DNA from: Sphingomonas alpina
GTDB taxonomy: Bacteria; Pseudomonadota; Alphaproteobacteria; Sphingomonadales; Sphingomonadaceae
Length of the DNA: 64,000 nucleotides
Reading direction: 5' to 3'
Assembly: GCF_014490665.1 (NCBI RefSeq)
Contig: NZ_CP061038.1
Coordinates: 2,790,001 to 2,854,000 of the forward strand
In this document: positions 1 through 64,000 of the stretch, piece after piece
Numbering within the stretch: position 1 is the stretch's first letter
Layout of the letters: the number at the start of each line of letters is the position of its first letter
Made by a program: the position numbers and the translations under genes
The notes under the pieces: model-generated
Seen by the model: only the letters and a program-made list of their open reading frames with translations
Told to the model about the DNA's origin: nothing
Databases searched by the model: none

Positions 1-1
1 C

Positions 2-763
2 CGTATCGGCGAGGCGCTCGACTTCATGGAAGCGTGCGGGATCAGCCCGGAGACCGTGCCGCAGCTGAGCCAGACGCAATTCTATACCAGCCATGAAGCG
101 CTGCTACTGCGCTACGAACAGGCGCTGACGCGGCAGGATTCGCTCACCGGCGACTGGTACGACACCAGCGCACACATGCTGTGGATCGGCGATCGCACCC
201 GCTTCGAGGGCAGCGCTCATGTCGAATATCTGCGCGGCATCGGCAATCCGATCGGCATGAAGTGCGGGCCCACCCTCGAGCCTGACGCGCTGTTGCGCCT
301 GCTCGACACGCTCAATCCGGCGCGCATCCCCGGCCGCATGACGCTGATCACGCGCTACGGCCATGACAAGATCGAGGCCGGCCTGCCCAAGCTGGTCCGC
401 GCAGTGCTGCGCGAAGGCCATCCGGTGGTGTGGAGCTGCGATCCGATGCACGGCAATGTGATCAAGGCCGCCAATGGCTACAAGACCCGACCGTTCGAGC
501 GTATCCTTGCCGAGGTACGCGGCTTCTTTGCCGTACATCGCGCAGAGGGCTCGATCGCCGGCGGCATCCATGCTGAAATGACCGGCCAGAACGTCACCGA
601 ATGCACCGGCGGCGCGGTCGATGTGACGGAACAGTCGCTGGCCGATCGCTATCACACGCATTGCGACCCGCGGCTCAACGCCGGACAGAGCCTGGAGCTT
701 GCCTTTCTGCTGGCCGAAATGCTCAATGTCGAAATGGCGGAGCGGCGGCGAGCAGCCGCCTGA
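2..763 (+). CDS. Class II 3-deoxy-7-phosphoheptulonate synthase, C-terminal part (5' end outside window)
   Basis: This is the first enzyme of the shikimate pathway, joining phosphoenolpyruvate and erythrose 4-phosphate in the cytoplasm. The frame is already open at base 2, so the true start lies upstream; about 253 residues are visible, roughly the last half of a protein that is usually near 455 residues. Class II (plant/mycobacterial type) motifs are clear: [20 protein letters not shown], then [13 protein letters not shown], and near the C-terminus [18 protein letters not shown]. The C-terminus is complete. The next gene is on the same strand after 43 bases but is functionally unrelated. Confidence 0.95.
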
Positions 764-806
764 GGCCAGGCAACCGACGGTCGGCTGGAACCGGGAGGAA
801 CGTTAT

Positions 807-1850
807 ATGAAGGTTTTCGTCGCCGCATTGTTGACCTTTGGCGCGGCGACAGCCTGCTTGGCGCAATCGACACCAGCCCAGCCTGACCCTCGCTTCACCC
901 TCCCCAGCACCGTTTCGCCGGAAGCAGCGGCGGAGCTGAAAATGATTTTCGGGCTCTGGCGAGGGGGCAAGGCGGAGACCAGACCCAATAGCCCGGCGGA
1001 CTGGAAAGCGTCCTACGACCGGCTCGAGACGATGATCGAACCGTTCGTCGCCGCAACCGTCAAGCCACTGAACATCACCGAAACCCCCGATCGTATCGGT
1101 GATATCCCGGTCCTCCGGTTGCGGCCGGCCAGCTATAAGGCGGGTACTGCGCCACTGATCTACGTCCACGGCGGCGGTTATGTCTCCTTCTCGGCAAAAT
1201 CGTCGCGGCTGACCGGCGCACTCCTTGCCGCCGCCGCCGGCCGCGAAGTGATCTCGATCGATTACACCGTTGCGCCGCAGGGCAATTGGCGAACCGCCAC
1301 CGATCAGGTGCTGGCCGTCTGGAAGGCGCTCATCGCCGCCGGCGCGAAGCCGGCAACGATCGGCATGTTCGGTGATTCAGCCGGTGGCGGCCTGGTCGCC
1401 GGATCGGTGCTGAAGATGCGCGATCAGGGGCTGCCGCTGCCTGGCGCACTGCTGCTTCTCTCGCCCTGGTCGGACATCACTGCCACCGGCGACACCTATA
1501 CCAGCCTGGCCGCCGCCGATCCGTCGCTCAACACCGAGTCGCTTTCCTGGAGCGCGGATGCCTATGCGGCACCGGCCGACCAGAAGAACCCCTATGTCTC
1601 GCCCGTCTATGGCGATTATTCGAAGGCCTTTCCGCCGACGTTGATCCAGGGCGGCACGCGCGAGATCTTCCTGAGCAATTTCGTGCGGCACTATCAGGCG
1701 ATCCGCTCGGGCGGCCATGAGGCGGTGCTCGATATTTACGAAGGCATGCCACACGTCTTCCAGACGCTCGCGTCGCATTCGCCGGAATCCCGTCTCGCAG
1801 TGGCGCGGGCCGCCGCATTTTTCGACGCGCATCTCGCTCGCGCAAGATAG
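807..1850 (+). CDS. Secreted alpha/beta hydrolase (HSL-family esterase)
   Basis: A 347-residue carboxylesterase/lipase-like enzyme. The start at 807 is chosen because GGGAGGA lies 7 bases upstream and the reading then begins with a signal peptide (MKVFVAALLTFGAATACLA). The oxyanion-hole motif HGGG is at residues 121-124 and the nucleophile motif GDSAGG at about 189-194 (Ser191), the pattern of the hormone-sensitive-lipase family. A likely catalytic His lies in MPHVF near residue 322. The cysteine near the signal cleavage site (TACLAQ) makes a lipoprotein possible but the context is a poor lipobox. The substrate cannot be read from the sequence; short acyl esters are the usual family substrates. 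Confidence 0.85.
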   Translation: MKVFVAALLTFGAATACLAQSTPAQPDPRFTLPSTVSPEAAAELKMIFGLWRGGKAETRPNSPADWKASYDRLETMIEPFVAATVKPLNITETPDRIGDIPVLRLRPASYKAGTAPLIYVHGGGYVSFSAKSSRLTGALLAAAAGREVISIDYTVAPQGNWRTATDQVLAVWKALIAAGAKPATIGMFGDSAGGGLVAGSVLKMRDQGLPLPGALLLLSPWSDITATGDTYTSLAAADPSLNTESLSWSADAYAAPADQKNPYVSPVYGDYSKAFPPTLIQGGTREIFLSNFVRHYQAIRSGGHEAVLDIYEGMPHVFQTLASHSPESRLAVARAAAFFDAHLARAR

Positions 1851-1865
1851 CGCCCGGCGGCCCTG

Positions 1866-2492
1866 TCAGTGAGATGGCAGGTAGAACCAGAACGTGCCGA
1901 CCATCACGGCCAATGCGCCAAGATAGTCCGCGACCAGCCGCACCATCGCGCCGATCCGCGTTCGCGGCCGGTATCCCAGGATCAGGTCGTGCAGCCGCAT
2001 GCTGAGATAGAGCAGCCCCAGGATCGCCAGCAACAGGCCGACCACGATCAGGTAGCGCCGCAGGCCGCTTGATCCTGCCAGAATATAGGGCACAAGCACG
2101 GCCGCCAAAAGCAGCGACGCAAGCAATGTCGCGACCCGCGCATGCCCCCTCCGCTCTGCCCAGAAGAGCAGCAACACTCCCGCCCCCACCCCGGCGACCA
2201 GCAGCAGCAATGCCGTGCCGGAAACCGCCGATCGCACCCCCATCGGCCCGATCATCATCATCGGCGCTACGCCGAACACGACAATCGCAAGATAGGCCGC
2301 GCGCCGCGCGGCGCTCATCTCCGTAAATTTGCTCGCGACCAAGCCGAACTGCGCGGGCCGGACAGGCCGGTCCCTGCCGCGAACGAGATCGTGCATCCAG
2401 CCTGCGTCCAGGACCAATGCGCAGGAAATTGTCATGGCCGCGATGCTGAGCACCAGATTCCACGGCGGCGGCAGGCTTGAAAAAAGGCTCAT
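1866..2492 (-). CDS. Hypothetical integral membrane protein
   Basis: A 208-residue protein that I do not assign to a family. It has four or five hydrophobic segments with short basic loops, including a stretch of alanine, leucine and valine followed by PYILAG, and it ends FWFYLPSH. The ATG at 2492 is used; a TTG ten codons upstream (2522) follows GGGAG very closely and is an alternative. It converges with the esterase gene, their stops lying 15 bases apart, so it is a separate transcription unit. No function can be given. Confidence 0.65.
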   Translation of the reverse strand: MSLFSSLPPPWNLVLSIAAMTISCALVLDAGWMHDLVRGRDRPVRPAQFGLVASKFTEMSAARRAAYLAIVVFGVAPMMMIGPMGVRSAVSGTALLLLVAGVGAGVLLLFWAERRGHARVATLLASLLLAAVLVPYILAGSSGLRRYLIVVGLLLAILGLLYLSMRLHDLILGYRPRTRIGAMVRLVADYLGALAVMVGTFWFYLPSH

Positions 2493-2586
2493 GGTTCGCG
2501 CGTACAGCGCAACGCAGCCCAAGTCTCCCGGATCGTCGGCGCGTTACACTGCGCTGGCGGCACGATGGCAAGGCCGTTTTCGACAC

Positions 2587-2653
2587 TGAGAAAGAGCGCG
2601 CCGGGTCAGGTCCGGCAAGACTGCGTGCCTGACCCTGTGTGATGGTTGAATCG
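2587..2653 (+). repeat. Composite repeat module A, copy 4
   Basis: This copy starts TGAGAAAGAGCG (2587-2598) and ends GGTTGAATCG (2644-2653). The same two end motifs bracket a variable GC-rich core at four other intergenic sites (7217-7295, 22176-22245, 32893-32972, 52657-52733). Here it is followed 45 bases later by a palindrome that also accompanies copy 5. The rest of the 2493-2854 gap has no convincing gene. Confidence 0.75.
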
Positions 2654-2698
2654 CTGCCGACGAAGCTATGAAAACGAGGCCGATGCGATGGACGGCGG

Positions 2699-2731
2699 GA
2701 GATATGTTACACCTGCGATGTAACATATCTC
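2699..2731. repeat. Perfect 13-bp inverted repeat, GAGATATGTTACA type
   Basis: GAGATATGTTACA (2699-2711) and TGTAACATATCTC (2719-2731) flank a 7-base spacer. A near-identical dyad lies at 22110-22142, also next to a module A copy. It could be a regulator-binding site, since TetR-type operators often have this form, or a structured end of a dispersed repeat. Confidence 0.8.
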
Positions 2732-2854
2732 ATCGCGCGTCTCAGGCCATTGCTTCGGCGAGCATAAAATAAGCCTTTTTATATCAGATACATGAATATC
2801 CGTCGGGTCGTTCCCGACAGGGGAGCTTAGGCCAGAAGAACGCTCGTCTCCGGC

Positions 2855-3727
2855 ATGGACGCCGCGCGCTCTTTTGTTATGACGCCGGTCATGACGTCTC
2901 CTTCTCCGCGCATCGTCGGTCTCTTCCGCTATCCGGTAAAAAGCCTGCGCGGCCATCCGCTCGATCGCGCGCCAGTCGAACCGCGCGGCATTGCCGGTGA
3001 CCGGCGCTGGATGGTGATCGACCACATTGGCCGCTTCCAGACACGGCGCGAAGCGCCGCATATGGCGCGGTTCGATGTCGCTCTCGACGGCGACGCGCTG
3101 ATCCTCACTCATCCCGATCTGGGCACGCATCGCGTCGAGCGGCCCGGCGATGACGCGGCAACGATCGAGACCAAGGTCTGGCGCGACACGATATCCGCAC
3201 GCCTCACGCCGCCCGACACTGCGGCGTTTCTTTCCGAGGCATTCGGCAAACCGGTACGCCTCGTCCATCAACCCGACATGTCCCTTCGGCCCGCCGATCC
3301 GCGCTACGCCCATGCCGACGACCATGTCAGCCTGGCCGACGGCTTTCCCTTCCTGGTCACCACCCATGCATCGCTCGAGGCGCTGAACGCTCAGCTGGCC
3401 GTGCCGGTCGGGATGGACCGGTTCCGGCCCAATATCGTCATCGCCGGCACCCAAGCCTGGGCGGAGGATCGCTGGCGCCGCATTCGCATCGGCGCCGTCA
3501 CGCTGCGCATCGCCAAGCCCTGTACGCGCTGCGTCATCACCACGCAGCACCCGCTGACCGGCGAACAGGAGCAGGGGAACGACCCGTTGAGCACGCTCCG
3601 CGCGATGGGACGGATGGCGAAGGGCGGCATCGTCTTCGGGCAGAACGCCATTGCCGATGCGCCGGGCGAGATCGCGGTTGGGGATGCGGTGGAGGTGCTG
3701 GAAGAGGGCGAAAGCAATCTGGGATGA
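2855..3727 (+). CDS. MOSC domain-containing protein (YcbX-like)
   Basis: A 290-residue protein with the two-part architecture of the YcbX family: an N-terminal MOSC beta-barrel domain (YPVKSLRG at about residues 26-33, then GDRRWMV) and a C-terminal MOSC domain with RFRPNIVI and the conserved cysteine region KPCTRCVITT. The family binds molybdenum cofactor and takes part in reductive detoxification of N-hydroxylated compounds in E. coli; here the role is inferred. Two in-frame ATGs at 2879 and 2891 are also possible starts because no strong ribosome site is seen before 2855. No ferredoxin domain is fused at the C-terminus. Confidence 0.85.
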   Translation: MDAARSFVMTPVMTSPSPRIVGLFRYPVKSLRGHPLDRAPVEPRGIAGDRRWMVIDHIGRFQTRREAPHMARFDVALDGDALILTHPDLGTHRVERPGDDAATIETKVWRDTISARLTPPDTAAFLSEAFGKPVRLVHQPDMSLRPADPRYAHADDHVSLADGFPFLVTTHASLEALNAQLAVPVGMDRFRPNIVIAGTQAWAEDRWRRIRIGAVTLRIAKPCTRCVITTQHPLTGEQEQGNDPLSTLRAMGRMAKGGIVFGQNAIADAPGEIAVGDAVEVLEEGESNLG

Positions 3728-3749
3728 CGCGGACTGCCGGTTCGGCCGA

Positions 3750-4163
3750 TCAGGGCCGACACCGAATGATTTCGCCGTCTTCCTTGATGAATTCCGCCGG
3801 GGTCTTGTCCAGAAGTTCAAGCACCGCTTCCGACGGACGGCACAGCTTCGTTCCTTTCGGCGTCACGACGACAGGCCGGTTCACCAGGACGGGATGTTCG
3901 ATCATCGCGTCGATGATCGCCGCATCGGATACCGATAAATCGAGCAAGCCCAGCGCCACGGCGGGTGTCCCCTTTTCGCGCAGCACATCTCGCGGCGCCG
4001 CGTCCATTGCAGCGAACAGCCCTTCAAGCTGCAGGCGCGTCCAGCCCATATTACGGTAGTCGATGACCGTGGGCGCGTAGCCGGCGGCTTCGATCATCGC
4101 CAGCGTGTTGCGCGACGTGCCGCAATCGGGGTTGTGATAGATGGTAATGGGGAAATCGGTCAT
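3750..4163 (-). CDS. arsC: Arsenate reductase, glutaredoxin-coupled ArsC
   Basis: A 137-residue enzyme reducing arsenate to arsenite with glutaredoxin/glutathione. The start of the family is clear, with YHNPDCGTSRNTL containing catalytic Cys14, and a downstream KLCRPSEAVLELL segment matches the E. coli R773 ArsC fold. It is the last gene of the operon. Its ATG overlaps the acr3 stop as ATGA (4160-4163), which fixes the start and points to translational coupling. The arsenite it makes would be the substrate of the neighbouring Acr3 exporter. Confidence 0.93.
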   Translation of the reverse strand: MTDFPITIYHNPDCGTSRNTLAMIEAAGYAPTVIDYRNMGWTRLQLEGLFAAMDAAPRDVLREKGTPAVALGLLDLSVSDAAIIDAMIEHPVLVNRPVVVTPKGTKLCRPSEAVLELLDKTPAEFIKEDGEIIRCRP

Positions 4164-5251
4164 GGCCTGGCTCGTGTTGCGATAGTAGACCGGGCGACGG
4201 CGTTGCCCCGTTCGTACCAGCCCCTGGAGCGGTTCACGATCGCGACCACCGACAGCATGACCGGTACCTCGATCAGGACGCCGACCACCGTTGCCAATGC
4301 CGCGCCGGATTGAAGGCCGAACAAACCGATCGCTGCCGCGACCGCCAGCTCGAAGAAATTGCTGGCGCCGATCAGCGCCGATGGTCCTGCGACGCAATGT
4401 GCCTCACCCACGGCGCGGTTCAGGACATAGGCCAGCCCGGCGTTGAAATAGACCTGGATCAGGATGGGAACGGCCAGCAATGCGATGATCAGCGGTTGCG
4501 CGACAATCTGTTCGCCCTGAAATCCGAACAGCAGGACCAAAGTCGCCAGCAACGCGACCAGCGATACCGGTCCCAGCCGCGACAACAGCCGATCGAGCGC
4601 ACCCTGCCCGCCCTGCGCCATGACCGCCCGTCGCAGGATCTGGGCAACGATGACCGGCACGATGATGTACAACGCGACCGACAACAGCAGCGTGTTCCAT
4701 GGCACGGTGATCGCCGCGACGCCCAGCAGCAGGCCGACCAGTGGCGCGAACAGGAACACCATCAGCACGTCGTTCAGCGCGACCTGACTCAGCGTGTAGG
4801 CCGGGTCGCCGTCGCACAGGTTCGACCATATAAAGACCATCGCGGTACAGGGCGCCGCCGCGAGCAGGATGAGCCCCGCAATATAGGACGACGTCTGTCC
4901 CGCCGGCAGCAGCGGCGCGAACAGCCATCCGATGAAAATCGTCCCCAGCAACGCCATCGAAAAGGGCTTCACCGCCCAATTGACGAACAATGTGACGCCC
5001 ATGCCTCGCCAATGCCGGCGTACGGCACCAAGCGCGCCGAAGTCGATTTTCAGCAGCATGGGAATAATCATCAACCAGACCAGCACGGCGACCGGCATGT
5101 TGACGCTCGCAATCTCCGCTGCCCCGACCGCCGCAAACAAGGCGGGCAGCAAATGCCCGGCCGTGATGCCGACGACGATACACAACAGAACCCAGAGCGT
5201 AAGATAGCGTTCGAACATCGCCATCCCCGGCTTGACGGCATCCACCGTCAT
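4160..5251 (-). CDS. acr3: Arsenite efflux permease Acr3
   Basis: A 363-residue inner-membrane arsenite/H+ antiporter of the ACR3 (BART superfamily) type with about ten membrane segments. Diagnostic elements are AAAPCTAMVFIWSNL, with the conserved transport cysteine, and ALIGASNFFELAVA. The ATG at 5251 overlaps the arsR stop as ATGA, so it is preferred to a codon 21 bases further upstream. The ATGA overlap with arsC downstream shows a tightly coupled operon. Confidence 0.94.
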   Translation of the reverse strand: MTVDAVKPGMAMFERYLTLWVLLCIVVGITAGHLLPALFAAVGAAEIASVNMPVAVLVWLMIIPMLLKIDFGALGAVRRHWRGMGVTLFVNWAVKPFSMALLGTIFIGWLFAPLLPAGQTSSYIAGLILLAAAPCTAMVFIWSNLCDGDPAYTLSQVALNDVLMVFLFAPLVGLLLGVAAITVPWNTLLLSVALYIIVPVIVAQILRRAVMAQGGQGALDRLLSRLGPVSLVALLATLVLLFGFQGEQIVAQPLIIALLAVPILIQVYFNAGLAYVLNRAVGEAHCVAGPSALIGASNFFELAVAAAIGLFGLQSGAALATVVGVLIEVPVMLSVVAIVNRSRGWYERGNAVARSTIATRARP

Positions 5252-5595
5252 GCCTTCGCGCCCGCATCGCAACGCGCCGCCGGGTCGAACAGCGAGCCGC
5301 AGATTTCAGGACGACCGGCGCAGCAATCGGCGACCAGGAAACCGAGCAGGTCACGCATCCCGTCATAATTTGCGGAATAGATGACGGAACGGCCTTCGCG
5401 ACGCGAATGGACCAGCCCGGCATGACCGAGAATGGTCAGGTGCGTCGACAGAGTGTTCGGCAACACCCCGACTTCCCGCGCAATCTCACCCGCCGGCAGC
5501 CCCTCGGCGCCCGCCCGGACCAGCAGTCGAAACACGGCGAGCCGGTGCCCATGAGCAAGCGCGGAAAGGGCCTCGACGGCCAGGGGCAGCAGCAT
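5248..5595 (-). CDS. arsR: ArsR-family metalloid-responsive repressor
   Basis: A 115-residue winged-helix repressor of the ArsR/SmtB family (helix-turn-helix around AGEIAREVGVLPNTLSTHL, residues 35-53). It lacks the classic alpha-3 CVC site. Instead it has a C-terminal cysteine set: Cys91, Cys92 and Cys99 (CCAGRPEIC), plus Cys109. This resembles the C-terminal As(III) site described for the Acidithiobacillus ferrooxidans ArsR type. The ATG at 5595 overlaps the preceding stop by one base (TGATG); a GTG at 5604 is an alternative. It is unusual in being second in the operon, behind the ArsI-like gene. Confidence 0.92.
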   Translation of the reverse strand: MLLPLAVEALSALAHGHRLAVFRLLVRAGAEGLPAGEIAREVGVLPNTLSTHLTILGHAGLVHSRREGRSVIYSANYDGMRDLLGFLVADCCAGRPEICGSLFDPAARCDAGAKA

Positions 5596-6014
5596 CAGCA
5601 GCACCCCGCCTTGGGCGCCGCATCGGGAATGTCTTCGTCTTCGCCATAGGACGTCGCATCGCCCATGGTGAAAAAGGTTTCCCAGCGAACGCCGGCAGTA
5701 TCCGTGACCCAGCTCTTGTCGGACTTCGCATAGCAGCAGGTCGTCGCTTCCTGATCGAACGTCGTATTGCCCGCCGCCTTCAGGCGCGTGGCCAGCGCCG
5801 CCAGCTCATCGGCGCTATCGACCTGAATGCCCACATGATCGACGCCGGTGGCGCGGGCCCGCGCCGATATCGCAAGGTTCACGCGGGGATCTTCAAGCAT
5901 CCACTTCGCATAATCATCCTTCACGACGGACGGCGGCGCGTCGAACAAGGTGCTGTAGAATGCGACTGCCTGTTCGATGTCGGGAACGCTGACGTGCATA
6001 TGCAAACGCTTCAT
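5595..6014 (-). CDS. arsI: ArsI/CadI-type glyoxalase-fold dioxygenase (C-As lyase-like)
   Basis: A 139-residue vicinal-oxygen-chelate protein. ArsI enzymes cleave the carbon-arsenic bond of trivalent organoarsenicals using Fe(II). Seen here: metal-ligand candidates in LHMHVSV near the N-terminus, VDHVGIQV, and WETFF, plus the vicinal pair in CCYAKSDKSWV that binds the arsenical in ArsI. The protein ends AGCC. The start is well supported by AGGAGG (6024-6029) nine bases upstream of the ATG. It leads the ars operon. CadI-annotated homologues are the same family, so cadmium induction is possible. Confidence 0.88.
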   Translation of the reverse strand: MKRLHMHVSVPDIEQAVAFYSTLFDAPPSVVKDDYAKWMLEDPRVNLAISARARATGVDHVGIQVDSADELAALATRLKAAGNTTFDQEATTCCYAKSDKSWVTDTAGVRWETFFTMGDATSYGEDEDIPDAAPKAGCC

Positions 6015-6032
6015 GGTTCGAGCCTCCTGGTT

Positions 6033-6062
6033 TCGATATTTCGAATATTCTCGAATTATCGA
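6033..6062. promoter_or_regulatory. Palindromic candidate ArsR operator
   Basis: A 30-bp imperfect palindrome lies 18 bases upstream of the arsI start. The outer arms are TCGATA (6033-6038) and TATCGA (6057-6062); the inner arms are TTCGA (6040-6044) and TCGAA (6051-6055). It is AT-rich in a GC-rich background and sits where a repressor of the arsIR-acr3-arsC operon would bind. Assignment to ArsR is by position only. Confidence 0.6.
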
Positions 6063-6158
6063 TTCGGCAAGAGCTGTTTTTGGGCTCGCCGACAGCCCCG
6101 GCCTGCATTGTCCTTTGAACTGGCTCCCGAGATCACAACCGGGCTAGGCTAGGTGGAA

Positions 6159-7205
6159 ATGTCGCGCGCCCCATCCGCCCCCACCGTCTCCATCCTGATG
6201 CCGACCTATAACGCACCCGACTTCGCCCGCGCCGCGATCGACAGCGTGCTCGCCCAGACCTTCACAGATTTCGAGCTGATCGTCATCGACGATGCCTCGA
6301 CCGACGCCACCGCAAGCATGCTCGCCGGCATCGACGACCCCCGCCTCCGCATCCTGAAACCGGACTGCAACGAAGGTCCCGTCCTTGCCCGCAATCGCGG
6401 GTTCGCGGCGGCGCGGGGGCGCTATGTCGCAGCACTCGACCATGACGATCTGTGCCGGCCGGGCCGGCTCGCCGAGCAGGTCGCCTATCTCGATGCGCAC
6501 CCCGGCACCGTGCTGGTCGCCAGCAACGCCTCGATCCTCGAGCACGGCAGGGAACGCCCGCATCCCGGCCCGCGCACGTCCACGCCCGTGCTGCTCGACT
6601 GGCTGTTGCTGCTACGCAATCCGCTGGTCTGGTCATCAGTGATGATCCGCGCGGATGCGGCGCGCGCGCTCGATCCGTTCAACCGGCCCGACCGCTACGG
6701 CGCGGAGGATTTCGATTTCTACCACCGCATCCGCGCCCATGGCACGATCGCGCGGATCGATGCCGATTTGCTGGTCTATCGCGAGCATCCGGGCGGCGTG
6801 TCGAAGCGCTTTGCCGATCGCACCGACGCGACCGCCATTGCGGTGCTGTCCGAAGCTTATGCCCCACTCTTCGGAAACGAGGCGGCGGCGCGCGCCACCT
6901 CGATGGTCCGTCACTCCGCGCGTGCCGCGCCAGTCGACGATGCAGCGACGCTTGCCCTGCTCGGCGATACTCTCGACCGGCTTCACGCCCGTTTCCTGCG
7001 CGAGCACGCACCGCGTCGGTCCGATCGACGGCGCATCGCGTGGCACACCGCACGGCTCTGGTGGCGGCTTGCGGCGGAGGCACGGCGCGCGGGTGTGCCG
7101 TGGCGCACGGCAACGCAGAGCGCGCCGGGCTGCGCGCGACTGTCCGGCCTGGGTGCGCCGGCGCTTGCCCGCATCTGGCTCGGCACATTGCGCCGATGGA
7201 GCTAG
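6159..7205 (+). CDS. Family 2 glycosyltransferase
   Basis: A 348-residue GT-A fold enzyme that would transfer a sugar from a nucleotide donor during surface glycan assembly. The N-terminal domain carries SILMPTYNAPDFARAAIDSV, then ELIVIDDASTDAT and the metal-binding DHDD around residue 92. A later AEDFDFYHRI segment matches the acceptor-side motif of the family. ATG 6159 is used because AGGTGG overlaps the alternative GTG at 6153. It is followed by a repeat-rich gap and then a radical SAM gene and a second glycosyltransferase on the same strand. Confidence 0.9.
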   Translation: MSRAPSAPTVSILMPTYNAPDFARAAIDSVLAQTFTDFELIVIDDASTDATASMLAGIDDPRLRILKPDCNEGPVLARNRGFAAARGRYVAALDHDDLCRPGRLAEQVAYLDAHPGTVLVASNASILEHGRERPHPGPRTSTPVLLDWLLLLRNPLVWSSVMIRADAARALDPFNRPDRYGAEDFDFYHRIRAHGTIARIDADLLVYREHPGGVSKRFADRTDATAIAVLSEAYAPLFGNEAAARATSMVRHSARAAPVDDAATLALLGDTLDRLHARFLREHAPRRSDRRRIAWHTARLWWRLAAEARRAGVPWRTATQSAPGCARLSGLGAPALARIWLGTLRRWS

Positions 7206-7216
7206 GGCTTCCATAT

Positions 7217-7295
7217 CGATTCAACCCGGGCGCGACCCATGGCAGCGGGGCGGCGAACGGAGCACCATCGCGTATTCCGCCACGCTCTTTCTCAT
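7217..7295 (-). repeat. Composite repeat module A, copy 1
   Basis: Read on the minus strand it starts ATGAGAAAGAGCG (7295-7283) and ends GGTTGAATCG (7226-7217). It is directly joined to the CTGTTAT-type cluster at 7319-7487, in the opposite orientation to copies 2 and 3, which read on the plus strand. Confidence 0.75.
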
Positions 7296-7318
7296 GCTGA
7301 ATCAGACGATGAATTCGT

Positions 7319-7487
7319 CCGCTGTTATGGCGATAACAGGGGTGGCGCGACCCCTGTTATGTTGGATTTGACCGCTGTTATCCATAACAGCGGTAATCGA
7401 CCGCAACACATTGGAAAAACACCGATAAACCGGATGCACAATCCAACTTAACAGGGGTCGTTTCTTTTTTCCAAATAACAGCGGTGG
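7319..7487 (-). repeat. CTGTTAT inverted-unit cluster, copy 1
   Basis: Seven copies of CTGTTA(T) or its complement lie in 170 bases. Two families of flanking bases occur, CCGCTGTTAT/ATAACAGCGG and CCCCTGTTAT/ATAACAGGGG. ACCGCTGTTA (7371-7380) pairs with TAACAGCGGT a few bases later. The ACCCCTGTTATGTTGGATTT segment at 7350-7369 pairs over about 18 bases with AATCCAACTTAACAGGGGT (7440-7458). With module A copy 1 this fills the gap 7206-7623; no gene is seen there. Confidence 0.8.
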
Positions 7488-7623
7488 ATGACCGGCGCCG
7501 GCGGCATGCGGGCGGCGTTGTGCCCTCGCAAACCGACTCTCGATAGAATCGACCGGCCCCACGTTTTCTTAATGACTTGGCGGCACGATCCCGCACGCAA
7601 CCCATTACTTGCGAGATCTGTGC

Positions 7624-8754
7624 ATGACCATCGAAAGCATCGCCCGTTCGCTTGCCCGCAGCGTGCCTGTCTCCGCCCCTGCGCTGAAGGCCGGCTATCG
7701 CGCCAGCGAACGCATGCTCAGCACCATGGCCGGCACCTGGCCGTCGCTGATCAAGGCGCGGACCGAGAAGATCACCATCGCGATCACCGCGCATTGCAAT
7801 TTGCGCTGCAAGGGCTGCAAATATGGGCGCGACTTCATGCCCGGCGCACAGCTTCCGCTCGAGACGGTGCGCGGACTGCTTGAGGATGCCGCTGCGGCGA
7901 AAGTGCCCGCGGTGCGCCTTTATGGCGGCGAACCCCTGCTCCACCCGAACGTGGTCGAGATGGTGCAGATCGCCAATGATCTCGATGTCGGCTGCTACAT
8001 GACCACCAATGCGCTGATCCTCGACAAGAAGATCGCCGCGCTGCACGCCGCCGGGCTGCGCAAGGTGACGATCGGCTATTATGGTCAGGAGGGCGCGTTC
8101 GACGATTATGTCCAGCGCCCCGGCCGGTTCGAGCGGCTGGTCGAAAGCCTGACCAACACCCGCGCGATGTTCGGCCCGGAAGAGCTCGACATCCAGTTCA
8201 ACTTCCTGCTCAGCCGCCGTTCCGCGACGATCGAAGCGGTCGACGAAATGGTCGCCTTTGCCGATCGCTTCCAGGGCAATGTCCATATTGATGTGGTGCA
8301 TTACTCGCTGCCCTATTTCGACGAAGGCGAGGACCGCGAGCTGCAATTCCGGCCCGAAGACAAGCCGGCGGTCGATGCGGTGATCGACCATCTGCTCCGG
8401 CTGAAGATGGCGCGGCCCAAGCTGCTGACCGAATCCGCCACGGCGATCGCCGCCTTTGCCGACTGGGCGCTGAAACAGGAAGGGATGCGCATCCCCTGCG
8501 ATGCGCGAAAATTGCTCTGGGTCGGCGCCGATGGCTCGGTGATGCTGTGCTACGTCACCTTCCCGCTCGGCAATCTGCATGAGAAGCGGTTGAGCGAGAT
8601 TCTCTACAAGGAACCGCATCACGAGGCGGCGCGCGACGCGTTTCAGCTCAACTGCCCCAATTGCCATTGCGAGGCTGCATCGCGCGTCGAGAAGCACGCG
8701 CCTTCATTCCGCAAATATTCGAAAGAGGCGGCGGAGCGCCTCATGGCGCGCTGA
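7624..8754 (+). CDS. Radical SAM/SPASM domain protein
   Basis: A 376-residue radical S-adenosylmethionine enzyme. The [4Fe-4S] motif CNLRCKGC (CX3CX2C) is at about residues 58-65, followed by a GGEPLLHP strand typical of the AdoMet-binding barrel. The C-terminus has further cysteines (IPCDARK, MLCYV, CPNCHC) of a SPASM/twitch domain that would hold auxiliary clusters. ATG 7624 is used; a TTG five codons earlier is possible. The substrate is unknown. The flanking glycosyltransferases suggest a role in modifying a surface sugar or a lipid head group, but this rests on position only. Confidence 0.88.
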   Translation: MTIESIARSLARSVPVSAPALKAGYRASERMLSTMAGTWPSLIKARTEKITIAITAHCNLRCKGCKYGRDFMPGAQLPLETVRGLLEDAAAAKVPAVRLYGGEPLLHPNVVEMVQIANDLDVGCYMTTNALILDKKIAALHAAGLRKVTIGYYGQEGAFDDYVQRPGRFERLVESLTNTRAMFGPEELDIQFNFLLSRRSATIEAVDEMVAFADRFQGNVHIDVVHYSLPYFDEGEDRELQFRPEDKPAVDAVIDHLLRLKMARPKLLTESATAIAAFADWALKQEGMRIPCDARKLLWVGADGSVMLCYVTFPLGNLHEKRLSEILYKEPHHEAARDAFQLNCPNCHCEAASRVEKHAPSFRKYSKEAAERLMAR

Positions 8755-8761
8755 GCCACAG

Positions 8762-9790
8762 ATGATCCGCGTCGCGCATCTGCTGCCCAATCTCGTCATT
8801 GGCGGGCGCGAGCGGATCGTCGCCGATCTGTGCCGCGAGGCGCCGCGTCGTGGCATTGATCCGCTCGTCATCGCCTATGATCCCGCCACCGATCCGGCCG
8901 GGCAGTTCGCGGTCGATGCGCCGGTGGTGGCGATCGACCGGCGCGATCCCGGCTTCGTGCGCCGGCTCCACGACTGGCTCACCGATGCACGGATCGATGT
9001 GCTGCATGCCCAGGGCCATGTTTCTGCCGCCCTTGCACGCCGCAGCCTGGGCGATACGCCGATGGTCGCGACACTGCACATCGCACTCGGCACAGGCTGG
9101 CGCTGGGCGGTTCCCGTCGCGCGTGGGTTGCGCGCAGCGCGAGCCGTGACCGCGGTCTCCGGCGATCTCGCACGCCGCTACCGTCCGCTCGCCGGCCAGC
9201 CGATCCGGACCATCGCCACCGGTGTCGATCTCGACCGCTTCGCCGCGGGGGGGCACGCCCGCCCGGCAGGCAGGCCCTTCACACTCGGCATCGCCGCCCG
9301 CCTTCACCCCGTCAAACGCCATCAGGACGCACTGGCCGCGCTGCACATCCTGCAGCGACGCGGCCTTTCATGTCGGCTGGAGATCGCGGGAGACGGCCCC
9401 CGCGCCGCCGAGTTGGCTGGCCTGGCACAGGGTCTCGACGTCGGGCGGCTCGGCACGATCACCGACATGCCTCGCTGGCTGTCGACGCTGGATGGCTTCA
9501 TGCTGGTGTCCGATCATGAGGGCACACCCGCTGCACTGATCGAAGCAATGGCGGCGGGCCTGCCTTGCATCGCGACCCGGGTTGGCGGCATGCCCGCGCT
9601 GACTGGCGATACCGCGCTGCTCGTCCCGCGCCGCTCGCCACGCGATATCGCCGACGCGATCGAACGCCTGATCCGCGATCCCGGGCTGGCGCGGAACCTG
9701 GCGAGTGCGGCAAGAGATCGGGCTGCGCTGTTCGGCACCGACCGGCAATCCTCGGCCTATCGTGACGTGTATCGCGCGGTGTGCCGCTAG
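8762..9790 (+). CDS. Family 4 glycosyltransferase
   Basis: A 342-residue GT-B enzyme. It begins IRVAHLLPNLVIGGRERIV, the N-terminal donor/acceptor pattern of GT4 proteins, and the C-terminal Rossmann domain carries GIAARLHPVKRHQDAL, the nucleotide-sugar region SDHEGTPAALIEAMAAGLP with the EX7E signature, and ATRVGG. It starts 8 bases after the radical SAM gene and is probably cotranscribed with it. The sugar and acceptor cannot be told from sequence. Confidence 0.9.
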   Translation: MIRVAHLLPNLVIGGRERIVADLCREAPRRGIDPLVIAYDPATDPAGQFAVDAPVVAIDRRDPGFVRRLHDWLTDARIDVLHAQGHVSAALARRSLGDTPMVATLHIALGTGWRWAVPVARGLRAARAVTAVSGDLARRYRPLAGQPIRTIATGVDLDRFAAGGHARPAGRPFTLGIAARLHPVKRHQDALAALHILQRRGLSCRLEIAGDGPRAAELAGLAQGLDVGRLGTITDMPRWLSTLDGFMLVSDHEGTPAALIEAMAAGLPCIATRVGGMPALTGDTALLVPRRSPRDIADAIERLIRDPGLARNLASAARDRAALFGTDRQSSAYRDVYRAVCR

Positions 9791-9872
9791 GCCTTCTGCT
9801 CCGCCACTTGCATGACAAATTCGTCATCCAGCCGCCATCTCCCTGAAATCCGGTTGTGGTTACCTATGTGCA

Positions 9873-10643
9873 ATGGCCAGATCCTCTTTCAGCACCCGGC
9901 GCCGCCGGCCGATATTGCGCCCGATCCTCATCGTGGCCGCGACCATCCTTGTGATCGGCAGCGCCGTCGCCTGGGCGGCAGGCTTCTTCGACAGCGATCC
10001 GGATCATTTCTTCGGCAGCGCGGCAAAGGGGCCGGTCCCCGTTGCCGCGCTCTACATGTCGGGCGATATGGGCTTGCGCTTCGGCATGGGCAGCGGCGTG
10101 TCGCACGCACTGGCCATCCGGCGCATCCCGGTGCTCGGCATCAGCTCGCCGGCCCTGTTCGCCATTCACCGCACCCCGGTTGAGGTCGATGCGATCGTCG
10201 CGCGAGGAGTACGCGACGTCGTGGCGCGGACCGGCGCCGAGCGGGTCATCCTGATCGGCCAGTCGTTCGGCGCCGACGTGCTCGGCACCGGCGCCGCGGC
10301 GTTGCCGTCCGACCTGCGGCGCCGGATCGCCGCAATCGTGCTGGTCGTGCCGGGCCAGGGGGTCTTCTACCGCGCCGACCCGACCGGCTTCGCCTATCGC
10401 GGCACGCCCGATGCCGATCCGGTGGCGGCCGCGAAAAGCATCGGCTGGGCACCCTATGTGTGCATTTACGGCGAACAGGAGACCGACAGTCTCTGCCCTC
10501 GCCTGAAGGGTACGTCGGCCCGGGTTATCGCCCTTCCCGGCGGCCATTTCCTCCACCGCGACGAACCGCGGCTGATCGCCACGATCATTGCCTCGCTTCG
10601 CCCCCATGTCCCCCAGCTCAATCTCAAGGAAGTGACGCAATGA
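9873..10643 (+). CDS. VirJ/AcvB-domain hydrolase (candidate aminoacyl-phosphatidylglycerol hydrolase)
   Basis: A 256-residue protein with an N-terminal membrane anchor (about residues 17-37) and a periplasmic alpha/beta-hydrolase domain: ALYMSGDMG, then the nucleophile elbow LIGQSFGADV with Ser about 129, and a final LPGGHFLHRD histidine. This is the VirJ/AcvB family. In Agrobacterium, AcvB removes lysyl-phosphatidylglycerol made by the MprF homologue LpiA. The same partnership is implied here because mprF is two genes downstream. The stop overlaps the next start as ATGA. Confidence 0.85.
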   Translation: MARSSFSTRRRRPILRPILIVAATILVIGSAVAWAAGFFDSDPDHFFGSAAKGPVPVAALYMSGDMGLRFGMGSGVSHALAIRRIPVLGISSPALFAIHRTPVEVDAIVARGVRDVVARTGAERVILIGQSFGADVLGTGAAALPSDLRRRIAAIVLVVPGQGVFYRADPTGFAYRGTPDADPVAAAKSIGWAPYVCIYGEQETDSLCPRLKGTSARVIALPGGHFLHRDEPRLIATIIASLRPHVPQLNLKEVTQ

Positions 10644-11050
10644 CCCGTTTCGGTCAGCTGGCGATGACGCTTGCCCTTCTCCCGGCCATCGCCGCCGCCC
10701 CGGTGTCGATCGAGACTCCGCCCATATTGGGTCTGTGGCATAATCCACAGAACACGCTCCAGGTCCGCACCCAGGCCTGTGGCGGGGAATTGTGCGGTGT
10801 CATCGCGCATGCCACCCCGACCGCCGAGCAGGATGCGCGCGAGGCCGGGGTGAAGCAGCTGGTCGGCGTGCAACTGCTCTCCGGCTATCGCGAGACCGGT
10901 CCGGGGAAATGGTCGGGTACGGTGTATGTCCCCGATATGGGCCGCAGTTTTTCATCGCGGATCGTTCAGCTCTCGCCCGACAGCCTCAAAATCTCCGGCT
11001 GCCTGATCGGAGGATGGTTTTGCAAATCGCAAATCTGGACCCGCGTCTGA
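10640..11050 (+). CDS. DUF2147 domain-containing secreted protein
   Basis: A 136-residue protein with a signal peptide (MTRFGQLAMTLALLPAIAAA) and one DUF2147 domain. The domain shows the recurring PILGLWHNP opening, two cysteines (QACGGELCGVI) and the closing ISGCLIGGWFCKSQIWTRV. The ATG overlaps the VirJ-like stop (10640-10643). It is predicted to be periplasmic. The biochemical role of DUF2147 is not established; here it lies inside an aminoacyl-lipid gene set. Confidence 0.85.
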   Translation: MTRFGQLAMTLALLPAIAAAPVSIETPPILGLWHNPQNTLQVRTQACGGELCGVIAHATPTAEQDAREAGVKQLVGVQLLSGYRETGPGKWSGTVYVPDMGRSFSSRIVQLSPDSLKISGCLIGGWFCKSQIWTRV

Positions 11051-13608
11051 TCCGTCGCGACCGGATCGGCGAAGCGCTCGCCTGGGGCCGCGCGCATCGG
11101 CGTGAGCTGGCGATCCTCGCCGTGCTCGTCGTCGCCTTGCTCGGCTTCGCGGCGCTGCGTGCGATCCTCGCCGAGGTCCGGCTGAAGGAAGTCCGCGCCG
11201 CGCTCCACGCGATACCGCAGATACAGATCGTGGCAGCCCTGGCGCTGACCGCGCTCAGTTATCTGTCGCTGACGCTCAGCGAAGCGCTGTCGCTGCGTGC
11301 AATCGGCATACGCCTGCCCTGGCGCACCGCTGCGCTCGCCTCATTCACCAGCTACGCGATCAGTCATAATTTCGGGCTGACCCTGCTGACCGGCGGATCG
11401 GCCCGCTACCGGGTCTATGCCTCGGCCGGGCTCGATCTCGGCGCCGTCGCGCGGGTCGGGCTGCTCTCCTCCGCCGCCTTTTGGGGCGCCTTGCTCGGCG
11501 TTGCTGCCGTGGCGCTGCTCAGCGGCGGCGCGCCGGTCGATATTGCCGGCGCCGTGATCCCGGCATTCGCCGGACAGGTCGTCGCTGTCGCTGTCCTGGC
11601 GCTGCTCGCCTTGCTGTTCATCGTCCGCCTGCGTGGGGTCGAGCAGGTCGGGGTCGGGCGCTTTACCCTGCCCATTCCGCCGGCTGCGACCATGGCCGCC
11701 CAGCTGGGCGTCGCCGCGTTCGACCTTGCCGCGTCCTCGGCCGCGCTGTTCGTACTGCTGCCCGAGGCAACGCCACAGACGATCGGGCTGTTCTTCCTCG
11801 CCTATGCGGTGGCGGTCTCCGTCGCCGCCGCATCGCATGTGCCCGGCGGCATCGGCGTGTTCGAAGCGATCATCCTCGCCATCACGCCGGCCAGCAATGG
11901 CGGCGTGTTCGCCGCGCTGCTGCTGTACCGGCTGATCTATTACGTCCTGCCGCTGATCGTCGCGGCGGCGCTGCTCGCCTCGGTCGAGGGACACAGGTTG
12001 CGCCGCCCGATCGCGATGGGCCTGTCGCTGGCCGAACGCAGCGCACGCTACCTCGCGCCGCCGCTGATCGGGCTGCTGGTCTTTACCGGCGGGCTGATCC
12101 TGCTCATCTCGGGCGCGCTGCCAGCCGTGCATTGGCGGATTCACTGGCTTGCCCATATCGTCCCGCTGCCGTTCGTCGAGGCATCGCATTTCGCCGCCAG
12201 CCTGGCCGGCACCGCGCTACTGCTCGTCGCCCCGGCGATCAGCGCGCGGATGCGCAGCGGCTTCCTCGCCGCACGTCTGCTGCTCGCCGGGGGTATCGTC
12301 TTCTCGCTCCTCAAGGGCTTCGATTATGAGGAAGCCACGCTGCTCGGCGTGATCGCGGTCATCCTGCAATATTGTCGCCCCGCTTTCTATCGTCGCGCCG
12401 GCATCCTCGACGCGCCGCTGCAGCGCACCTGGCTCGCCGCCGCCGCGATCGCGATCGGCCTCAGCCTGTGGGCCGGATTCTTCGCCTATAAGCATGTCGC
12501 CTATCATGACGACCTGTGGTGGGCCTTTGCCTGGAAAGGCAACGCGCCACGCTTCCTGCGCGCCAGCATGGGGGCGGCGGTGCTGCTCGGGGCGGTCGCG
12601 TGCTGGCGCCTTTTGAGCGCGCCGATCCGGCCGATCGGCAACATGGTCCTGCCGCTCCAGGTCGCCGATACAGCACTCGCTTTGTCGTCTCGCGCCGATG
12701 CCGCACTCGCCCTGACCGGCGACAAGCAGTTCCTCATTGCGGCCTCGGGCGCCGCCTATCTGATGTACCGCGTGCGCGGCCGGACCTGGGTGGTGATGGG
12801 CGATCCGGTCGGCGCATTCGCCGACTGGTCCGAGCTCGTCTGGCAGATCCGCGCGCGCTGCGACGCCGCGCATGGGCGGCTGTGCTTCTATCAGGCGAGC
12901 AACGAGCTGCTGCCGCTGCTGATCGAAATGGGCCTGCAGGTGATGAAATATGGCGACGAGGCGCAGGTCGATCTCGCCAGCTTCACGCTCGAGGGGCCGG
13001 CATCCAAGTCGCTGCGCCATTCGACCCGCAAGGCGGAAAGCGCCGGCCTGACGTTCGAGATCATTCCCGCCGCAGCAGTGCCGGCGATCGTGCCTCAGCT
13101 CAGGGCGGTGTCGGACGCCTGGCTCGGCGACAAGGGCGGGCATGAGAAATGCTTCAGCATCGGCCGCTTCGACCCAGTCTATCTCGCCCGCTTCGACTGC
13201 GCGGTGCTACGGCAGGAAGGACGGATTATCGCCTTCGCCAATATCTGGACGACGCGCAATCGCGCCGAGCTGTCGGTCGATCTGATGCGGCATTGGCCCG
13301 ATACGCCCTATGGCACGATGGACCTGCTGTTCGTGCGCCTGATGCAATGGGGTGCGGCGAACGGATATGCGCGGTTCAATCTCGGCATGGCGCCGCTCTC
13401 GGGCCTCAACGGACGTCGTCTCGCCCCGCTCTGGTCGCGCATCGGCCATGCGATCTACGGCCATGGCGAGGCTTTGTACGGCTTTTCCGGCCTGCGCTCG
13501 TTCAAGGCAAAATTCCAGCCCATCTGGGTGCCACGCTATGTCGCAACCATGCCGGGGCTCGCTACGCCCTGGGCGATGATCAATCTTGTCGGCCTGATCG
13601 GCGGCTGA
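11014..13608 (+). CDS. mprF: MprF bifunctional aminoacyl-phosphatidylglycerol synthase/flippase
   Basis: An 864-residue membrane protein that adds an amino acid from charged tRNA to phosphatidylglycerol and flips the product outward. Residues 1 to about 510 are multi-pass membrane (flippase), including ASHVPGGIGVFEAIIL. Residues from about 540 form the cytosolic DUF2156 transferase domain, with FYQASNELLPLLIEMGLQ, LRHSTRKAESAGL and FNLGMAPLSGL. The start overlaps the DUF2147 gene. The ATG at 11014 directly abuts GGAGG, whereas an in-frame TTG at 11020 has that site at a normal 6-base spacing, so 11020 may be the true start. Lysyl or alanyl specificity is not evident. Confidence 0.92.
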   Translation: MVLQIANLDPRLIRRDRIGEALAWGRAHRRELAILAVLVVALLGFAALRAILAEVRLKEVRAALHAIPQIQIVAALALTALSYLSLTLSEALSLRAIGIRLPWRTAALASFTSYAISHNFGLTLLTGGSARYRVYASAGLDLGAVARVGLLSSAAFWGALLGVAAVALLSGGAPVDIAGAVIPAFAGQVVAVAVLALLALLFIVRLRGVEQVGVGRFTLPIPPAATMAAQLGVAAFDLAASSAALFVLLPEATPQTIGLFFLAYAVAVSVAAASHVPGGIGVFEAIILAITPASNGGVFAALLLYRLIYYVLPLIVAAALLASVEGHRLRRPIAMGLSLAERSARYLAPPLIGLLVFTGGLILLISGALPAVHWRIHWLAHIVPLPFVEASHFAASLAGTALLLVAPAISARMRSGFLAARLLLAGGIVFSLLKGFDYEEATLLGVIAVILQYCRPAFYRRAGILDAPLQRTWLAAAAIAIGLSLWAGFFAYKHVAYHDDLWWAFAWKGNAPRFLRASMGAAVLLGAVACWRLLSAPIRPIGNMVLPLQVADTALALSSRADAALALTGDKQFLIAASGAAYLMYRVRGRTWVVMGDPVGAFADWSELVWQIRARCDAAHGRLCFYQASNELLPLLIEMGLQVMKYGDEAQVDLASFTLEGPASKSLRHSTRKAESAGLTFEIIPAAAVPAIVPQLRAVSDAWLGDKGGHEKCFSIGRFDPVYLARFDCAVLRQEGRIIAFANIWTTRNRAELSVDLMRHWPDTPYGTMDLLFVRLMQWGAANGYARFNLGMAPLSGLNGRRLAPLWSRIGHAIYGHGEALYGFSGLRSFKAKFQPIWVPRYVATMPGLATPWAMINLVGLIGG

Positions 13609-13681
13609 CTCCATGGCCTTATGCGATGGGCTGCTTGACGCCACCCCGCCCTCGCCCTATTTGCCGCGCCTCTGCTTGCAC

Positions 13682-13756
13682 GGCCCCTTCGTCTAGCGGT
13701 TAGGACGTCGCCCTCTCACGGCGAAAACACGAGTTCGATTCTCGTAGGGGTCACCA
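13682..13756 (+). tRNA. tRNA-Glu (anticodon CTC)
   Basis: A 75-base cloverleaf including encoded CCA. The acceptor stem is GGCCCCT with AGGGGTC, the D-arm contains TAGCGGTTA, the anticodon loop CTCTCAC sits between TCGCC and GGCGA, and the T-arm ACGAG-TTCGATT-CTCGT is intact. It reads GAG codons. No copy of its 3' end was found elsewhere in the window. Confidence 0.97.
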
Positions 13757-13868
13757 GCGATTTCACGGTGAAACGGCAGCGCTGCACGCGAACGGCGCTT
13801 TCACATCGAGCACGCTCAGAATCTTGCGCCCGCTGCCATGGCCCGTTTCGCGAAGCTCGTGACCGCGC

Positions 13869-14186
13869 ATGGCCGATACGATATGGGGCTTCTTCTATGG
13901 CGGGCTAATCAGTCCGGGGGTGGTGGCGCGCGGGTTTTCGCCCAAACGAAAAGCGACAGCGTCGTTGACGGAATACGCGCTGACAATTTCTCCGCCGGTT
14001 AACCTGCGACCCGAACCACAGGCAATCGTCTTTGGCCGCCAGTTCGAAACCACGCACGCCGGACTCGATCGTGTCTATGGCCCGCTGGCGGCGAAATACC
14101 TCTCCTATCCGGTGCTGGCCCGGCAGGAAGGAGGTCGCCGTCCTCAGCCGGTTGGCAGCATCAGGACGGATAGACCGCAACGTTGA
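13869..14186 (+). CDS. Possible truncated gamma-glutamylcyclotransferase-like protein
   Basis: A 105-residue reading frame downstream of tRNA-Glu. Its N-terminal part (WGFFYGGLISPGVVARGF, then a strand ending AIVFGRQFETTHAGLDRVYG, then YLSYPVLA) loosely follows the AIG2/gamma-glutamylcyclotransferase fold: a YG-x-L opening, a G-x-x-F/Y-E strand and an LDR-Y segment. The last 20 residues become arginine- and proline-rich, unlike the family, which suggests truncation or a frameshift. No strong ribosome site is seen. The call is tentative. The rest of the gap 13757-14160 shows nothing else. Confidence 0.35.
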   Translation: MADTIWGFFYGGLISPGVVARGFSPKRKATASLTEYALTISPPVNLRPEPQAIVFGRQFETTHAGLDRVYGPLAAKYLSYPVLARQEGGRRPQPVGSIRTDRPQR

Positions 14187-14562
14187 TGTTCCGTGCAAGA
14201 GTCAGCAACTGATCAGGATCGCTGCTGCGGCTCTCGATCGTGATCTCATCGACATCATCAAAATACCGCTCCGGCTGAACCAGATCCACCGTGCCGCCTG
14301 CCAGGACCGGAGTATTGGCATAGCTGACGCGCACATCGCCCGCATCGTTCCCCGGCACGCTGACCGAGACGATATGGCTCGTGTTGCACATCCGGTGCAC
14401 GGAGATGACGATGCGGTTGGCCTCCAACCGGGCGCCGCTGAAATCGACCGCGCACATCACAGGCACATGGGCAACCAGCCTGAGCGTCGCCGTGGAGGCG
14501 TAAGCGACCGGTGCCTGCACAATCGCCGACACCAGGAAAAATGCTGTGATGATCTTGCGCAT
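14161..14562 (-). CDS. Secreted hypothetical protein at the end of the pilus operon
   Basis: A 133-residue protein with a signal peptide (MRKIITAFFLVSAIVQAPVAYA) and a beta-rich mature part containing two cysteines (VMCAVD and HRMCNT). The start has GGAGG six bases upstream. It follows the tip-subunit gene after an 87-base gap. The size, the cysteine pair and the position suggest a divergent pilin-like or accessory subunit of the adjacent chaperone-usher system, but it does not end in the usual YxGxYxDxIxxxL donor motif. Function unassigned. Confidence 0.6.
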   Translation of the reverse strand: MRKIITAFFLVSAIVQAPVAYASTATLRLVAHVPVMCAVDFSGARLEANRIVISVHRMCNTSHIVSVSVPGNDAGDVRVSYANTPVLAGGTVDLVQPERYFDDVDEITIESRSSDPDQLLTLARNINVAVYPS

Positions 14563-14649
14563 GAATGGCCTCCGAAGAGACCCTTAAGGCCCAGACTATG
14601 CCAATTAGCCTGCGAGACAGGGTTAATCGCGGATTAGGGCTGCATCCGA

Positions 14650-15543
14650 TCAATTCTCCGAAATGGAGACGGTGATCACATCCTTATACTGCCCGGCATA
14701 ATTGCGCCGAATGTCGCCAAGCGTGACCGCAAGTTCATAGGCGCCACCCGACAGGGTCGCCGGTGGGTTGCGCGTGAGCGCCACCGGTGACCGGAGGTTG
14801 ATCGGCTGGCCATCGAAGCGCGTGCTATAGCTGATCGGCGGGAGAGTGGCATTTTCCATATGGCGCAGCACCCCGCCATTTTCGGACGACAAGGCAACGG
14901 TCACGCTGCCGTTCGACCAGATATTGACGAATACGCGCTCGCTCTGCCCGCTATGCGCTTCGCCGAAATTGATCGACGCGGGCGCCATCGAGAGCGGACC
15001 GCCGCTGCCCCTGGCGGCCGCGCCGGAAATGTTCATTTCGATCCGTGCCGGCACCGCAACGTTCAGGCTGGCATTGGGACTGATCAGGGCCAGTTCGCCA
15101 TTGGCATCGTCGACCAGGCGCAGCGCGAGGTCGGTCCGATACAGACCGCGCGGCATGATCTGCTGCGCCGGTATGATGATATGGATGCCGACCATGCGCT
15201 GCTGCCTCGCCCCGATCGTCAAGGAAAACGGTCCGATCTCTCCGGCTTCGCCGCCACCACCCGCGCCGCCATTATCGACGCGATAGAGCAGCCGGTCAGC
15301 ACCGGAGAGAAGCGAGCTGCCGCCGGTCGAAGGTCTGGCGAACAGGCGTACGGTGCAAGCCGTATCGCCCGAATTCGAGAGCTCCACGTTGATGTCGGCA
15401 ACCTCGTTCGACGGCGCGAACGGGTTATAGGTCAGCGAGACCACCGGCGTGACGGTGCGCCCCGTCACCGTGCAAGTGGCCTCGGCCCGGGCGGCGGCGG
15501 TGATTGCGACGAGCGCTGCGAGCAGCGAACAGATCTTGATCAC
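14650..15543 (-). CDS. Csu-type tip subunit, SCPU domain protein
   Basis: A 297-residue secreted protein, about twice the size of the pilin subunits, as expected for a two-domain CsuE-like adhesin. It has a signal peptide (VIKICSLLAALVAITAAARA) and ends YAGQYKDVITVSISEN, the C-terminal motif of spore-coat-U-domain subunits. The GTG start overlaps the usher stop as GTGA (15540-15543), which fixes it. Glycine-rich SLLSG and GGAGGGG loops occur mid-protein. It probably caps the pilus and makes surface contact. Confidence 0.78.
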   Translation of the reverse strand: MIKICSLLAALVAITAAARAEATCTVTGRTVTPVVSLTYNPFAPSNEVADINVELSNSGDTACTVRLFARPSTGGSSLLSGADRLLYRVDNGGAGGGGEAGEIGPFSLTIGARQQRMVGIHIIIPAQQIMPRGLYRTDLALRLVDDANGELALISPNASLNVAVPARIEMNISGAAARGSGGPLSMAPASINFGEAHSGQSERVFVNIWSNGSVTVALSSENGGVLRHMENATLPPISYSTRFDGQPINLRSPVALTRNPPATLSGGAYELAVTLGDIRRNYAGQYKDVITVSISEN

Positions 15544-18065
15544 GGCTGATAGTCCTTCACGACGATGGTACCGGCATTGACGATCGACGCCGCATCCTCG
15601 GCGACGGTCACCGTGGCGATCGGCGCGGCGGCTCCCGCCGGCCGCAGCGAATAGGAGCCGGGCGCAAGCTTTTGCGCCACCAGCCGACCCGTCCTGTTGG
15701 TGAAGAACTGGATCGCCTCGCCCTTGCCGGAAACCGGCGTCAGCAACCCGGCGACATAGGGAATGGGGGCTCCCTTGCCGTCGACCAGCGAGGCGATCAG
15801 CGTATGCGAGGCAGCCGAGCCGATCTCCCACAGATAACCGCTCGCCGCGCCGGGCAGGATGTCGATCCGGCCGGCACCGATATCGTAACCGGGCGGGAGG
15901 TTAGCGACCTTCACCTCGAGCACGTCAGGCTGATAGCCGCGCTGTACCGGAACCAATGCCGGGCCCAGCGCTCCCGTCCTGGCGGCGGGGCCAAGGCTGT
16001 AGCGGCTGCTCACCTCGACCTGCGCGCCCTTCAGCGTCGGATGCCCGGCGACGATAGTGAAGCCGCGATCCGCGTCGCGCCCGAGCGCCAGGCGGTCGTC
16101 GCTATACCCAATGCCGAAGCTCAGCTGGATATCCGACGTCTGCGTCTTCTGACCGTCGATACTCTGGTAATCATGGACCACCGATGCGCGGAAGCGGTTG
16201 AAATAATGTTCGACCACGACGTTCGCGCCGCGCCCGCCGTCCTCGCGATAAACCGACGCCTCGGCGCTGGTCTGCCCCAGCCCCTCATAGCCGATCAGCG
16301 AATAATCGGCGGCGACACGATTGCGCTCCGAATTGTAATTGGTACGCACCGACTGATTGCGGCCAAGCGGGATGTTGAGCGACAGGCTGACCCGGTGATC
16401 GGTGCCGCGATCATCCTTGCGATAGCTATAGGTCCCGCTGGTGGAAATCCGGCCGAAACTGCGCGACAGGCCAGCGCTGGCGGTGGTCAGGTCGCCGAAC
16501 GGATCGCGGCCCTTGCTATAGCCGGCGCCGACGGTGGCATAGAGCTTCTCGCTCAGCGCACGCTGATAACGACCATTGATTTCGTAGCGATAGGTGTTCG
16601 GGCGATCGTCGGAAAAGGTCATCGGCGAAAAGGCGGCGGAACGCGTGACGCAGTCGACTGCGAGCAGATTCTGCCGTCCCGTGCTCGACACGCTGTTGAG
16701 CCGGTAGCTGATCAGGGCGGAATATTGCAGCTTCTCGACATCGCTGCGATCGAGTGCTCCTTCCACCCCGAACACGCCGAACGGCGTGCCCACCACGGCC
16801 TGACCGGTGAACAGGGCATTGGCGCGATCCGCCTGCACGCTGCCGCCGAGCGTCAGCCAGTCGGTCATGCCGCGAACATAATAACCCGAAAACATCGGTG
16901 AATGGCGATAGCGGGTGCTGGAGAATTGCGAGAAACTGTCCTGCTGCTGCCCGATATTGGCCGAGAACATCGATACGCCCTGCTCAAGCAGCAGCGTGTC
17001 GGAAAAGAATGACAGGTTCAGCGTCTCGCTGCGCCCGCTATCGTCGGTCACATTGAGCTGGACGTCGTTCAGCCCATCGAGAAACGGAAAATCGCGCAGG
17101 TCATATTGGCCGGCCGGCAGCGTCAGCGTGCGATACAGCGCACCATTGACCATCACATCGACCCGCGACGGCCGCTCAAGCGTCAGCCCGCCCCGTCCGG
17201 CCGGGCGAAGATTGCGATAGGGTTGAATGTCCTGATACGACCGTTCGACGCCGATCCCCAGCAGGTTGGACGAAACCTGATACGACCCGGTCGTTTGCGG
17301 ATCGAGATCACCGATCGAGAAGCGCACGGCGTTTTCGACATCGTCGTGGAACAATGTCGTGCCGCGACGGAAGATACGGTTATTCTCGCGGATCCCGCCG
17401 AGAAAGGTGAGATAGACCCCGTCCTTGCCGCCATAATTGGCAAAGCCGCGCACGGCGAGCAGCGCCGGGTCGCGGTCGATGCCGCCGAACCCGCGGCTAT
17501 GCTGCAGGCGCTGCGACAAGGTGAACGTCGCGCCGGCCGCGAAGTCGGACGGGTCGGCCGTCGCGGCGAGGCCCAGCGAGCTGCGGTCCTGGATCGAGAT
17601 GACATTGGTCGCGCGGGCATTGACCGGCAGATCAAGTCGCAACTGCAGCCCGGCCAGGTCGAAGATCAACGGAATATCGTCGCTGCGCAGCTCCGCCACC
17701 GGCGCGAACGGCCGGTTGGCGATGCGCAGTTTCAGCTTGTCGAGGATCGAGGGCGACACGATCTTTTCGAGCCGGGCGAGCAGCTGAATCGTATCGACCG
17801 ATGCGTCCCCTGCGGCGTCGGTATCGACCGTCACTTCGCCGGCCGGTGCGCCATTGACCGTCAGGCCGATCGACAGTTTCACGCGCCGGGCGGCACGCAC
17901 CGGCGCTGGGCTAGTCTGCGGCGAAGCCGCCATCGACCCAGGTACCAGCGGGGTCGATGCGGGCGGCATCGACCCTGCAGTCCTGGATTGCGCGTCTATC
18001 GGTCCCGCACACCACATGATCGCGACGGCGCTGGTCGACAACATCAGGGAACGGACAGGGCGCAC
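15540..18065 (-). CDS. Outer-membrane fimbrial usher (Csu/archaic type)
   Basis: An 841-residue FimD/PapC-family usher, of normal family length. It has a signal peptide (ending near GPIDA), an N-terminal chaperone-binding region, a beta-barrel with repeated aromatic strands (SFGRISTSGTYSYRKDD, GIGYSDDRLALG) and a plug region around PSRVDVMVNGALYRTLTL. Its C-terminal domain ends AGTIVVKDYQP. It would form the secretion pore through which pilin subunits are assembled. GTG 18065 is used; ATG 18044 is a possible shorter start. Genes for chaperone and subunits flank it on the same strand. Confidence 0.93.
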   Translation of the reverse strand: MRPVRSLMLSTSAVAIMWCAGPIDAQSRTAGSMPPASTPLVPGSMAASPQTSPAPVRAARRVKLSIGLTVNGAPAGEVTVDTDAAGDASVDTIQLLARLEKIVSPSILDKLKLRIANRPFAPVAELRSDDIPLIFDLAGLQLRLDLPVNARATNVISIQDRSSLGLAATADPSDFAAGATFTLSQRLQHSRGFGGIDRDPALLAVRGFANYGGKDGVYLTFLGGIRENNRIFRRGTTLFHDDVENAVRFSIGDLDPQTTGSYQVSSNLLGIGVERSYQDIQPYRNLRPAGRGGLTLERPSRVDVMVNGALYRTLTLPAGQYDLRDFPFLDGLNDVQLNVTDDSGRSETLNLSFFSDTLLLEQGVSMFSANIGQQQDSFSQFSSTRYRHSPMFSGYYVRGMTDWLTLGGSVQADRANALFTGQAVVGTPFGVFGVEGALDRSDVEKLQYSALISYRLNSVSSTGRQNLLAVDCVTRSAAFSPMTFSDDRPNTYRYEINGRYQRALSEKLYATVGAGYSKGRDPFGDLTTASAGLSRSFGRISTSGTYSYRKDDRGTDHRVSLSLNIPLGRNQSVRTNYNSERNRVAADYSLIGYEGLGQTSAEASVYREDGGRGANVVVEHYFNRFRASVVHDYQSIDGQKTQTSDIQLSFGIGYSDDRLALGRDADRGFTIVAGHPTLKGAQVEVSSRYSLGPAARTGALGPALVPVQRGYQPDVLEVKVANLPPGYDIGAGRIDILPGAASGYLWEIGSAASHTLIASLVDGKGAPIPYVAGLLTPVSGKGEAIQFFTNRTGRLVAQKLAPGSYSLRPAGAAAPIATVTVAEDAASIVNAGTIVVKDYQP

Positions 18066-18080
18066 GCTTTTCGTCCGCGA

Positions 18081-18818
18081 CTATTTGGCGGCGGTTTGCA
18101 GCGAGAAGCTCGCCTTGGCCCCCGCGCGGACGAACGCGGCACTGACCGGCAGCTCGATGATGCGGCTGGTTTCGGGTTCGATCAGCGGCTGGGCCAGTGC
18201 ATTGGACAATGCCTCGCCTTCCAGCGTCTCGACCTTGCCGTCACCACCGGTGAGCGTCCAGACGCCGTTGCGCAGCCGCGCATAACCATTGCCGGAATTC
18301 TTCACCTCGATACGCAACTTGGCCGCAGTCACGGCAGGCTTCACGTCCATGATCTCGAGCTGCGGCCTGGCGCCGTCGGGCGACACGGCCGCCAGCGTGC
18401 CCATGTTGAACAGGAATTGCACGCCGGTCGATTTCTCGCCGCTGGTGTCGATCGGCAGTTGGACTACCGTGACCACGTAAAGCACCGTCTTCTTGATCGC
18501 CGGATCGCCGACATATTGCACGCGAAAGGTCTGGAAGCCGTTGGGCGGAACGATCCCCTGCGGCGGGAAGATCAGGAAATCATCCTCGGCCGGTATACGC
18601 TTTTCGCTGCCATCGGGCAGGATCTGCCGGCGCTCGACCTTGAGTTCGACCGGCATCGGCTTGTCACCGGTATTTTCGACCCGCAAATCCTTCGAGGCGC
18701 CGCTCCCCGTCGGAGTAAGGTCATAAGCCATCGGCTGGACGCGCACGGCCAGGGCCGGGCTTGCGGTCAACGACATCATGGCGAGCGCCACGATCAGGCG
18801 CTTCAACTTACTCTTCAC
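18081..18818 (-). CDS. Periplasmic pilus chaperone (PapD/CsuC-like)
   Basis: A 245-residue two-domain immunoglobulin-fold chaperone that donates a strand to pilin subunits in the periplasm. It has a signal peptide (KRLIVALAMMSLTASPALA), the N-terminal domain signature RVENTGDKPMPVELKVERR, and FIFPPQ-like LIFPPQGIVPPNGFQTFRV, which holds the conserved basic strand. The GTG start at 18818 follows GGGGAGA. It sits between the second pilin and the usher, the standard Csu order. Confidence 0.9.
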   Translation of the reverse strand: MKSKLKRLIVALAMMSLTASPALAVRVQPMAYDLTPTGSGASKDLRVENTGDKPMPVELKVERRQILPDGSEKRIPAEDDFLIFPPQGIVPPNGFQTFRVQYVGDPAIKKTVLYVVTVVQLPIDTSGEKSTGVQFLFNMGTLAAVSPDGARPQLEIMDVKPAVTAAKLRIEVKNSGNGYARLRNGVWTLTGGDGKVETLEGEALSNALAQPLIEPETSRIIELPVSAAFVRAGAKASFSLQTAAK

Positions 18819-18841
18819 GGTCGGCTCTCCCCCCGGGAAAA

Positions 18842-19312
18842 TCAGTTCGGGGTGATTTCTATGGTGATGACATCGGTATAATCGCCGGCGACCAGCCGCC
18901 CCGGCACAACCGGTATCGTGATGCTCAGCATGCCCGACGTTCCGGTGACGGACGCCGATCCGCTGATCCGCGAGACGAGCGGCGCGGTGAGCGTCGTGTC
19001 CGCAATCGCGATCGAGACGTCGCCGTCCTGCGACAGGCGGTAACCGATCCGCTGATCGCCGCGCACCAGCGCGCCGCCGTTCAGCGAAGAGACCTGCCTG
19101 GTAAATCCGTTGGTGTCGTTGCAGCGATAGATCACCGGCGTCATCGACTGCGCACCGCGGATGTCGAGGCTGACGATCGCCGATGGCGACGCGACCTCGA
19201 CCGTGCACACCGGCGCCACCACCCCGTAGATCACAGTAGTGGCGGTCGCTGAAGGCTGGACCTGGGCCGTCACGATGGCGGCCATTGGCAGGAAGAACAG
19301 CGGCACCGGCAA
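18842..19312 (-). CDS. Spore coat U (SCPU) domain pilin, second subunit
   Basis: A 156-residue secreted subunit of a chaperone-usher pilus. The family pattern is seen as a VxAPVCTVEV strand after the signal sequence, an internal YRCNDTNGF with the disulfide partner, and the ending GDYTDVITIEITPN. The start is uncertain: TTG 19312 has almost no spacing from AGGA, while GTG 19306 has eight bases. It is shorter in signal length than its neighbour. A strong hairpin separates it from the first pilin gene. Confidence 0.82.
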   Translation of the reverse strand: MPVPLFFLPMAAIVTAQVQPSATATTVIYGVVAPVCTVEVASPSAIVSLDIRGAQSMTPVIYRCNDTNGFTRQVSSLNGGALVRGDQRIGYRLSQDGDVSIAIADTTLTAPLVSRISGSASVTGTSGMLSITIPVVPGRLVAGDYTDVITIEITPN

Positions 19313-19331
19313 ATTCCTGGTTCAAAAGGTA

Positions 19332-19355
19332 GAGGGCGGCCCGAAGGCCGCCCTC
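19332..19355 (-). terminator. Intra-operon GC hairpin after the first pilin gene
   Basis: GAGGGCGGCC (19332-19341) and GGCCGCCCTC (19346-19355) form a perfect 10-bp stem with a four-base loop. On the transcribed minus strand it is followed by TACCTTTTG. It lies between the two pilin genes, so it may partly terminate or stabilise the transcript so that the first subunit is made in excess. Confidence 0.65.
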
Positions 19356-19363
19356 TCGCCAAC

Positions 19364-19834
19364 TCAGTTCGCGGTGAGCGTGAACGAGATGGTGTCCTGA
19401 TAGGTGCCGGCATAGGCCGGGCCGTTCGGTGCAGCGACGTTGACCGACATTGCAAACGTGGTCGCATTGATCAGGGCAGCATTGCCGCCGAGCTGCGCGC
19501 TGTTGATCGAGGTGGTGCCGTTCAGCGGAACCGCACCGAAGCCGCCGAGGGTCAGCGTGTACGGATACTGGGTCGCGCTCACGCCGTTCTGATCAGCCAG
19601 ATGGCCGTTGTGCAAAGAAGACACCGAACCGGTGAAGCCAGCCGCGTTGTTGCACTGTGCCGTCACGTCGCCGACCGCTGTCGTGCCGCTGAGGTTGATG
19701 GCCGTCGTGCCAGGTGCCGAAATGGTGCAAACCGGCGCGACCTGGGCATAGATGGTGGTGTTCGCGGTGTTCGCGAGAGCAGGCGTTGCCGAGACGATGA
19801 CCGAAGCGGCGGCTACAATAAGAATCTTCTTCAT
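19364..19834 (-). CDS. Major SCPU-domain pilin subunit (CsuA/B-like)
   Basis: A 156-residue secreted subunit. The ATG at 19834 is preceded by GGAG at seven bases and gives a good signal peptide (MKKILIVAAASVIVSATPALA). The mature N-terminus (TTIYAQVAPVCTIS) and the C-terminus (YAGTYQDTISFTLTAN) match the Csu pilin family. The two cysteines (CTIS and QCNNAAGF) would make the fold disulfide. Being first in the operon and followed by a hairpin, it is probably the main shaft protein. Confidence 0.88.
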   Translation of the reverse strand: MKKILIVAAASVIVSATPALANTANTTIYAQVAPVCTISAPGTTAINLSGTTAVGDVTAQCNNAAGFTGSVSSLHNGHLADQNGVSATQYPYTLTLGGFGAVPLNGTTSINSAQLGGNAALINATTFAMSVNVAAPNGPAYAGTYQDTISFTLTAN

Positions 19835-20273
19835 TTTCGTACTCCAATAGATCATGAAATTATAGCATCGGAACATCCGAGCTATTTTATTTGGGCATAG
19901 CCAGCCGTTCGAAGAAGCGACCATTCTTCGTCAACTGCGTCATGATGTGGTGTTGGGTTATGCCAAGCCGTTAATAGCTTTTTTAGTTCGTCGCCGAACC
20001 ATTCCCCCGCCACTCCCCGTCACGAGCCTCCCGACTCGTTAACGCCTTCTTAAGGCTTGTCTTGGGGAAGCGGCAATCTGGATCTTTCATGACCCCCATA
20101 GATTTCCTTACAATTATTGGCACTATATGTGCCAAAATTGCACGCTGCAGGAGTGAGTCGGAACCCTTTCAAATCTTTTGAGGATTCTTGATCTGGCGCA
20201 GGGACACTAGGGTTAAACTGCCATATTGGATGTTTTGGCCGACATCGGCCGCGACTCGGGGGAGGCGCTCGAA
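19835..20273. promoter_or_regulatory. Divergent control region between pilus operon and AraC-type gene
   Basis: This AT-rich gap of about 440 bases must hold both promoters. A perfect dyad, TTGGCAC-TATAT-GTGCCAA, lies at 20117-20135. Read on either strand it also resembles a sigma-54 minus 24/minus 12 element (TGGCAC, five bases, GTGC), but no enhancer-binding protein gene is near. No gene is seen inside the gap. Confidence 0.5.
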
Positions 20274-21245
20274 ATGACCATCACGGCGCTCGGTCAGCGC
20301 GGCACCAGCGAGTCCCATTTCCTTGAAGCATCACTGCTGCCACCAGGCATGATCGTCCGATATGAACAGCCCGGCGTTGAGCTGATCGATCATATCACGG
20401 GCTATCATGTCTACGGCGCGAGCGGCGCCGCAGCGATGAACCAGATTGACTGGTTTCTGCCCGGTACCGCCAATATCCGCGTTACGTTGAACGCCGGCCC
20501 GATCGAGATCGGTATCGGCCGCCGCATCTTCTCGCCCCTGCCCGAGGCGAGCCTGTTCGGCCCCACCAGCCGCGCGATCAGAGCCACGACCAATGGCGGC
20601 GTGATGATTGGTATCGGCGTCAGTGCACTGGGGTGGGCGCGATTGTCCCGGCGATCCGCGGAAGATTTCCACAATCGGGTGGTGCCACTGTCGGAAGCGA
20701 TGGGGGACGGCTTCTCGAATCGGCTGACTCAGGAACTGCGAGGCTCGGAAGGTGGGCCGATGGTCAAACCGCTGCTGGACGCCCTGTTGCTGCCGCTGCT
20801 GGGCCTGGCTCATCCCGACGAACCGCTGATCCGCGAATTCGCTGCCTTGCTGATGGTCGAAGGCGTGATCGATGTCGCCATCGTCGCGCGTCGGCTGGGC
20901 ATTTCGACCCACAGCTTGCGCCGGATTGCGACGCGCTATTTCGGATTTGTCCCAAAGGTCCTGCTGATGCGCGCGCGGTTTCTGCGCTCGCTGATCAAGC
21001 TGATGACCAGTACGGACCGGCGCGATTACTCGGCCATCGATCCCAGCTATCATGATGCGTCGCATTTCCTGCGCGATGCGAAGGCGTTCCTCGGCATGAC
21101 GCCGCGCCGCTTCCTCTCGCTGGAGCGGCCGTTCCTGGATGCCAGCATTCATGAACGGGCGGCAGTGCTGGGGTCCGCTACTCAGGCGCTGCATGACTTC
21201 GACCTTGCCCGTGAACGGCTCGGGACTTCCGGACGGGCGATCTAG
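20274..21245 (+). CDS. AraC-family transcriptional regulator
   Basis: A 323-residue protein with a beta-rich N-terminal sensing domain (about 1-170) and a C-terminal double helix-turn-helix. The first helix pair is at VAIVARRLGISTHSLRRIATRYFG and the second at DPSYHDASHFLRDAKAFLGMTPRRFL. ATG 20274 is chosen because GGAGG lies eight bases upstream; a TTG at 20226 would add 16 residues. It is divergent from the pilus operon and is the obvious candidate regulator of it, though this is by position only. Confidence 0.8.
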   Translation: MTITALGQRGTSESHFLEASLLPPGMIVRYEQPGVELIDHITGYHVYGASGAAAMNQIDWFLPGTANIRVTLNAGPIEIGIGRRIFSPLPEASLFGPTSRAIRATTNGGVMIGIGVSALGWARLSRRSAEDFHNRVVPLSEAMGDGFSNRLTQELRGSEGGPMVKPLLDALLLPLLGLAHPDEPLIREFAALLMVEGVIDVAIVARRLGISTHSLRRIATRYFGFVPKVLLMRARFLRSLIKLMTSTDRRDYSAIDPSYHDASHFLRDAKAFLGMTPRRFLSLERPFLDASIHERAAVLGSATQALHDFDLARERLGTSGRAI

Positions 21246-21309
21246 CGCGTTCGAACAGGCTGTCCGCTTGTGCGACGGGGTTGGCCTTGGCCCTCAGGCA
21301 GATGACGGA

Positions 21310-21411
21310 TCATTGGCGGCCCCGGACAGTCTGCGCGTCCAGCCCATGTTCGGCACTGAAACACACATGCCCTGGATCCAGCTCCATCAGCAGAATCCGT
21401 TGTTTCGTCAT
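21310..21411 (-). CDS. Small hypothetical protein (33 aa)
   Basis: A short frame starting MTKQRILLMELDPGH and ending TVRGRQ. It begins 22 bases after the stop of the membrane protein gene and has AAGGAG at a good spacing, so it may be cotranscribed. It is not hydrophobic and has one cysteine. It could also be the remnant of a longer gene. Support is the ribosome site and position only. Confidence 0.35.
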   Translation of the reverse strand: MTKQRILLMELDPGHVCFSAEHGLDAQTVRGRQ

Positions 21412-21433
21412 GAGCATGGCTCCTTGTTTTTGG

Positions 21434-21928
21434 TCAGGCAGCCGGCACCTGACGCAGGATCGCGCGGGTCACCCACACGATGGGCAAGGCGAACACCAGG
21501 ATATGCACCGCGACCCCGATGACGACAGCGATGGGTGTGGCCGGCGGCGTCTGCGCGCGCGATAACGGTACGACGATGAGGTTCATGACCAGATATGTCG
21601 CCACCCCGAGACCCGCCGCGCCCATCCAGAGATTGCTCCACAGCAGGGGCCAGCGCTGAGCCAGGAGAATAAACGCGAACGCCACGATGATCGCGATCAG
21701 CAAATGAGCAATGGCGCCCAGGACCATCATGGGGGCGCCGCCACCGAACGCCTGCCCCGGCCCAACCAGACCGCTGGCGATCGATTGCAAAATGGTGGCC
21801 GGTCCGCGCCGGAACATCAGGCAGGCCGCACCGATGTCCAGCACGCCGCCCAAGCCGCCACCCGCTACCGCCGCGAGGATCAGCGCGCCCAAAGGTCCGG
21901 CATCACCGGGTAATTCTCCTGCAGTCAT
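21434..21928 (-). CDS. Conserved integral membrane protein under TetR-type operator
   Basis: A 164-residue protein with four predicted membrane helices (starting near ALILAAVAGGGLGGVLDIGA, then MMVLGAIAHLLIAIIVAFAF, then a helix near LWMGAAGLGVATYLVMNL, then AVVIGVAVHILVFALPIVW). ATG 21928 has GAGGAA six bases upstream. I do not recognise a named family. A palindrome matching the one in front of the neighbouring tetR lies upstream at 21990-22003, so it is probably the regulated target. Substrate or role unknown. Confidence 0.75.
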   Translation of the reverse strand: MTAGELPGDAGPLGALILAAVAGGGLGGVLDIGAACLMFRRGPATILQSIASGLVGPGQAFGGGAPMMVLGAIAHLLIAIIVAFAFILLAQRWPLLWSNLWMGAAGLGVATYLVMNLIVVPLSRAQTPPATPIAVVIGVAVHILVFALPIVWVTRAILRQVPAA

Positions 21929-21989
21929 GAGCAATTCCTCGAACGGAGTGAAGCGACGCTGTCGCCAGGGATTGGTATAAATAGAATAT

Positions 21990-22003
21990 ATAGATCGATC
22001 TAT
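21990..22003. promoter_or_regulatory. TetR-type operator ATAGATCGATCTAT (copy 1)
   Basis: A perfect 14-bp palindrome lies 62 bases upstream of the membrane protein start. The same sequence with one base changed (ATAGAGCGATCTAT) lies upstream of tetR at 22904-22917. The shared core ATAGA-NCGA-TCTAT in two promoters next to a tetR gene strongly suggests its binding site. Confidence 0.75.
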
Positions 22004-22109
22004 CTATTTTTATATAGCAAACCTGCGCCCGACTCAGCGGGCATTAAATCCAGCTCTTAACATCTGATATATTACGATATTATAGAATGACCCGCCAAAA
22101 CAACGGCCT

Positions 22110-22142
22110 GAGATATGTTACACGACCGGTGTAACATATCTC
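22110..22142. repeat. GAGATATGTTACAC inverted repeat (second copy)
   Basis: GAGATATGTTACAC (22110-22123) and GTGTAACATATCTC (22129-22142) are separated by five bases; one further pair (T22109/A22143) extends each arm to 15. The first 13 bases of each arm are identical to the dyad at 2699-2731. It lies 33 bases beyond module A copy 5. The rest of the gap 21929-22298 has no gene. Confidence 0.8.
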
Positions 22143-22175
22143 ACCCTGCCCCGCCTGCGATCAGAGCGCCGGCCG

Positions 22176-22245
22176 CGATTCAACCATCACACAGGATCGG
22201 GCAGGGCGTCGCTTGACGGATCGATACCGGCGCGCTCTTTCTGAT
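22176..22245 (-). repeat. Composite repeat module A, copy 5
   Basis: On the minus strand it opens CAGAAAGAGCG and ends GGTTGAATCG (22185-22176). The inner end, CCTGTGTGATGGTTGAATCG, is the same as in copy 4. Both copies are followed by the GAGATATGTTACA palindrome, so copies 4 and 5 form one subtype. Confidence 0.75.
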
Positions 22246-22298
22246 TGTCGAAACCAGCATTGTCACATAACCTCAGCCGCCATGCAGAGGTTTGGTCC

Positions 22299-22883
22299 CT
22301 AGCGTTCGCCTGCCAGAGCGCGCTCCAACGCGAGATCAACCATCCCTCCCGCCGATACCAGCGGCTCGCCCGACGCAAGCGTACGGCTCAGGATGATCGC
22401 ACCCTCCAGGCTCGACAGGACAAAGTGCGCGCAGACCGCGGCCTTTGCCGGTGGCAGGCCGGCCCGGCCAAGCGGTTCGGCGATGAGTTCCAGCCAGTCG
22501 GAAAACACTGTCGCGCAGGCCGATCGCACTGCCTCGACGGTGCTCGCCACGTCGATGGCGGTCGAGGCGATCGGACACCCGTCACGATAATCGGACATTT
22601 TCAGGACCTGAACTTCATTGGCGAAGATGCCCTGGATCGCCCTGCGCGGATCGCCGGCTCGCTCGAACGCGGCCTTCATCCGCTCACCATAATGCTCGCC
22701 TGCATACAGGATCGCCTCGACCGCCAGCTGCTCTTTGCCCCCGGGAAAGAAGTGATACATCGATCCCCACGGCGCGCCGGCCTCGGCAACGATCTGCTTG
22801 AGCCCGGTGCCGGCATAGCCCTGGGCGCGAAAAAGTTCTCCAGCCGCCCGCAGGAAACGGATCTTGGTCTCGTGTGTCGCCAT
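22299..22883 (-). CDS. TetR-family transcriptional regulator
   Basis: A 194-residue repressor. The N-terminal helix-turn-helix is typical (FLRAAGELFRAQGYAGTGLKQIVAEAG, then GSMYHFFPGGKEQL at about 40-53). The C-terminal domain resembles the LmrA/YxaF group, with DGCPIAS and VCAHFVLSSLEGAIILSR. It carries its own palindrome 21 bases upstream of its ATG and very probably represses itself and the membrane protein gene downstream on the same strand. Confidence 0.9.
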   Translation of the reverse strand: MATHETKIRFLRAAGELFRAQGYAGTGLKQIVAEAGAPWGSMYHFFPGGKEQLAVEAILYAGEHYGERMKAAFERAGDPRRAIQGIFANEVQVLKMSDYRDGCPIASTAIDVASTVEAVRSACATVFSDWLELIAEPLGRAGLPPAKAAVCAHFVLSSLEGAIILSRTLASGEPLVSAGGMVDLALERALAGER

Positions 22884-22903
22884 GGCCGTCGCGTTGCTCC
22901 TGT

Positions 22904-22917
22904 ATAGAGCGATCTAT
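22904..22917. promoter_or_regulatory. TetR-type operator ATAGAGCGATCTAT (copy 2)
   Basis: The palindrome, extended by one T/A pair to 22903-22918, sits just upstream of tetR. It differs by one central base from the copy at 21990-22003. Its location over the presumed tetR promoter fits autorepression. Confidence 0.75.
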
Positions 22918-22996
22918 AGACCATCACGCCGATTTGCGCAGCGCATGAAAGCAGATATCGCTCGCGGTCGCGCATTCCCTCGCTATTAACCACAGC

Positions 22997-23797
22997 ATGT
23001 GTGTCCTTGCCCTTGCTTGGAAAGCGCATCCTCGCTGGCATCTCGTGATGGCGGGCAACCGCGATGAGCTGCACGCGCGCCCGGCAGCGCCGTTAGCAAA
23101 TTGGGGTGCCCCTCTGCCGCTGATCGCAGGGCGTGATTTGCAATCGGGCGGGACGTGGCTGGGGGTTTCCGAGCAAGGCCGCTTCGCCGTCGTTACCAAC
23201 CTCCGTGGGCACGGCATGCCCCGGGCTGACCGGTCGTCGCGTGGCGCACTGGTCACTGACCTCCTTGCTGCTGCGGGGGAATATGCAGATCCCGACCGGG
23301 CGCTGCTCTCCGACTTCAATCCGTTCAACCTGATCCTCGCCGACCAGCACCGGGCGATGTTCCTGTCGAACCGGCCCGAGTCGGTCCGCAGCCTCCTCGC
23401 TCCCGGACTCTATGGTCTGTCCAACGGCACACTCGATGAACCCTGGCCCAAGACGCTCCGTCTCAAACAGATCCTGCTCGACTGGATCGTCCAGGATGCG
23501 ACCGAGCCGGCCGGATTGCTCGATGGCCTGGGTGAGGACGCGCTCCCCGCAGCCGGCCTGAATCCGGCGACCCCGTCCGACGTGCCGCAGGAGCCGCAAC
23601 TCTCGCCGATCTTCATCCGCAATCCGGTCTATGGAACGCGCTGCAGCACGGTTGTCGCGATCGACAATCGCGGCCAGGGCCAGATCATCGAACGGCGCTA
23701 TACATCAACTGGCGATGTCTCGGGTGAGACCGCGATCGCCTTTTCCTGGCCGCCGCCTACCCTCAATAAAGCCTTCAAGAGCCTCGCCGAAGGATAG
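22997..23797 (+). CDS. NRDE (TANGO2-like) family protein
   Basis: A 266-residue protein opening MCVLALAWKAHPRWHLVMAGNRDELHARP, with the family's conserved N-terminal cysteine (Cys2) and the AGNRDE motif. A GLSNGTLDEPWPK segment and YGTRCSTVV near the C-terminus also match. An N-terminal Cys2 would make it an Ntn-hydrolase-like protein if the initiator Met is removed. The bacterial role is not settled; the animal homologue is linked to lipid and haem handling. It converges with regA, whose stop abuts it directly. Confidence 0.88.
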   Translation: MCVLALAWKAHPRWHLVMAGNRDELHARPAAPLANWGAPLPLIAGRDLQSGGTWLGVSEQGRFAVVTNLRGHGMPRADRSSRGALVTDLLAAAGEYADPDRALLSDFNPFNLILADQHRAMFLSNRPESVRSLLAPGLYGLSNGTLDEPWPKTLRLKQILLDWIVQDATEPAGLLDGLGEDALPAAGLNPATPSDVPQEPQLSPIFIRNPVYGTRCSTVVAIDNRGQGQIIERRYTSTGDVSGETAIAFSWPPPTLNKAFKSLAEG

Positions 23798-24331
23798 TCA
23801 CCGCAGCGGCCGCTTCTCCAGCTTTCGCGCCAGCGTTCGGCGATGCATGCCCAGCCGACGCGCGGTTTCCGAGACGTTGAAGTCGCTTTCCGCCAGCGTC
23901 TTGTGGATCCGCTCCCATTCCAGCGTCTTGATCGAGGTCTGTCGTACGCCAATCGGCGTATCGACATCGCCGCCGATCTTGCCGAACGCAGCTTCCAGGT
24001 CGTCGGTATCGGCCGGCTTGGCGAGATAGGATGTCGCACCCAGCTTGACCGCCTGCACCGCCGTCGCGATGCTGGCATAGCCGGTCAGGACGACGATCAC
24101 CGTCTCGGGATCATGGCCATGCAATGTCTGTACGCAGGCGAGGCCTGATGCCTGGCCGAGCTTCAGGTCGACCACGGCATAATCCGGCGTCTCCGCGGCC
24201 AGCAACCGGTCAAGCTCCGCCGGGTCGGCGGCCAGCGCAACACGGTAGCCGCGCCGCTCGAACGAACGCTGCAGCGTGCGGGCAAAGGCCGCATCGTCCT
24301 CGACCAGGAAGAGCAAGGGCTCAGTCGCCAT
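23798..24331 (-). CDS. regA: RegA/ActR/PrrA-family response regulator
   Basis: A 177-residue regulator with a receiver domain (acidic pair EDD at 11-13, phospho-acceptor Asp55 in AVVDLKLG, Lys in YLAKPAD) and a short C-terminal Fis-type helix-turn-helix (NVSETARRLGMHRRTLARKL). This is the redox-responding RegA type of alphaproteobacteria, which controls respiratory genes. It is the last gene of the cyo operon, four bases after regB, so its level would follow oxidase expression. Confidence 0.92.
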   Translation of the reverse strand: MATEPLLFLVEDDAAFARTLQRSFERRGYRVALAADPAELDRLLAAETPDYAVVDLKLGQASGLACVQTLHGHDPETVIVVLTGYASIATAVQAVKLGATSYLAKPADTDDLEAAFGKIGGDVDTPIGVRQTSIKTLEWERIHKTLAESDFNVSETARRLGMHRRTLARKLEKRPLR

Positions 24332-24335
24332 GATC

Positions 24336-25631
24336 CTACTCCGTCAACGCCAGTGCCGAGAGCGGCAGGTGCAGCACCACTTCGGCACCGCCCCCGAGCC
24401 GGTTGCGCGCCTCCATCGTGCCGCCAAGCTTGCGCATCACATTGGCGACGAGGAACAGTCCCAATCCCGCGCCTGCCGTGCGCTTGGTGGAGTTATACGG
24501 CCTCCCGATGGCCTCGATCGTCGCTGTGGCAAAGCCGGATCCGCGATCGGCGACCGTGACCAGAAGCATATCGCCATCGCGGGCCAGGCCGATGCGGATC
24601 TCCTCGGATGAAGCCTCGGCGGCATTGTCGAGCAGGTTGAAGACCATTTGCTGCAGCACGGTGTCGGAAACGATCGGCACATCGGCCCCAAAGGCGTCGT
24701 CATAGCGCAGCCCGGCAAAGCCACGTGCGGCCTGCCAGTCGGCGACGACCCGGCCGAAAAAGGCGCGCACGCTGGTCACGGTCGATGCTTCGCCCCGCGC
24801 TTCGCCCGCCGCCAGCAGGATGCCGGTCACGATCGCCTTGCAGCGTTGTACCTCAGCCTGCATCTCGCTGAGATCATGGGCCAGATCGGGATCGCCGGCG
24901 ATGCCGGGCGCCCTGCGCCAGTCGCCAAGGATCACCGAGAGAGATGAGAGCGGCGTGCCCAGCTCATGCGCGGCACCTGACGCAAGCAGGCCGATGCGGA
25001 CGATATGATCCTCCTCCGCCGCCTGGCGCTGCATCGCGGCCAGATGTGCATCCCGCGCGCGCAAATTGCGGTTAATGCGCGTGACGAACATCACCAGCAG
25101 CACCGCGACCAGCGCGAAGCAGACCCACATGCCCTGCACATGGAGCTGGAAGAGCGAGGTGCGATAATCGTCCGGCAGCACGATCGGCCGGTAGACGATC
25201 GTCAAAAGCGCAAAGGCGATACTGGTCACGACCACCACCACCCAGGTGGATCCCTGTTTGAGCAACACCGAACCCAGCACGACCTGAAGCAGGAACAACG
25301 AGACGAACGGGTTGGTCGCGCCGCCGCTGAAATAGAGCTGCACCGACAGGCACAGCACGTCGAGCAACAGCGCGACGAGCAAGGCACGGTTGTCGATCGG
25401 CCGCCCGGAGCGAAGCCACAGCATGCTGACCGCATTGAGCAGGGCGAGTCCGGCAAGCACGGCGAGCATCGGCACGATCGGCAGCACGATGCCAAAGGCA
25501 TAATGGGTGAGCAGGATCGTCACGCATTGCCCCGCGATCGCCAGCCAGCGCAACTGCACCAGCTGCAGCATGTTCTGCGATGCGGTGGCGTCGGCCGGGG
25601 CGAGCGCCCGGGGAGTGACGAGCGCAGTCAT
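24336..25631 (-). CDS. regB: RegB/ActS/PrrB-family redox sensor kinase
   Basis: A 431-residue membrane histidine kinase. Six membrane segments occupy about residues 30-185. The heptapeptide GGATNPF (103-109) corresponds to the quinone-sensing motif of RegB. The H-box is ASGAAHELGTPLSSL with His222, and a conserved cysteine (VQRCKAIV, Cys264) matches the redox cysteine of RegB. The ATPase domain has N-box LLDNAAEAS and G-box GAGLGLFLV. The ATG overlaps the surf1 stop (ATGA). It would sense the state of the quinone pool used by the oxidase encoded upstream. Confidence 0.93.
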   Translation of the reverse strand: MTALVTPRALAPADATASQNMLQLVQLRWLAIAGQCVTILLTHYAFGIVLPIVPMLAVLAGLALLNAVSMLWLRSGRPIDNRALLVALLLDVLCLSVQLYFSGGATNPFVSLFLLQVVLGSVLLKQGSTWVVVVVTSIAFALLTIVYRPIVLPDDYRTSLFQLHVQGMWVCFALVAVLLVMFVTRINRNLRARDAHLAAMQRQAAEEDHIVRIGLLASGAAHELGTPLSSLSVILGDWRRAPGIAGDPDLAHDLSEMQAEVQRCKAIVTGILLAAGEARGEASTVTSVRAFFGRVVADWQAARGFAGLRYDDAFGADVPIVSDTVLQQMVFNLLDNAAEASSEEIRIGLARDGDMLLVTVADRGSGFATATIEAIGRPYNSTKRTAGAGLGLFLVANVMRKLGGTMEARNRLGGGAEVVLHLPLSALALTE

Positions 25632-26341
25632 CGCGGTGCCGTGCGGCGATCCGCGCGCAGGAAGACGACAAGGGCACCGGCAACCATCATCGCCAACACA
25701 TACCATGTGATCGCGTAAACCAGATGGTTGTTCGGAAAAGCGACGATCGTCAGGCCGCCGATCGGTCCACCCGCGGGCGCGGAAGCCGCATCCAGGTCAA
25801 CGAAATAGGGCGCAACGACACCGAGCTTGCGTGCTGCGGCAATGGCGGCGACGTCGCGCGAATACCAGGCGTCGCGCGCCGGGTCGTTCGAGCGCAGGAA
25901 GCCGCCGCCCAGCTCTGTGATACGCAGCAGCCCGGTCAGGGTGACCGGCCCCAGGGACGGCGGCGCGACAGCGCGCGTCGGCACAAAGCCGCGGTTGGCC
26001 AGCACGACAAACCCCTGCTCTGTCCGCATTGGCGCCATCACCCACCAGCCCGCGCCATGGACGGTGGCGGCCTGCACCAGCGCCGGCGGTACCGGCAGGA
26101 ACCGACCGGTGAGCCGGACGCGGCGATATTGCGCGCGCGGGCCATCGATCTCCAGCCAGGCGGCGGGCCCGGGTACAGCGACAGGGGCGGCGTGCACGCG
26201 AGCGTCGATCTGCGCGATCAGGTCGCGTTTCCAGGCCAGCCGCTTCACCTGCCAAGTGCCGAGCGCGACCAGCAGAACGATGAGCAGCAGCAGCGCCACC
26301 ACCCCTGCGGCGACGCGCGCGCCGGTGGCGCGCCGCGTCAT
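25628..26341 (-). CDS. SURF1-family protein
   Basis: A 237-residue assembly factor with an N-terminal and a C-terminal membrane helix around a periplasmic domain. It starts with the GTWQVKRLAWKRDLI motif after the first helix and closes with NNHLVYAITWYVLAMM, both typical of SURF1/Shy1. In haem a oxidases SURF1 aids haem insertion. Here it lies directly after cyoD, the start overlapping the cyoD stop by one base (TAATG), so it probably serves the quinol oxidase. Confidence 0.9.
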   Translation of the reverse strand: MTRRATGARVAAGVVALLLLIVLLVALGTWQVKRLAWKRDLIAQIDARVHAAPVAVPGPAAWLEIDGPRAQYRRVRLTGRFLPVPPALVQAATVHGAGWWVMAPMRTEQGFVVLANRGFVPTRAVAPPSLGPVTLTGLLRITELGGGFLRSNDPARDAWYSRDVAAIAAARKLGVVAPYFVDLDAASAPAGGPIGGLTIVAFPNNHLVYAITWYVLAMMVAGALVVFLRADRRTAPR

Positions 26342-26718
26342 TACATCGAGTCCATGGCCTGCGGCATCGGCATCATATTGGCATTCATATGATACATGAC
26401 CCAGAGCGATCCGCTCAGCGCGATACCGACGATCACTACGGTGAACAGCAGCGCCATCATCGACCAGCCACCCTCCGCCCGCCGGTTCATGTGCAAGAAG
26501 AAGATCATGTGCACGACCATCTGCACCGCGGCAAAACCCATGATGATCAGCGCGATCACCGGTTTCGAGAATGGCGTCGTCATCACCAGCCAGAACGGGA
26601 TCGCGGTCAGGACCGCGGCGAGCACGAAGCCGATGATATAGCCCTTGCGGGTGCCATGGCTTTCCTCATCGTCATGATGGCCGTGCGTGTCGGCGTGGCC
26701 GTCGGCGGAGGCGCTCAT
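26341..26718 (-). CDS. cyoD: Cytochrome o ubiquinol oxidase subunit IV
   Basis: A 125-residue small subunit with three membrane helices, including [21 protein letters not shown] and the family ending in [11 protein letters not shown] and [13 protein letters not shown]. Its N-terminus is rich in histidine and acidic residues ([16 protein letters not shown]), more so than the E. coli subunit. The ATG at 26718 overlaps the cyoC stop as ATGA. Confidence 0.93.
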
Positions 26719-27341
26719 CGCAGCATTCCCATCAGATAGACAAAGGTGAAGACGCCGATCCAGATGACGTCGAGAAAGTGCCAGAACAGGCTGAGGCACA
26801 TCAGCCGACGGCGATTGGCCGGGATCAGCCCCTTCATCCTCACCTGGACCATCAGTGTCACCAGCCAGATCAGGCCGAAGGTGACGTGCAGGCCGTGCGT
26901 GCCGACCAAGGTGAAGAAGGATGACAGGAACGCGCTGCGCTGCGGCCCCGCCCCTTCGTGGATGAGATGCGCGAACTCGTACATCTCGATTCCCAGAAAG
27001 GCGAGACCGAACAGGCCGGTGACCGCCAGCCAGGCTTGCGTCCCCCGCACCTTGCCCTCGGTCATCGCCAGCATCGCGAAGCCATAGGTGATCGAAGAGA
27101 AAAGCAGCATCGTGGTGTTGAGCGCGACCAGCGGCAGGTCGAACAGTTCGCGTGGCCCGGGCCCGCCGGCATAGCTCGCGCCGAGCACGCCGTACGTCGC
27201 GAACAGCATCGCGAAGATCAGGCAGTCGCTCATCAGATAGATCCAGAAGCCGAGCATGGTGCTCGAGCCCTCAGGATGGTCATGTTCGTCGACCAGATAG
27301 AAGACGTCGCTAGCGTGCGTCTCGGTCATCGTCGCGCTCAT
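26715..27341 (-). CDS. cyoC: Cytochrome o ubiquinol oxidase subunit III
   Basis: A 208-residue subunit with five membrane helices. Family features are [47 protein letters not shown] and the ending [20 protein letters not shown]. The ATG at 27341 overlaps the cyoB stop (ATGA). The length equals that of the E. coli protein. Confidence 0.95.
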
Positions 27342-29347
27342 GCTGCCGCTCCCGCCGCGAGCAGTCGCGTGCGCTTGTCCTCGGTCGCGATGACCTCCTC
27401 CACCGGGATGTGGAAGTCGCGGCGATAGTTGAAGGTGTGGCCGATCGAGACGGCAAGGATCGCGACGAAGCTGAGCGCCGCCAGCCACCAGACATACCAG
27501 ATCATGCCGACCGAGAAGGCGACGCTGAGCGCAGCGATGATCACGCCGGTGCCGGTGTTGCTCGGCATATGGATCGCCTTGAACCCCTGGGTCGGACGCA
27601 CATAACCGCGCTGCTTCATGTCCGCCCAGGCATCGCCATTATGGATAACGGGCGAGAAGGCGAAGTTGTAATCCGGCGGCGGCGAGGAGGTCGCCCATTC
27701 GAGCGTGCGGCCGTTCCACGGATCGCCGGTCTCATCGCGCAGCTTCTCGCGGTCGCGGATGCTGACATAGAATTGCATCAGCATCGCGCCGATGCCGATC
27801 GCGACCAGCACCGCGCCGAACGCGGCGATGCCGAACCAGATCTGCAGGCTCGGATCTTCGAAGGTGCGCAGGCGCCGCGTCACGCCCATCAGGCCGAGGA
27901 TATAGAGCGGCATGAAGGCGAAATAGAAGCCGAGCACCCAGAACCAGAAGGAGACCTTCCCCCAGAATTCATTGAGCCGGAAACCGAACGCCTTGGGGAA
28001 CCAGTAATTGATCCCCGCGAACAGGCCGAACAACACGCCGCCGATGATCACATTGTGGAAATGCGCGACGAGGAACAGCGAGTTGTGCAGCACGAAATCG
28101 GCCGGCGGCACGGCGAGCAGCACGCCGGTCATGCCGCCGATCACGAAGGTGATCATGAACGCGATGGTCCACATCATCGGCAGCTCGAAGCGGATCCGCC
28201 CGCGGTACATGGTGAACAGCCAGTTGAAGATCTTCGCGCCGGTCGGGATCGAGATCACCATGGTGGTAATGCCGAAGAAGGAATTGACGCTGGCGCCCGA
28301 CCCCATGGTGAAGAAATGGTGCAACCACACGACATAGGCGAGCAACGTGATCACCGCGGTCGCATAGACCATCGAGGTATAGCCGAAGAGCCGCTTGCCC
28401 GAGAAGGTCGAGGTCACCTCGCTGAAGATGCCGAATGCGGGCAGGATCAGGATGTAGACCTCCGGATGGCCCCAGATCCAGATCAGGTTCACATACATCA
28501 TCGGGTTGCCGCCGAGCGTATTGGTGAAGAACGCGGTGTCGGCATAACGGTCGAGCGAGAGCAGCCCGAGCACTGCGGTCAGCACCGGAAAGGCCGCGAC
28601 GATCAGGATGTTGGTGCACAACGCGGTCCAGCAGAAGATCGGCATGCGCATCATGGTCATGCCCGGCGCGCGCATCTTCACGATCGTGGCGACCAGGTTG
28701 ACGCCCGATAGCAGCGTGCCGACGCCGGCGATCTGCAGCGACCAGATATAATAATCGACCCCGACCCCGGGACTGTAGCTGATCCCCGATAAAGGCGGCA
28801 TGGCGAGCCAGCCAGTCTGCGCAAATTCGCCGACGAACAGGCTCATCATCACGGTGATCGCGCCGGCCGCGGTCATCCAGAAGCTGAAATTGTTGAGGAA
28901 CGGGAAGGACACGTCGCGCGCGCCGATCTGCAGCGGCACGACATAGTTCATCAGGCCCGTGACCAGCGGCATCGCCACGAAGAAGATCATGATCACGCCA
29001 TGCGCGGTGAAGATCTGATCATAATGATGCGCGTTGAGATATCCCTCCGACCCGTTGAACGCCATCACCTGTTGCAGCCGCATCATCACGGCATCGGCAA
29101 AGCCGCGCAGCAGCATGACCAGCCCGAGGATCATGTACATGATGCCGATGCGCTTGTGATCGACCGTGGTGAACCATTCGCGCCACAAATAGCCCCAGAG
29201 TTTGAACCAGGTCAGCGCGCCAAGCAGCGCGATGCCGCCCAGCGCAACGCCGGCAAAGGTCGCGACGACGATCGGTTCGTGCAGCGGCAGCGATTCCAGC
29301 GTGAAGCGACCGAAGATCGGGCTGACGGAAGAGGGTGAGATCTGCAT
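27338..29347 (-). CDS. cyoB: Cytochrome o ubiquinol oxidase subunit I
   Basis: A 669-residue haem-copper oxidase core subunit that reduces oxygen with quinol electrons and pumps protons. Haem and CuB ligands are visible: the low-spin haem histidine in [12 protein letters not shown], the His-Tyr crosslink region [15 protein letters not shown], the CuB pair [10 protein letters not shown], and [13 protein letters not shown] with two haem histidines. ATG 29347 is used; a TTG at 29359 abuts the cyoA stop. The length matches the family (about 660). Confidence 0.96.
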
Positions 29348-29359
29348 TGGAATGGCCAA

Positions 29360-30430
29360 TTAGAGGGCGGGCTGCTTGGGCGGCGCGGCGTGCGACGGCG
29401 TCCCATGCGAGCGGTGATCGACATGCGCAGGGTCGGCCGGCGGCGGGCTGCCTGGCGCGGCAGTGGTCAGCGGGGATTCGGGCTCCTTCGCCGGCGGGGA
29501 CATATGGCTCATCCCCGCCATGCCCGCGTCCTTCATCATGATGTCGGCCATGCACGGCGTGTCGGGCTTGACGCACTGCCCGACCGCTGCATCGAACAGG
29601 CCGGGCGCGACTGTGGCGAAGCGCATTACCGGTACTTTCTCGGTCGGCTTTTCGAGCTGCAGGTAGCGAGCGCGGCTAAGTTCGCCGCCGGCCGCCTTGT
29701 TGCGCGCGACCCATGCCGCGAAGTCCGCGTCGCTCAGCCCATGAAAGCGGAAGCGCATGCCGGAAAAGCCCGCGCCGCTATAGTTCGATGAGAAGCCCTC
29801 ATAGTCGCCGGCCTTGTTGATCACGGCGTGGAGCTTCGTCTCCATCGACGGCATGGTGTAGATCATGCCGGCGAGCGTCGGCACGTAGAAGGCGTTCATC
29901 ACCGAGGATGAGGTGAGCCGGAACATGATCGGCCGGTCGACCGGCGCGGCGAGTTCATTGACTGTCGCGATGCCATATTCGGGGTAGATGAAGAGCCATT
30001 TCCAGTCGAGCGAGACGACCTGCACCTCGAGCGGCTTGACGTTCGGCGCAACCTTTCGACCCGGCGCGATGCGCTCGATCGGGCGATAGGGATCGAGCAG
30101 ATGCGTGCCGGTCCAGGTCACTGCGCCAAGGCAGATGATGATCAGCAGCGGCGCTGCCCAGATGACCAGTTCGAGCTCAGTCGAATGATCCCAGTCGGGC
30201 TCGTAGCGCGCCTCCTGGTTCGACGCGCGGTAACGCCAGGCGAACAGCCCGACCAAGGCAAGCACCGGCACGACGATGAGCAGCATCAACACCGTGGCGA
30301 TGACCACCAGGTTGCGCTGCTGCACCGCGACATCGCCCATCGGGTTCATCACGACCCAGTTGCACCCGCCAAGCAGCAGGAGCACGGCGGTCGCGGCAGA
30401 CAAGCGGACGATGCGGGAAAGCTTTGGCAT
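29360..30430 (-). CDS. cyoA: Cytochrome o ubiquinol oxidase subunit II (lipoprotein)
   Basis: A 356-residue subunit with a lipoprotein signal (VLLLLGGC, lipidated Cys about 23), two membrane helices and a periplasmic cupredoxin domain without a CuA site, as expected for a quinol oxidase. VVSLDWKWLFIYPEYGIATVNEL and SGAGFSGMRFRFHG are typical. It is longer than E. coli CyoA (315) because of a low-complexity C-terminal tail rich in Met, His and Pro after about residue 295. It is the first gene of the seven-gene operon, and a perfect dyad lies just upstream. Confidence 0.95.
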   Translation of the reverse strand: MPKLSRIVRLSAATAVLLLLGGCNWVVMNPMGDVAVQQRNLVVIATVLMLLIVVPVLALVGLFAWRYRASNQEARYEPDWDHSTELELVIWAAPLLIIICLGAVTWTGTHLLDPYRPIERIAPGRKVAPNVKPLEVQVVSLDWKWLFIYPEYGIATVNELAAPVDRPIMFRLTSSSVMNAFYVPTLAGMIYTMPSMETKLHAVINKAGDYEGFSSNYSGAGFSGMRFRFHGLSDADFAAWVARNKAAGGELSRARYLQLEKPTEKVPVMRFATVAPGLFDAAVGQCVKPDTPCMADIMMKDAGMAGMSHMSPPAKEPESPLTTAAPGSPPPADPAHVDHRSHGTPSHAAPPKQPAL

Positions 30431-30464
30431 GCTCGCCCGCTACGCCTTCGCGCTGCAGCGCAAC

Positions 30465-30483
30465 ATTGGACATTTTGTCCAAT
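30465..30483. promoter_or_regulatory. Perfect dyad upstream of the cyo operon
   Basis: ATTGGACA (30465-30472) and TGTCCAAT (30476-30483) flank TTT, 34 bases before the cyoA start. It lies in the 130-base divergent gap to the MFS gene. The arrangement suggests an operator for the cyo operon, and possibly for both units. The protein that binds it is unknown; the sequence is not the GC-rich RegA type nor an FNR box. Confidence 0.55.
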
Positions 30484-30560
30484 CCCCAAAACGATCGGAT
30501 AAGCGCATAAGGGTGCGTGATCGGCATTCTCCACCCGCCGCCCATCAGGATATATCGTTC

Positions 30561-31898
30561 ATGACCGCGCATATCGCCCCGACATCCAGGGCCCCGACAT
30601 CCGGTACGGCCGAACGCGACGCCCGCGCGATCAATGCGCGTCACGGCGACGTCGCGCCGGGCGAGATCGCCATCGGCGTGATCATCGGGCGGACATCCGA
30701 ATTCTTCGACTTCTTCGTCTATGCGATCGCCTCGGTGCTGGTCTTCCCCAGCCTGGTCTTCCCCTATGTCGACCGCCTGACCGGCACGGTCTATTCCTTC
30801 GCGATCTTCGCGCTCGCCTTCGTCGCGCGGCCGGTCGGATCGCTGGCATTTCTGTGGATCGACGCGGCGATGGGGCGCGGCACCAAGCTGACCGTCGCGC
30901 TGTTCCTGCTCGGCGGGTCGACCGCAGCGATGGCATTCCTGCCTGGCTATGAGACGATCGGCATCTGGTCGGCGGTGCTGCTCGCTCTGTTCCGCCTCGG
31001 CCAGGGTGTCGCACTGGGCGGCGCATGGGACGGGCTTGCCTCGCTGCTCGCACTGAACGCACCGGCCAATCGCCGCGGCTGGTACGCGATGATCCCGCAA
31101 CTCGGCGCACCACTCGGCCTGATGGTGGCGAGCGCGCTGTTCGCCTTTTTCGTGACCACCCTGTCCAGTGCCGACTTCCTTGACTGGGGCTGGCGCTATC
31201 CCTTCTTCGTCGCCTTCGCGATCAACGTCGTGGCGCTGTTCGCGCGGCTGCGCATCGTTTCCACGCCGCATTACGCCAATCTGTTCGAGAGCCGCGAGTT
31301 GCAGCCATCACGCGTGATCGACACGGTGCGCAGCGACTGGCGCAACATCGTGATCGGCGCGTTCGCACCGCTCGCCAGCTTCGCGCTGTTCCACATGGTC
31401 ACGGTGTTCCCGCTGTCCTGGGTGTTCCTGTTCACGCATCAGGACCCGGCACGCTTCATGGTGATCGAGATCATCGCCGCCGCCTTCGGGGTGGTCGCAG
31501 TGATCGCCTCGGGCGTGATTGCCGACCGGTTCGGACGCCGCACCGTGCTTGGCGCATCCGCTGCCGGGATCGCGGCGTTCAGCGGCTTCGCACCGCAGCT
31601 GCTCAATGGCGGCGACGCGGGCGAGCTGGCCTTCATGATCATCGGCTTTGTGCTGCTCGGCCTCGCCTTCGGCCAGTCCTCGGGCTCGGTGTCGGGTAAT
31701 TTCTCCTCCGCGCACCGCTATACCGGCGCGGCGCTGACCTCCGACCTTGCCTGGCTGGTCGGTGCCGGCTTCGCGCCTTTGGTCGCGTTGCTGCTCGCGG
31801 CCAATTTCGGATTGCTCGCGGCGGGTGGTTATCTGTTGTCGGGCGCGATCGGCACGCTGGTGGCGCTGGGTATCAACAAGGAACTGGCCGGGCGCTAA
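30561..31898 (+). CDS. MFS transporter (metabolite:H+ symporter-like)
   Basis: A 445-residue permease with twelve predicted membrane helices. The first helix region (IGRTSEFFDFFVYAIASVLVFP) and the loop-2 to helix-4 stretch (ARPVGSLAFLWIDAAMGRGTKLT, then LFRLGQGVALGG) match the MHS branch that includes ProP and dicarboxylate or sugar-acid carriers. A second half motif is ADRFGRRTVLG. ATG 30561 follows AGGA. It is divergent from cyoA. The substrate cannot be read. Confidence 0.85.
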   Translation: MTAHIAPTSRAPTSGTAERDARAINARHGDVAPGEIAIGVIIGRTSEFFDFFVYAIASVLVFPSLVFPYVDRLTGTVYSFAIFALAFVARPVGSLAFLWIDAAMGRGTKLTVALFLLGGSTAAMAFLPGYETIGIWSAVLLALFRLGQGVALGGAWDGLASLLALNAPANRRGWYAMIPQLGAPLGLMVASALFAFFVTTLSSADFLDWGWRYPFFVAFAINVVALFARLRIVSTPHYANLFESRELQPSRVIDTVRSDWRNIVIGAFAPLASFALFHMVTVFPLSWVFLFTHQDPARFMVIEIIAAAFGVVAVIASGVIADRFGRRTVLGASAAGIAAFSGFAPQLLNGGDAGELAFMIIGFVLLGLAFGQSSGSVSGNFSSAHRYTGAALTSDLAWLVGAGFAPLVALLLAANFGLLAAGGYLLSGAIGTLVALGINKELAGR

Positions 31899-31904
31899 GC
31901 CGGG

Positions 31905-32576
31905 TCAGGCCGCGACGGGCAGGAAACCGAGACGGTCGGAATCGGCCGGATCCAAAGCCATCAGCTCATAACCGGCGATTCGCGGGTGAACCGTCTCGAC
32001 CGGATGACGATGGGTCGCGGTCAGCACCATGACATCCGCCCCCGCCGCCTCCGCCGCGGCAATCCCGGCCGGCGCATCCTCGAACACGAGGCATTCGTCG
32101 ATCGCAACGCCAAGCCGGTCAGCGGCAAGCAGGAAGCAATCCGGCGCCGGCTTGCCGCGTGCCGCATCCTCGGCCGCGATCAGCAGCGGCGGCGTGGGCA
32201 AACCGGCGGCGGCAAGGCGCCGCAGAGCAAGTCCGCGCGGCGCCGATGTGACCACCGCCCACCGGTCCAGCGGCAATGACGCAAGGAAAGCGGCCGCCCC
32301 GGGGATCGGCGCGATATCATCGACATCGTCCATTTCCAGCCGGGTGATTTCCGCCGCTTCGGCAACCGGATCGACGCCCGGTAGCCCAAGTCGCCGGATC
32401 GTTTCGACCGACTGCACACCGTGAATGGTCGGAATGAAGGTCGCAACATCAAGGCCGTGACGCAGCGCCCAGGCCGTCCAGACCCGCTCCGCCGACGCGA
32501 TCGATGTCAGGATCGTCCCGTCCATATCGAACAGGAATGCGGCATAGCGCCGCTGAAGCGGTTCGGTACCTGGCAC
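31905..32576 (-). CDS. HAD-superfamily phosphatase
   Basis: A 223-residue hydrolase of the sugar-phosphatase/phosphoglycolate type. Motif I is FLFDMDGTILTS near the N-terminus, motif II the TSA of VVTSAPRG, motif III the lysine in RGKPAPDCFL, and motif IV VFEDAPAGI. The cap domain lies between motifs I and II. GTG 32576 has GGAAAGG nine bases upstream and puts motif I about 16 residues from the start, as usual; a TTG at 32666 would add 30 residues. It converges with the MFS gene. Confidence 0.82.
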   Translation of the reverse strand: MPGTEPLQRRYAAFLFDMDGTILTSIASAERVWTAWALRHGLDVATFIPTIHGVQSVETIRRLGLPGVDPVAEAAEITRLEMDDVDDIAPIPGAAAFLASLPLDRWAVVTSAPRGLALRRLAAAGLPTPPLLIAAEDAARGKPAPDCFLLAADRLGVAIDECLVFEDAPAGIAAAEAAGADVMVLTATHRHPVETVHPRIAGYELMALDPADSDRLGFLPVAA

Positions 32577-32700
32577 GAATGATGACCTTTCCGGGCGCAA
32601 GGAATGCGCCTCCGCGCCGGAGATAGGTTCGCCGGTCGACAAGAACCAGTACCGATCAACATTCAATGGCGGCCACGATGCGAGTCGCAGGCCCGGTTAG

Positions 32701-32870
32701 CCCCCTGTTCTTTCCGAAAAAAAGCGCACCCCTGTTATGTTGGACATGGAACGCAGATTCCTCGATAATTTACAGTAACTTGGATCGCCCACCCCTGTTC
32801 CCGATAACAGGGGTGGCGCCAAGAGATAACAGGGGTCAGGTCACCGCTGTTCCTGCCAAAACAGCGGGGT
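32701..32870 (+). repeat. CTGTTAT inverted-unit cluster, copy 2
   Basis: The cluster opens CCCCTGTTCTTTCCGAAAAAAA, the same layout as copies 1 and 3, then CCCCTGTTATGTTGGAC (32730-32746). CCCCTGTTCCCGATAACAGGGG at 32793-32814 is a hairpin, a further AACAGGGG follows at 32829, and CCGCTGTT/AACAGCGG pair at 32844-32867. No gene is seen in the gap 32577-33003. Confidence 0.8.
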
Positions 32871-32892
32871 GAGGCACTCGATATTTTCTTTT

Positions 32893-32972
32893 CATGTCAA
32901 AGAGCGGGCCGGAATACCGACCGGCACTCCTTGCGCCGTCACGCTGTCAGGATCTGTGTCAGGGTTGAATCG
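32893..32972 (+). repeat. Composite repeat module A, copy 2
   Basis: It runs from CATGTCAAAGAGCG (32893-32906) to GGGTTGAATCG (32962-32972), directly after the copy 2 cluster. The core carries GGCCGG and a paired ACCGGCACT stretch, but is not the same as in other copies, so only the ends are strongly conserved. Confidence 0.75.
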
Positions 32973-33003
32973 GTGCCGGCTCACCCGGCACCGATTGCCC
33001 GCT

Positions 33004-34572
33004 TCACTTTTCCGCCACGGCGCGCCGCACTGGCTGGCCGGTCCGGGTGCCGGTCGGCTTGCCATCCTTCAGCACCAGTCCACCATTGACCCAGACCCGT
33101 GAGATACCGACCGACTGGGCCGAGGGGTTTTCGCTCGTCGCGCGATCCGCAACGGTGGCGGGATCGAACAATATCAGGTCGGCGCGCGCACCGGGGCGAA
33201 TGACGCCGCGATCGGCGAGCCCCATATGTGCCGCGGCCGCGCCGGTCATCTTGTTGATCGCCTGTTCGAGCGTCAGCAGATGCTGTTCACGGACATATTG
33301 GCGCAGCACGCGCGTAAAGGAGCCTGTGCCGCGCGGGTGGCGGTCGTTGAGCTGACCGTCGCTGCTGATGTTCGAGGACGGCCAGGCGATGAGCTTGCCG
33401 ACATCGTCGGCGCGCATGCTCGTGCCGATCACCATTTCCTCCGCACCGGGCACCTGCGATTCAGCAATCAATTGCATCAGCGCGACGGCCGGATCAATAC
33501 CGCGCTGCACCGCGACCTGGGCCACGGTCTTGCCGACCAGCTTGCGGTCGGGGCTGAACTCCGAGAGCAACAGGCCGTCGGCCGGCGCCAGATGGTCGAG
33601 CGCGAACTGTGCGCTCTCGCGATTGGCGAAATCGCGCTTGGGAAACATGACCGTCAGCGTCGATTGCCAATATTCATACGGATAGACGTCGCCGGTGATG
33701 TTCACGCCCGCGGCGCGCGCGCGGTCCATCACGCCGAGATAGCGATCCGCCTGCCCCCACCAGTCGGTCATGGCGAGTTTCATATGCGAGACCTGCACCG
33801 GCATGCCGGTCGCGCGCCCGATCTCGACGATCTCGTCGAGCGCCGCCCAGATATACTGATCCTCGCTGCGGATATGGCTGATATAGCGCCCGCCACTCCT
33901 CGCTGCCTCTTTCGCAAGCGTCAGCACCTCGTCCTTGGTGGCGTAGATGCCGGGATCATATTCGAGCCCGGTCGACAGGCCGAGTGCGCCGGCCTGCATC
34001 CCGGCGCGCACGATCGCGCGCATCCGATCGATCTCGGCAGCGGTGGCAACGCGCTTGTAATTCTTGCCCAGTACCTGGGCGCGGATCGAATTATGCCCGA
34101 CATAGGAGGCGATGTTCACCGCGACCGGCGTCTTCGCCATCCGCGCAAACAGGCGCGGCAAGGGCAGTTCCGATCCGCCATCCTGCCCGACAATGATCGT
34201 GGTGATGCCCTGGCTCGTTACCGGCAGCGCGTCGGGCTGTTTGAACAGCCCATGGTCGTGATGGCTGTGCGTGTCGATAAAGCCCGGCGACAGGACCTGC
34301 CCGCTGGCATCGACCACCTGTTCCCCCGCGAGCGGCTTCAACTCGCCAATCGCGACGATCCGGTCGCCCTGAATCCGTACCGATGCAGGGCGCGCCGGCG
34401 CGCCGGTGCCATCGACCACGCTGGCGCCAGTGATCAGCGTCGATTTCGATGTCTGCGCGCCAGCGGTACCGGCCGGCGCCGCGAGGATCGCAGCCATCAC
34501 CAAGACGCGGCCACATGACCGGTATAGTATTTCGACGCAACGGCGCCCGGCGCCAATCCTGCCCGTTTTCAT
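33004..34572 (-). CDS. N-acyl-D-amino-acid deacylase family amidohydrolase (secreted)
   Basis: A 522-residue metal-dependent amidohydrolase with a signal peptide (ending near GTAGA). The metal site begins SPGFIDTHSHHDHGLF, typical of D-aminoacylases (N-acyl-D-amino acid to D-amino acid plus carboxylate). Other pieces are YISHIRSED, VQVSHMK and SSDGQLNDRHPRG with the late aspartate. The C-terminal strand returns to the small beta domain (GARADLILFDP). GGGGGA and AGGA lie before the start. It is next to a serine hydrolase and dgc genes, which supports a role in D-amino-acid scavenging. Confidence 0.87.
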   Translation of the reverse strand: MKTGRIGAGRRCVEILYRSCGRVLVMAAILAAPAGTAGAQTSKSTLITGASVVDGTGAPARPASVRIQGDRIVAIGELKPLAGEQVVDASGQVLSPGFIDTHSHHDHGLFKQPDALPVTSQGITTIIVGQDGGSELPLPRLFARMAKTPVAVNIASYVGHNSIRAQVLGKNYKRVATAAEIDRMRAIVRAGMQAGALGLSTGLEYDPGIYATKDEVLTLAKEAARSGGRYISHIRSEDQYIWAALDEIVEIGRATGMPVQVSHMKLAMTDWWGQADRYLGVMDRARAAGVNITGDVYPYEYWQSTLTVMFPKRDFANRESAQFALDHLAPADGLLLSEFSPDRKLVGKTVAQVAVQRGIDPAVALMQLIAESQVPGAEEMVIGTSMRADDVGKLIAWPSSNISSDGQLNDRHPRGTGSFTRVLRQYVREQHLLTLEQAINKMTGAAAAHMGLADRGVIRPGARADLILFDPATVADRATSENPSAQSVGISRVWVNGGLVLKDGKPTGTRTGQPVRRAVAEK

Positions 34573-34590
34573 GTTCCTGTTCCCCCTGGC

Positions 34591-35985
34591 CTATTCGATG
34601 ATCATGAACTGGGACACCTTGTCCCCAGGCGCGATCGCGAGATGCGCTTTCATGGTGCGACCGCCGAAGGACACAGCGTAGCTGTAGTTGATGTCGTCGC
34701 CGAGCTCGTGCCGTTCGGTGAGCTCCACCTTGGTCAACGGGCCCAGTTCCTTGAGCCTTGGTCCGAAAAACTTGTTCGCCAGGTCCGCAAAGCCTTCGCC
34801 GGCGAGCGGCACGTCCTGCTGGCGCAGCGTGCCGCCACGGACCGCCTCGATCAATGTGGTGAGGCGACGCTCTGCCGCTGGTTCCGGCGCCGGGCGTGGA
34901 CCGGTTGCGACAAGCTTGCCGTCCCACAGTTTGGCAATGCCATCGACAAAGGTGTCGAGCTTCGTATTCGCCGAATTGGTCAGCAGGATGATCGAGAGAT
35001 CGTCGCCGAGATAACGCGAATAATAGGTGCGGAATCCCTGCCAGGCCCCGCCATGATGATAGCGCGGATGCCCGCCTGCCTGGTCAATCCGCCAGGCGAA
35101 GCCATAGGGATAGGTCTTGCCGCTGTTGAGCTTTACCGGGGTGTAGACCTGCTGCCAGCCGGCGCTGCCGATCACAGCGCCCTGTTCGACGCCGCGCGCC
35201 CAGGCGATCATGTCGTTGAGCGAGAAATAGAGCGATCCATCCGCCGTGGCATTGAGCGACGGCGAGACAAAGTCCTGGTTCTTCAGTGCGCCTTCGACCA
35301 GCTGATAGCCGGACGCGCGATGGGGCACGATATCGGCGTCGCTGATCCCGCGCGCGGTCTTCATCCCCACCGGCTTGAACACGCGCTGATCGAGGATATC
35401 GAGATAGGATTGCCCCGACGCCTTCTTCACCAGGATGCCGAGCAGCGCATAACCGGTATTGCTGTAGTTCCAGCGCGCGCCGGGCACGAAATCGAGCGGC
35501 AGCGCATAAGCCTGCTTCACCAGTTCGTCATCGCTATAGTCGCGGCGATAGTCGAAATCGGGTTTGTAATTGGCCACGCCCGAGGTGTGAGTGAGCAGGT
35601 GCCGGATGGTGATAGGGCGCCAGCTTGTGGGCTCATCGGGCAGATATTTGCTGATCGGATCGTCGAGTCCGATCTTGCCCTGCTGAACCAATGTCATGAC
35701 CGCCACGGCGGTGAACATCTTGCCGACCGAGCCGGACTGGAAGATCGTGTCGGTGGTTACCGGCACATCATGCTCGACCGTCGCTTTGCCGAAGCCCTTG
35801 GCGACGATGATCTCACCCTTGCGCAATACCGCCACCGCGACGCCGGGCACTTTTTCAGCCCGCATCTCGGATTCGACAAAGGCATCGAGTTGCTTGCGAA
35901 ATGTTTCCGGGTCAGGCGCGGCCATCGCCGGCGCCGCGACTAGGACCGTTGCCAGCGCGCTTAGAATCGTAACCTGCTTCAACAT
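34591..35985 (-). CDS. Serine hydrolase of the beta-lactamase/DD-peptidase fold
   Basis: A 464-residue secreted protein with a signal peptide (MLKQVTILSALATVLVAAPAMA). The catalytic SXXK is SVGK in FQSGSVGKMFTAV, the tyrosine motif is YSN in WNYSNTGYALLG, and HHGGAWQG provides the third motif. This is the AmpC-like/class C group, which includes D-aminopeptidases, esterases and peptidoglycan peptidases. A C-terminal lipocalin-like extension follows after about residue 350. Neighbours suggest action on D-residue-containing peptides; true beta-lactamase activity is less likely. Confidence 0.85.
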   Translation of the reverse strand: MLKQVTILSALATVLVAAPAMAAPDPETFRKQLDAFVESEMRAEKVPGVAVAVLRKGEIIVAKGFGKATVEHDVPVTTDTIFQSGSVGKMFTAVAVMTLVQQGKIGLDDPISKYLPDEPTSWRPITIRHLLTHTSGVANYKPDFDYRRDYSDDELVKQAYALPLDFVPGARWNYSNTGYALLGILVKKASGQSYLDILDQRVFKPVGMKTARGISDADIVPHRASGYQLVEGALKNQDFVSPSLNATADGSLYFSLNDMIAWARGVEQGAVIGSAGWQQVYTPVKLNSGKTYPYGFAWRIDQAGGHPRYHHGGAWQGFRTYYSRYLGDDLSIILLTNSANTKLDTFVDGIAKLWDGKLVATGPRPAPEPAAERRLTTLIEAVRGGTLRQQDVPLAGEGFADLANKFFGPRLKELGPLTKVELTERHELGDDINYSYAVSFGGRTMKAHLAIAPGDKVSQFMIIE

Positions 35986-36026
35986 TGCCCTATCCCCTTT
36001 GCGGTTTTTATTGCTGTTCGATTGGC

Positions 36027-37040
36027 TCAAGCGTGAAGGCCGGCCGACGCGCCGCTGTGCGGACCGCCCCATAGGTCGTCGGGGCACCAGATCATGCCGT
36101 CGCCATATTGAGCGCCCGGCACGCGATCGCGCCGCAGCAGCACCGGGCCATCGAGATCGACGACATCGCAGAACTGACCGACGATGAAGGCAGGCGCCAT
36201 GGCAAGCGACGTGCCGAGCATATTGCCGACCATCACCCCCATGCCTCGAGCGCGCGCGGTGTGGACCATGGCCAGCGCCTCGGTCAGGCCACCGCATTTA
36301 TCGAGCTTGATATTGATCACCGAAAACGCGTCCGACAGCGCCTCGAGCGAGGCCAGCCCCTGCACGCTCTCGTCCGCGGCAAGCGGTATCGGCGAAGCGA
36401 AGGAAGTGAGATCGGCATCGAGATCCACCGACAGCGGCTGCTCCACCAGCGACACGCGGGCGTCGACCAGCACCGGCATCAGCTTTTCGAGCCCGGCCAG
36501 GGTGAAGCCGCGGTTGCCGTCGACACCAAGCCAGACATCGGGCCGCGCCGCGCGCACCGCGCGCACCCGTTCGGCGTCGAGGCCGTCGCCAGTGAGCTTG
36601 AGCTTGATCGCGCGGGCATCGGCAAAGGCCAGGGCGCGCTCGCCAACCAGGTCGGGCGCATCCGCACCGATCGTCCAGGTGGTAAGGCACGGCTTGGGCC
36701 GGGTCACGCCCGCATCCTGCCAGGCCGGGCGCCGTGACCGGGCCCCTTCCAGATCCCACAGCGCGCAGTCGAGCGCATTGCGGGCGCCGCCGATCGGCAA
36801 CAGCGACTGCAGACGCGTACGATCCATGCCGCCGGCAAAGGCGGATCGAACTGTTTCGATTTCGGCGGCGATGCTGGTCGGCGTTTCGCCAAGATAATCG
36901 ACGCCGGCGGCTTCCCCATAGCCTTCATGTTCGCCATCGCGAACCACCGCGACGACCAGGTCGATCTCGGTATAGGTACGCCCGGTGATGCGGAACGGAT
37001 TGGCCAATGGCCATGTCTCGACACGGACTTCGATATCCAT
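36027..37040 (-). CDS. dgcA: Enolase-superfamily racemase (N-acetyl-D-glutamate racemase DgcA-like / dipeptide epimerase)
   Basis: A 337-residue muconate-lactonizing-subgroup enzyme. The acid-base lysine motif is KLKL, metal ligands are in WLGVDGNRG, SLVEQPLS and LAADESV, and the second catalytic lysine is in INIKLDKCGG. Dipeptide epimerases act on L-Ala-D/L-Glu. Enzymes of this family paired with DUF1611 proteins are the DgcA/DgcN pair of a D-glutamate route, where DgcA racemises N-acetyl-D-glutamate. The dgcN-like gene is adjacent (50 bases), so that reading is preferred. Confidence 0.82.
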   Translation of the reverse strand: MDIEVRVETWPLANPFRITGRTYTEIDLVVAVVRDGEHEGYGEAAGVDYLGETPTSIAAEIETVRSAFAGGMDRTRLQSLLPIGGARNALDCALWDLEGARSRRPAWQDAGVTRPKPCLTTWTIGADAPDLVGERALAFADARAIKLKLTGDGLDAERVRAVRAARPDVWLGVDGNRGFTLAGLEKLMPVLVDARVSLVEQPLSVDLDADLTSFASPIPLAADESVQGLASLEALSDAFSVINIKLDKCGGLTEALAMVHTARARGMGVMVGNMLGTSLAMAPAFIVGQFCDVVDLDGPVLLRRDRVPGAQYGDGMIWCPDDLWGGPHSGASAGLHA

Positions 37041-37090
37041 CGTTGCACTCCGGATTGGACGACACACCGGCCAGCGCCGGGCAGAAAAAC

Positions 37091-38101
37091 TCAGTCGAAG
37101 GTTTTGGCGATGTGCGCGACAAGCGCGCCCGCACCGGTTGCAACCGGATCGAAGCAGGGCAGCCCGAAGCGGTCTGAAATGGCTTGCAGATGCGCCACGC
37201 GCGCTTCCGCCGGCAGGACCCGCGTGTTGATGCTGATGCCGGCGCAGCGCACCATCGGGTTGGTCAGGCGCGCCATACCGAGATTGGTCTCGATGCACTC
37301 GGCGAAATCCGGCAGCGCGAAATCGGGATAACCGTCGACATGAGTCCGACCGGCTGCGTGGCACAGGATGATCGCATCCGGCTGCGAGCCGTGCATCAGA
37401 CCGAGCGCGACCCCCGCATAGGCGGGATGGAACAGCGACCCCTGCCCTTCGATGACGTCCCAGTGATCCGTCTCATTGTCGGGCGAGAGCGTTTCTGCCG
37501 CTCCCGCAACGAAGTCGGAGACCACCGCATCGATTGGCACGCCCTGCCCCGCGATCAGGATACCGGTCTGGCCGGTCGCGCGGAAAGTCGCCTTGAGCCC
37601 TGCCGCCGACATATCGCGCGCGATCGCCAGCGCAGTGTATTTCTTGCCGACCGCGCAATCGGTGCCGACCATCAGCATACGCCGGCCGGTCCGCTTGCGC
37701 CCCGATCCGACGGCATAGCGCGTGCCGGGCGTGCGGACATTGAACAGCGCCGCGCCCGAGGCGCGGGCTGCTTCGGCGATTTCAGGCACGCTTTCCAGTC
37801 GCGCGTGCATTCCGCTGGCGACATTCAACCCCGCCTCCAGCGCGGCGACGATCGGCGCAACCCATTCAGGCGCAATCGCGCCGCCAAAGGGCGTGATGCC
37901 GATCACCAATGTCTCAGCGCCGGCGGCATGTGCCTGTCCGAACGCCAGGTCCGGGAGCCCCAGATCGATGCCGCAATCAGGCAAGCGCCATTGCCCGGCG
38001 CATCGCTCAGGCGCCCAGTCGACCAGTCCGTATGCGGTCTTGGCATCCAGCGGATCGCGCGCCGCCCCCAGGAAGAGGAGATATTTTCCAGGGATGATCA
38101 T
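37091..38101 (-). CDS. dgcN: DUF1611 protein, D-glutamate N-acetyltransferase DgcN-like
   Basis: A 336-residue protein of the DUF1611 family with an N-terminal Rossmann-like domain and a C-terminal P-loop-type domain (LMVGTDCAVGKKYTALA at about residues 143-159). A later VIEGQGSLFHPAY and HAAGRTHVDG are family motifs. DgcN is reported to acetylate D-glutamate before racemisation by DgcA. ATG 38101 is used; a TTG 24 bases upstream is possible. A shared motif with the TonB receptor promoter lies upstream. Confidence 0.82.
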   Translation of the reverse strand: MIIPGKYLLFLGAARDPLDAKTAYGLVDWAPERCAGQWRLPDCGIDLGLPDLAFGQAHAAGAETLVIGITPFGGAIAPEWVAPIVAALEAGLNVASGMHARLESVPEIAEAARASGAALFNVRTPGTRYAVGSGRKRTGRRMLMVGTDCAVGKKYTALAIARDMSAAGLKATFRATGQTGILIAGQGVPIDAVVSDFVAGAAETLSPDNETDHWDVIEGQGSLFHPAYAGVALGLMHGSQPDAIILCHAAGRTHVDGYPDFALPDFAECIETNLGMARLTNPMVRCAGISINTRVLPAEARVAHLQAISDRFGLPCFDPVATGAGALVAHIAKTFD

Positions 38102-38182
38102 CCGGTTCGGTCTTTCCTGCGGCAATTGGGCACGGCCGGCTATCCGGCTCTGGCTTTATAGTTATAATTATTGCTAGAAGTG

Positions 38183-38196
38183 TCAACTGACATAAA
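38183..38196. promoter_or_regulatory. Candidate shared operator TCAACTGACATAAA
   Basis: This 14-base motif lies between dgcN (minus) and the permease gene (plus). It differs by a single extra base from TCAATGACATAAA at 40945-40957, in front of the TonB receptor. Both sites are AT-rich. The RpiR-type regulator gene lies between the two, so it is the likely binding protein. Confidence 0.45.
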
Positions 38197-38306
38197 AATA
38201 ACATTCAGCCAATGACAAACCGGGAGGCATGCGTGATGACCACACCGATCCAATCTCCATCCGAATTTCCGCCGGCGCCACCACACGTGCATCAACGAGG
38301 GCAAGC

Positions 38307-39749
38307 ATGAAACCGTTCGAGCGCAAGGCGATCGCGGCGCTGCAGGGTGATCGGGCAGGACATGGCGAGGGGCTATCGCGCAATATCGGGTTGTTCGCGC
38401 TGACCTGTTTCGGCGTGGGCAGCACGGTGGGCGCCGGCATCTTCGTGCTCACCGGAACCGTCGCTGCGCAGCATTCCGGACCAGCGGTGGCGCTTTCCTT
38501 CCTGATCGCCAGCGTCGTCTGCCTGCTTGCCGGGCTCTGCTACGCCGAACTCGCCGCGATGATGCCCGTCACGGGCAGCGCCTACTCGTACAGCCATGCA
38601 TCAATGGGAGAGGCAGCGGCCTGGATGGTCGGCTGGTGCCTGCTGCTCGAATATCTCTTTTCCGGGACGCTCGTCGCGATCGGCTGGTCGGCCTATTTCC
38701 AGTCGGCGCTGCATGATCTGGGTGTCGGCCTTCCTGCCCTCTTCACCCAGGCGCCCTTTGCGCTCTCACCGCATCGCAATCTGGTCGCGACAGGGGCGAT
38801 CGTCGATCTGCCCGCCGTGCTGCTCACGCTCTTTTGCACGACACTCCTGCTGCGTGGCACCGAATTCTCGGCACGGGTCAACAATATCATCGTCGTCGCC
38901 AAGATCGGCGCGATGCTGCTGGTCGTGGTGACGGGCTTCGCCTTTGTCGACCGTGCCAACTGGACGCCCTTCATCCCCGACAATACGGGCGTGTTCGGGC
39001 GCTTCGGCTGGTCGGGCGTGATGCAGGGTGCGGGCGTGCTGTTCTTCGCCTATGTCGGCTTCGATGCCGTCTCGACGCTGGCGCAGGAAGTCCGCAATCC
39101 ACAGCGCACCGTTCCCCGCGCGCTGCTCGCCTCGGTGGGCGTAACGACCTTGCTGTACATGCTGGTCGGCCTGGTGATCACCGGACTGGTCAGCTACCGC
39201 CTGCTCGATGTCGCCGACCCGGTCTATGTCGCGCTCAACAGCGTGGGCGCGGGGCTTGTCTGGACCAAGGTGATCGTCGGCTTCGTTGCGATCGCAGGGC
39301 TGATCTCGGTGCTGCTCGTCACGTTGCTCGGACAAGTGCGCATCTTCTACGCCATGGGGCGCGATGGCCTGCTGCCGGCGGCGTTCACGCGGGTCCGCGC
39401 GGCATCGCACACACCGCAGATCGGCACGCTGGTAACCGGCGCCATCGCCGCACTGGCCGCCGGTCTGCTGCCGCTCAGCCTGTTGGGCGAGTTGATTTCG
39501 ATCGGGACATTGTTCGTCTTCGTGACAGTCGCGGTGAGCGTGATCATCCTGCGCCGGCGTGAACCGCAGGCGGCGCGTCCGTTCCGCGTGCCGCTCTATC
39601 CCTGGACACCGGTCCTCAGCATCGCTGCCTGCCTGTATCTGATGTGGACCCTGCCGGGGGACACCTGGGTCCGGCTACTGTTCTGGCTGGTGATCGGCGG
39701 TGCGGTCTATATTCTCTACGGCCTGCGGCGACGGCGGAGAATGGGCTAG
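38307..39749 (+). CDS. APC-family amino acid permease
   Basis: A 480-residue inner-membrane transporter with about twelve to thirteen helices. The first unwound helix motif GVGSTVGAGIFVLTG and the second-helix ELAAMMPVTGSAYSY are typical of the cationic amino acid transporter branch. LFFAYVGFDAVSTLAQEVRNPQRTVPRAL is also diagnostic. The start follows GAGGG at six bases. In this cluster it would import the amino acid (perhaps D-glutamate or another D-amino acid) handled by dgcN and dgcA, which are divergent from it. Confidence 0.9.
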   Translation: MKPFERKAIAALQGDRAGHGEGLSRNIGLFALTCFGVGSTVGAGIFVLTGTVAAQHSGPAVALSFLIASVVCLLAGLCYAELAAMMPVTGSAYSYSHASMGEAAAWMVGWCLLLEYLFSGTLVAIGWSAYFQSALHDLGVGLPALFTQAPFALSPHRNLVATGAIVDLPAVLLTLFCTTLLLRGTEFSARVNNIIVVAKIGAMLLVVVTGFAFVDRANWTPFIPDNTGVFGRFGWSGVMQGAGVLFFAYVGFDAVSTLAQEVRNPQRTVPRALLASVGVTTLLYMLVGLVITGLVSYRLLDVADPVYVALNSVGAGLVWTKVIVGFVAIAGLISVLLVTLLGQVRIFYAMGRDGLLPAAFTRVRAASHTPQIGTLVTGAIAALAAGLLPLSLLGELISIGTLFVFVTVAVSVIILRRREPQAARPFRVPLYPWTPVLSIAACLYLMWTLPGDTWVRLLFWLVIGGAVYILYGLRRRRRMG

Positions 39750-39772
39750 GTCGGAGGTGCCTCTTCAGGCCC

Positions 39773-39873
39773 TTCCCCGGCGAAGGCCGGGGTCCAGGCG
39801 AGGAGCACCTGCGGTGACGTGAGACGCCAGTTTACTCCTGTCTTCCAACTGGACCCCGGCCTTCGCCGGGGAA
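39773..39873. repeat. REP-like 25-bp perfect inverted repeat
   Basis: The arm at 39773-39797 (starting TTCCCCGGCGAAGGCC) is exactly repeated in inverse at 39849-39873, with a 51-base spacer. It fills the gap between the convergent permease and RpiR genes. It belongs to the GC-rich palindromes seen elsewhere (52793-52851 has the related CGCGAAGGCGGG core) and could end both transcripts. Confidence 0.85.
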
Positions 39874-39910
39874 GCAGGGAAATTACAGATCTGAAGGAGA
39901 GTATGGTCGG

Positions 39911-40831
39911 CTATGACCGGCCAGGCTTGCGCTTGGCCGAGCTGCCGACATGCCCTGTATGCGCCTGATAGAGCTCCGACAGACGTTCGAGGCGTTTTTC
40001 CACCTTGGTGCCGAGCATGCCGATCACGTCATTGACCAGCAGATTGACCGCACAGCCGAGTGCAACCTGTGAGCTCCAGAACAGCTCCACCTCCGTCGGC
40101 ACGGCGATGACGTCATTGGTGAATTTGCGGATCCAGTCGCAGAATTTGTCGGTCAGCATCACCACCGGAATGCCTTCACGGCTGGCCCGTGTCGCCAGTT
40201 CATAGGCCTGTTCCGAATAGCGCCGCATATCGACCAGCACGAGGCATTGATCAGCGGGATCGGCGGCGAAAATCTCGTGATAATTGCCGGCCGTGGTGTC
40301 GACGATGCTGACGCCCTCGCGCGCATATTGCAGCAGATGGGCCAAGGTCGCCGCGACACCGCGCTCGGTCTGGAATCCCGCGACATGCACATGGCGGCTG
40401 TTCGCCAGCAATGCGACCACCCGTTTCCACGTCTCGCTCTCGGCCATTGCATAGACTTCGATGATCCCGGCCAGTTCGAGCTCGAGGCTGCGCTTATCGC
40501 GGCCACTCCCGTCGCGCGCGCCAACGAATTCGGTCACTTGATCACCGACCAGCCAGGGCACGCCCGACATGGTCATGCGCAGCCCGGCCTTGAGCTCCTT
40601 GAAGTGGCGATACCCCATCATGCGCGAGAAGCGGCCGACCGTGGTCGCGCTGACCTGCAGCTTCTCGGCGATCGAATTGGCCGACTCGAACGCAATCCCG
40701 CCGCGATTGGTGAGGATGAAATTGGCGATCGACCGCTCCGCGGGCGTGAAGCTGTCGAGGCGATCCTCGAGCCGCTTCAGCAGATCGTGCGACGTGTCGG
40801 CATCACCTGGCACTGACCATCTCTCCCCCAT
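39911..40831 (-). CDS. MurR/RpiR-family transcriptional regulator
   Basis: A 306-residue regulator with an N-terminal HTH_6 domain (FTPAERSIANFILTNRG, SIAEKLQVSATTVGRFSRMMGY) and a C-terminal SIS sugar/amino-sugar-binding domain (VHVAGFQTERG, then CLVLVDMRRYSEQ). MurR relatives respond to cell-wall sugar phosphates. ATG 40831 is used, but a GTG at 40813 preceded by GGGAG is also possible. Being inside the D-amino-acid/peptide cluster, it is likely its local regulator. Confidence 0.9.
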   Translation of the reverse strand: MGERWSVPGDADTSHDLLKRLEDRLDSFTPAERSIANFILTNRGGIAFESANSIAEKLQVSATTVGRFSRMMGYRHFKELKAGLRMTMSGVPWLVGDQVTEFVGARDGSGRDKRSLELELAGIIEVYAMAESETWKRVVALLANSRHVHVAGFQTERGVAATLAHLLQYAREGVSIVDTTAGNYHEIFAADPADQCLVLVDMRRYSEQAYELATRASREGIPVVMLTDKFCDWIRKFTNDVIAVPTEVELFWSSQVALGCAVNLLVNDVIGMLGTKVEKRLERLSELYQAHTGHVGSSAKRKPGRS

Positions 40832-40929
40832 TTCCAATCACATGCCCCTCCTAGAACAGCGCGCGCGCTGCCGCCAGCATGGCAATTCCTGCGGCAGATC
40901 GCCCAACCGGTCGCCTTTATGTTACTAAT

Positions 40930-40958
40930 TTGACATTTATCGACTCAATGACATAAAT
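40930..40958 (+). promoter_or_regulatory. Candidate promoter of the TonB receptor gene
   Basis: TTGACA (40930-40935), a 17-base spacer and ATAAAT (40953-40958) form a sigma-70-like promoter 78 bases before the receptor start. The motif TCAATGACATAAA (40945-40957), also found between dgcN and the permease, overlaps the minus 10 region, a position suited to repression. Confidence 0.5.
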
Positions 40959-41035
40959 CTAGCATCGCCATTCGAGGCGACGCGACCCTCACCAAGATCA
41001 GGGCGTGTCCAGGCGACGGGGACAAAGGGAAAGCC

Positions 41036-43413
41036 ATGATCACACAGGACCGCATGAAGCGTACGAAACGGTATCGGATATTGGGTGCCGGATTGAGTTC
41101 GTTGGTATCGACGCTGGCGCTGGCCGGCCCGGCGATCGCGCAGCAAGCCGCCGGCCCGGCGGAGACACAGGCGACGGAGGCTTCGCAGGCCGTCGATGAC
41201 ATCGTCGTTACCGCGACGCGGCGATCCGAGACGGTCCGCGACGTGCCGTTCAACATCCAGGCAATCTCCGCGGATACGCTGGAAAAGACCGGCGCGACCG
41301 ACATCACCGATTTCGCCCGTACTGTCCCGGGACTTTCCTTCACCGACAACGGACCGCGCGAAGGCGTCAAGCTGGTGCTGCGCGGCCTGCGTACCGGCAG
41401 CGAGGCGGGGCTCGAGCCGACCACCACGGTCTATGTCGACGAAGTCCCGATGGACATGCCCTATCGCGGCACGCCGCTCGACCTGAAGTTGGTCGATATC
41501 GAGCGCGTCGAGGTGTTGCGCGGCCCGCAGGGAACTTTGTTCGGCGGCGGCGCGATCGGCGGCACGTTGCGCTACATCTCGAAAAAACCGGACATGACGG
41601 CGATCGAGGGCAGAGTCGGCGCAGAGCTGTCGACGACCCGCCATGGCGGCATCAACTACAATGTCACCGGGATGATCAACATACCCCTGGCCGACTGGGT
41701 CGCGGTGCGCGCCGATGCGGGGCGTTTCGACAATCAGGGCTTCATCGACAACGTCCGGCTGGGCACCGACAACATCAATGACGACCGGACGACCTCTGCC
41801 CATCTCGCGATCCTGATGAAGCCGGTCGAGAAACTCGACATCAGCCTCTCTTATTATCGCCAGCAGGCGCGCTATGGCGATTCATACGGCCAGCGAGAAT
41901 CCCAGCCGAGATACACCGCCGATTATTATTTCCCCGGCGATACGCGCTACACCGCTCAACTGGCGAACCTGACGATCGGCTATGATTTCGGCTGGGCCAA
42001 TCTGACGTCGAGTTCATCCTATGTCGACGAACGCCAGCGCTCGAGCAGCGATTCGACACTGGGCATTCGCGACATCATCTTCGGCAGCTTCCTCGATCCG
42101 GCCGATATTCCCGCATTCAACGTGATCACCAACCGCCGCGCCAAATCGCACAGCTTCGCCCAGGAGGTGCGGCTGGTGTCGAGTTCGGACGGCCCGTTCA
42201 ACTGGATCCTGGGCGGTTATTACAACAACAAGCGCGTACATGAGGACCAAGAGGAACTGGTGCCGGTCCCCTTCCCCGGCCAGGCCGCGTTCGAGCAGAA
42301 CATCATCGGCGCCGAGTTGAACGACGACAAGGAATATACCTATCAGAGCGACACGAAGACCCGCCAGTTCGCGGTGTTCGGCGAGCTGAAATATCAATTC
42401 ACCAACTCCTGGCAGGTATCGGTCGGCGGCCGCTATTTCGACGTCCGGAGCACGGGCGATTTCTACTCGATCGACCAGTGGTTCGGCCCGAATGCACGGG
42501 ACGCCAATGGCTTGGGGCGCACCACGCCGCTGCCCGGTGAATTCTCCGGCGGCCGTTACCACGAAAAGGGCAGCGTCTGGCGGTTCAACAGTTCGTACAA
42601 GTTCGGCAAGGACGGCCTGGTCTATGTCACGGTCGCGCAAGGGTTTCGGCCGGGTGGCTTCAACCTGACCACGCCCAATACCGGCATTCCCCCGAAGGAC
42701 GCCAATATGCCTCGGACGACCTGATCAGCTATGAGCTCGGCGGCAAATTTTCGCTGCTGCAGAATCGGCTCTATGTCAGCTCGGCGCTGTTCCGCATCGA
42801 CTGGTCGGATATCCAGACCACGGTGCGCACGCCGCTGGGGTTCGCCTATCTCGGCAATGCCGGCAAGGCGGTGTCACAGGGCCTCGAAATAGAACTCAAC
42901 GCACGCGATGTCGCGATCCGCGGGCTCTCGCTCAATCTCGGCTATGGTTATACCGATGCCAAGCTGACCCAGACGATCACCGGGATCGGCTTCAAGGACG
43001 AGCGGATGCCACTGGTCCCGCGTCATGCCGTTTCGGGGATGGCCGACTATAGCACCGAGCTGTCCGGCGACCTCCAGGCCGGCTTCGCCTGGCTCACCTC
43101 TTATACAAGCGGCAGCTATGCCGATTTCGGGCGCTATAAGCCGGTCAGGGATCCGGTCTCCGGGAATCCGGTCGCGGCGGCCGCCTTCAATCGGCAATAT
43201 CTGCCGCTCGATGCCTATTGGCTGACCAATGTGTCGGTGCGACTCGAAGGCAAGAGCTGGAGCGCGCGGTTGTTCGTCGACAATCTGTTCGATGCCCGCT
43301 TCAAGACCTCGCGCACATTCCAGAATGCGAACAGCCCCTATAACGCGCCCGATGTGAGCTATAACGCCAACCGGCCGCGCACCATTGGCCTCGGGCTGAC
43401 CAAACGTTTCTGA
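41036..43413 (+). pseudogene. TonB-dependent outer-membrane receptor, single frameshift
   Basis: The gene encodes a receptor of about 790 residues with a signal peptide and a plug (DDIVVTATRRSETVRDVPFNIQ near residue 57, then GVKLVLRGL and RGPQGTLFGGGAIGGTLRYI), followed by barrel strands. The first frame runs from 41036 to a stop at 42724. The second frame carries the rest from about 42703 (YASDDLISYELGGK) to 43413, ending TIGLGLTKRF. One missing base near 42700-42711 explains both; restoring it gives DAN-YASDDL. Its ligand is probably a peptide, judged from the peptide/D-amino-acid genes beside it. Confidence 0.88.
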
Positions 43414-43461
43414 ACGACGGCGTCGACCCGGTCGGGTCGACGCCGCACGAGGCTCAGTCGA

Positions 43462-45528
43462 TCACCAGACCTTCACGCGCTTGTCCGGCGCGAGGTAGAG
43501 CTTCTCGCCCGCTTTTACATTGAACGCGGTGTACCAGGCATCCAGGTTACGTACCGTCTGTACCCGCCACGGTGCCGGGGCATGGACGTCGGTCGCGATC
43601 CGCGCGCGCAGTGCCTTTTCGCGCATCTTGGTGCGCCAGCTCTGGCCAAAGGCGAGGAAGAAGCGCTGGTCGCCGGTCAGCCCGTCGATCACCGGCGCTT
43701 CCTTGCCACCGAGCGAAGCGCGATACGCTTCGTAAGAAGCGGTGAGGCCCGCAACGTCCGCGATATTCTCGCCGAGCTCCTGCTTGCCGTTGAGGTGCAG
43801 CCCGGGCAGCGCTTCATAGGCATTATATTGCGCGACCAACGCTGCGCCCGCTTCCTCGAAATGCTTGAGATCGGCCGGGGTCCACCAATTGTGCAGCCGC
43901 CCGGTCGAATCGAAATCGGCCCCGAGATTGTCGAAGCTGTGGCTGATCTCATGTCCGATCACCGCACCGATCGCGCCGTAATTGGCCGCCGCGTCGAACT
44001 TGGCGTTGAAATAGGGCGTCTCGAGGATCGCGGCAGGGAAGTTGAGCGCGTTCTGCACCGGCAGGTTGACCGCGTTGACCGTCTGCGGCGTCATCCACCA
44101 TTCGTTGCGGTCGACCGGCTTGCTGATCTTGCCGATCTGATGGCGATATTCGGCCAGCCGTGCGCGCTGCAAATTGCCGACCGGATCGTCCGCCTTGATC
44201 TCCAGCGCCGAATAATCGCGCCATTTGTCCGGATACCCGACCCCGACGATCAGCACCTTCAGCTTCTTGCGCCCTTCCTCCTTGGTTGCCGGCGCGAGCC
44301 AGTCGAGCTTGGCCAGGCGGTTGTCGAACGCGGCGACGATATTCTTGACCATGCCCTGGATCTCGGTCCGGGATGCGGCGGAGAAATATTTGCCGACATA
44401 GATTTGCCCGACCGCATCGCCGAGTTGCGCATTGACCGATGCAATGGCGCGCTTGTCACGTGGCTGTTGCTGCGGTGTGCCGTTCAGCGTCTTGCTGTTG
44501 AAATCGAACGAGGCGGCGTCGATCGCCTGTGGCAGCACCGACGTCACCTGATTGATGGTGTGGAAGGTCAGCCAGTCCTGCCACGCGGCGATCGGTTCGC
44601 TGCCGACCAGTGCCGACAATTTGACGATCGCGCCCGGTTGCCACAGCATGAAGTCCTGCTGCGACGGCAGGGATGCCGCGTTCCAATAGGCGTTCCAGTC
44701 GATCCCCGGCGCCTTCGTCGCGAAATCCGCGCGCTTCCATGATGCGGCGCCGTGCGCGTCCTGGCTGGTGACGATGTCGTAATGCGCGTTCGCGATCTTG
44801 GTCTCGAGTGCAATGATGCGGTCGGCGCGCGCAGCGGCATCGCTGATCCCCGCCAAGGTCAGCAGCTTGGTGACATAGGCTTTGTAACCAGTGCGCAGCT
44901 CGGCCATTTCGGGCTTGGCCGACACATAATAATCGCGATCGGGCAGGCCGAGCCCGCCCTGCATCAGATAGGGAATGGTCGTGTCCGGCCGATTCAGATC
45001 CTGGGTCACGAACAGGCCGAACAGATTCTCCGTCTGGAAATTGCTCGCGTTGAGGGGGTCGGTGTCGGCGCGCATCGTCGCGCCGAGCATTGCCGACAAG
45101 GCGCCCTTGTCTTTCAGCGCGGCGATCGCATCGAGCTGGCTCTTGAGCGGCGCCATACCGCGCTTCTCTATGCCCGCAGTGTCGGCATAGGCGGTATAAT
45201 AGTCGGCGATGCGGCGTTCGTCGGTACCCATCGCGGCATTCGCCTTGACCGCCGCCTGAATCAGCTCGGCATTGCGCGCCTCGGCGACCTTGAACACGTC
45301 ATAGCCAACGCCGACGGATGAACGGTCGGCGGGAATCTCGGTCTTCTTCGCCCACGCGCCGCTGGCATAGGCGTTGAAGTCGTCGCCCGGCTTCACCGCC
45401 TTGTCGATCAGCGCCTGATCGACGCCGGCAAGCGTGCCGCTGACGGATTGGGCCGTGCCGGTCGTCGTCGATGAGGGCGAGCAGGCGGCGCTGGCGAGCA
45501 GCAGCGCAAGGACAATGGAACGCTTCAT
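43462..45528 (-). CDS. M13-family zinc metallopeptidase (neprilysin/PepO-like lipoprotein)
   Basis: A 688-residue peptidase with a lipoprotein signal ([13 protein letters not shown]). The zinc site is HEISH in [16 protein letters not shown], the third ligand is in [10 protein letters not shown], and [10 protein letters not shown] with RVQTVRN near the C-terminus matches the NEP S1' region. It would cut small peptides in the periplasm. ATG 45528 has GGAGA eight bases upstream. It lies on the opposite strand next to the TonB receptor, with the two genes convergent, so a joint peptide-uptake role is possible. Confidence 0.92.
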
Positions 45529-45695
45529 GGGCACTCTCTCCGGTATTGCTGTATGATGACAGGACTACACTCAGTCGCCCCGGCATGCCAACCCATGAGC
45601 CAGCCTGTCGGCACAGCGATCGATCCGGTCGATCCACTTCCCATCGCCCCCACCCGCCGCTAGGCACGATCGAAACGATAGAGGAAAACCGCCCC

Positions 45696-47297
45696 ATGAG
45701 TGCTCCGGTGCTTGACACGAAACTCGCCGCAGAGAGCGAAACCTTCCGTGCCAACGCCGCGCATAATCGCGCGCTCGCCGACAAGCTGCGCGCCGATGTC
45801 GCGACGGCCGCACTGGGTGGATCCGAGAAAAGTCGCGAACGGCATGTTTCGCGCAACAAACTGCTCCCCCGCGACCGCGTCGAACGGCTGCTCGATCCGG
45901 GTTCGCCGTTCCTCGAGATCGGCCAGCTCGCCGCCAACGACCTGTATGACGGCGAAGTCCCGGGTGCAGGCATGATCGCGGGCATTGGCCGCGTGTCGGG
46001 CCGTCAGTGCATGATCGTGTGCAACGATGCGACGGTGAAGGGCGGGACCTATTTCCCGATGACCGTGAAGAAGCATCTCCGCGCGCAGGAGATCGCCGAA
46101 GCCAATCGCCTGCCCTGCATCTATCTGGTCGACAGTGGTGGCGCGAACCTGCCACACCAGGCCGAGGTGTTTCCCGACCGCGACCATTTCGGGCGCATCT
46201 TCTTCAACCAGGCGAACATGTCGGCGCTCGGCATCCCGCAGATCGCGTGCGTGATGGGCAGTTGTACTGCGGGCGGCGCCTATGTCCCGGCGATGTCGGA
46301 TGAGACGGTGATCGTGCGCAACCAGGGCACGATCTTCCTCGCCGGACCACCGCTGGTGAAGGCCGCCACCGGGGAAGTGATCTCGGCCGAGGAACTGGGC
46401 GGCGCCGACACGCATGGCCGCCGCTCGGGCGTGGTCGACCATGTCGCCGAGAATGACGAACATGCGCTGACCATCGTGCGCGACATCGTCTCCACGCTGC
46501 AGCCGCAGGCAACGGGCGATGTAAACCTGAAGGACCCGCGCCCGCCCAAATTCGATGCCGAGGAACTGTACGGCATCGTGCCGAGCGACGTCCGCGCACC
46601 TTATGACGTGCATGAGATCATCGCCCGTCTCGTCGATGGCAGCGAGTTTCACGAATTCAAGTCGCTCTACGGCACCTCACTGGTGTGCGGCTTCGCGCAT
46701 ATCTGGGGCATTCCGGTTGCGATCCTCGCCAATAACGGCGTGCTGTTCAGTGAGAGCGCGCAGAAAGGCGCGCATTTCATTGAGCTCGCCTGCCAGCGAC
46801 GCATACCCTTGCTGTTCCTGCAGAATATCTCCGGCTTCATGGTCGGCGGCAAGTACGAAGCCGAGGGTATCGCCAAGCATGGCGCCAAGCTGGTCACCGC
46901 CGTCGCCACCGCGACCGTGCCCAAGATCACGGTGCTGATCGGCGGCAGCTTCGGCGCGGGCAATTACGGCATGTGCGGCCGGGCCTATAGCCCACGCTTC
47001 CTGTTCAGCTGGCCCAACAGCCGCATCTCGGTGATGGGCGGCGAGCAGGCGGCGAGCGTGCTGGCCACGGTTCACCGCGATGCCGAAAGCTGGACGGAGG
47101 AACAGGCCGAAGCGTTCAAGGCGCCGATCCGCCAGCGTTACGAGGACGAGGGCAATCCCTGGCACGCCACCGCGCGACTATGGGACGACGGGATCATCGA
47201 CCCGGCGCAAACCCGCGACGTGCTCGGCCTTGCCTTTGCCGCGACGCTCAACGCCCCGATCCCCGAACGCCCGGCGTTCGGCGTGTTCCGGATGTAA
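45696..47297 (+). CDS. mccB: Methylcrotonyl-CoA carboxylase beta (carboxyltransferase) subunit
   Basis: A 533-residue biotin-dependent carboxyltransferase. Two crotonase-like halves are seen: [27 protein letters not shown] with [17 protein letters not shown], and [22 protein letters not shown] with [16 protein letters not shown]. These match the methylcrotonyl-CoA branch closely. GAGGAA precedes the start. The biotin carboxylase partner (mccA) is four genes downstream on the same strand. The reaction is 3-methylcrotonyl-CoA to 3-methylglutaconyl-CoA in leucine breakdown; other leucine genes are not in the window. Confidence 0.93.
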
Positions 47298-47345
47298 CGA
47301 CAAACCAGTTTCGCCCAGTTTGGCTTCGCCACCGGAGACACCGCA

Positions 47346-47828
47346 ATGCCGATGACTTTCGCCCTGGTTCTCGCGCTCGCCGCCCAGACCACGCCGGTGC
47401 AGCCCTTGCCCAAGGGCACTGGCCTACCCCCTCCCGGAACGGACGAGGGCGCGGTCATGGCGCCGATCCTGGCGGCCTTTGCCGGGATTGCGGCGCGCGA
47501 CAGTGCGGCGATCCGCGCGCAGTTGCGCCCGAGTGGCAACGCGACGGTGATCATGGAGAAGCCCGACGGCACCCGCACCGTGCGCAATAACGAACTGGCC
47601 GCCTATGCCGAGGCTTCGCCCGGCCCCGAGCGCTATGAAGAACGGATGATCGATCCGGCAATCGAGATCGACGGGGCGATGGCGATGGTCTGGGGGCCTT
47701 ACAGCTTCTCGATCGACGGCACGGTGAGGCATTGCGGCTTCCAGCATTTCGATCTCGTGCGCGAAGGCGAAAGCTGGAAGATCCAGAACGTCACCTGGTC
47801 GGTACGGACCACCGGCTGCACCGGCTGA
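47346..47828 (+). CDS. NTF2-like (SnoaL/DUF4440-type) secreted protein, first copy
   Basis: A 160-residue protein with a short hydrophobic leader (MPMTFALVLALAAQ) and a cone-shaped alpha+beta NTF2 fold: MAPILAAFAGIAARDSAAIRAQL, a MAMVWGPYSFSIDG strand, HCGFQHFDLV and WKIQNVTWSV. The ending TTGCTG places a second cysteine. GGAG is eight bases upstream. Its closest relative in the window is the next gene. Role unknown; it is inside the mcc gene set. Confidence 0.75.
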   Translation: MPMTFALVLALAAQTTPVQPLPKGTGLPPPGTDEGAVMAPILAAFAGIAARDSAAIRAQLRPSGNATVIMEKPDGTRTVRNNELAAYAEASPGPERYEERMIDPAIEIDGAMAMVWGPYSFSIDGTVRHCGFQHFDLVREGESWKIQNVTWSVRTTGCTG

Positions 47829-47860
47829 GTGGCCGCCCAACCAGCCCCCGGGAGCATGAC

Positions 47861-48346
47861 ATGAAGCACGCACGTCTTCTTGCAATCGCCCTTCTCTTCG
47901 CCGTACCGGCAACCGCGCAACAGGCGCCCGCGGCTGACCATGGATCGAAGGAAGACGCCGTTGCGGTGCTCGCAACGATCGACACCATGTTCAAGGCACT
48001 TGCGGCAAAGGACCCGGCCGGGATCATCGCCGTCACCGTCCCCGAGGGCCGCGCGACCGGGACGTCAGTGACCGATACGGGCGAGCACCGGTTGACGTCG
48101 AGCGACTGGGCCGGCTTCGCCGCGCGCCTCGCCAAAGTCCCCGGCAAGCCGGTCGAGCGCAACATCGACCCGCATGTCCATGTCGATGGCGATATCGCGA
48201 TGGTGTGGACACCGTATGAATTCACCCTGGACGGCGCATTCTCGCATTGCGGGATCAACCATTTCGACCTGATCCGCGTGCAGGGCGTATGGAAGGTCCA
48301 GAACGTCACCTGGACTCAGCGCAGGACGGGATGCCCGGGGCGTTGA
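47861..48346 (+). CDS. NTF2-like secreted protein, second copy
   Basis: A 161-residue protein with a signal peptide (MKHARLLAIALLFAVPATA) and an NTF2-like domain. It shares with its upstream neighbour the IDPHVHVDGDIAMVWTPY strand pattern, HCGINHFDL and the ending VQNVTW with TGC. The two are a tandem duplication, with about half the C-terminal positions alike by eye. GGGAG precedes the start. No enzyme function is established for these. Confidence 0.78.
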   Translation: MKHARLLAIALLFAVPATAQQAPAADHGSKEDAVAVLATIDTMFKALAAKDPAGIIAVTVPEGRATGTSVTDTGEHRLTSSDWAGFAARLAKVPGKPVERNIDPHVHVDGDIAMVWTPYEFTLDGAFSHCGINHFDLIRVQGVWKVQNVTWTQRRTGCPGR

Positions 48347-48374
48347 ACCAGGGGCCGCAACAAGGGGGGCTCGA

Positions 48375-49094
48375 GTGCCGGACTCGCTGATCAGGATGTT
48401 CGCCGCCGCAGCGATCCTCATCGTGCTGGGGATCGGCTTTGGCTTGCTGCGCCGGGAGCAGTTCTCGATCCGCTGGCTGCTGGTTGGCGCCGGCCTTGCC
48501 TTTCTGAACGACTGTGCGCTGACCAATGGCTATGGCGTGCTGCCGGATATGTTTCGCGGCAGCGGCTGGAATTGGCAGGGCAAGCTGCTGGCGCTCGCTT
48601 TGACCCTGGCGGTCGCATCGCATCCCGCGTTCGGATGGCGCCGTTCCGGACTGACCCTGGTGCAGAACATGGCGGGATGGAAAGTCACCTACGCAGTCGC
48701 CGCCATCGTCTGCCTGGTGTTCATCGGCTTTGCGATCTCGATGCCCAACGAGCCGCTCGATCATCAGACGCTGGCCTTTCAGCTGACCATGCCGGGGCTG
48801 GAGGAAGAGCCCTTCTATCGCGGTATCCTGCTGCTTGCGTTCAACGAAGCCTTGCGCGGACGGATCCGGATGCTGGGCATCGAACTGGGATGGGGTGCGC
48901 TGCTTTCCTGCGTGGCATTCGGGCTCGGCCACGCCTTTGACTATTCGCACGGCGCCTGGTCGTTCGATCCGATGACCATGGCGCTGACCGCACTGCCTGC
49001 ATTCATCCTGGTGTGGCTGCGCGAACGAACCGGCAGCCTGGTGCTGCCCGTGCTGCTGCATAATTTCGGCAATTCCATTTTCCTGGTCCTTTAG
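48375..49094 (+). CDS. CPBP-family intramembrane metalloprotease-like protein
   Basis: A 239-residue protein with about six membrane helices. The family motifs are EEEPFYRG (EExxxR), FGLGHAF and LLHNFGNSIF, the Abi/CAAX-protease-like metal and catalytic set. The GTG start at 48375 follows a run of six G at a suitable distance. It sits between the NTF2-like genes and mccA. The substrate is unknown; family members include prenyl-protein proteases and bacteriocin-immunity proteins. Confidence 0.87.
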   Translation: MPDSLIRMFAAAAILIVLGIGFGLLRREQFSIRWLLVGAGLAFLNDCALTNGYGVLPDMFRGSGWNWQGKLLALALTLAVASHPAFGWRRSGLTLVQNMAGWKVTYAVAAIVCLVFIGFAISMPNEPLDHQTLAFQLTMPGLEEEPFYRGILLLAFNEALRGRIRMLGIELGWGALLSCVAFGLGHAFDYSHGAWSFDPMTMALTALPAFILVWLRERTGSLVLPVLLHNFGNSIFLVL

Positions 49095-49102
49095 GTGTAT
49101 CG

Positions 49103-51031
49103 ATGATCAAGTCTCTCCTCATCGCCAATCGCGGCGAGATCGCCTGCCGCATCATCCGCACCGCGCGCGAGATGGGCGTGCGCACCGTCGCGGTCTATTC
49201 CGACGCCGATGCCAAAGCACTGCATGTGCGCCAGGCCGACGAGGCGGTGCATATTGGGCCGTCACCGGCGCGAGAGAGCTATCTCGTGGGCGAGAAGATC
49301 ATCGCCGCCGCCAAGGCAACCGGCGCGGAGGCGATCCATCCGGGTTATGGCTTCCTGTCCGAGAATGCCGACTTCGCGCAAAGCGTGATCGATGCCGGCA
49401 TCATTTGGGTCGGCCCGAACCCCGACAGCATCCGCGCGATGGGCCTGAAGGATGCCGCCAAGGAACGGATGATTGCCGCCGGCGTGCCGGTGACACCCGG
49501 CTATCTCGGCGAGGACCAGTCGCCCGAGCGGCTCGCAGCGGAAGCGGCCAAGGTCGGCTATCCGGTGCTGATCAAGGCGGTCGCCGGTGGCGGCGGCAAG
49601 GGCATGCGCCGGGTCGACGACCCTGCCGACTTCGCCGATGCGCTGCTGTCGTGTCAGCGCGAGGCGGCGTCGAGCTTCGGCAACACGCAGGTGCTGATCG
49701 AGAAGTATATACTGAGCCCGCGGCACATCGAAGTGCAGGTGTTCGGCGACAGTCATGGCAATGTCGTCCATCTGTTCGAGCGCGACTGCTCGCTCCAGCG
49801 CCGCCACCAGAAAGTGATCGAGGAGGCCCCCGCCCCCGGCATGGACGAGGTCACGCGCGAGGCGATCTGCGCCGCCGCGGTCAAGGCGGCCAAGGCCGTC
49901 GATTATGTCGGCGCGGGCACGATCGAGTTCATCGCCGATGCGAGCGAAGGCCTGCGCGCCGACCGCATCTGGTTTATGGAGATGAACACCCGGCTGCAGG
50001 TCGAACATCCGGTGACCGAGGAGATTACCGGGCAGGATCTGGTCGAATGGCAATTGCGGGTGGCTTCCGGCGAGACGCTACCGAAGCGGCAGGATGAGCT
50101 GGCGATCAACGGCTGGGCGATGGAGGCGCGGCTCTATGCTGAGGATCCCGTGACTGGGTTCCTGCCCAGCACCGGGCCACTCACGCATCTCATGCTGCCC
50201 GAACATCAGGTCCGCGTCGAAACCGGTGTTTATGAGGGCGGCAGCGTCACCCCTTTCTATGATCCGATGATTGCTAAACTCGTCGCGTCGGCTCCGAGCC
50301 GGACTGAAGTCATCGTCAAGCTGAAGTCCGCTTGCGAGACGACCGCGGTATGGCCGGTGAAGACCAACGCCGCCTTCCTTGCCCGCTGCCTCGCCGACGA
50401 CCTGTTTATCGCCGGGACCATGGACACCGGGCTGCTCGCGTCACGCGCCGACAGCCTGATCCCACAAGCGGCCGCGCCAGACGCAGTCCGCCAGGCCGGC
50501 GCCATGGCCGTAGCAGCAGCGTCTTCGGGATCGCCCCCATATCAGTTCGGACATAGCCTTGACGACCTGCGGGACGCTCCCACGCCATGGCAGGCAATGT
50601 TCGGCTTCCGCCTCAATGCCGCGGATCAGCGCACCATCCATTTCACCATCGACGGCAAACCGGATTCCGCGGAAATCGAAAGCCCCTGGCAGCCCCTTCC
50701 GGCATGGATCGAGACGGCGGGCGACACCATTCTCAGCGGCGTCAACGACGGCCGGGTCTTCGCAATATCGCCCGCCCGCGCATCGGGCATCGCTGCCGGC
50801 ATCGCCGGCGACGGTGCGATCCTGTCGCCGATGCCGGGGCGGATCATTGCGGTCGAAGTCGCTGCGGGCGATACCGTGACCAAGGGGCAGAAGCTGCTCA
50901 CGCTCGAGGCGATGAAGATGGAGCATAGCCTGGTCGCGCCGTTCGACGGGACGGTCGCCGAACTGAACGCCGAGACTGGCGGGCAAGTCAGCGAGGGTGC
51001 GGTGCTGGCGCGGATCGAGAAGGCGGAGTGA
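49103..51031 (+). CDS. mccA: Acyl-CoA carboxylase biotin carboxylase/biotin carrier subunit (methylcrotonyl-CoA carboxylase alpha)
   Basis: A 642-residue protein. Residues 1 to about 445 are biotin carboxylase: ANRGEIACRIIRTAREMG, the ATP-grasp loop AVAGGGGKGMRRV, HIEVQVFGDSHGN, ERDCSLQRRHQKVIEEAPAP and EMNTRLQVEHPVTE. The C-terminal biotinyl domain has EAMKMEH with the biotin lysine. Gene pairing with mccB gives the methylcrotonyl assignment. It starts eight bases after the CPBP gene. Confidence 0.93.
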   Translation: MIKSLLIANRGEIACRIIRTAREMGVRTVAVYSDADAKALHVRQADEAVHIGPSPARESYLVGEKIIAAAKATGAEAIHPGYGFLSENADFAQSVIDAGIIWVGPNPDSIRAMGLKDAAKERMIAAGVPVTPGYLGEDQSPERLAAEAAKVGYPVLIKAVAGGGGKGMRRVDDPADFADALLSCQREAASSFGNTQVLIEKYILSPRHIEVQVFGDSHGNVVHLFERDCSLQRRHQKVIEEAPAPGMDEVTREAICAAAVKAAKAVDYVGAGTIEFIADASEGLRADRIWFMEMNTRLQVEHPVTEEITGQDLVEWQLRVASGETLPKRQDELAINGWAMEARLYAEDPVTGFLPSTGPLTHLMLPEHQVRVETGVYEGGSVTPFYDPMIAKLVASAPSRTEVIVKLKSACETTAVWPVKTNAAFLARCLADDLFIAGTMDTGLLASRADSLIPQAAAPDAVRQAGAMAVAAASSGSPPYQFGHSLDDLRDAPTPWQAMFGFRLNAADQRTIHFTIDGKPDSAEIESPWQPLPAWIETAGDTILSGVNDGRVFAISPARASGIAAGIAGDGAILSPMPGRIIAVEVAAGDTVTKGQKLLTLEAMKMEHSLVAPFDGTVAELNAETGGQVSEGAVLARIEKAE

Positions 51032-51040
51032 TCTTTCCAC

Positions 51041-51129
51041 TTCCGTTCGCCCTGAGCCTGTCGAAGAGCTGCTTGCCGCGAGCGTTGTCTCTGGTGCTAT
51101 GGGCTTCGACGGGCTCAGCCCGAACGGGA
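51041..51129. repeat. REP-like inverted repeat after mccA
   Basis: TTCCGTTCGCCCTGAGCC (from 51041) to CTGTCGAAG (ending 51065) is matched in inverse by CTTCGACGGGCTCAGC to CGAACGGGAA (51103-51129). This family (CCTGAGCCTGTCGAAG core) is common between genes in sphingomonads. It lies between mccA and the GNAT gene. Confidence 0.8.
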
Positions 51130-51149
51130 ATTGGGGAGCGTTGTGGACC

Positions 51150-51611
51150 ATGGCTCTAATCCTCCGTCCCGCCACGCTCGCCGACCTTCCCGCGATCGTC
51201 GCGTTGCTCGCCGATGACGATCTCGGCAGGGGTCGCGAAGACCCGAGCTTGCCGCTCGACCCGCTTTATATCGCCGCGTTCGAGACGATCACCGCCGATC
51301 CGAACCAGGAAAGCATCGTCGCCGAGCTTGACGGTCGGATCGTCGGCACCATGCAGCTCAGCTATCTTCCCGGCATCGCCTTTCGCGGAGCATGGCGCGG
51401 CCTGATCGAAGCCGTCCGGGTATCGAGCGAGCTACGCGGCCAGGGAATCGGTGCGCAGATGATCGCCTGGGCCAATGCCCGCTTCGCCGCGCGCGGATGC
51501 CGCATGGCGCAGCTTACCTCGCACCGCAGCCGGACCGATGCGCACCGCTTCTATGAGCGGCTCGGCTGGGATAAGAGCCATTACGGGTTCAAGTACAAGC
51601 TCACCGACTGA
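51150..51611 (+). CDS. GNAT-family N-acetyltransferase
   Basis: A 153-residue acetyl-CoA-dependent transferase: RPATLADLPAIVALL at the N-terminus, the central strand GRIVGTMQLSYLPGI, the acetyl-CoA loop VSSELRGQGIGAQMIAWA (R/QxxGxG/A) and HRFYERLGWDKSHYG at the end. ATG 51150 is used; the region before it is a REP-like repeat, so an upstream extension is unlikely. Target molecule unknown. Confidence 0.87.
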   Translation: MALILRPATLADLPAIVALLADDDLGRGREDPSLPLDPLYIAAFETITADPNQESIVAELDGRIVGTMQLSYLPGIAFRGAWRGLIEAVRVSSELRGQGIGAQMIAWANARFAARGCRMAQLTSHRSRTDAHRFYERLGWDKSHYGFKYKLTD

Positions 51612-51644
51612 GCGGTTCAGATCTGGCCCAGGGAGAGAGACGCG

Positions 51645-52418
51645 ATGGCATTCGATTTCAGCGGCAAGACAGTGATGGTCTTTGGCGGCACCAGCGGCAT
51701 CAATCTGGGCATTGCGAAATCCTTTGCCCGCGCGGGCGCGAAGCTGGCGGTGGCGAGCCGTAGCCAGGACAAGGTCGATGCCGCCGTCGAAGCGCTGTCG
51801 CACGACACGCCGGCGCTGGGCTATGCGCTCGATGTGCGCGATTTCGATGCGGTGCAGGCGGCGATCGTCGATTTCCGCGACAAGCGTGGCACGATCGATG
51901 TGCTGGTCTCCGGCGCAGCGGGCAATTTCCCGATTCCGGCAGCGATGCTCAGCCCCAAGGGCTTCAAGACCGTCACCGATATCGACACGCTCGGCACCTT
52001 CCATGTGATGCGCGCGGCGTACGAACATCTGACCAAGCCGGGCGCGAGCGTGATCAACGTGTCCGCGCCGCAGGCCTGGATCCCGATGGCGATGCAGATC
52101 CATGTCTGCGCGGCAAAGGCCGGTGTCGACATGATCACAAAGACGCTGGCGATCGAATGGGGCCGCGAGGGCGTGCGGGTGAATTCGGTTTCGCCGGGCC
52201 CGATCGACGGCACCGAAGGAATGGAACGGCTCGCCCCCACGCCGGAAGCCAAGGCCGCGTCGGCGCGCGCGGTGCCGCTGGGGCGGCTCGGCACGGTCGA
52301 TGACGTGGCGGATGTGTGCCTGTTCCTGGCGTCGGACTATGCGCGCTATGTCAGCGGCGTGGTCATTCCGGCGGATGGCGGCTGGACCGCCGGGCGCGGG
52401 TTTGGCGGGCTGGGCTGA
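51645..52418 (+). CDS. SDR oxidoreductase, peroxisomal-type 2,4-dienoyl-CoA reductase-like
   Basis: A 257-residue NAD(P)-binding short-chain dehydrogenase. The dinucleotide motif is GGTSGINLGIA. The usual YxxxK tyrosine is absent: the aligned stretch is HVCAAKAGVD, with the lysine kept and Val at the Tyr position. The sequence around AAGNF, FKTVTDIDTLGTFHV and GPIDGTEGMERL is that of animal DECR2-type 2,4-dienoyl-CoA reductases, which also lack this tyrosine. So an unsaturated fatty acyl-CoA substrate is likely. It follows the mcc gene set. Confidence 0.85.
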   Translation: MAFDFSGKTVMVFGGTSGINLGIAKSFARAGAKLAVASRSQDKVDAAVEALSHDTPALGYALDVRDFDAVQAAIVDFRDKRGTIDVLVSGAAGNFPIPAAMLSPKGFKTVTDIDTLGTFHVMRAAYEHLTKPGASVINVSAPQAWIPMAMQIHVCAAKAGVDMITKTLAIEWGREGVRVNSVSPGPIDGTEGMERLAPTPEAKAASARAVPLGRLGTVDDVADVCLFLASDYARYVSGVVIPADGGWTAGRGFGGLG

Positions 52419-52430
52419 CCGACCTGGCGG

Positions 52431-52628
52431 GCTGCTGCTGGCTGTTCCTGGCTGTTATTTTCCGATTATGTTTTTTGCTGGCTGTTATGTTGGATTTCAG
52501 GCCTGAATTTACATGTTTTCTCAGATGTTTAACCCAGGCTGGCTGTTATCGGAATAACAGCCATGGAACAGCCAGCTAACAGCCAAAGAACAGCCAGCCT
52601 GCTGGCTGTTATCGCCCGGAACAGCCAG
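52431..52628 (+). repeat. CTGTTAT inverted-unit cluster, copy 3
   Basis: Ten or more units occur, all with the flank GGCTGTT(AT) or its complement AACAGCC, unlike the CCCCTGTT and CCGCTGTT flanks of copies 1 and 2. GGCTGTTATCGGAATAACAGCC (52541-52562) is a clean hairpin. The block GGCTGTTATGTTGGAT (52480-52495) matches the TGTTATGTTGGA block of the other copies. Confidence 0.82.
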
Positions 52629-52656
52629 GGACGCGCGGTGCGGTATTTTTTCCGGT

Positions 52657-52733
52657 CATGAGAAAGAGCGTGGCGGGTGCAAGAGCATTCCGCCGGGCGC
52701 TACGCTTTCATGAGTGGGGCTGGGGTTGAATCG
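52657..52733 (+). repeat. Composite repeat module A, copy 3
   Basis: CATGAGAAAGAGCGTGGCGG (52657-52676) is identical over its first 14 bases to copy 1, and GGTTGAATCG closes it (52724-52733). It directly follows the copy 3 cluster. With the palindrome at 52793-52851 it fills the gap 52419-52870, which has no gene. Confidence 0.75.
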
Positions 52734-52792
52734 GTTTTTACCCGGACGTCACCCCGGACTTGTTTGAGGCCTATCCCCTTAAGACAAGAAAG

Positions 52793-52851
52793 CTTGTGTC
52801 CCCGCGAAGGCGGGGGCCCAGTCTGGGCTCCCGCCTTCGCGGGAGCACAAG
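52793..52851. repeat. REP-like palindrome before sufA end
   Basis: Two 29-base arms (52793-52821 and 52823-52851) around one base form a long hairpin with a CGCGAAGGCGGG core and few mismatches. It lies 20 bases beyond the sufA stop (which is at 52871 on the minus strand) and could serve as the end of the suf transcript. Confidence 0.85.
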
Positions 52852-52870
52852 GAAAGGGGATCCGCCCACC

Positions 52871-53227
52871 CTAAACCGTGAAGCTCTCCCCGCACCCGCA
52901 TTCGCCCTTGGCGTTGGGGTTCTGGAACACGAAACCGGCGGCGAAATCATCCTCGACCCAGTTCATGGTCGAGCCGATCAGATACAGGATCGACCCGCCA
53001 TCGACGAACAGCGTGCCGCCGGGCGTGTCGATGCGTTCGTCGAACGGCTTGGCCTCCGTCACATAGTCGACCGAATAGGCAAGGCCGGAGCAGCCGCGAC
53101 GCGGCGTCGACAGCTTCACGCCGATCGCATCCTCGGGCGCCTTGGCCATCAATTCGGCAATTCGCGCCTCCGCCGACGGCGTCAAAAAAAGTGCTGTCGG
53201 GCGATTACGGGTTTTCACATCTGACAT
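52871..53227 (-). CDS. sufA: SufA, A-type iron-sulfur carrier
   Basis: A 118-residue HesB/IscA-family protein that carries [Fe-S] clusters from the SufBCD scaffold to targets. The three conserved cysteines are in RRGCSGLAY and the C-terminal GECGCGESF. The length fits the family. It is the last gene of the suf operon, 77 bases after sufT. Confidence 0.93.
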   Translation of the reverse strand: MSDVKTRNRPTALFLTPSAEARIAELMAKAPEDAIGVKLSTPRRGCSGLAYSVDYVTEAKPFDERIDTPGGTLFVDGGSILYLIGSTMNWVEDDFAAGFVFQNPNAKGECGCGESFTV

Positions 53228-53304
53228 CGTCTACTCCATGCCCCCGAAAGAGAAGCCGGGGCGGACCGAGTCCCCCTTGACCCGTCCCGGCTTCTCAAAT
53301 CGCC

Positions 53305-53769
53305 TCACAACATGCCCAGTTCGAGCTTCGCATCGTCGCTCATCTTCTGCGGATCCCAGGGTGGATCCCAGACGAGATTGACCTCGGCACTGCCGACCCC
53401 GGGCACCGCACCGACGCGCAATTCGACTTCCATCGGCATCGATTCAGCGACCGGGCAATGCGGCGTGGTCAGCGTCATCGTCACCACCGCATGGCCATCA
53501 TCGGTCACGTCGACACCATAGATCAGGCCAAGATCGTAGATATTGACCGGGATTTCCGGATCGAAGATTTCCTTCAGCGCATCGACCACTGCTTCATACA
53601 GCGCTCCGCCCGGCTCGCCGGCCGCGAGACCCTGCGGCTTTTGCGCGAGAAAGCCTTCGAGATAGTCGCGCTTGCGCTCAAGCGTCTCGGCGGGTGCCTC
53701 GACGCGCGCGCGCGGTGGCGCCTCGACCGTCTCGACCTCTTCGACCGCAATCTTGCGTTCTTCGTTCAT
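53305..53769 (-). CDS. sufT: SufT-type MIP18/DUF59 protein
   Basis: A 154-residue protein of the MIP18 (DUF59) family with an extended acidic N-terminus (about 50 residues). The core starts [23 protein letters not shown], and the cysteine is in [12 protein letters not shown]. The family helps mature iron-sulfur proteins; SufT is its version in SUF operons. Its ATG overlaps the sufS stop (53766-53769). Confidence 0.9.
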
Positions 53770-54979
53770 CCGAAGATCCTCGTCACTCGTTCGATACCTT
53801 TGACCAGTGCGTCCACATCCGCGGCACCATTATACACCCCGAAGCTCGCCCGCGCAGTTGCCGGAACGCCCAATGCTTCCATCAGGGGTTGAGCGCAGTG
53901 ATGCCCGGCGCGGATCGCGACCTTCGCTTCGTCCAAGATGGTGCCGATGTCGTGCGGATGCACCCCTGGATCGAAAAACTGACGATCCCCGCCGAGTTCT
54001 CCGGGCCATAGAGCGTGACCGAATTGATCTGCGACAGGGCCTCGCGGGTTTTCGCGACCAGCGCCGTCTCATGCGCATGGATCGCATCGAGCCCGATGCT
54101 CTCGACATAGTCGATTGCTGCATGGAGGCCGAGCGCACCGACGATGTGCGGCGTCCCCGCCTCGAACCGCGCCGGCGGCGGGGCATAGGTGGTGCGGGCG
54201 AAGGTGACCTTGTCGATCATCGCGCCGCCGCCCTGATAGGGCGGCATTGCGTCGAGCAACTCTGCTTTGCCCCACAGGATGCCGATGCCGGTCGGGCCGT
54301 AGAGCTTGTGACCGGAGAAGACATAGAAGTCGCAATCGAGCGCCGCGACATCGACGGTCATGCGCGGCACCGCCTGACAGCCGTCGAGCAGGATTTTCGC
54401 ACCGACCGAATGCGCGATCTCCGCCGCGCGCTTCGCATCGAGGACCGAGCCGAGCACGTTCGAAACATGCGCCAGCGCGACCAACTTGTGATCCGGCGTG
54501 ATCATCGTCGCCATCGCATCGAGATCGATACGGTGATCGGCGGTCAGCGGCACGACATCGATCGATACGCCGACACGCTCGGCGACGAATTGCCAAGGCA
54601 CGATGTTGGAGTGATGTTCGAGCGTGGAGAGCAGGATGCGATCGCCGGCCTTAAGCTGAGTCCCGGCCCAGCATTGTGCGACGAGATTGATCCCCTCCGT
54701 CGCACCGCGCACGAAGACGATCTCGTCCGGCGACGTCGCGCCGATAAAGCCGGCGACGCGCTTGCGCGCCGCTTCATAGGCGAGCGTCATATCGGCCGAG
54801 CGCTGATACACGCCGCGATGCACCGTTGCGTAGGTCGTGTCGTAACCGCGCGTGATCGCGTCGATCACCACCTGCGGCTTCTGCGCGGTCGCAGCGGTGT
54901 CGAGATAGGCCCAGCCGGTCGGAATCGCGGGAAAATCGGCAAGCCGGTCAAGTGGGCGGGTGTCGGCGAGAATGGTCAT
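53766..54979 (-). pseudogene. sufS: SufS cysteine desulfurase, single frameshift before the active-site Cys
   Basis: A class V aminotransferase-fold enzyme that takes sulfur from cysteine for cluster assembly. From the ATG at 54979 the first frame shows YLDTAATAQKP, HHSNIVPWQ and the PLP lysine in SGHKLYGPTGIGIL, up to FSIQG. The rest ([24 protein letters not shown] with the active-site Cys, ending IERVTRIFG at 53766) is in another frame. One base missing at the CCCC run 53963-53966 explains it. If real, the enzyme would lack its catalytic cysteine; since the other suf genes are intact, a sequencing error is more likely. Confidence 0.9.
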
Positions 54980-54982
54980 CTT

Positions 54983-55095
54983 CTCCCCTCCCGCTTGCGG
55001 GAGGGGTCGGGGTGGGCTCGCGTGCGCCACCAACGGAACTGCCTGAGGGGGAGCGCGAGCCCACCCCCAGCCCCTCCCGCAAGCGCGAGGGGGAG
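54983..55095. repeat. REP-like inverted repeat between sufS and sufD
   Basis: A 40-base arm (54983-55022, CTCCCCTCCCGCTTGCGGGA core) is matched by an inverted arm at 55054-55095 with a few differences. It is one of three palindrome pairs in the suf operon. Confidence 0.8.
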
Positions 55096-55113
55096 CAAGA
55101 TGTATCGCGACCC

Positions 55114-55863
55114 TCACAGCATCCGCTCCAGCGCAGCCTGCGCGGCTGCTTCAACGCGCTCCCGCTCGGCCGCATCCTCGATGCCGGCAAAGGCGCTGGC
55201 CACGAATGCCTGCAGCAGCAGGATCTTTGCTTCGGCCGGCGCAATGCCGCGGCTCATCAGATAGAAGAGCGCCATCGCATCGAGCTCGCCGACCGTCGCG
55301 CCGTGCGCGCATTTCACGTCATCGGCGAAGATTTCGAGCTCGGGCTTGGCGTTGGCGGTCGCGGTGCGGGTCAGCAGCATCGCCTTGACCGACTGGCTGG
55401 CGTCGGTCTTCTGTGCATTGCGCGCGACCGCGACCTTGCCGAGATAGCTGCCGGTCGCCTTGCCGCCGAGCACCGAGCGGACCAGTTGATTGGACGTCGC
55501 ATTGGGCTCGATATGATTGAGCGTGGTGACGATCTCGAGCGTCTGATCGCCGCCGCCTAGCATCGCGCCGCCAAGCTCGAAATGCGATCCCTCATGGCAG
55601 GTCACATCGATCGCGACGCGGCCGAGCCTGCCGCCGGTGTTGAGGATATGGAAGGTCGCGGTCGCCCCCTTGTGCAACACGACACGGAAATCGCGGATCG
55701 CGACCGCATCGAGCGACGCGTCCTGCACGATGACGCGCGAGATTGATTCTCCGGCGGCGACTTCGACCAGTTCGGGCGCGGGGACCGGCCAGACCGAGGC
55801 GACGGCCTCGAGGTCGCTGTAGCGCCAGGCCTCGTCACGCCGGGTGGGGAGAGCAATACTCAT
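55114..55863 (-). CDS. sufD: SufD, Fe-S scaffold subunit (short form)
   Basis: A 249-residue SufB/SufD-family protein. It opens PTRRDEAWRYSDLEAV and keeps the core strands through PELEIFADDVKCAHGATVGELD with the conserved His-Gly-Ala-Thr region, then SRGIAPAEAKILLLQAF. It is much shorter than E. coli SufD (423), lacking most of the N-terminal helical part, a form I believe is common in sphingomonads. It partners SufB and SufC in the scaffold. Confidence 0.9.
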   Translation of the reverse strand: MSIALPTRRDEAWRYSDLEAVASVWPVPAPELVEVAAGESISRVIVQDASLDAVAIRDFRVVLHKGATATFHILNTGGRLGRVAIDVTCHEGSHFELGGAMLGGGDQTLEIVTTLNHIEPNATSNQLVRSVLGGKATGSYLGKVAVARNAQKTDASQSVKAMLLTRTATANAKPELEIFADDVKCAHGATVGELDAMALFYLMSRGIAPAEAKILLLQAFVASAFAGIEDAAERERVEAAAQAALERML

Positions 55864-55867
55864 TCCC

Positions 55868-55995
55868 CTCTCCCCTTGTGTGAGAAGGAGGGAGCCGCGA
55901 AGCGGCGGAAGGGTGAGGGGGACACGCGACTGCTGCGCACATCACTTCTCCTCATCCGGCGCTGCGCGCCACCTTCTCCCACAAGGGGAGAAGGA
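55868..55995. repeat. REP-like inverted repeat between sufC and sufD
   Basis: The arm starting CTCTCCCCTTGTG at 55868 is matched inversely by CTCATCCGGCG to CACAAGGGGAGAAGG (55951-55995), with weaker pairing in the middle. A member of the same GC-rich family, distinct in sequence from the others. Confidence 0.7.
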
Positions 55996-56014
55996 AAGTT
56001 GGACAGCACCGTCA

Positions 56015-56758
56015 TCATGCCGCCACCGCGGCATAGCCTTCGGCTTCGAGCTCATGCGCGAGTTCGGCGCCGCCCGAGCGGATGATGCGGCCGCCGCTCA
56101 GGACATGCACGAAATCCGGTTTCACATAATCGAGCAGCCGCTGATAATGGGTGATCAGCACCACCGCCTTGTCGGGTGCACGCATGATGCGGTTGATGCC
56201 GTCACCGACCACGCGCAGCGCGTCGATGTCGAGGCCGGAATCGGTTTCATCGAGGATCGCCAGCTTCGGGCCGATAATGCCCATCTGGACCATCTCGTTG
56301 CGCTTCTTCTCGCCGCCGGAAAAGCCGACATTGACCGGGCGCTTGAGCATTTCCTGGTCCATCGACAGCAGATCGGCCTGGGCGCGCGCCAGCTTGAGGA
56401 ACTCACCGCCCGACAGCGGGGCCTCGCCACGCACCTTGCGCTGTGCGTTCAGGGCTTCGCGCAGGAACTGGACATTGGAGACGCCGGGGATCTCGACCGG
56501 GTATTGGAAACCGAGGAACAGGCCCGCGGCGGCACGCTCATGCGGCGCCATCTCCAGCAAATCCTCGCCGCCAAAGGTCACCGAGCCGTCGGTCACTTCA
56601 TAGCCCGGGCGCCCGCCCAGCACATAGCCGAGCGTCGACTTGCCCGCGCCGTTCGGGCCCATGATCGCATGGACCTCGCCGGCATTGACGGTGAGCGAGA
56701 GGCCCTTGAGGATTTCCTTGCCGTCGATTTCGGCGTGGAGGTTTTCGATTTTGAGCAT
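56015..56758 (-). CDS. sufC: SufC, Fe-S assembly ATPase
   Basis: A 247-residue ABC-type ATPase of the SufBCD complex. Walker A is GPNGAGKST (34-42), the signature is GFSGGEKKRNEMVQ, and Walker B is LAILDETDSGLD. The length matches the family. ATG 56758 is used; a weaker alternative lies 18 bases upstream. Confidence 0.95.
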   Translation of the reverse strand: MLKIENLHAEIDGKEILKGLSLTVNAGEVHAIMGPNGAGKSTLGYVLGGRPGYEVTDGSVTFGGEDLLEMAPHERAAAGLFLGFQYPVEIPGVSNVQFLREALNAQRKVRGEAPLSGGEFLKLARAQADLLSMDQEMLKRPVNVGFSGGEKKRNEMVQMGIIGPKLAILDETDSGLDIDALRVVGDGINRIMRAPDKAVVLITHYQRLLDYVKPDFVHVLSGGRIIRSGGAELAHELEAEGYAAVAA

Positions 56759-56765
56759 TACGTCA

Positions 56766-57275
56766 TCACTTCGCATTGAAAGCTGGCGGAAGAAAATTCT
56801 CGAGCCCCTCCCCTTCAGGGGAGGGGTTGGGGTGGGGCCTATCCCAGCGCGGTGCGGACCGTTCAAGTGCGCTACGGATCAGCGCCGTGACGCCATCGAG
56901 ATTGGTCATCACGTCCGCATTGGTCACCCGCAGGACATCGAAACCTTGCTCCGCAAGTGTATCGTCACGCAGCCGGTCTTTGACTGTATCGTGCGTGTCG
57001 CCATCCACCTCGACGATGAGCGCACGCTGCGGGCAAAGGAAGTCGGCGATGTAATAGCCGATGACTGACTGGCGGCGGAACTTGTGGCCTTCGAGCTGAC
57101 TGTTCGACAGGATGCGCCAAAGCCGCTTTTCCGGTTCGGTTGGGTTGCGGCGCATGTCGGCGGCGCGTGCGTGCAATTCGGCGAGGCGATTTGCGGAGAG
57201 GCCCCACCCCTTACCCCTCCCCTGAAGGGGAGGGGAATTAGAGCGCTTCGCATCATCTTGCGGAGTCAAAATCAC
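56766..57275 (-). CDS. DUF559 endonuclease-like protein within the suf operon
   Basis: A 169-residue frame with a DUF559 domain (Vsr/restriction-like nuclease fold): [48 protein letters not shown] (the D-ExK-like acidic set) and [19 protein letters not shown]. Both ends of the frame are read through GC-rich inverted repeats ([11 protein letters not shown] near the start, [11 protein letters not shown] near the end), so the true start may be the ATG at 57155. The GTG at 57275 overlaps the sufB stop. It is not known to take part in cluster assembly. Confidence 0.82.
56805..57235. repeat. Terminal inverted repeats flanking the DUF559 gene
   Basis: The left arm (56805-56839) and right arm (57200-57235) are inverted copies over about 35 bases with one or two differences. 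Each has a CCCCTCCCC/GGGGAGGGG hairpin at its outer end (56805-56826 and 57214-57235) and a GGCCCCACCCC inner end. Together they bound a 431-base unit that contains the DUF559 domain, lying between sufB and sufC. Confidence 0.8.
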
Positions 57276-58762
57276 CCCACGCTCCCCTCGAGCGAGATCC
57301 CCAGCAGCTTTTGCGCCTCGACCGCGAATTCCATCGGCAGCTGCTGCAGCACTTCGCGCGCGAAGCCGTTGACGATCAGCGCGACCGCCGCCTCGCTGTC
57401 GAGCCCGCGCTGCATCGCGTAGAACATCTGATCGTCGCTGATCTTCGAGGTGGTCGCTTCATGCTCGATCTGCGCCGAGGGATTGCGCACCTCGATATAG
57501 GGCACGGTGTGAGCACCGCACTGGTCGCCGAGCAGCAGGGAATCGCACTGGGTGAAGTTGCGCACCCCTTCCGCGGTCGGCGCGACGCGGACCAGGCCGC
57601 GATAGGTATTGTCGGAACGGCCGGCGGAAATGCCCTTCGATACGATGGTCGAGCGGGTGTTCTTGCCGAGATGGATCATCTTGGTGCCGGTATCGGCCTG
57701 TTGCCGGTTGTTGGTCACCGCGACCGAATAGAATTCGCCGACGCTGTTCTCGCCAGCCAGCACGCAGCTGGGGTATTTCCAGGTGATCGCGCTGCCGGTC
57801 TCGACCTGAGTCCAGCTGACCTTGGAATTCTTCCCCTGGCAGAGCGCGCGCTTGGTGACGAAATTATAGATCCCGCCCTTGCCGTTCTCGTCGCCCGGAT
57901 ACCAGTTCTGCACGGTCGAATATTTGATCTCGGCATCGTCGAGCGCGATCAGTTCGACCACCGCCGCGTGAAGCTGGTTCTCGTCGCGCATCGGCGCGGT
58001 GCAGCCTTCGAGATAGGAAACGTACGAGCCCTTGTCGGCGATGATCAGCGTGCGCTCGAACTGGCCGGTATTCTCGGCGTTGATGCGGAAATAGGTGCTC
58101 AGCTCCATCGGGCAGCGCACGCCCTCCGGGATATAGACGAACGTCCCGTCGCTGAAGACCGCGCAGTTGAGCGCGGCGAAGTAATTGTCGTGCTGCGGCA
58201 CGACCTTGCCGAGCCATTTGCGCACCAGATCCGGGTATTCGCGGATCGCTTCGCTGATCGAGCGGAAGATGACGCCGGCGCTTTCCAGCTCCGCACGGAA
58301 AGTCGTCGCGACCGAGACGCTGTCGAACACCGCGTCGACTGCAACCTTGCGCGCGCCCTCGACGCCGGCGAGCATCTTCTGCTCCTCGATCGGAATGCCG
58401 AGCTTTTCATAGACACGCAGGATTTCGGGATCGACCTCGTCCAGGCTGCCGAGCTTCGGCTTGGCCTTGGGCTCGGCATAATAATAGGCGTCCTGATAAT
58501 CGATCGGCGGCACGTTGAGCTTGGCCCAGTCGGGCGGCGTCATGGTCAGCCACAGGCGGTATGCCTTGAGCCGCCAGTCGAGCATCCATTGCGGCTCATT
58601 CTTCTTGGCCGAGATGAAGCGGACCGTATCCTCGCTCAGACCCTTGGGCGCGAATTCCTGTTCGATGTCCGAATGGAAGCCCCATTCGTACGTCTTGTTG
58701 GCGGCGGCATGCGCTTCGGCGTTCTTGGGCATGTCCTTGGTGTCCAGGTCCTTGATGTCCAT
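57272..58762 (-). CDS. sufB: SufB, Fe-S scaffold subunit
   Basis: A 496-residue core scaffold protein. Family landmarks are [57 protein letters not shown], and the C-terminal [21 protein letters not shown] with the cluster-ligand cysteine, then [19 protein letters not shown]. The length matches E. coli SufB (495). It follows the Rrf2 regulator directly. Confidence 0.96.
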
Positions 58763-58763
58763 G

Positions 58764-59234
58764 TCAGTTCATCACCTCGGCGCCGAGCGCCATATCGACC
58801 CTGGTATCGGCCGGATTGTTCGGGAGCGGCAGGTTGGACAAAGTGGCGAGGCTGACGCCCGCCAATGCTCCGCGCACCGCACCGTTGACGGCATTCCAGT
58901 GCGGCTTCACCCGGCACACATTCTCATGCCCGCAATCATGGCGCCCGGTCTCGACGCAGGAGGTCATCGCGATCGGCCCTTCGACCGCCTCGATGATGTC
59001 GGCAAGGCTGATTGCCGCGGCCGGCCGTGCGAGACGGAAGCCGCCACCGGTGCCGCGCGCGCTCTCGATCAGACCCGCCGCCGACAGCCGGCTGACCAGT
59101 TTCTGCACGGTGGGGAGCGGCACGCCGGTCTCCTCGGCCAGCAGCGTCGCATTGAGCCGCGCCGCGCCGCCGCAATGGCGCGCGGTCGCGCTCATCATCA
59201 CGACGGCATAATCGGCAAGGCTCGAAAGGCGCAT
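58764..59234 (-). CDS. Rrf2-family Fe-S regulator of the suf operon
   Basis: A 156-residue winged-helix regulator. The N-terminal [18 protein letters not shown] and the [31 protein letters not shown] helix-wing are typical of Rrf2 proteins. The cysteine set [15 protein letters not shown] would hold a [2Fe-2S] or [4Fe-4S] cluster, as in IscR/SufR. It heads the suf operon, one base from sufB, and would control it according to cluster supply. A dyad lies just upstream. Confidence 0.92.
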
Positions 59235-59242
59235 GAATTCCT

Positions 59243-59265
59243 AATCGGATTGATTCGTTCCGATT
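59243..59265. promoter_or_regulatory. Candidate Rrf2-regulator operator
   Basis: AATCGGA (59243-59249) and TCCGATT (59259-59265) form a 7-9-7 inverted repeat, nine bases upstream of the regulator start. It would overlap the ribosome site and leader, suiting repression of the suf operon. Assignment is by position. Confidence 0.55.
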
Positions 59266-59312
59266 GGGCATGTGGGGGCGCGGGCGCGGCGGGTCAACCT
59301 CAAATAGCCAAG

Positions 59313-59336
59313 ATCCTCCCCGGTATGGGGGAGGAT
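59313..59336 (-). terminator. Hairpin after the AraC-family gene
   Basis: ATCCTCCCC (59313-59321) and GGGGAGGAT (59328-59336) form a 9-bp stem touching the AraC-type stop codon. There is no clear T-run after it on the minus strand, so termination is likely but not certain. Confidence 0.5.
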
Positions 59337-60194
59337 TCAGGTTCCGCTGATCAACGGGCTGACCTGCCCGTCCAGCGCGGTCCGCTGACGGATGGTCATG
59401 CGCTGCAGCACGCCCGGTTCCGCCTTGATCTGGCGCGGGGTCAGGCCGGTGAATTGCTTCACTTCGCGGATCAGGTGCGACTGGTCGTAAAAACCGCGGC
59501 CGATGACGTCGTCTACATCCTCGCCATCGGCGACCAGCGCGACCGCGGCCCGCAGCGCACGATATTTGCGCGCGAGCAGTTTCGGCGGGGAGCCATACAT
59601 CGCGTTGCATTTGCGTTCGACCTGGCGCCGCGACAGGCCCGTCACCGCGACCAGATCGTCCATTTCGGGCGAAAGGCTCGCGGCGAGCCAGCCATCGACC
59701 TGGCGCACGAAGTGGCAAGCCTGCTCGTCGCCCTCGCGCACCAGTTCGCGTACCAGTTCTTCGCCGATCGCGAACCGCGCGGCATTGTCGGACGCCTCGC
59801 GCAGCGCCGTCGCAGTCGCCTTCAACCGTGCCGCCCCGAACAGGCCGTTCGCGTCGATCGTGCGGTTCAGCACCGACGACGCCTCGCTGCCGATCATCGC
59901 CGCCCACCCCGCCGCGGTCACACCCATGCCGAACACCTCGACCGGGCCCATCACGCGAACCTGCATCGGGCCACTGGTCGGGCCAATGACATGGAAATCG
60001 GCCGGCGTCTGGACCGAGTCATCCGGAAATCGATATTCTGCGCCGCCCGGCGACAGGCGGAAACGGAGCTGCGCATGATCAGCGCGCTCGCTATCCTCGA
60101 ACACGGGAACATCGGCCCGGAAATAATAGAAAAGCGTGATATATTCGGACAGGTCTGCGGCCGGGACCGCATAGTCCAGCTGAAAATCCGACAA
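59337..60194 (-). CDS. AraC-family transcriptional regulator
   Basis: A 285-residue regulator with an N-terminal DUF6597-like sensing part (YITLFYYFRADVPVF, then FHVIGPTSGPMQVRV) and a C-terminal AraC helix-turn-helix (LSRRQVERKCNAMYG, then GFYDQSHLIREVKQFTGLTPRQI). The start codon is TTG; no Met lies nearby. The gene has no cofunctional neighbour that shows its target. Confidence 0.88.
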   Translation of the reverse strand: MSDFQLDYAVPAADLSEYITLFYYFRADVPVFEDSERADHAQLRFRLSPGGAEYRFPDDSVQTPADFHVIGPTSGPMQVRVMGPVEVFGMGVTAAGWAAMIGSEASSVLNRTIDANGLFGAARLKATATALREASDNAARFAIGEELVRELVREGDEQACHFVRQVDGWLAASLSPEMDDLVAVTGLSRRQVERKCNAMYGSPPKLLARKYRALRAAVALVADGEDVDDVIGRGFYDQSHLIREVKQFTGLTPRQIKAEPGVLQRMTIRQRTALDGQVSPLISGT

Positions 60195-60240
60195 TGATTG
60201 CGCCCCTGTTCTTTTATAACCGACAGCCTATCGCTTCGGG

Positions 60241-60380
60241 ACACAAAGAAAAGCGGCCCGGGCGGAGAACCGCCCGGGCCGTAAGTGAAAGAACCCCCTG
60301 TTGCGAAAGGGTTCCTTGGGTCGCACAAGCCTTTGAGCAAATCCCCCGCCGCTTGTATTGGACGAAACCGCCATATCGGT
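60241..60380 (-). ncRNA. Possible small RNA upstream of and antisense to the pyrD leader
   Basis: On the minus strand a GAACCC/GGGTTC hairpin (60314-60291) is followed by a perfect 12-bp stem (60281-60254, loop TTCT) and then CTTTTCTTTG, an intrinsic terminator. No protein-coding gene on the minus strand ends there, since pyrD is on the plus strand, so a short transcript is implied. Promoter not identified. Confidence 0.3.
60254..60281 (-). terminator. Intrinsic terminator (minus strand)
   Basis: CGGCCCGGGCGG and CCGCCCGGGCCG flank a 4-base loop. On the minus strand CTTTTCTTT follows, giving a good Rho-independent terminator. On the plus strand no T-run follows. It shields the AraC-type gene from upstream transcription. 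Confidence 0.7.
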
Positions 60381-60435
60381 GAGAAAGCGTAACGAGATTT
60401 TTGACCGCGCGGCCCGCCGATGCCATGTCGCGCCG

Positions 60436-61473
60436 ATGCTCTTTTCCCTGATCCGCCCGATTGTGTTCGCCCTTGATGCCGAACGTGCGCATGGCCTGAC
60501 CATCGCCCTGCTCGCCGCCTGGGGCGGGCGTGGAGCCTCGCATCGCGCCGACCCGATCCTGCGCACAACTATTGCCGGGCTCGATTTCGCCAGCCCGGTC
60601 GGCCTGGCCGCCGGTGTCGACAAGGATGGCCGCGCGATCGACGGCTTTTTCGGGCTTGGCCTGGGCAGCGTGGAGATCGGTACGCTCACCCCGCTCCCGC
60701 AAGCCGGCAACCCGCGCCCGCGCATCTTCCGGCTGCGTGAGGACCGCGCGGTGATCAACCGGCTGGGGTTCAACAATGGCGGCATTGATGCCGCCCTGCC
60801 CCGCGCAAGCACCGCCCGGCGCAAGGGCGTGCTCGGCATCAATGTCGGCGCGAACAAGGATACTGCGGACCGGATCGCCGATTACCGCATCGGCGTCGAG
60901 CGCGCGGCGCAGGTTGCCGATTATGTCACGATCAACATCAGTTCCCCTAACACGCCGGGCCTGCGCGACCTGCAGCACGGATCGGCGCTGACCGAATTGC
61001 TCGCCGCCGCCGACGAAGCGCGGCGCATCCCGATCCAGCGACCGTCCTTGTTCCTGAAAGTCGCGCCGGATCTCAACGCGCGCGAGATCGACGGCATCGC
61101 CCGCGCCGCGATCGGCCATAATATCGATGCCCTGATCGTCAGCAACACGACCTTGTCGCGCCCCGGCCTCAAATCGGCAGGCGCGATCGAGACCGGCGGC
61201 CTGTCGGGCGCGCCACTCGCAACCCTGGCGCGCCAGCGACTCGGCGATTTCCGCAAGGCGACCGGCGCTGCATTACCGTTGATCTCGGTCGGCGGCATCG
61301 GCAGCGCGGAAGAAGCCTATGCCCGCATCCGTGCCGGCGCGAGCCTGGTGCAGCTCTATACCGCTCTGGTTTATGAAGGCCCCGGCTTGCCGCACCGCAT
61401 CAATCAGGGGCTGGCCCGGCTGCTGCGCCGCGACGGCTTTGCCAATATTACGGATGCTGTCGGTATCGAGTGA
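60436..61473 (+). CDS. pyrD: Quinone-dependent dihydroorotate dehydrogenase (class 2)
   Basis: A 345-residue membrane-bound flavoenzyme of pyrimidine synthesis that oxidises dihydroorotate with quinone. It starts MLFSLIRPIVFALDAERAHGL, the class 2 membrane-association helix. FMN and substrate motifs are VGLAAGVDKDGRAI, NRLGFNNGG, ITINISSPNTPGLRDLQ (with TINISSPNT), LIVSNTT and VGGIGSAEEAYARI. ATG 60436 fits the family start; an upstream TTG is rejected. Confidence 0.95.
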   Translation: MLFSLIRPIVFALDAERAHGLTIALLAAWGGRGASHRADPILRTTIAGLDFASPVGLAAGVDKDGRAIDGFFGLGLGSVEIGTLTPLPQAGNPRPRIFRLREDRAVINRLGFNNGGIDAALPRASTARRKGVLGINVGANKDTADRIADYRIGVERAAQVADYVTINISSPNTPGLRDLQHGSALTELLAAADEARRIPIQRPSLFLKVAPDLNAREIDGIARAAIGHNIDALIVSNTTLSRPGLKSAGAIETGGLSGAPLATLARQRLGDFRKATGAALPLISVGGIGSAEEAYARIRAGASLVQLYTALVYEGPGLPHRINQGLARLLRRDGFANITDAVGIE

Positions 61474-61519
61474 CGTAGCGTCTTGTTCGGCCCGAAAACC
61501 CCGCTACGCTTTTTACGCA

Positions 61520-63188
61520 ATGAAAAGACTCATCCTCGCGCTCGCCCTGCTCGTTGGGCCAACCTCCGTCACAGCCCAGGGCATCGTTTCCTCCGCTGAT
61601 CCGCGCGCCTCGGCCGCAGGGCAACAGATCTTGCGCGAGGGCGGCAGTGCCGCGGACGCGGCGATGGCGATGATGCTCGCGCTGACCGTGGTCGAACCGC
61701 AATCAAGCGGTATCGGCGGCGGCGGCTTCCTGCTCCATCATGATGGCAAGACCGGGAAGCTGGAGACGATCAACGGACGCGAAAAGGCGCCGATGGCCGC
61801 CACGCCCGGGCGCTTTCTCGATGAAGACGGCAAACCCCTGCCCTATTTCAGGGCCGTTCCCGGCGGGCTGTCGGTCGGCGTACCCGGCAATGTCCGGCTG
61901 CTGGCGATGACTCATGCGAAATGGGGCAAATTGCCGTGGAAGACGCTGTTCGCGCCGGCGATCAAGCTCGCCGAGGAGGGCTATCAGGTCACCAAGCCGA
62001 TGGCCAATGGCATTGGTTTCGTCAGCCAATATTGGGGCAAGTTCCCCGACACCGCGAAACAATATCTCGACGCCGACGGCAAGCCGCTGACGATCGGCAC
62101 GACGGTCAGAAACCCGAAGCTCGCCGCGATCTTGCGCAAGCTGGCGGATGAGGGACCGGACGCCTTCTACACCGGTGCCAATGCCGAAGAGATCGTCCGG
62201 GTTACGACTGGCGCATCGATGAACCCGAGCGACATGACGCTGGCCGATCTGGCCGGCTATCAGGCGCAGGAACGGCCGCCGGTGTGCGGCAAATACCGCA
62301 GCTATCGCATCTGCGGCATGGGCCCGCCCTCGTCGGGCGCAACCACGGTACTGCAGATCCTCGGCATGCTCGAGCGGTTCGACCTGAAGAAGCTCGGCAA
62401 GGAGTCGCCGGTCGCCTGGCATCTGATCGGCGAGGCGATGTTGCTCGCCTATGCCGATCGCGAGAAATATCTCGGCGATCCCGACTTTGTCGACGTCCCG
62501 GTCGCCGGGCTGATCGACCCGGCCTATATCAAGGCGCGCTCCAGGTTGATTTCGGCGAGCAAGTCGCTCGGCAGCTATGAAGCGGGCACGCCGCCCGGCG
62601 CCAAGCCGCGCACCGCCGCGGTCCAGAACGAGGTGCCGAGCACGACGCATTTCGTCGCGGTCGACCGCAATGGCGACGTCGTCAGCATGACGTCGACCGT
62701 CGAAGGGCCGTTCGGCAGCCAGCTGCTCGCCAATGGCTATGTCCTCAACAACGAACTTACCGACTTCACCATGGCGCCGGAAAAGGACGGCATGCCGGTC
62801 GCCAACCGGGTCGAGCCGGGCAAGCGTCCGCTCTCGTCGATGGCGCCGACGATCGTCTATGACGCAAAGGGCAAAGCGATCTTCACGGTCGGTGCGGCCG
62901 GCGGCAAGACGATCATCATGCAGGTGGCCAAGGCGCTGATCGCGCATCTCGACTGGAACAGAATCGGCGCGTGATGCGATCGGTGAGGGCCTGATCTATT
63001 TCAACGGTGATGCATTGGTGCTCGAAGAGGGCACCGGACGTGAAGCGATCAAGCCAGCGCTCGAAAAGCTCGGCCACAAGGTCAATATCGCCAAGCTCGG
63101 GCTGAAAGCCAATGCCGCCGAACTGACGACGTCGGGCTGGGTCGGTGCTGCCGACCCGCGCAGCGTCGGTGTGGCACTCGGCGAATAA
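61520..63188 (+). pseudogene. ggt: Gamma-glutamyltransferase, single frameshift near the C-terminus
   Basis: A periplasmic Ntn-hydrolase that transfers or hydrolyses gamma-glutamyl groups such as those of glutathione. The signal peptide is MKRLILALALLVGPTSVTAQ. The nucleophile threonine is in PSTTHFVAVDRNGDVVSMTSTVEGPFGS, and GSAADAAMAMMLALTVVEPQSSGIGGGGFLL is the large-subunit hallmark. The first frame stops at 62974 after LIAHLDWNRIGA. The remaining 70 residues (DAIGEGLIYFNGDALVLEEG to VGVALGE) lie in another frame to 63188. One extra base near 62961-62965 explains this. Confidence 0.88.
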
Positions 63189-63241
63189 TTCGCGCAGCCA
63201 ATTTCGCGCAGCCGAACACGGCGCGCGCTCAGGAGAGACAG

Positions 63242-64000
63242 ATGCGGACCCTCGAGCATTTCCCCAACCTCGTCACCATGTTCTTCACGCGTGCGACGGA
63301 ACAGGGCGACAAGCCTTTCCTGTGGCACAAGGAGGATGGTGGCTGGGCCTCGCTCAGCTGGCGCGAAGCTGCGGTCCAGGTCGCAAGCCTGGCGCGCGCG
63401 CTGAAGGCGATCGGGCTGGAGCGTGGCGACCGGGTAATGCTGGTATCGGAAAACCGCCCCGAATGGTGCCTGAGCGACCTGGCGATCATGGCGGCGGGAT
63501 GCGTCACCGTGCCGACCTACGTCACCAATACCGAGCGCGACCACACGCATATCATCGAGAATAGCGGCGCCAAGGCGGTAATCGTCTCCACCGCCAAGCT
63601 CGCCAGAACGCTGCTCCCCGCCGCAGTTCGCGCGACGGCCGCCAAGATCGTCATCGGCATCGAGGATATCCGCGTCGCCCAGTCCGGCGCGCTCGAATTC
63701 CATAGCTGGTCCAGGCTGATCGCCGATCATGCCGCCGATCCGAAACAGGTCGCGGCCGAAGCGAATTTCAAGCGCGAGGATCTCGCCTGCATCATCTACA
63801 CCAGCGGCACCGGCGGCGCGCCGCGCGGCGTGATGCAGCATCACGGCGCGATCCTGCACAATGTGCAGGGCTGCACCACGATCATCTCGGAAGATTTCGG
63901 CTGGGACGAGGAAGTGTTCCTATCCTTCCTTCCGCTCAGCCATGCCTATGAGCATACCGGCGGCCAGCATTTCCCGATCGGGCTGGGCGCGCAGATCTAT
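63242..64000 (+). CDS. Long-chain acyl-CoA synthetase / AMP-dependent ligase, N-terminal part (3' end outside window)
   Basis: The first 253 residues of an adenylate-forming enzyme that activates fatty acids to acyl-CoA. It starts MRTLEHFPNLVTMFF, has AGGAGA before the ATG, and shows the core motif IIYTSGTGGAPRGVMQHHG (ATP-binding P-loop region) followed by FLPLSHAYEHTGG. The lengthy N-terminal domain (GDRVMLVSENRPEWCLSDLAIM) is that of the long-chain FAA group. The rest lies beyond base 64000. Confidence 0.93.
   Translation, partial: MRTLEHFPNLVTMFFTRATEQGDKPFLWHKEDGGWASLSWREAAVQVASLARALKAIGLERGDRVMLVSENRPEWCLSDLAIMAAGCVTVPTYVTNTERDHTHIIENSGAKAVIVSTAKLARTLLPAAVRATAAKIVIGIEDIRVAQSGALEFHSWSRLIADHAADPKQVAAEANFKREDLACIIYTSGTGGAPRGVMQHHGAILHNVQGCTTIISEDFGWDEEVFLSFLPLSHAYEHTGGQHFPIGLGAQIY

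Follow-up and report, generated by a model that had tools for sequence, protein, structure and literature searches.

A mobile intergenic repeat of Sphingomonas alpina linked in class and distribution to a subfamily of DUF5681 genes

REP and REPIN repeats, together with their RAYT (TnpA-REP) genes, form the described system that offers the closest comparison with the repeat studied here (Nunvar 2010, PMC2817692; Bertels and Rainey 2011, PMC3116915). In that system, RAYT partner genes remain at their locus even though the adjoining repeats vary; these repeats preserve their palindromy, and the partner genes show lower conservation than the genes next to them (Nunvar 2010, PMC2817692). The element of S. 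alpina resembles REP/RAYT in being a dispersed, extragenic, palindromic repeat found near gene 3' ends in several classes per genome, in having mutually distinct partner genes that are each preceded by the same repeat as the dispersed one, and in a partner gene that stays at its locus as the repeat changes and that, at one locus, is less conserved than its neighbor. It differs in its partner, which is a DUF5681 gene whereas RAYT is an HUH transposase, in its size and build (~275 bp, comprising ~8 units in an array plus a distinct tail, and not one or two hairpins of 20 to 40 bp), and in having neither a GTAG nor a CGTC head and an array that lies upstream of the gene only. By this comparison, the element is not a member of the REP/RAYT family, yet by analogy it would work like one. 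A literature search on DUF5681 and on sphingomonad or extragenic repeats, judged by title and start of abstract and with subscription papers largely outside its coverage, returned no description of the element, the one paper listed for DUF5681 concerning a Salmonella phage, and recombinase-in-trio (RIT) elements as its identity gave no lead in the literature search.

The window, i.e., the whole stretch of 64,000 nucleotides of S. alpina DNA analyzed here, contains 14 occurrences of the word CTGTTAT where 1.7 are expected, a count attained in 0 of 100 shuffles, and four occurrences of TGTTATGTTGGA with at most one mismatch where 0.07 are expected. An initial annotation of the window had reported three clusters of these units, and the clusters are indeed present at the places given. 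However, the ends proposed for them were too short, since all three copies continue for ~100 nt to a conserved TTGAATCG and the tail had been missed. The ordered layout described for them, with units, block, AT-rich middle, and inverted units, was recovered, except that it omitted this tail and that the copies do not share one orientation: both the core and the tail of copy 1 read on the minus strand, from 7487 down to 7217. Each copy is thus a ~275-bp intergenic element (median length from the first unit to TTGAATCG of 275.5 bp, range 232 to 371). Its 5' part opens with two to three direct NNNN-CTGTT units and a run rich in A or T; next come a direct unit that extends to CTGTTAWGTTGGA, the AT-rich core, and a convergent pair, the block between the direct units and the core being TGTTAWGTTGGA. 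The 3' part is a row of inverted AACAG-NNNN units spaced 11 bp apart, and the element ends in a ~90-nt tail that contains AAAGAGC and closes with TTGAATCG. Among gene-less tails, AAAGAGC is present in 74 of 78 and GAATC in 78 of 78, these 78 forming the tail-profile set, whose profile favors tails of the AAAGAGC/GAATC type.

Copy 3, of the CTGG type, spans 52438 to 52733 on the plus strand from its first direct unit to TTGAATCG, with ends suggested by non-orthologous copies. Its CTGTTATGTTGGA block lies at 52482 to 52494 (pattern counts and core alignment A2) and its conserved tail at 52642 to 52733 (alignment A3), beyond the coordinates first annotated, with AAAGAGC at 52663 to 52669 and TTGAATCG at 52726 to 52733. 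Copy 2, of the ACCS type with mixed CCCC and CCGC units, occupies 32702 to 32972 on the plus strand, where AAAGAGC at 32899 to 32905 and TTGAATCG at 32965 to 32972 mark the tail. Copy 1, also of the ACCS type, is inverted (7217 to 7487, minus strand), its tail marks appearing on the plus strand as GCTCTTT at 7284 to 7290 and CGATTCAA at 7217 to 7224; the core model R1 scores it at 58.4 bits over 7384 to 7483 on the minus strand. Just 3' of copy 3, at ~52790 to 52860, lies a separate palindromic repeat rich in CCGCCTTCGCGGG, outside the element and by eye similar to GC-rich REP-like palindromes. Two further peculiarities of certain copies were seen elsewhere in the genome. A CTGG copy (L056, near C1:4,400,400) holds ~11 tandem AACAGCCAGCT units, forming an 11-bp minisatellite within the element. 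By eye, six GCCC copies (L040, L046, L050, L057, L061, and L062) seem to continue past their usual limits into inverted flanks that match each other, TTTTCGATC.GAGTTGATC on the 5' side and GATC.GTTCAACTCGAAAA on the 3' side.

In the S. alpina genome, a single contig of 5,197,460 bp, CTGTTATGTTGGA is present in 38 exact copies, and its reversed control does not occur. The sequence-only core model R1, which was built from these 38 copies and favors copies resembling them, gave 106 matches at E ≤ 0.01 when the best 150 candidates were scored. At the same threshold, 66 matches were found in Sphingomonas sp. ERG5 and 27 in QA11, and with 19, 11, 8, and 3 matches in the others, six other genomes hold further copies; absence from relatives, which the initial annotation had named as grounds for abandoning its reading, is thus not what was found. 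A single exact CTGTTATGTTGGA also occurs in each of two other genera of the family (G057:C1:2786760 and G071:C1:778109), where it may be a chance match or a distant copy. A local profile of the same core alignment yielded 85 S. alpina copies in fetched stretches, and the S. alpina counts given below rest on these 85; outside them stand the remaining core matches of the 106, window+7320, which is a second reading of copy 1, and the L113 array, which the core profile missed.

The possibility of a mobile non-autonomous element, which the initial annotation had listed among others, gained support from these 106 matches and from one recent duplicate. The copies L287 and L306 share 98.3% identity over 288 bp within unrelated flanks, the identity running 7 nt past TTGAATCG, and no target duplication is visible for this pair. 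Element boundaries were judged from same-genome copies at different loci, this pair being the clearest: among 166 such pairs with >78% identity, 106 begin within the first unit and 66 end 0 to 2 nt after TTGAATCG, the others stopping earlier or slightly later. The L306 site in ERG5 carries no element between flanks of 87 to 89% identity, which indicates that the duplication is younger than the split or that the copy was lost; the site holds ~130 bp of unrelated sequence and is therefore not a clean empty site. In agreement with the initial annotation, the copies are intergenic, all 84 with callable neighbors (84 of 85) lying between genes. They favor convergent gaps (38 of 83 gaps holding copies versus 38 of 236 other gaps of >60 nt; odds ratio 4.4, P = 1.8e-7, gene calls being made by our own codon-usage script), the rest being in tandem (34) and divergent (11) gaps.

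The four nucleotides preceding CTGTT in each unit, hereafter the specifier, sort the copies into classes. Within a copy, 0.434 of unit pairs have identical specifiers versus 0.117 after shuffling (500 shuffles, maximum 0.139; 85 copies, 706 units), which bears out the earlier observation that agreement among units holds inside a copy but not from one copy to another. Assigned by a scripted majority rule, the 85 copies comprise 36 ACCS, 18 GCCC, 18 CTGG, 10 xxTG, 2 CTCC, and 1 other. This agreement had been taken as covariation, i.e., as the sign of a fold under selection. However, units in the same direction agree as well as those able to pair (inverted-inverted 0.483, direct-inverted 0.444, direct-direct 0.362), so that the within-copy agreement is mostly that of a shared specifier and not mainly a sign of folding. 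Nor do partners always carry the matching change: in the 36 mixed CCCC/CCGC copies, a match is seen for 40 of the 59 adjacent hairpin pairs, compared with 337 of 674 other unit pairs. What stands of the folding claim is that this match of hairpin partners exceeds chance (position-controlled shuffle, P = 0.007), and, as the same-class pair L048/L246 moreover differs by CCCC versus CCGC in three units at once, local palindromy has some weight. Over 750 positions of hairpin arms, 547 are Watson-Crick, 48 G-T, 26 A-C, and 129 other, which is a weak asymmetry between G-T and A-C.

The spacing of the inverted units is regular, 215 of 223 gaps measuring 10 to 12 bp (142) or 20 to 23 bp (73). Within the 73 longer gaps, the middle matches AACAG at 2 or fewer of 5 positions in 39 (51 of 73 in the control) and at 4 of 5 in 18, as a decayed unit would. 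Such spacing suits proteins placed on one face of double-stranded DNA, and the 11-bp period could come partly from tandem duplication; direct units peak at 10, 28 to 30, and 63 to 65 bp, which are not helical turns.

The association that gives these arrays a candidate partner is with genes of a DUF5681 (PF18932) subfamily, and it lends support to the protein-binding array that the initial annotation had also considered. S. alpina has five DUF5681 genes at E ≤ 0.001, and all five have an array directly upstream, so that the repeat dispersed in the genome is also found beside the partner gene, on its upstream side only; two of the 38 exact CTGTTATGTTGGA copies lead directly into such a gene. The five gene arrays belong to five different classes (GCCC, ACCS, xxTG, CTCC, and CTGG), for which the probability by chance is about 0.01 with approximate class counts, and 80 of the 81 gene-less copies fall into the classes of the five genes, the exception being L303 by the unit table. 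In four of the five genes, the reading frame passes through TTGAATCG a few codons after the start (the L113 gene starts further down), and at least 90% of 87 homologues conserve the Glu-Ser that TTGAATCG encodes. Gene-less copies resemble MITEs in being small, intergenic, and multi-copy and in that 32 of 78 gene-less tails retain a start codon positioned and framed as in the partner gene; unlike for MITEs, array and tail can differ in history, and no target duplication is visible for L287/L306, the pair without a clean empty site in ERG5. One locus, L052 (near C1:3,827,500), has an ACCS and a CTCC array in tandem before one tail.

This linkage extends beyond S. alpina. The linked gene is PF18932 in 9 of 9 tested loci. 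Across 8 genomes, 19 distinct subfamily loci were read upstream (L142, cut by a contig end, stands outside this count), and 18 have at least four units, the L144 array being degenerate; outside S. alpina, this corresponds to 13 of 14 loci in seven Sphingomonas genomes, again with L144 as the degenerate one. The other DUF5681 genes share the Pfam domain and the KGxSGNPxGRP motif with the array-linked subfamily, but the array signature is missing from the 66 such loci that the search returned: the GATTCAA/GAATC pair is absent from the start of every one, and CTGTT or AACAG words number 0 to 3 per 560 nt in 65 of them and 4 in L162, several of these genes lying by eye behind a methyltransferase-like gene. 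In QA11, where 17 gene-less copies were read (of 27 matches), the TTCC unit of the array preceding the L138 gene recurs in 14, all but L345, L351, and L355, and the full TCCG/TTCC/TCCG set of L138 in 10, while TTCC is found in 0 of 85 S. alpina copies. Among 101 Sphingomonas genomes, the five with array cores (E ≤ 1e-4) are also the five with the DUF5681 subfamily (E ≤ 1e-20), a co-occurrence that is partly built in because gene-linked arrays also match the core model. One of the five, G278, has a single weak core match; its four further DUF5681 matches fall outside the array reading.

Scoring 8,000 candidates identified 1,400 DUF5681 homologues. One array-linked protein used as a tblastn query had no match in 72,556 plasmid and 50,697 phage records. 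Array-linked and other DUF5681 proteins alike have relatives in phage families without an assigned function (PHROG 26239, 9 of 9 members), and because of these phage relatives a small-terminase/pac-site function was considered as a conceivable analogy; five phage-family DUF5681 loci were examined, with long downstream open reading frames (ORFs) in two. Searches of NCBIfam, PADLOC, and PDB sequences returned weak matches only (best E values of 0.0042, 0.083, and 0.83, respectively). An AlphaFold model from 9 sequences was poor (mean pLDDT 61.8), and with it Foldseek returned nothing at E ≤ 0.001 and hence no structural support for DNA binding. A second small ORF (LARxHT..ALDAIA..LLNRGWGRIG) lies 3' of DUF5681 at L036 and L115; as it is present at 2 of 9 loci and the L036 ORF has no Pfam match, it does not look like a part of the system.

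Orthologous sites were compared with ERG5, a relative available as a draft assembly whose flanks mostly align at 83 to 93%. Thirteen element pairs entered the comparison, which stands apart from L053/L258 (degenerate in ERG5), the gene locus L112/L134, and partial alignments. Six of the 13 keep their class with a core identity of 0.61 to 0.84, and two differ in variant units alone (0.77 each). The remaining five differ in class, namely, window copy 3 (CTGG in S. alpina, xxTG in ERG5), L055, L296, L307, and L305, with a core identity of 0.55 to 0.68 versus a background of 0.63 (standard deviation 0.07) and tails at 0.71 to 0.85. In two of them, window copy 3 and L296, the orthologous copy gives the best tail match among all S. 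alpina copies, yet by core it falls to rank 67 and 80 of 85, respectively; this points to a replacement of the array as a block beside a retained tail. The L307 pair (core rank 6) is compatible with a change in place, and the L055 (tail rank 28) and L305 pairs speak clearly for neither. Core divergence alone is no proof of replacement, since the same-class pair L059/L313 is equally diverged (core at background level, 0.61, rank 29). At least two orthologous arrays have an unrelated core together with different units and thus did not change pair by pair. At seven loci of ERG5, a single tail is preceded by two arrays that differ in class, which may be how replacement starts; the tandem arrays of L052 are their S. 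alpina counterpart.

The DUF5681 gene loci are kept in place between species. At the mutS locus, the DUF5681 protein is 69% identical between S. alpina and ERG5, compared with 95% for MutS, and the array class is xxTG in the former and xxAC in the latter. Faster change of DUF5681 is clear at this one of three loci, the other two being mixed in a listing that includes some unreal ORFs. ERG5 has one close subfamily gene, of class xxAC, and two distant DUF5681 matches (E values of 2e-17 and 3e-16), while its 37 copies read include 20 xxTG, 5 GCCC, and 3 ACCS. For these three classes, ERG5 has no known cognate gene, as judged from a draft assembly and from the array of the close subfamily gene. 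Because the ERG5 xxAC gene sits at the locus of the S. alpina xxTG gene, the ERG5 xxTG copies would fit remnants of an earlier specificity.

Several other explanations were weighed against this evidence. A structured RNA, regulatory or located at 3' ends, would fold through the inverted units with selection acting on their pairing, and the well-kept palindromic pairs, the excess of matching hairpin partners in mixed copies, and the preference for convergent gene ends, where copies could be transcribed, agree with it. We nevertheless consider this improbable, as same-direction units agree as much as pairable ones, RNAalifold on 35 copies finds no consensus pair in the tail, the strand of the A/T run differs by eye between classes, and the unpaired core differs together with the units at some orthologous sites. 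Rfam at gathering thresholds reports tRNA alone in the window, with no family reaching the gathering score at the copies. This disfavors the RNA option of the initial annotation, and a long tail hairpin, suggested by one copy, was ruled out by the same RNAalifold result. A comparably small chance is given to a host system in which DUF5681 proteins would have a nucleoid or regulatory role, with the arrays as their sites, and in which selection, not selfish copying, would have spread the arrays. The stability of the gene loci, the regular spacing of inverted units, and a GANTC site in all 78 tails of the tail-profile set, which we take to be a CcrM-type site, would be expected of it, but the distribution is patchy (5 of 101 genomes), a recent duplication lies in unrelated flanks, and convergent ends are preferred over promoter regions.

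Two further explanations accept the mobility of the copies and assign it to another agent. If they were miniature insertion-sequence copies, with DUF5681 as a mere passenger or a host gene that received the element, then the extended inverted terminal stretches seen by eye in some GCCC copies and the absence of a gene for most ERG5 classes would follow readily. This is unlikely, though less so than the RNA or the host system, given that gene and array occur together in the same 5 of 101 genomes, that the gene-linked arrays of S. alpina span the classes of the gene-less copies, and that the subfamily frame, except at L113, runs through the element end with its conserved E and S. Membership of a REP/REPIN family moved by a Y1 (HUH) RAYT transposase is the least probable of all. 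The ecology is the same, with extragenic palindromes, convergent ends, and partner genes fixed while repeats change, and a short Y1-transposase-like fragment lies just 3' of the ACCS-class DUF5681 gene (L060, near C1:4,719,000). However, this fragment scores 19.4 bits, below the PF01797 cut-off of 23, PF01797 has 0 matches at E ≤ 0.001 in the S. alpina genome (the same search was positive in 5 of 14 controls), and no head tag is apparent (GT[AG]G in 4 of 111 hairpins versus 6 of 111 random, CGTC-like in 15 versus 19); RAYT ownership of the arrays was rejected on these three grounds.

Altogether, the explanation that we favor as probable is that each cluster represents one copy of a DNA repeat that is mobile but non-autonomous and has its own dedicated recognition gene, DUF5681, resembling REP-RAYT without RAYT. 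The element is multi-copy, recently mobile, and intergenic, differs in class at fixed sites, and is linked in class and distribution to a DUF5681 subfamily. All of the evidence is comparative, and binding and mobilization by DUF5681 are what we infer from it. We propose a model in which the DUF5681 protein would bind units of its own class on double-stranded DNA, would regulate its own gene through the array in front, and would drive or target the spread and replacement of matching arrays. A change in DUF5681 specificity would then pull the arrays along, protein and specifier changing together as RAYT and REP do. Cutting and joining would likely depend on a partner or on host recombination, because DUF5681 has no recognized catalytic domain. 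A bolder and more tentative proposal, which we hold to be possible though not the likelier outcome, is that DUF5681 founds a class of repeat partners, i.e., a small non-HUH sequence-specific factor that would read the 4-nt specifier, seed and replace arrays chromosome-wide, and switch specificity together with the array of its own promoter, as an independent re-invention of REP-RAYT.

Our study gives PF18932, a domain of unknown function, a testable partner in the form of a defined DNA array. Should DUF5681 indeed read the specifier, the system would represent a second, unrelated solution to the puzzle, posed by REP-RAYT, of how repeats persist in bacterial chromosomes while their tag changes. 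Moreover, in that case the S. alpina genes and their arrays would constitute a natural set of paralogues with matched sites in which the evolution of DNA specificity could be followed.
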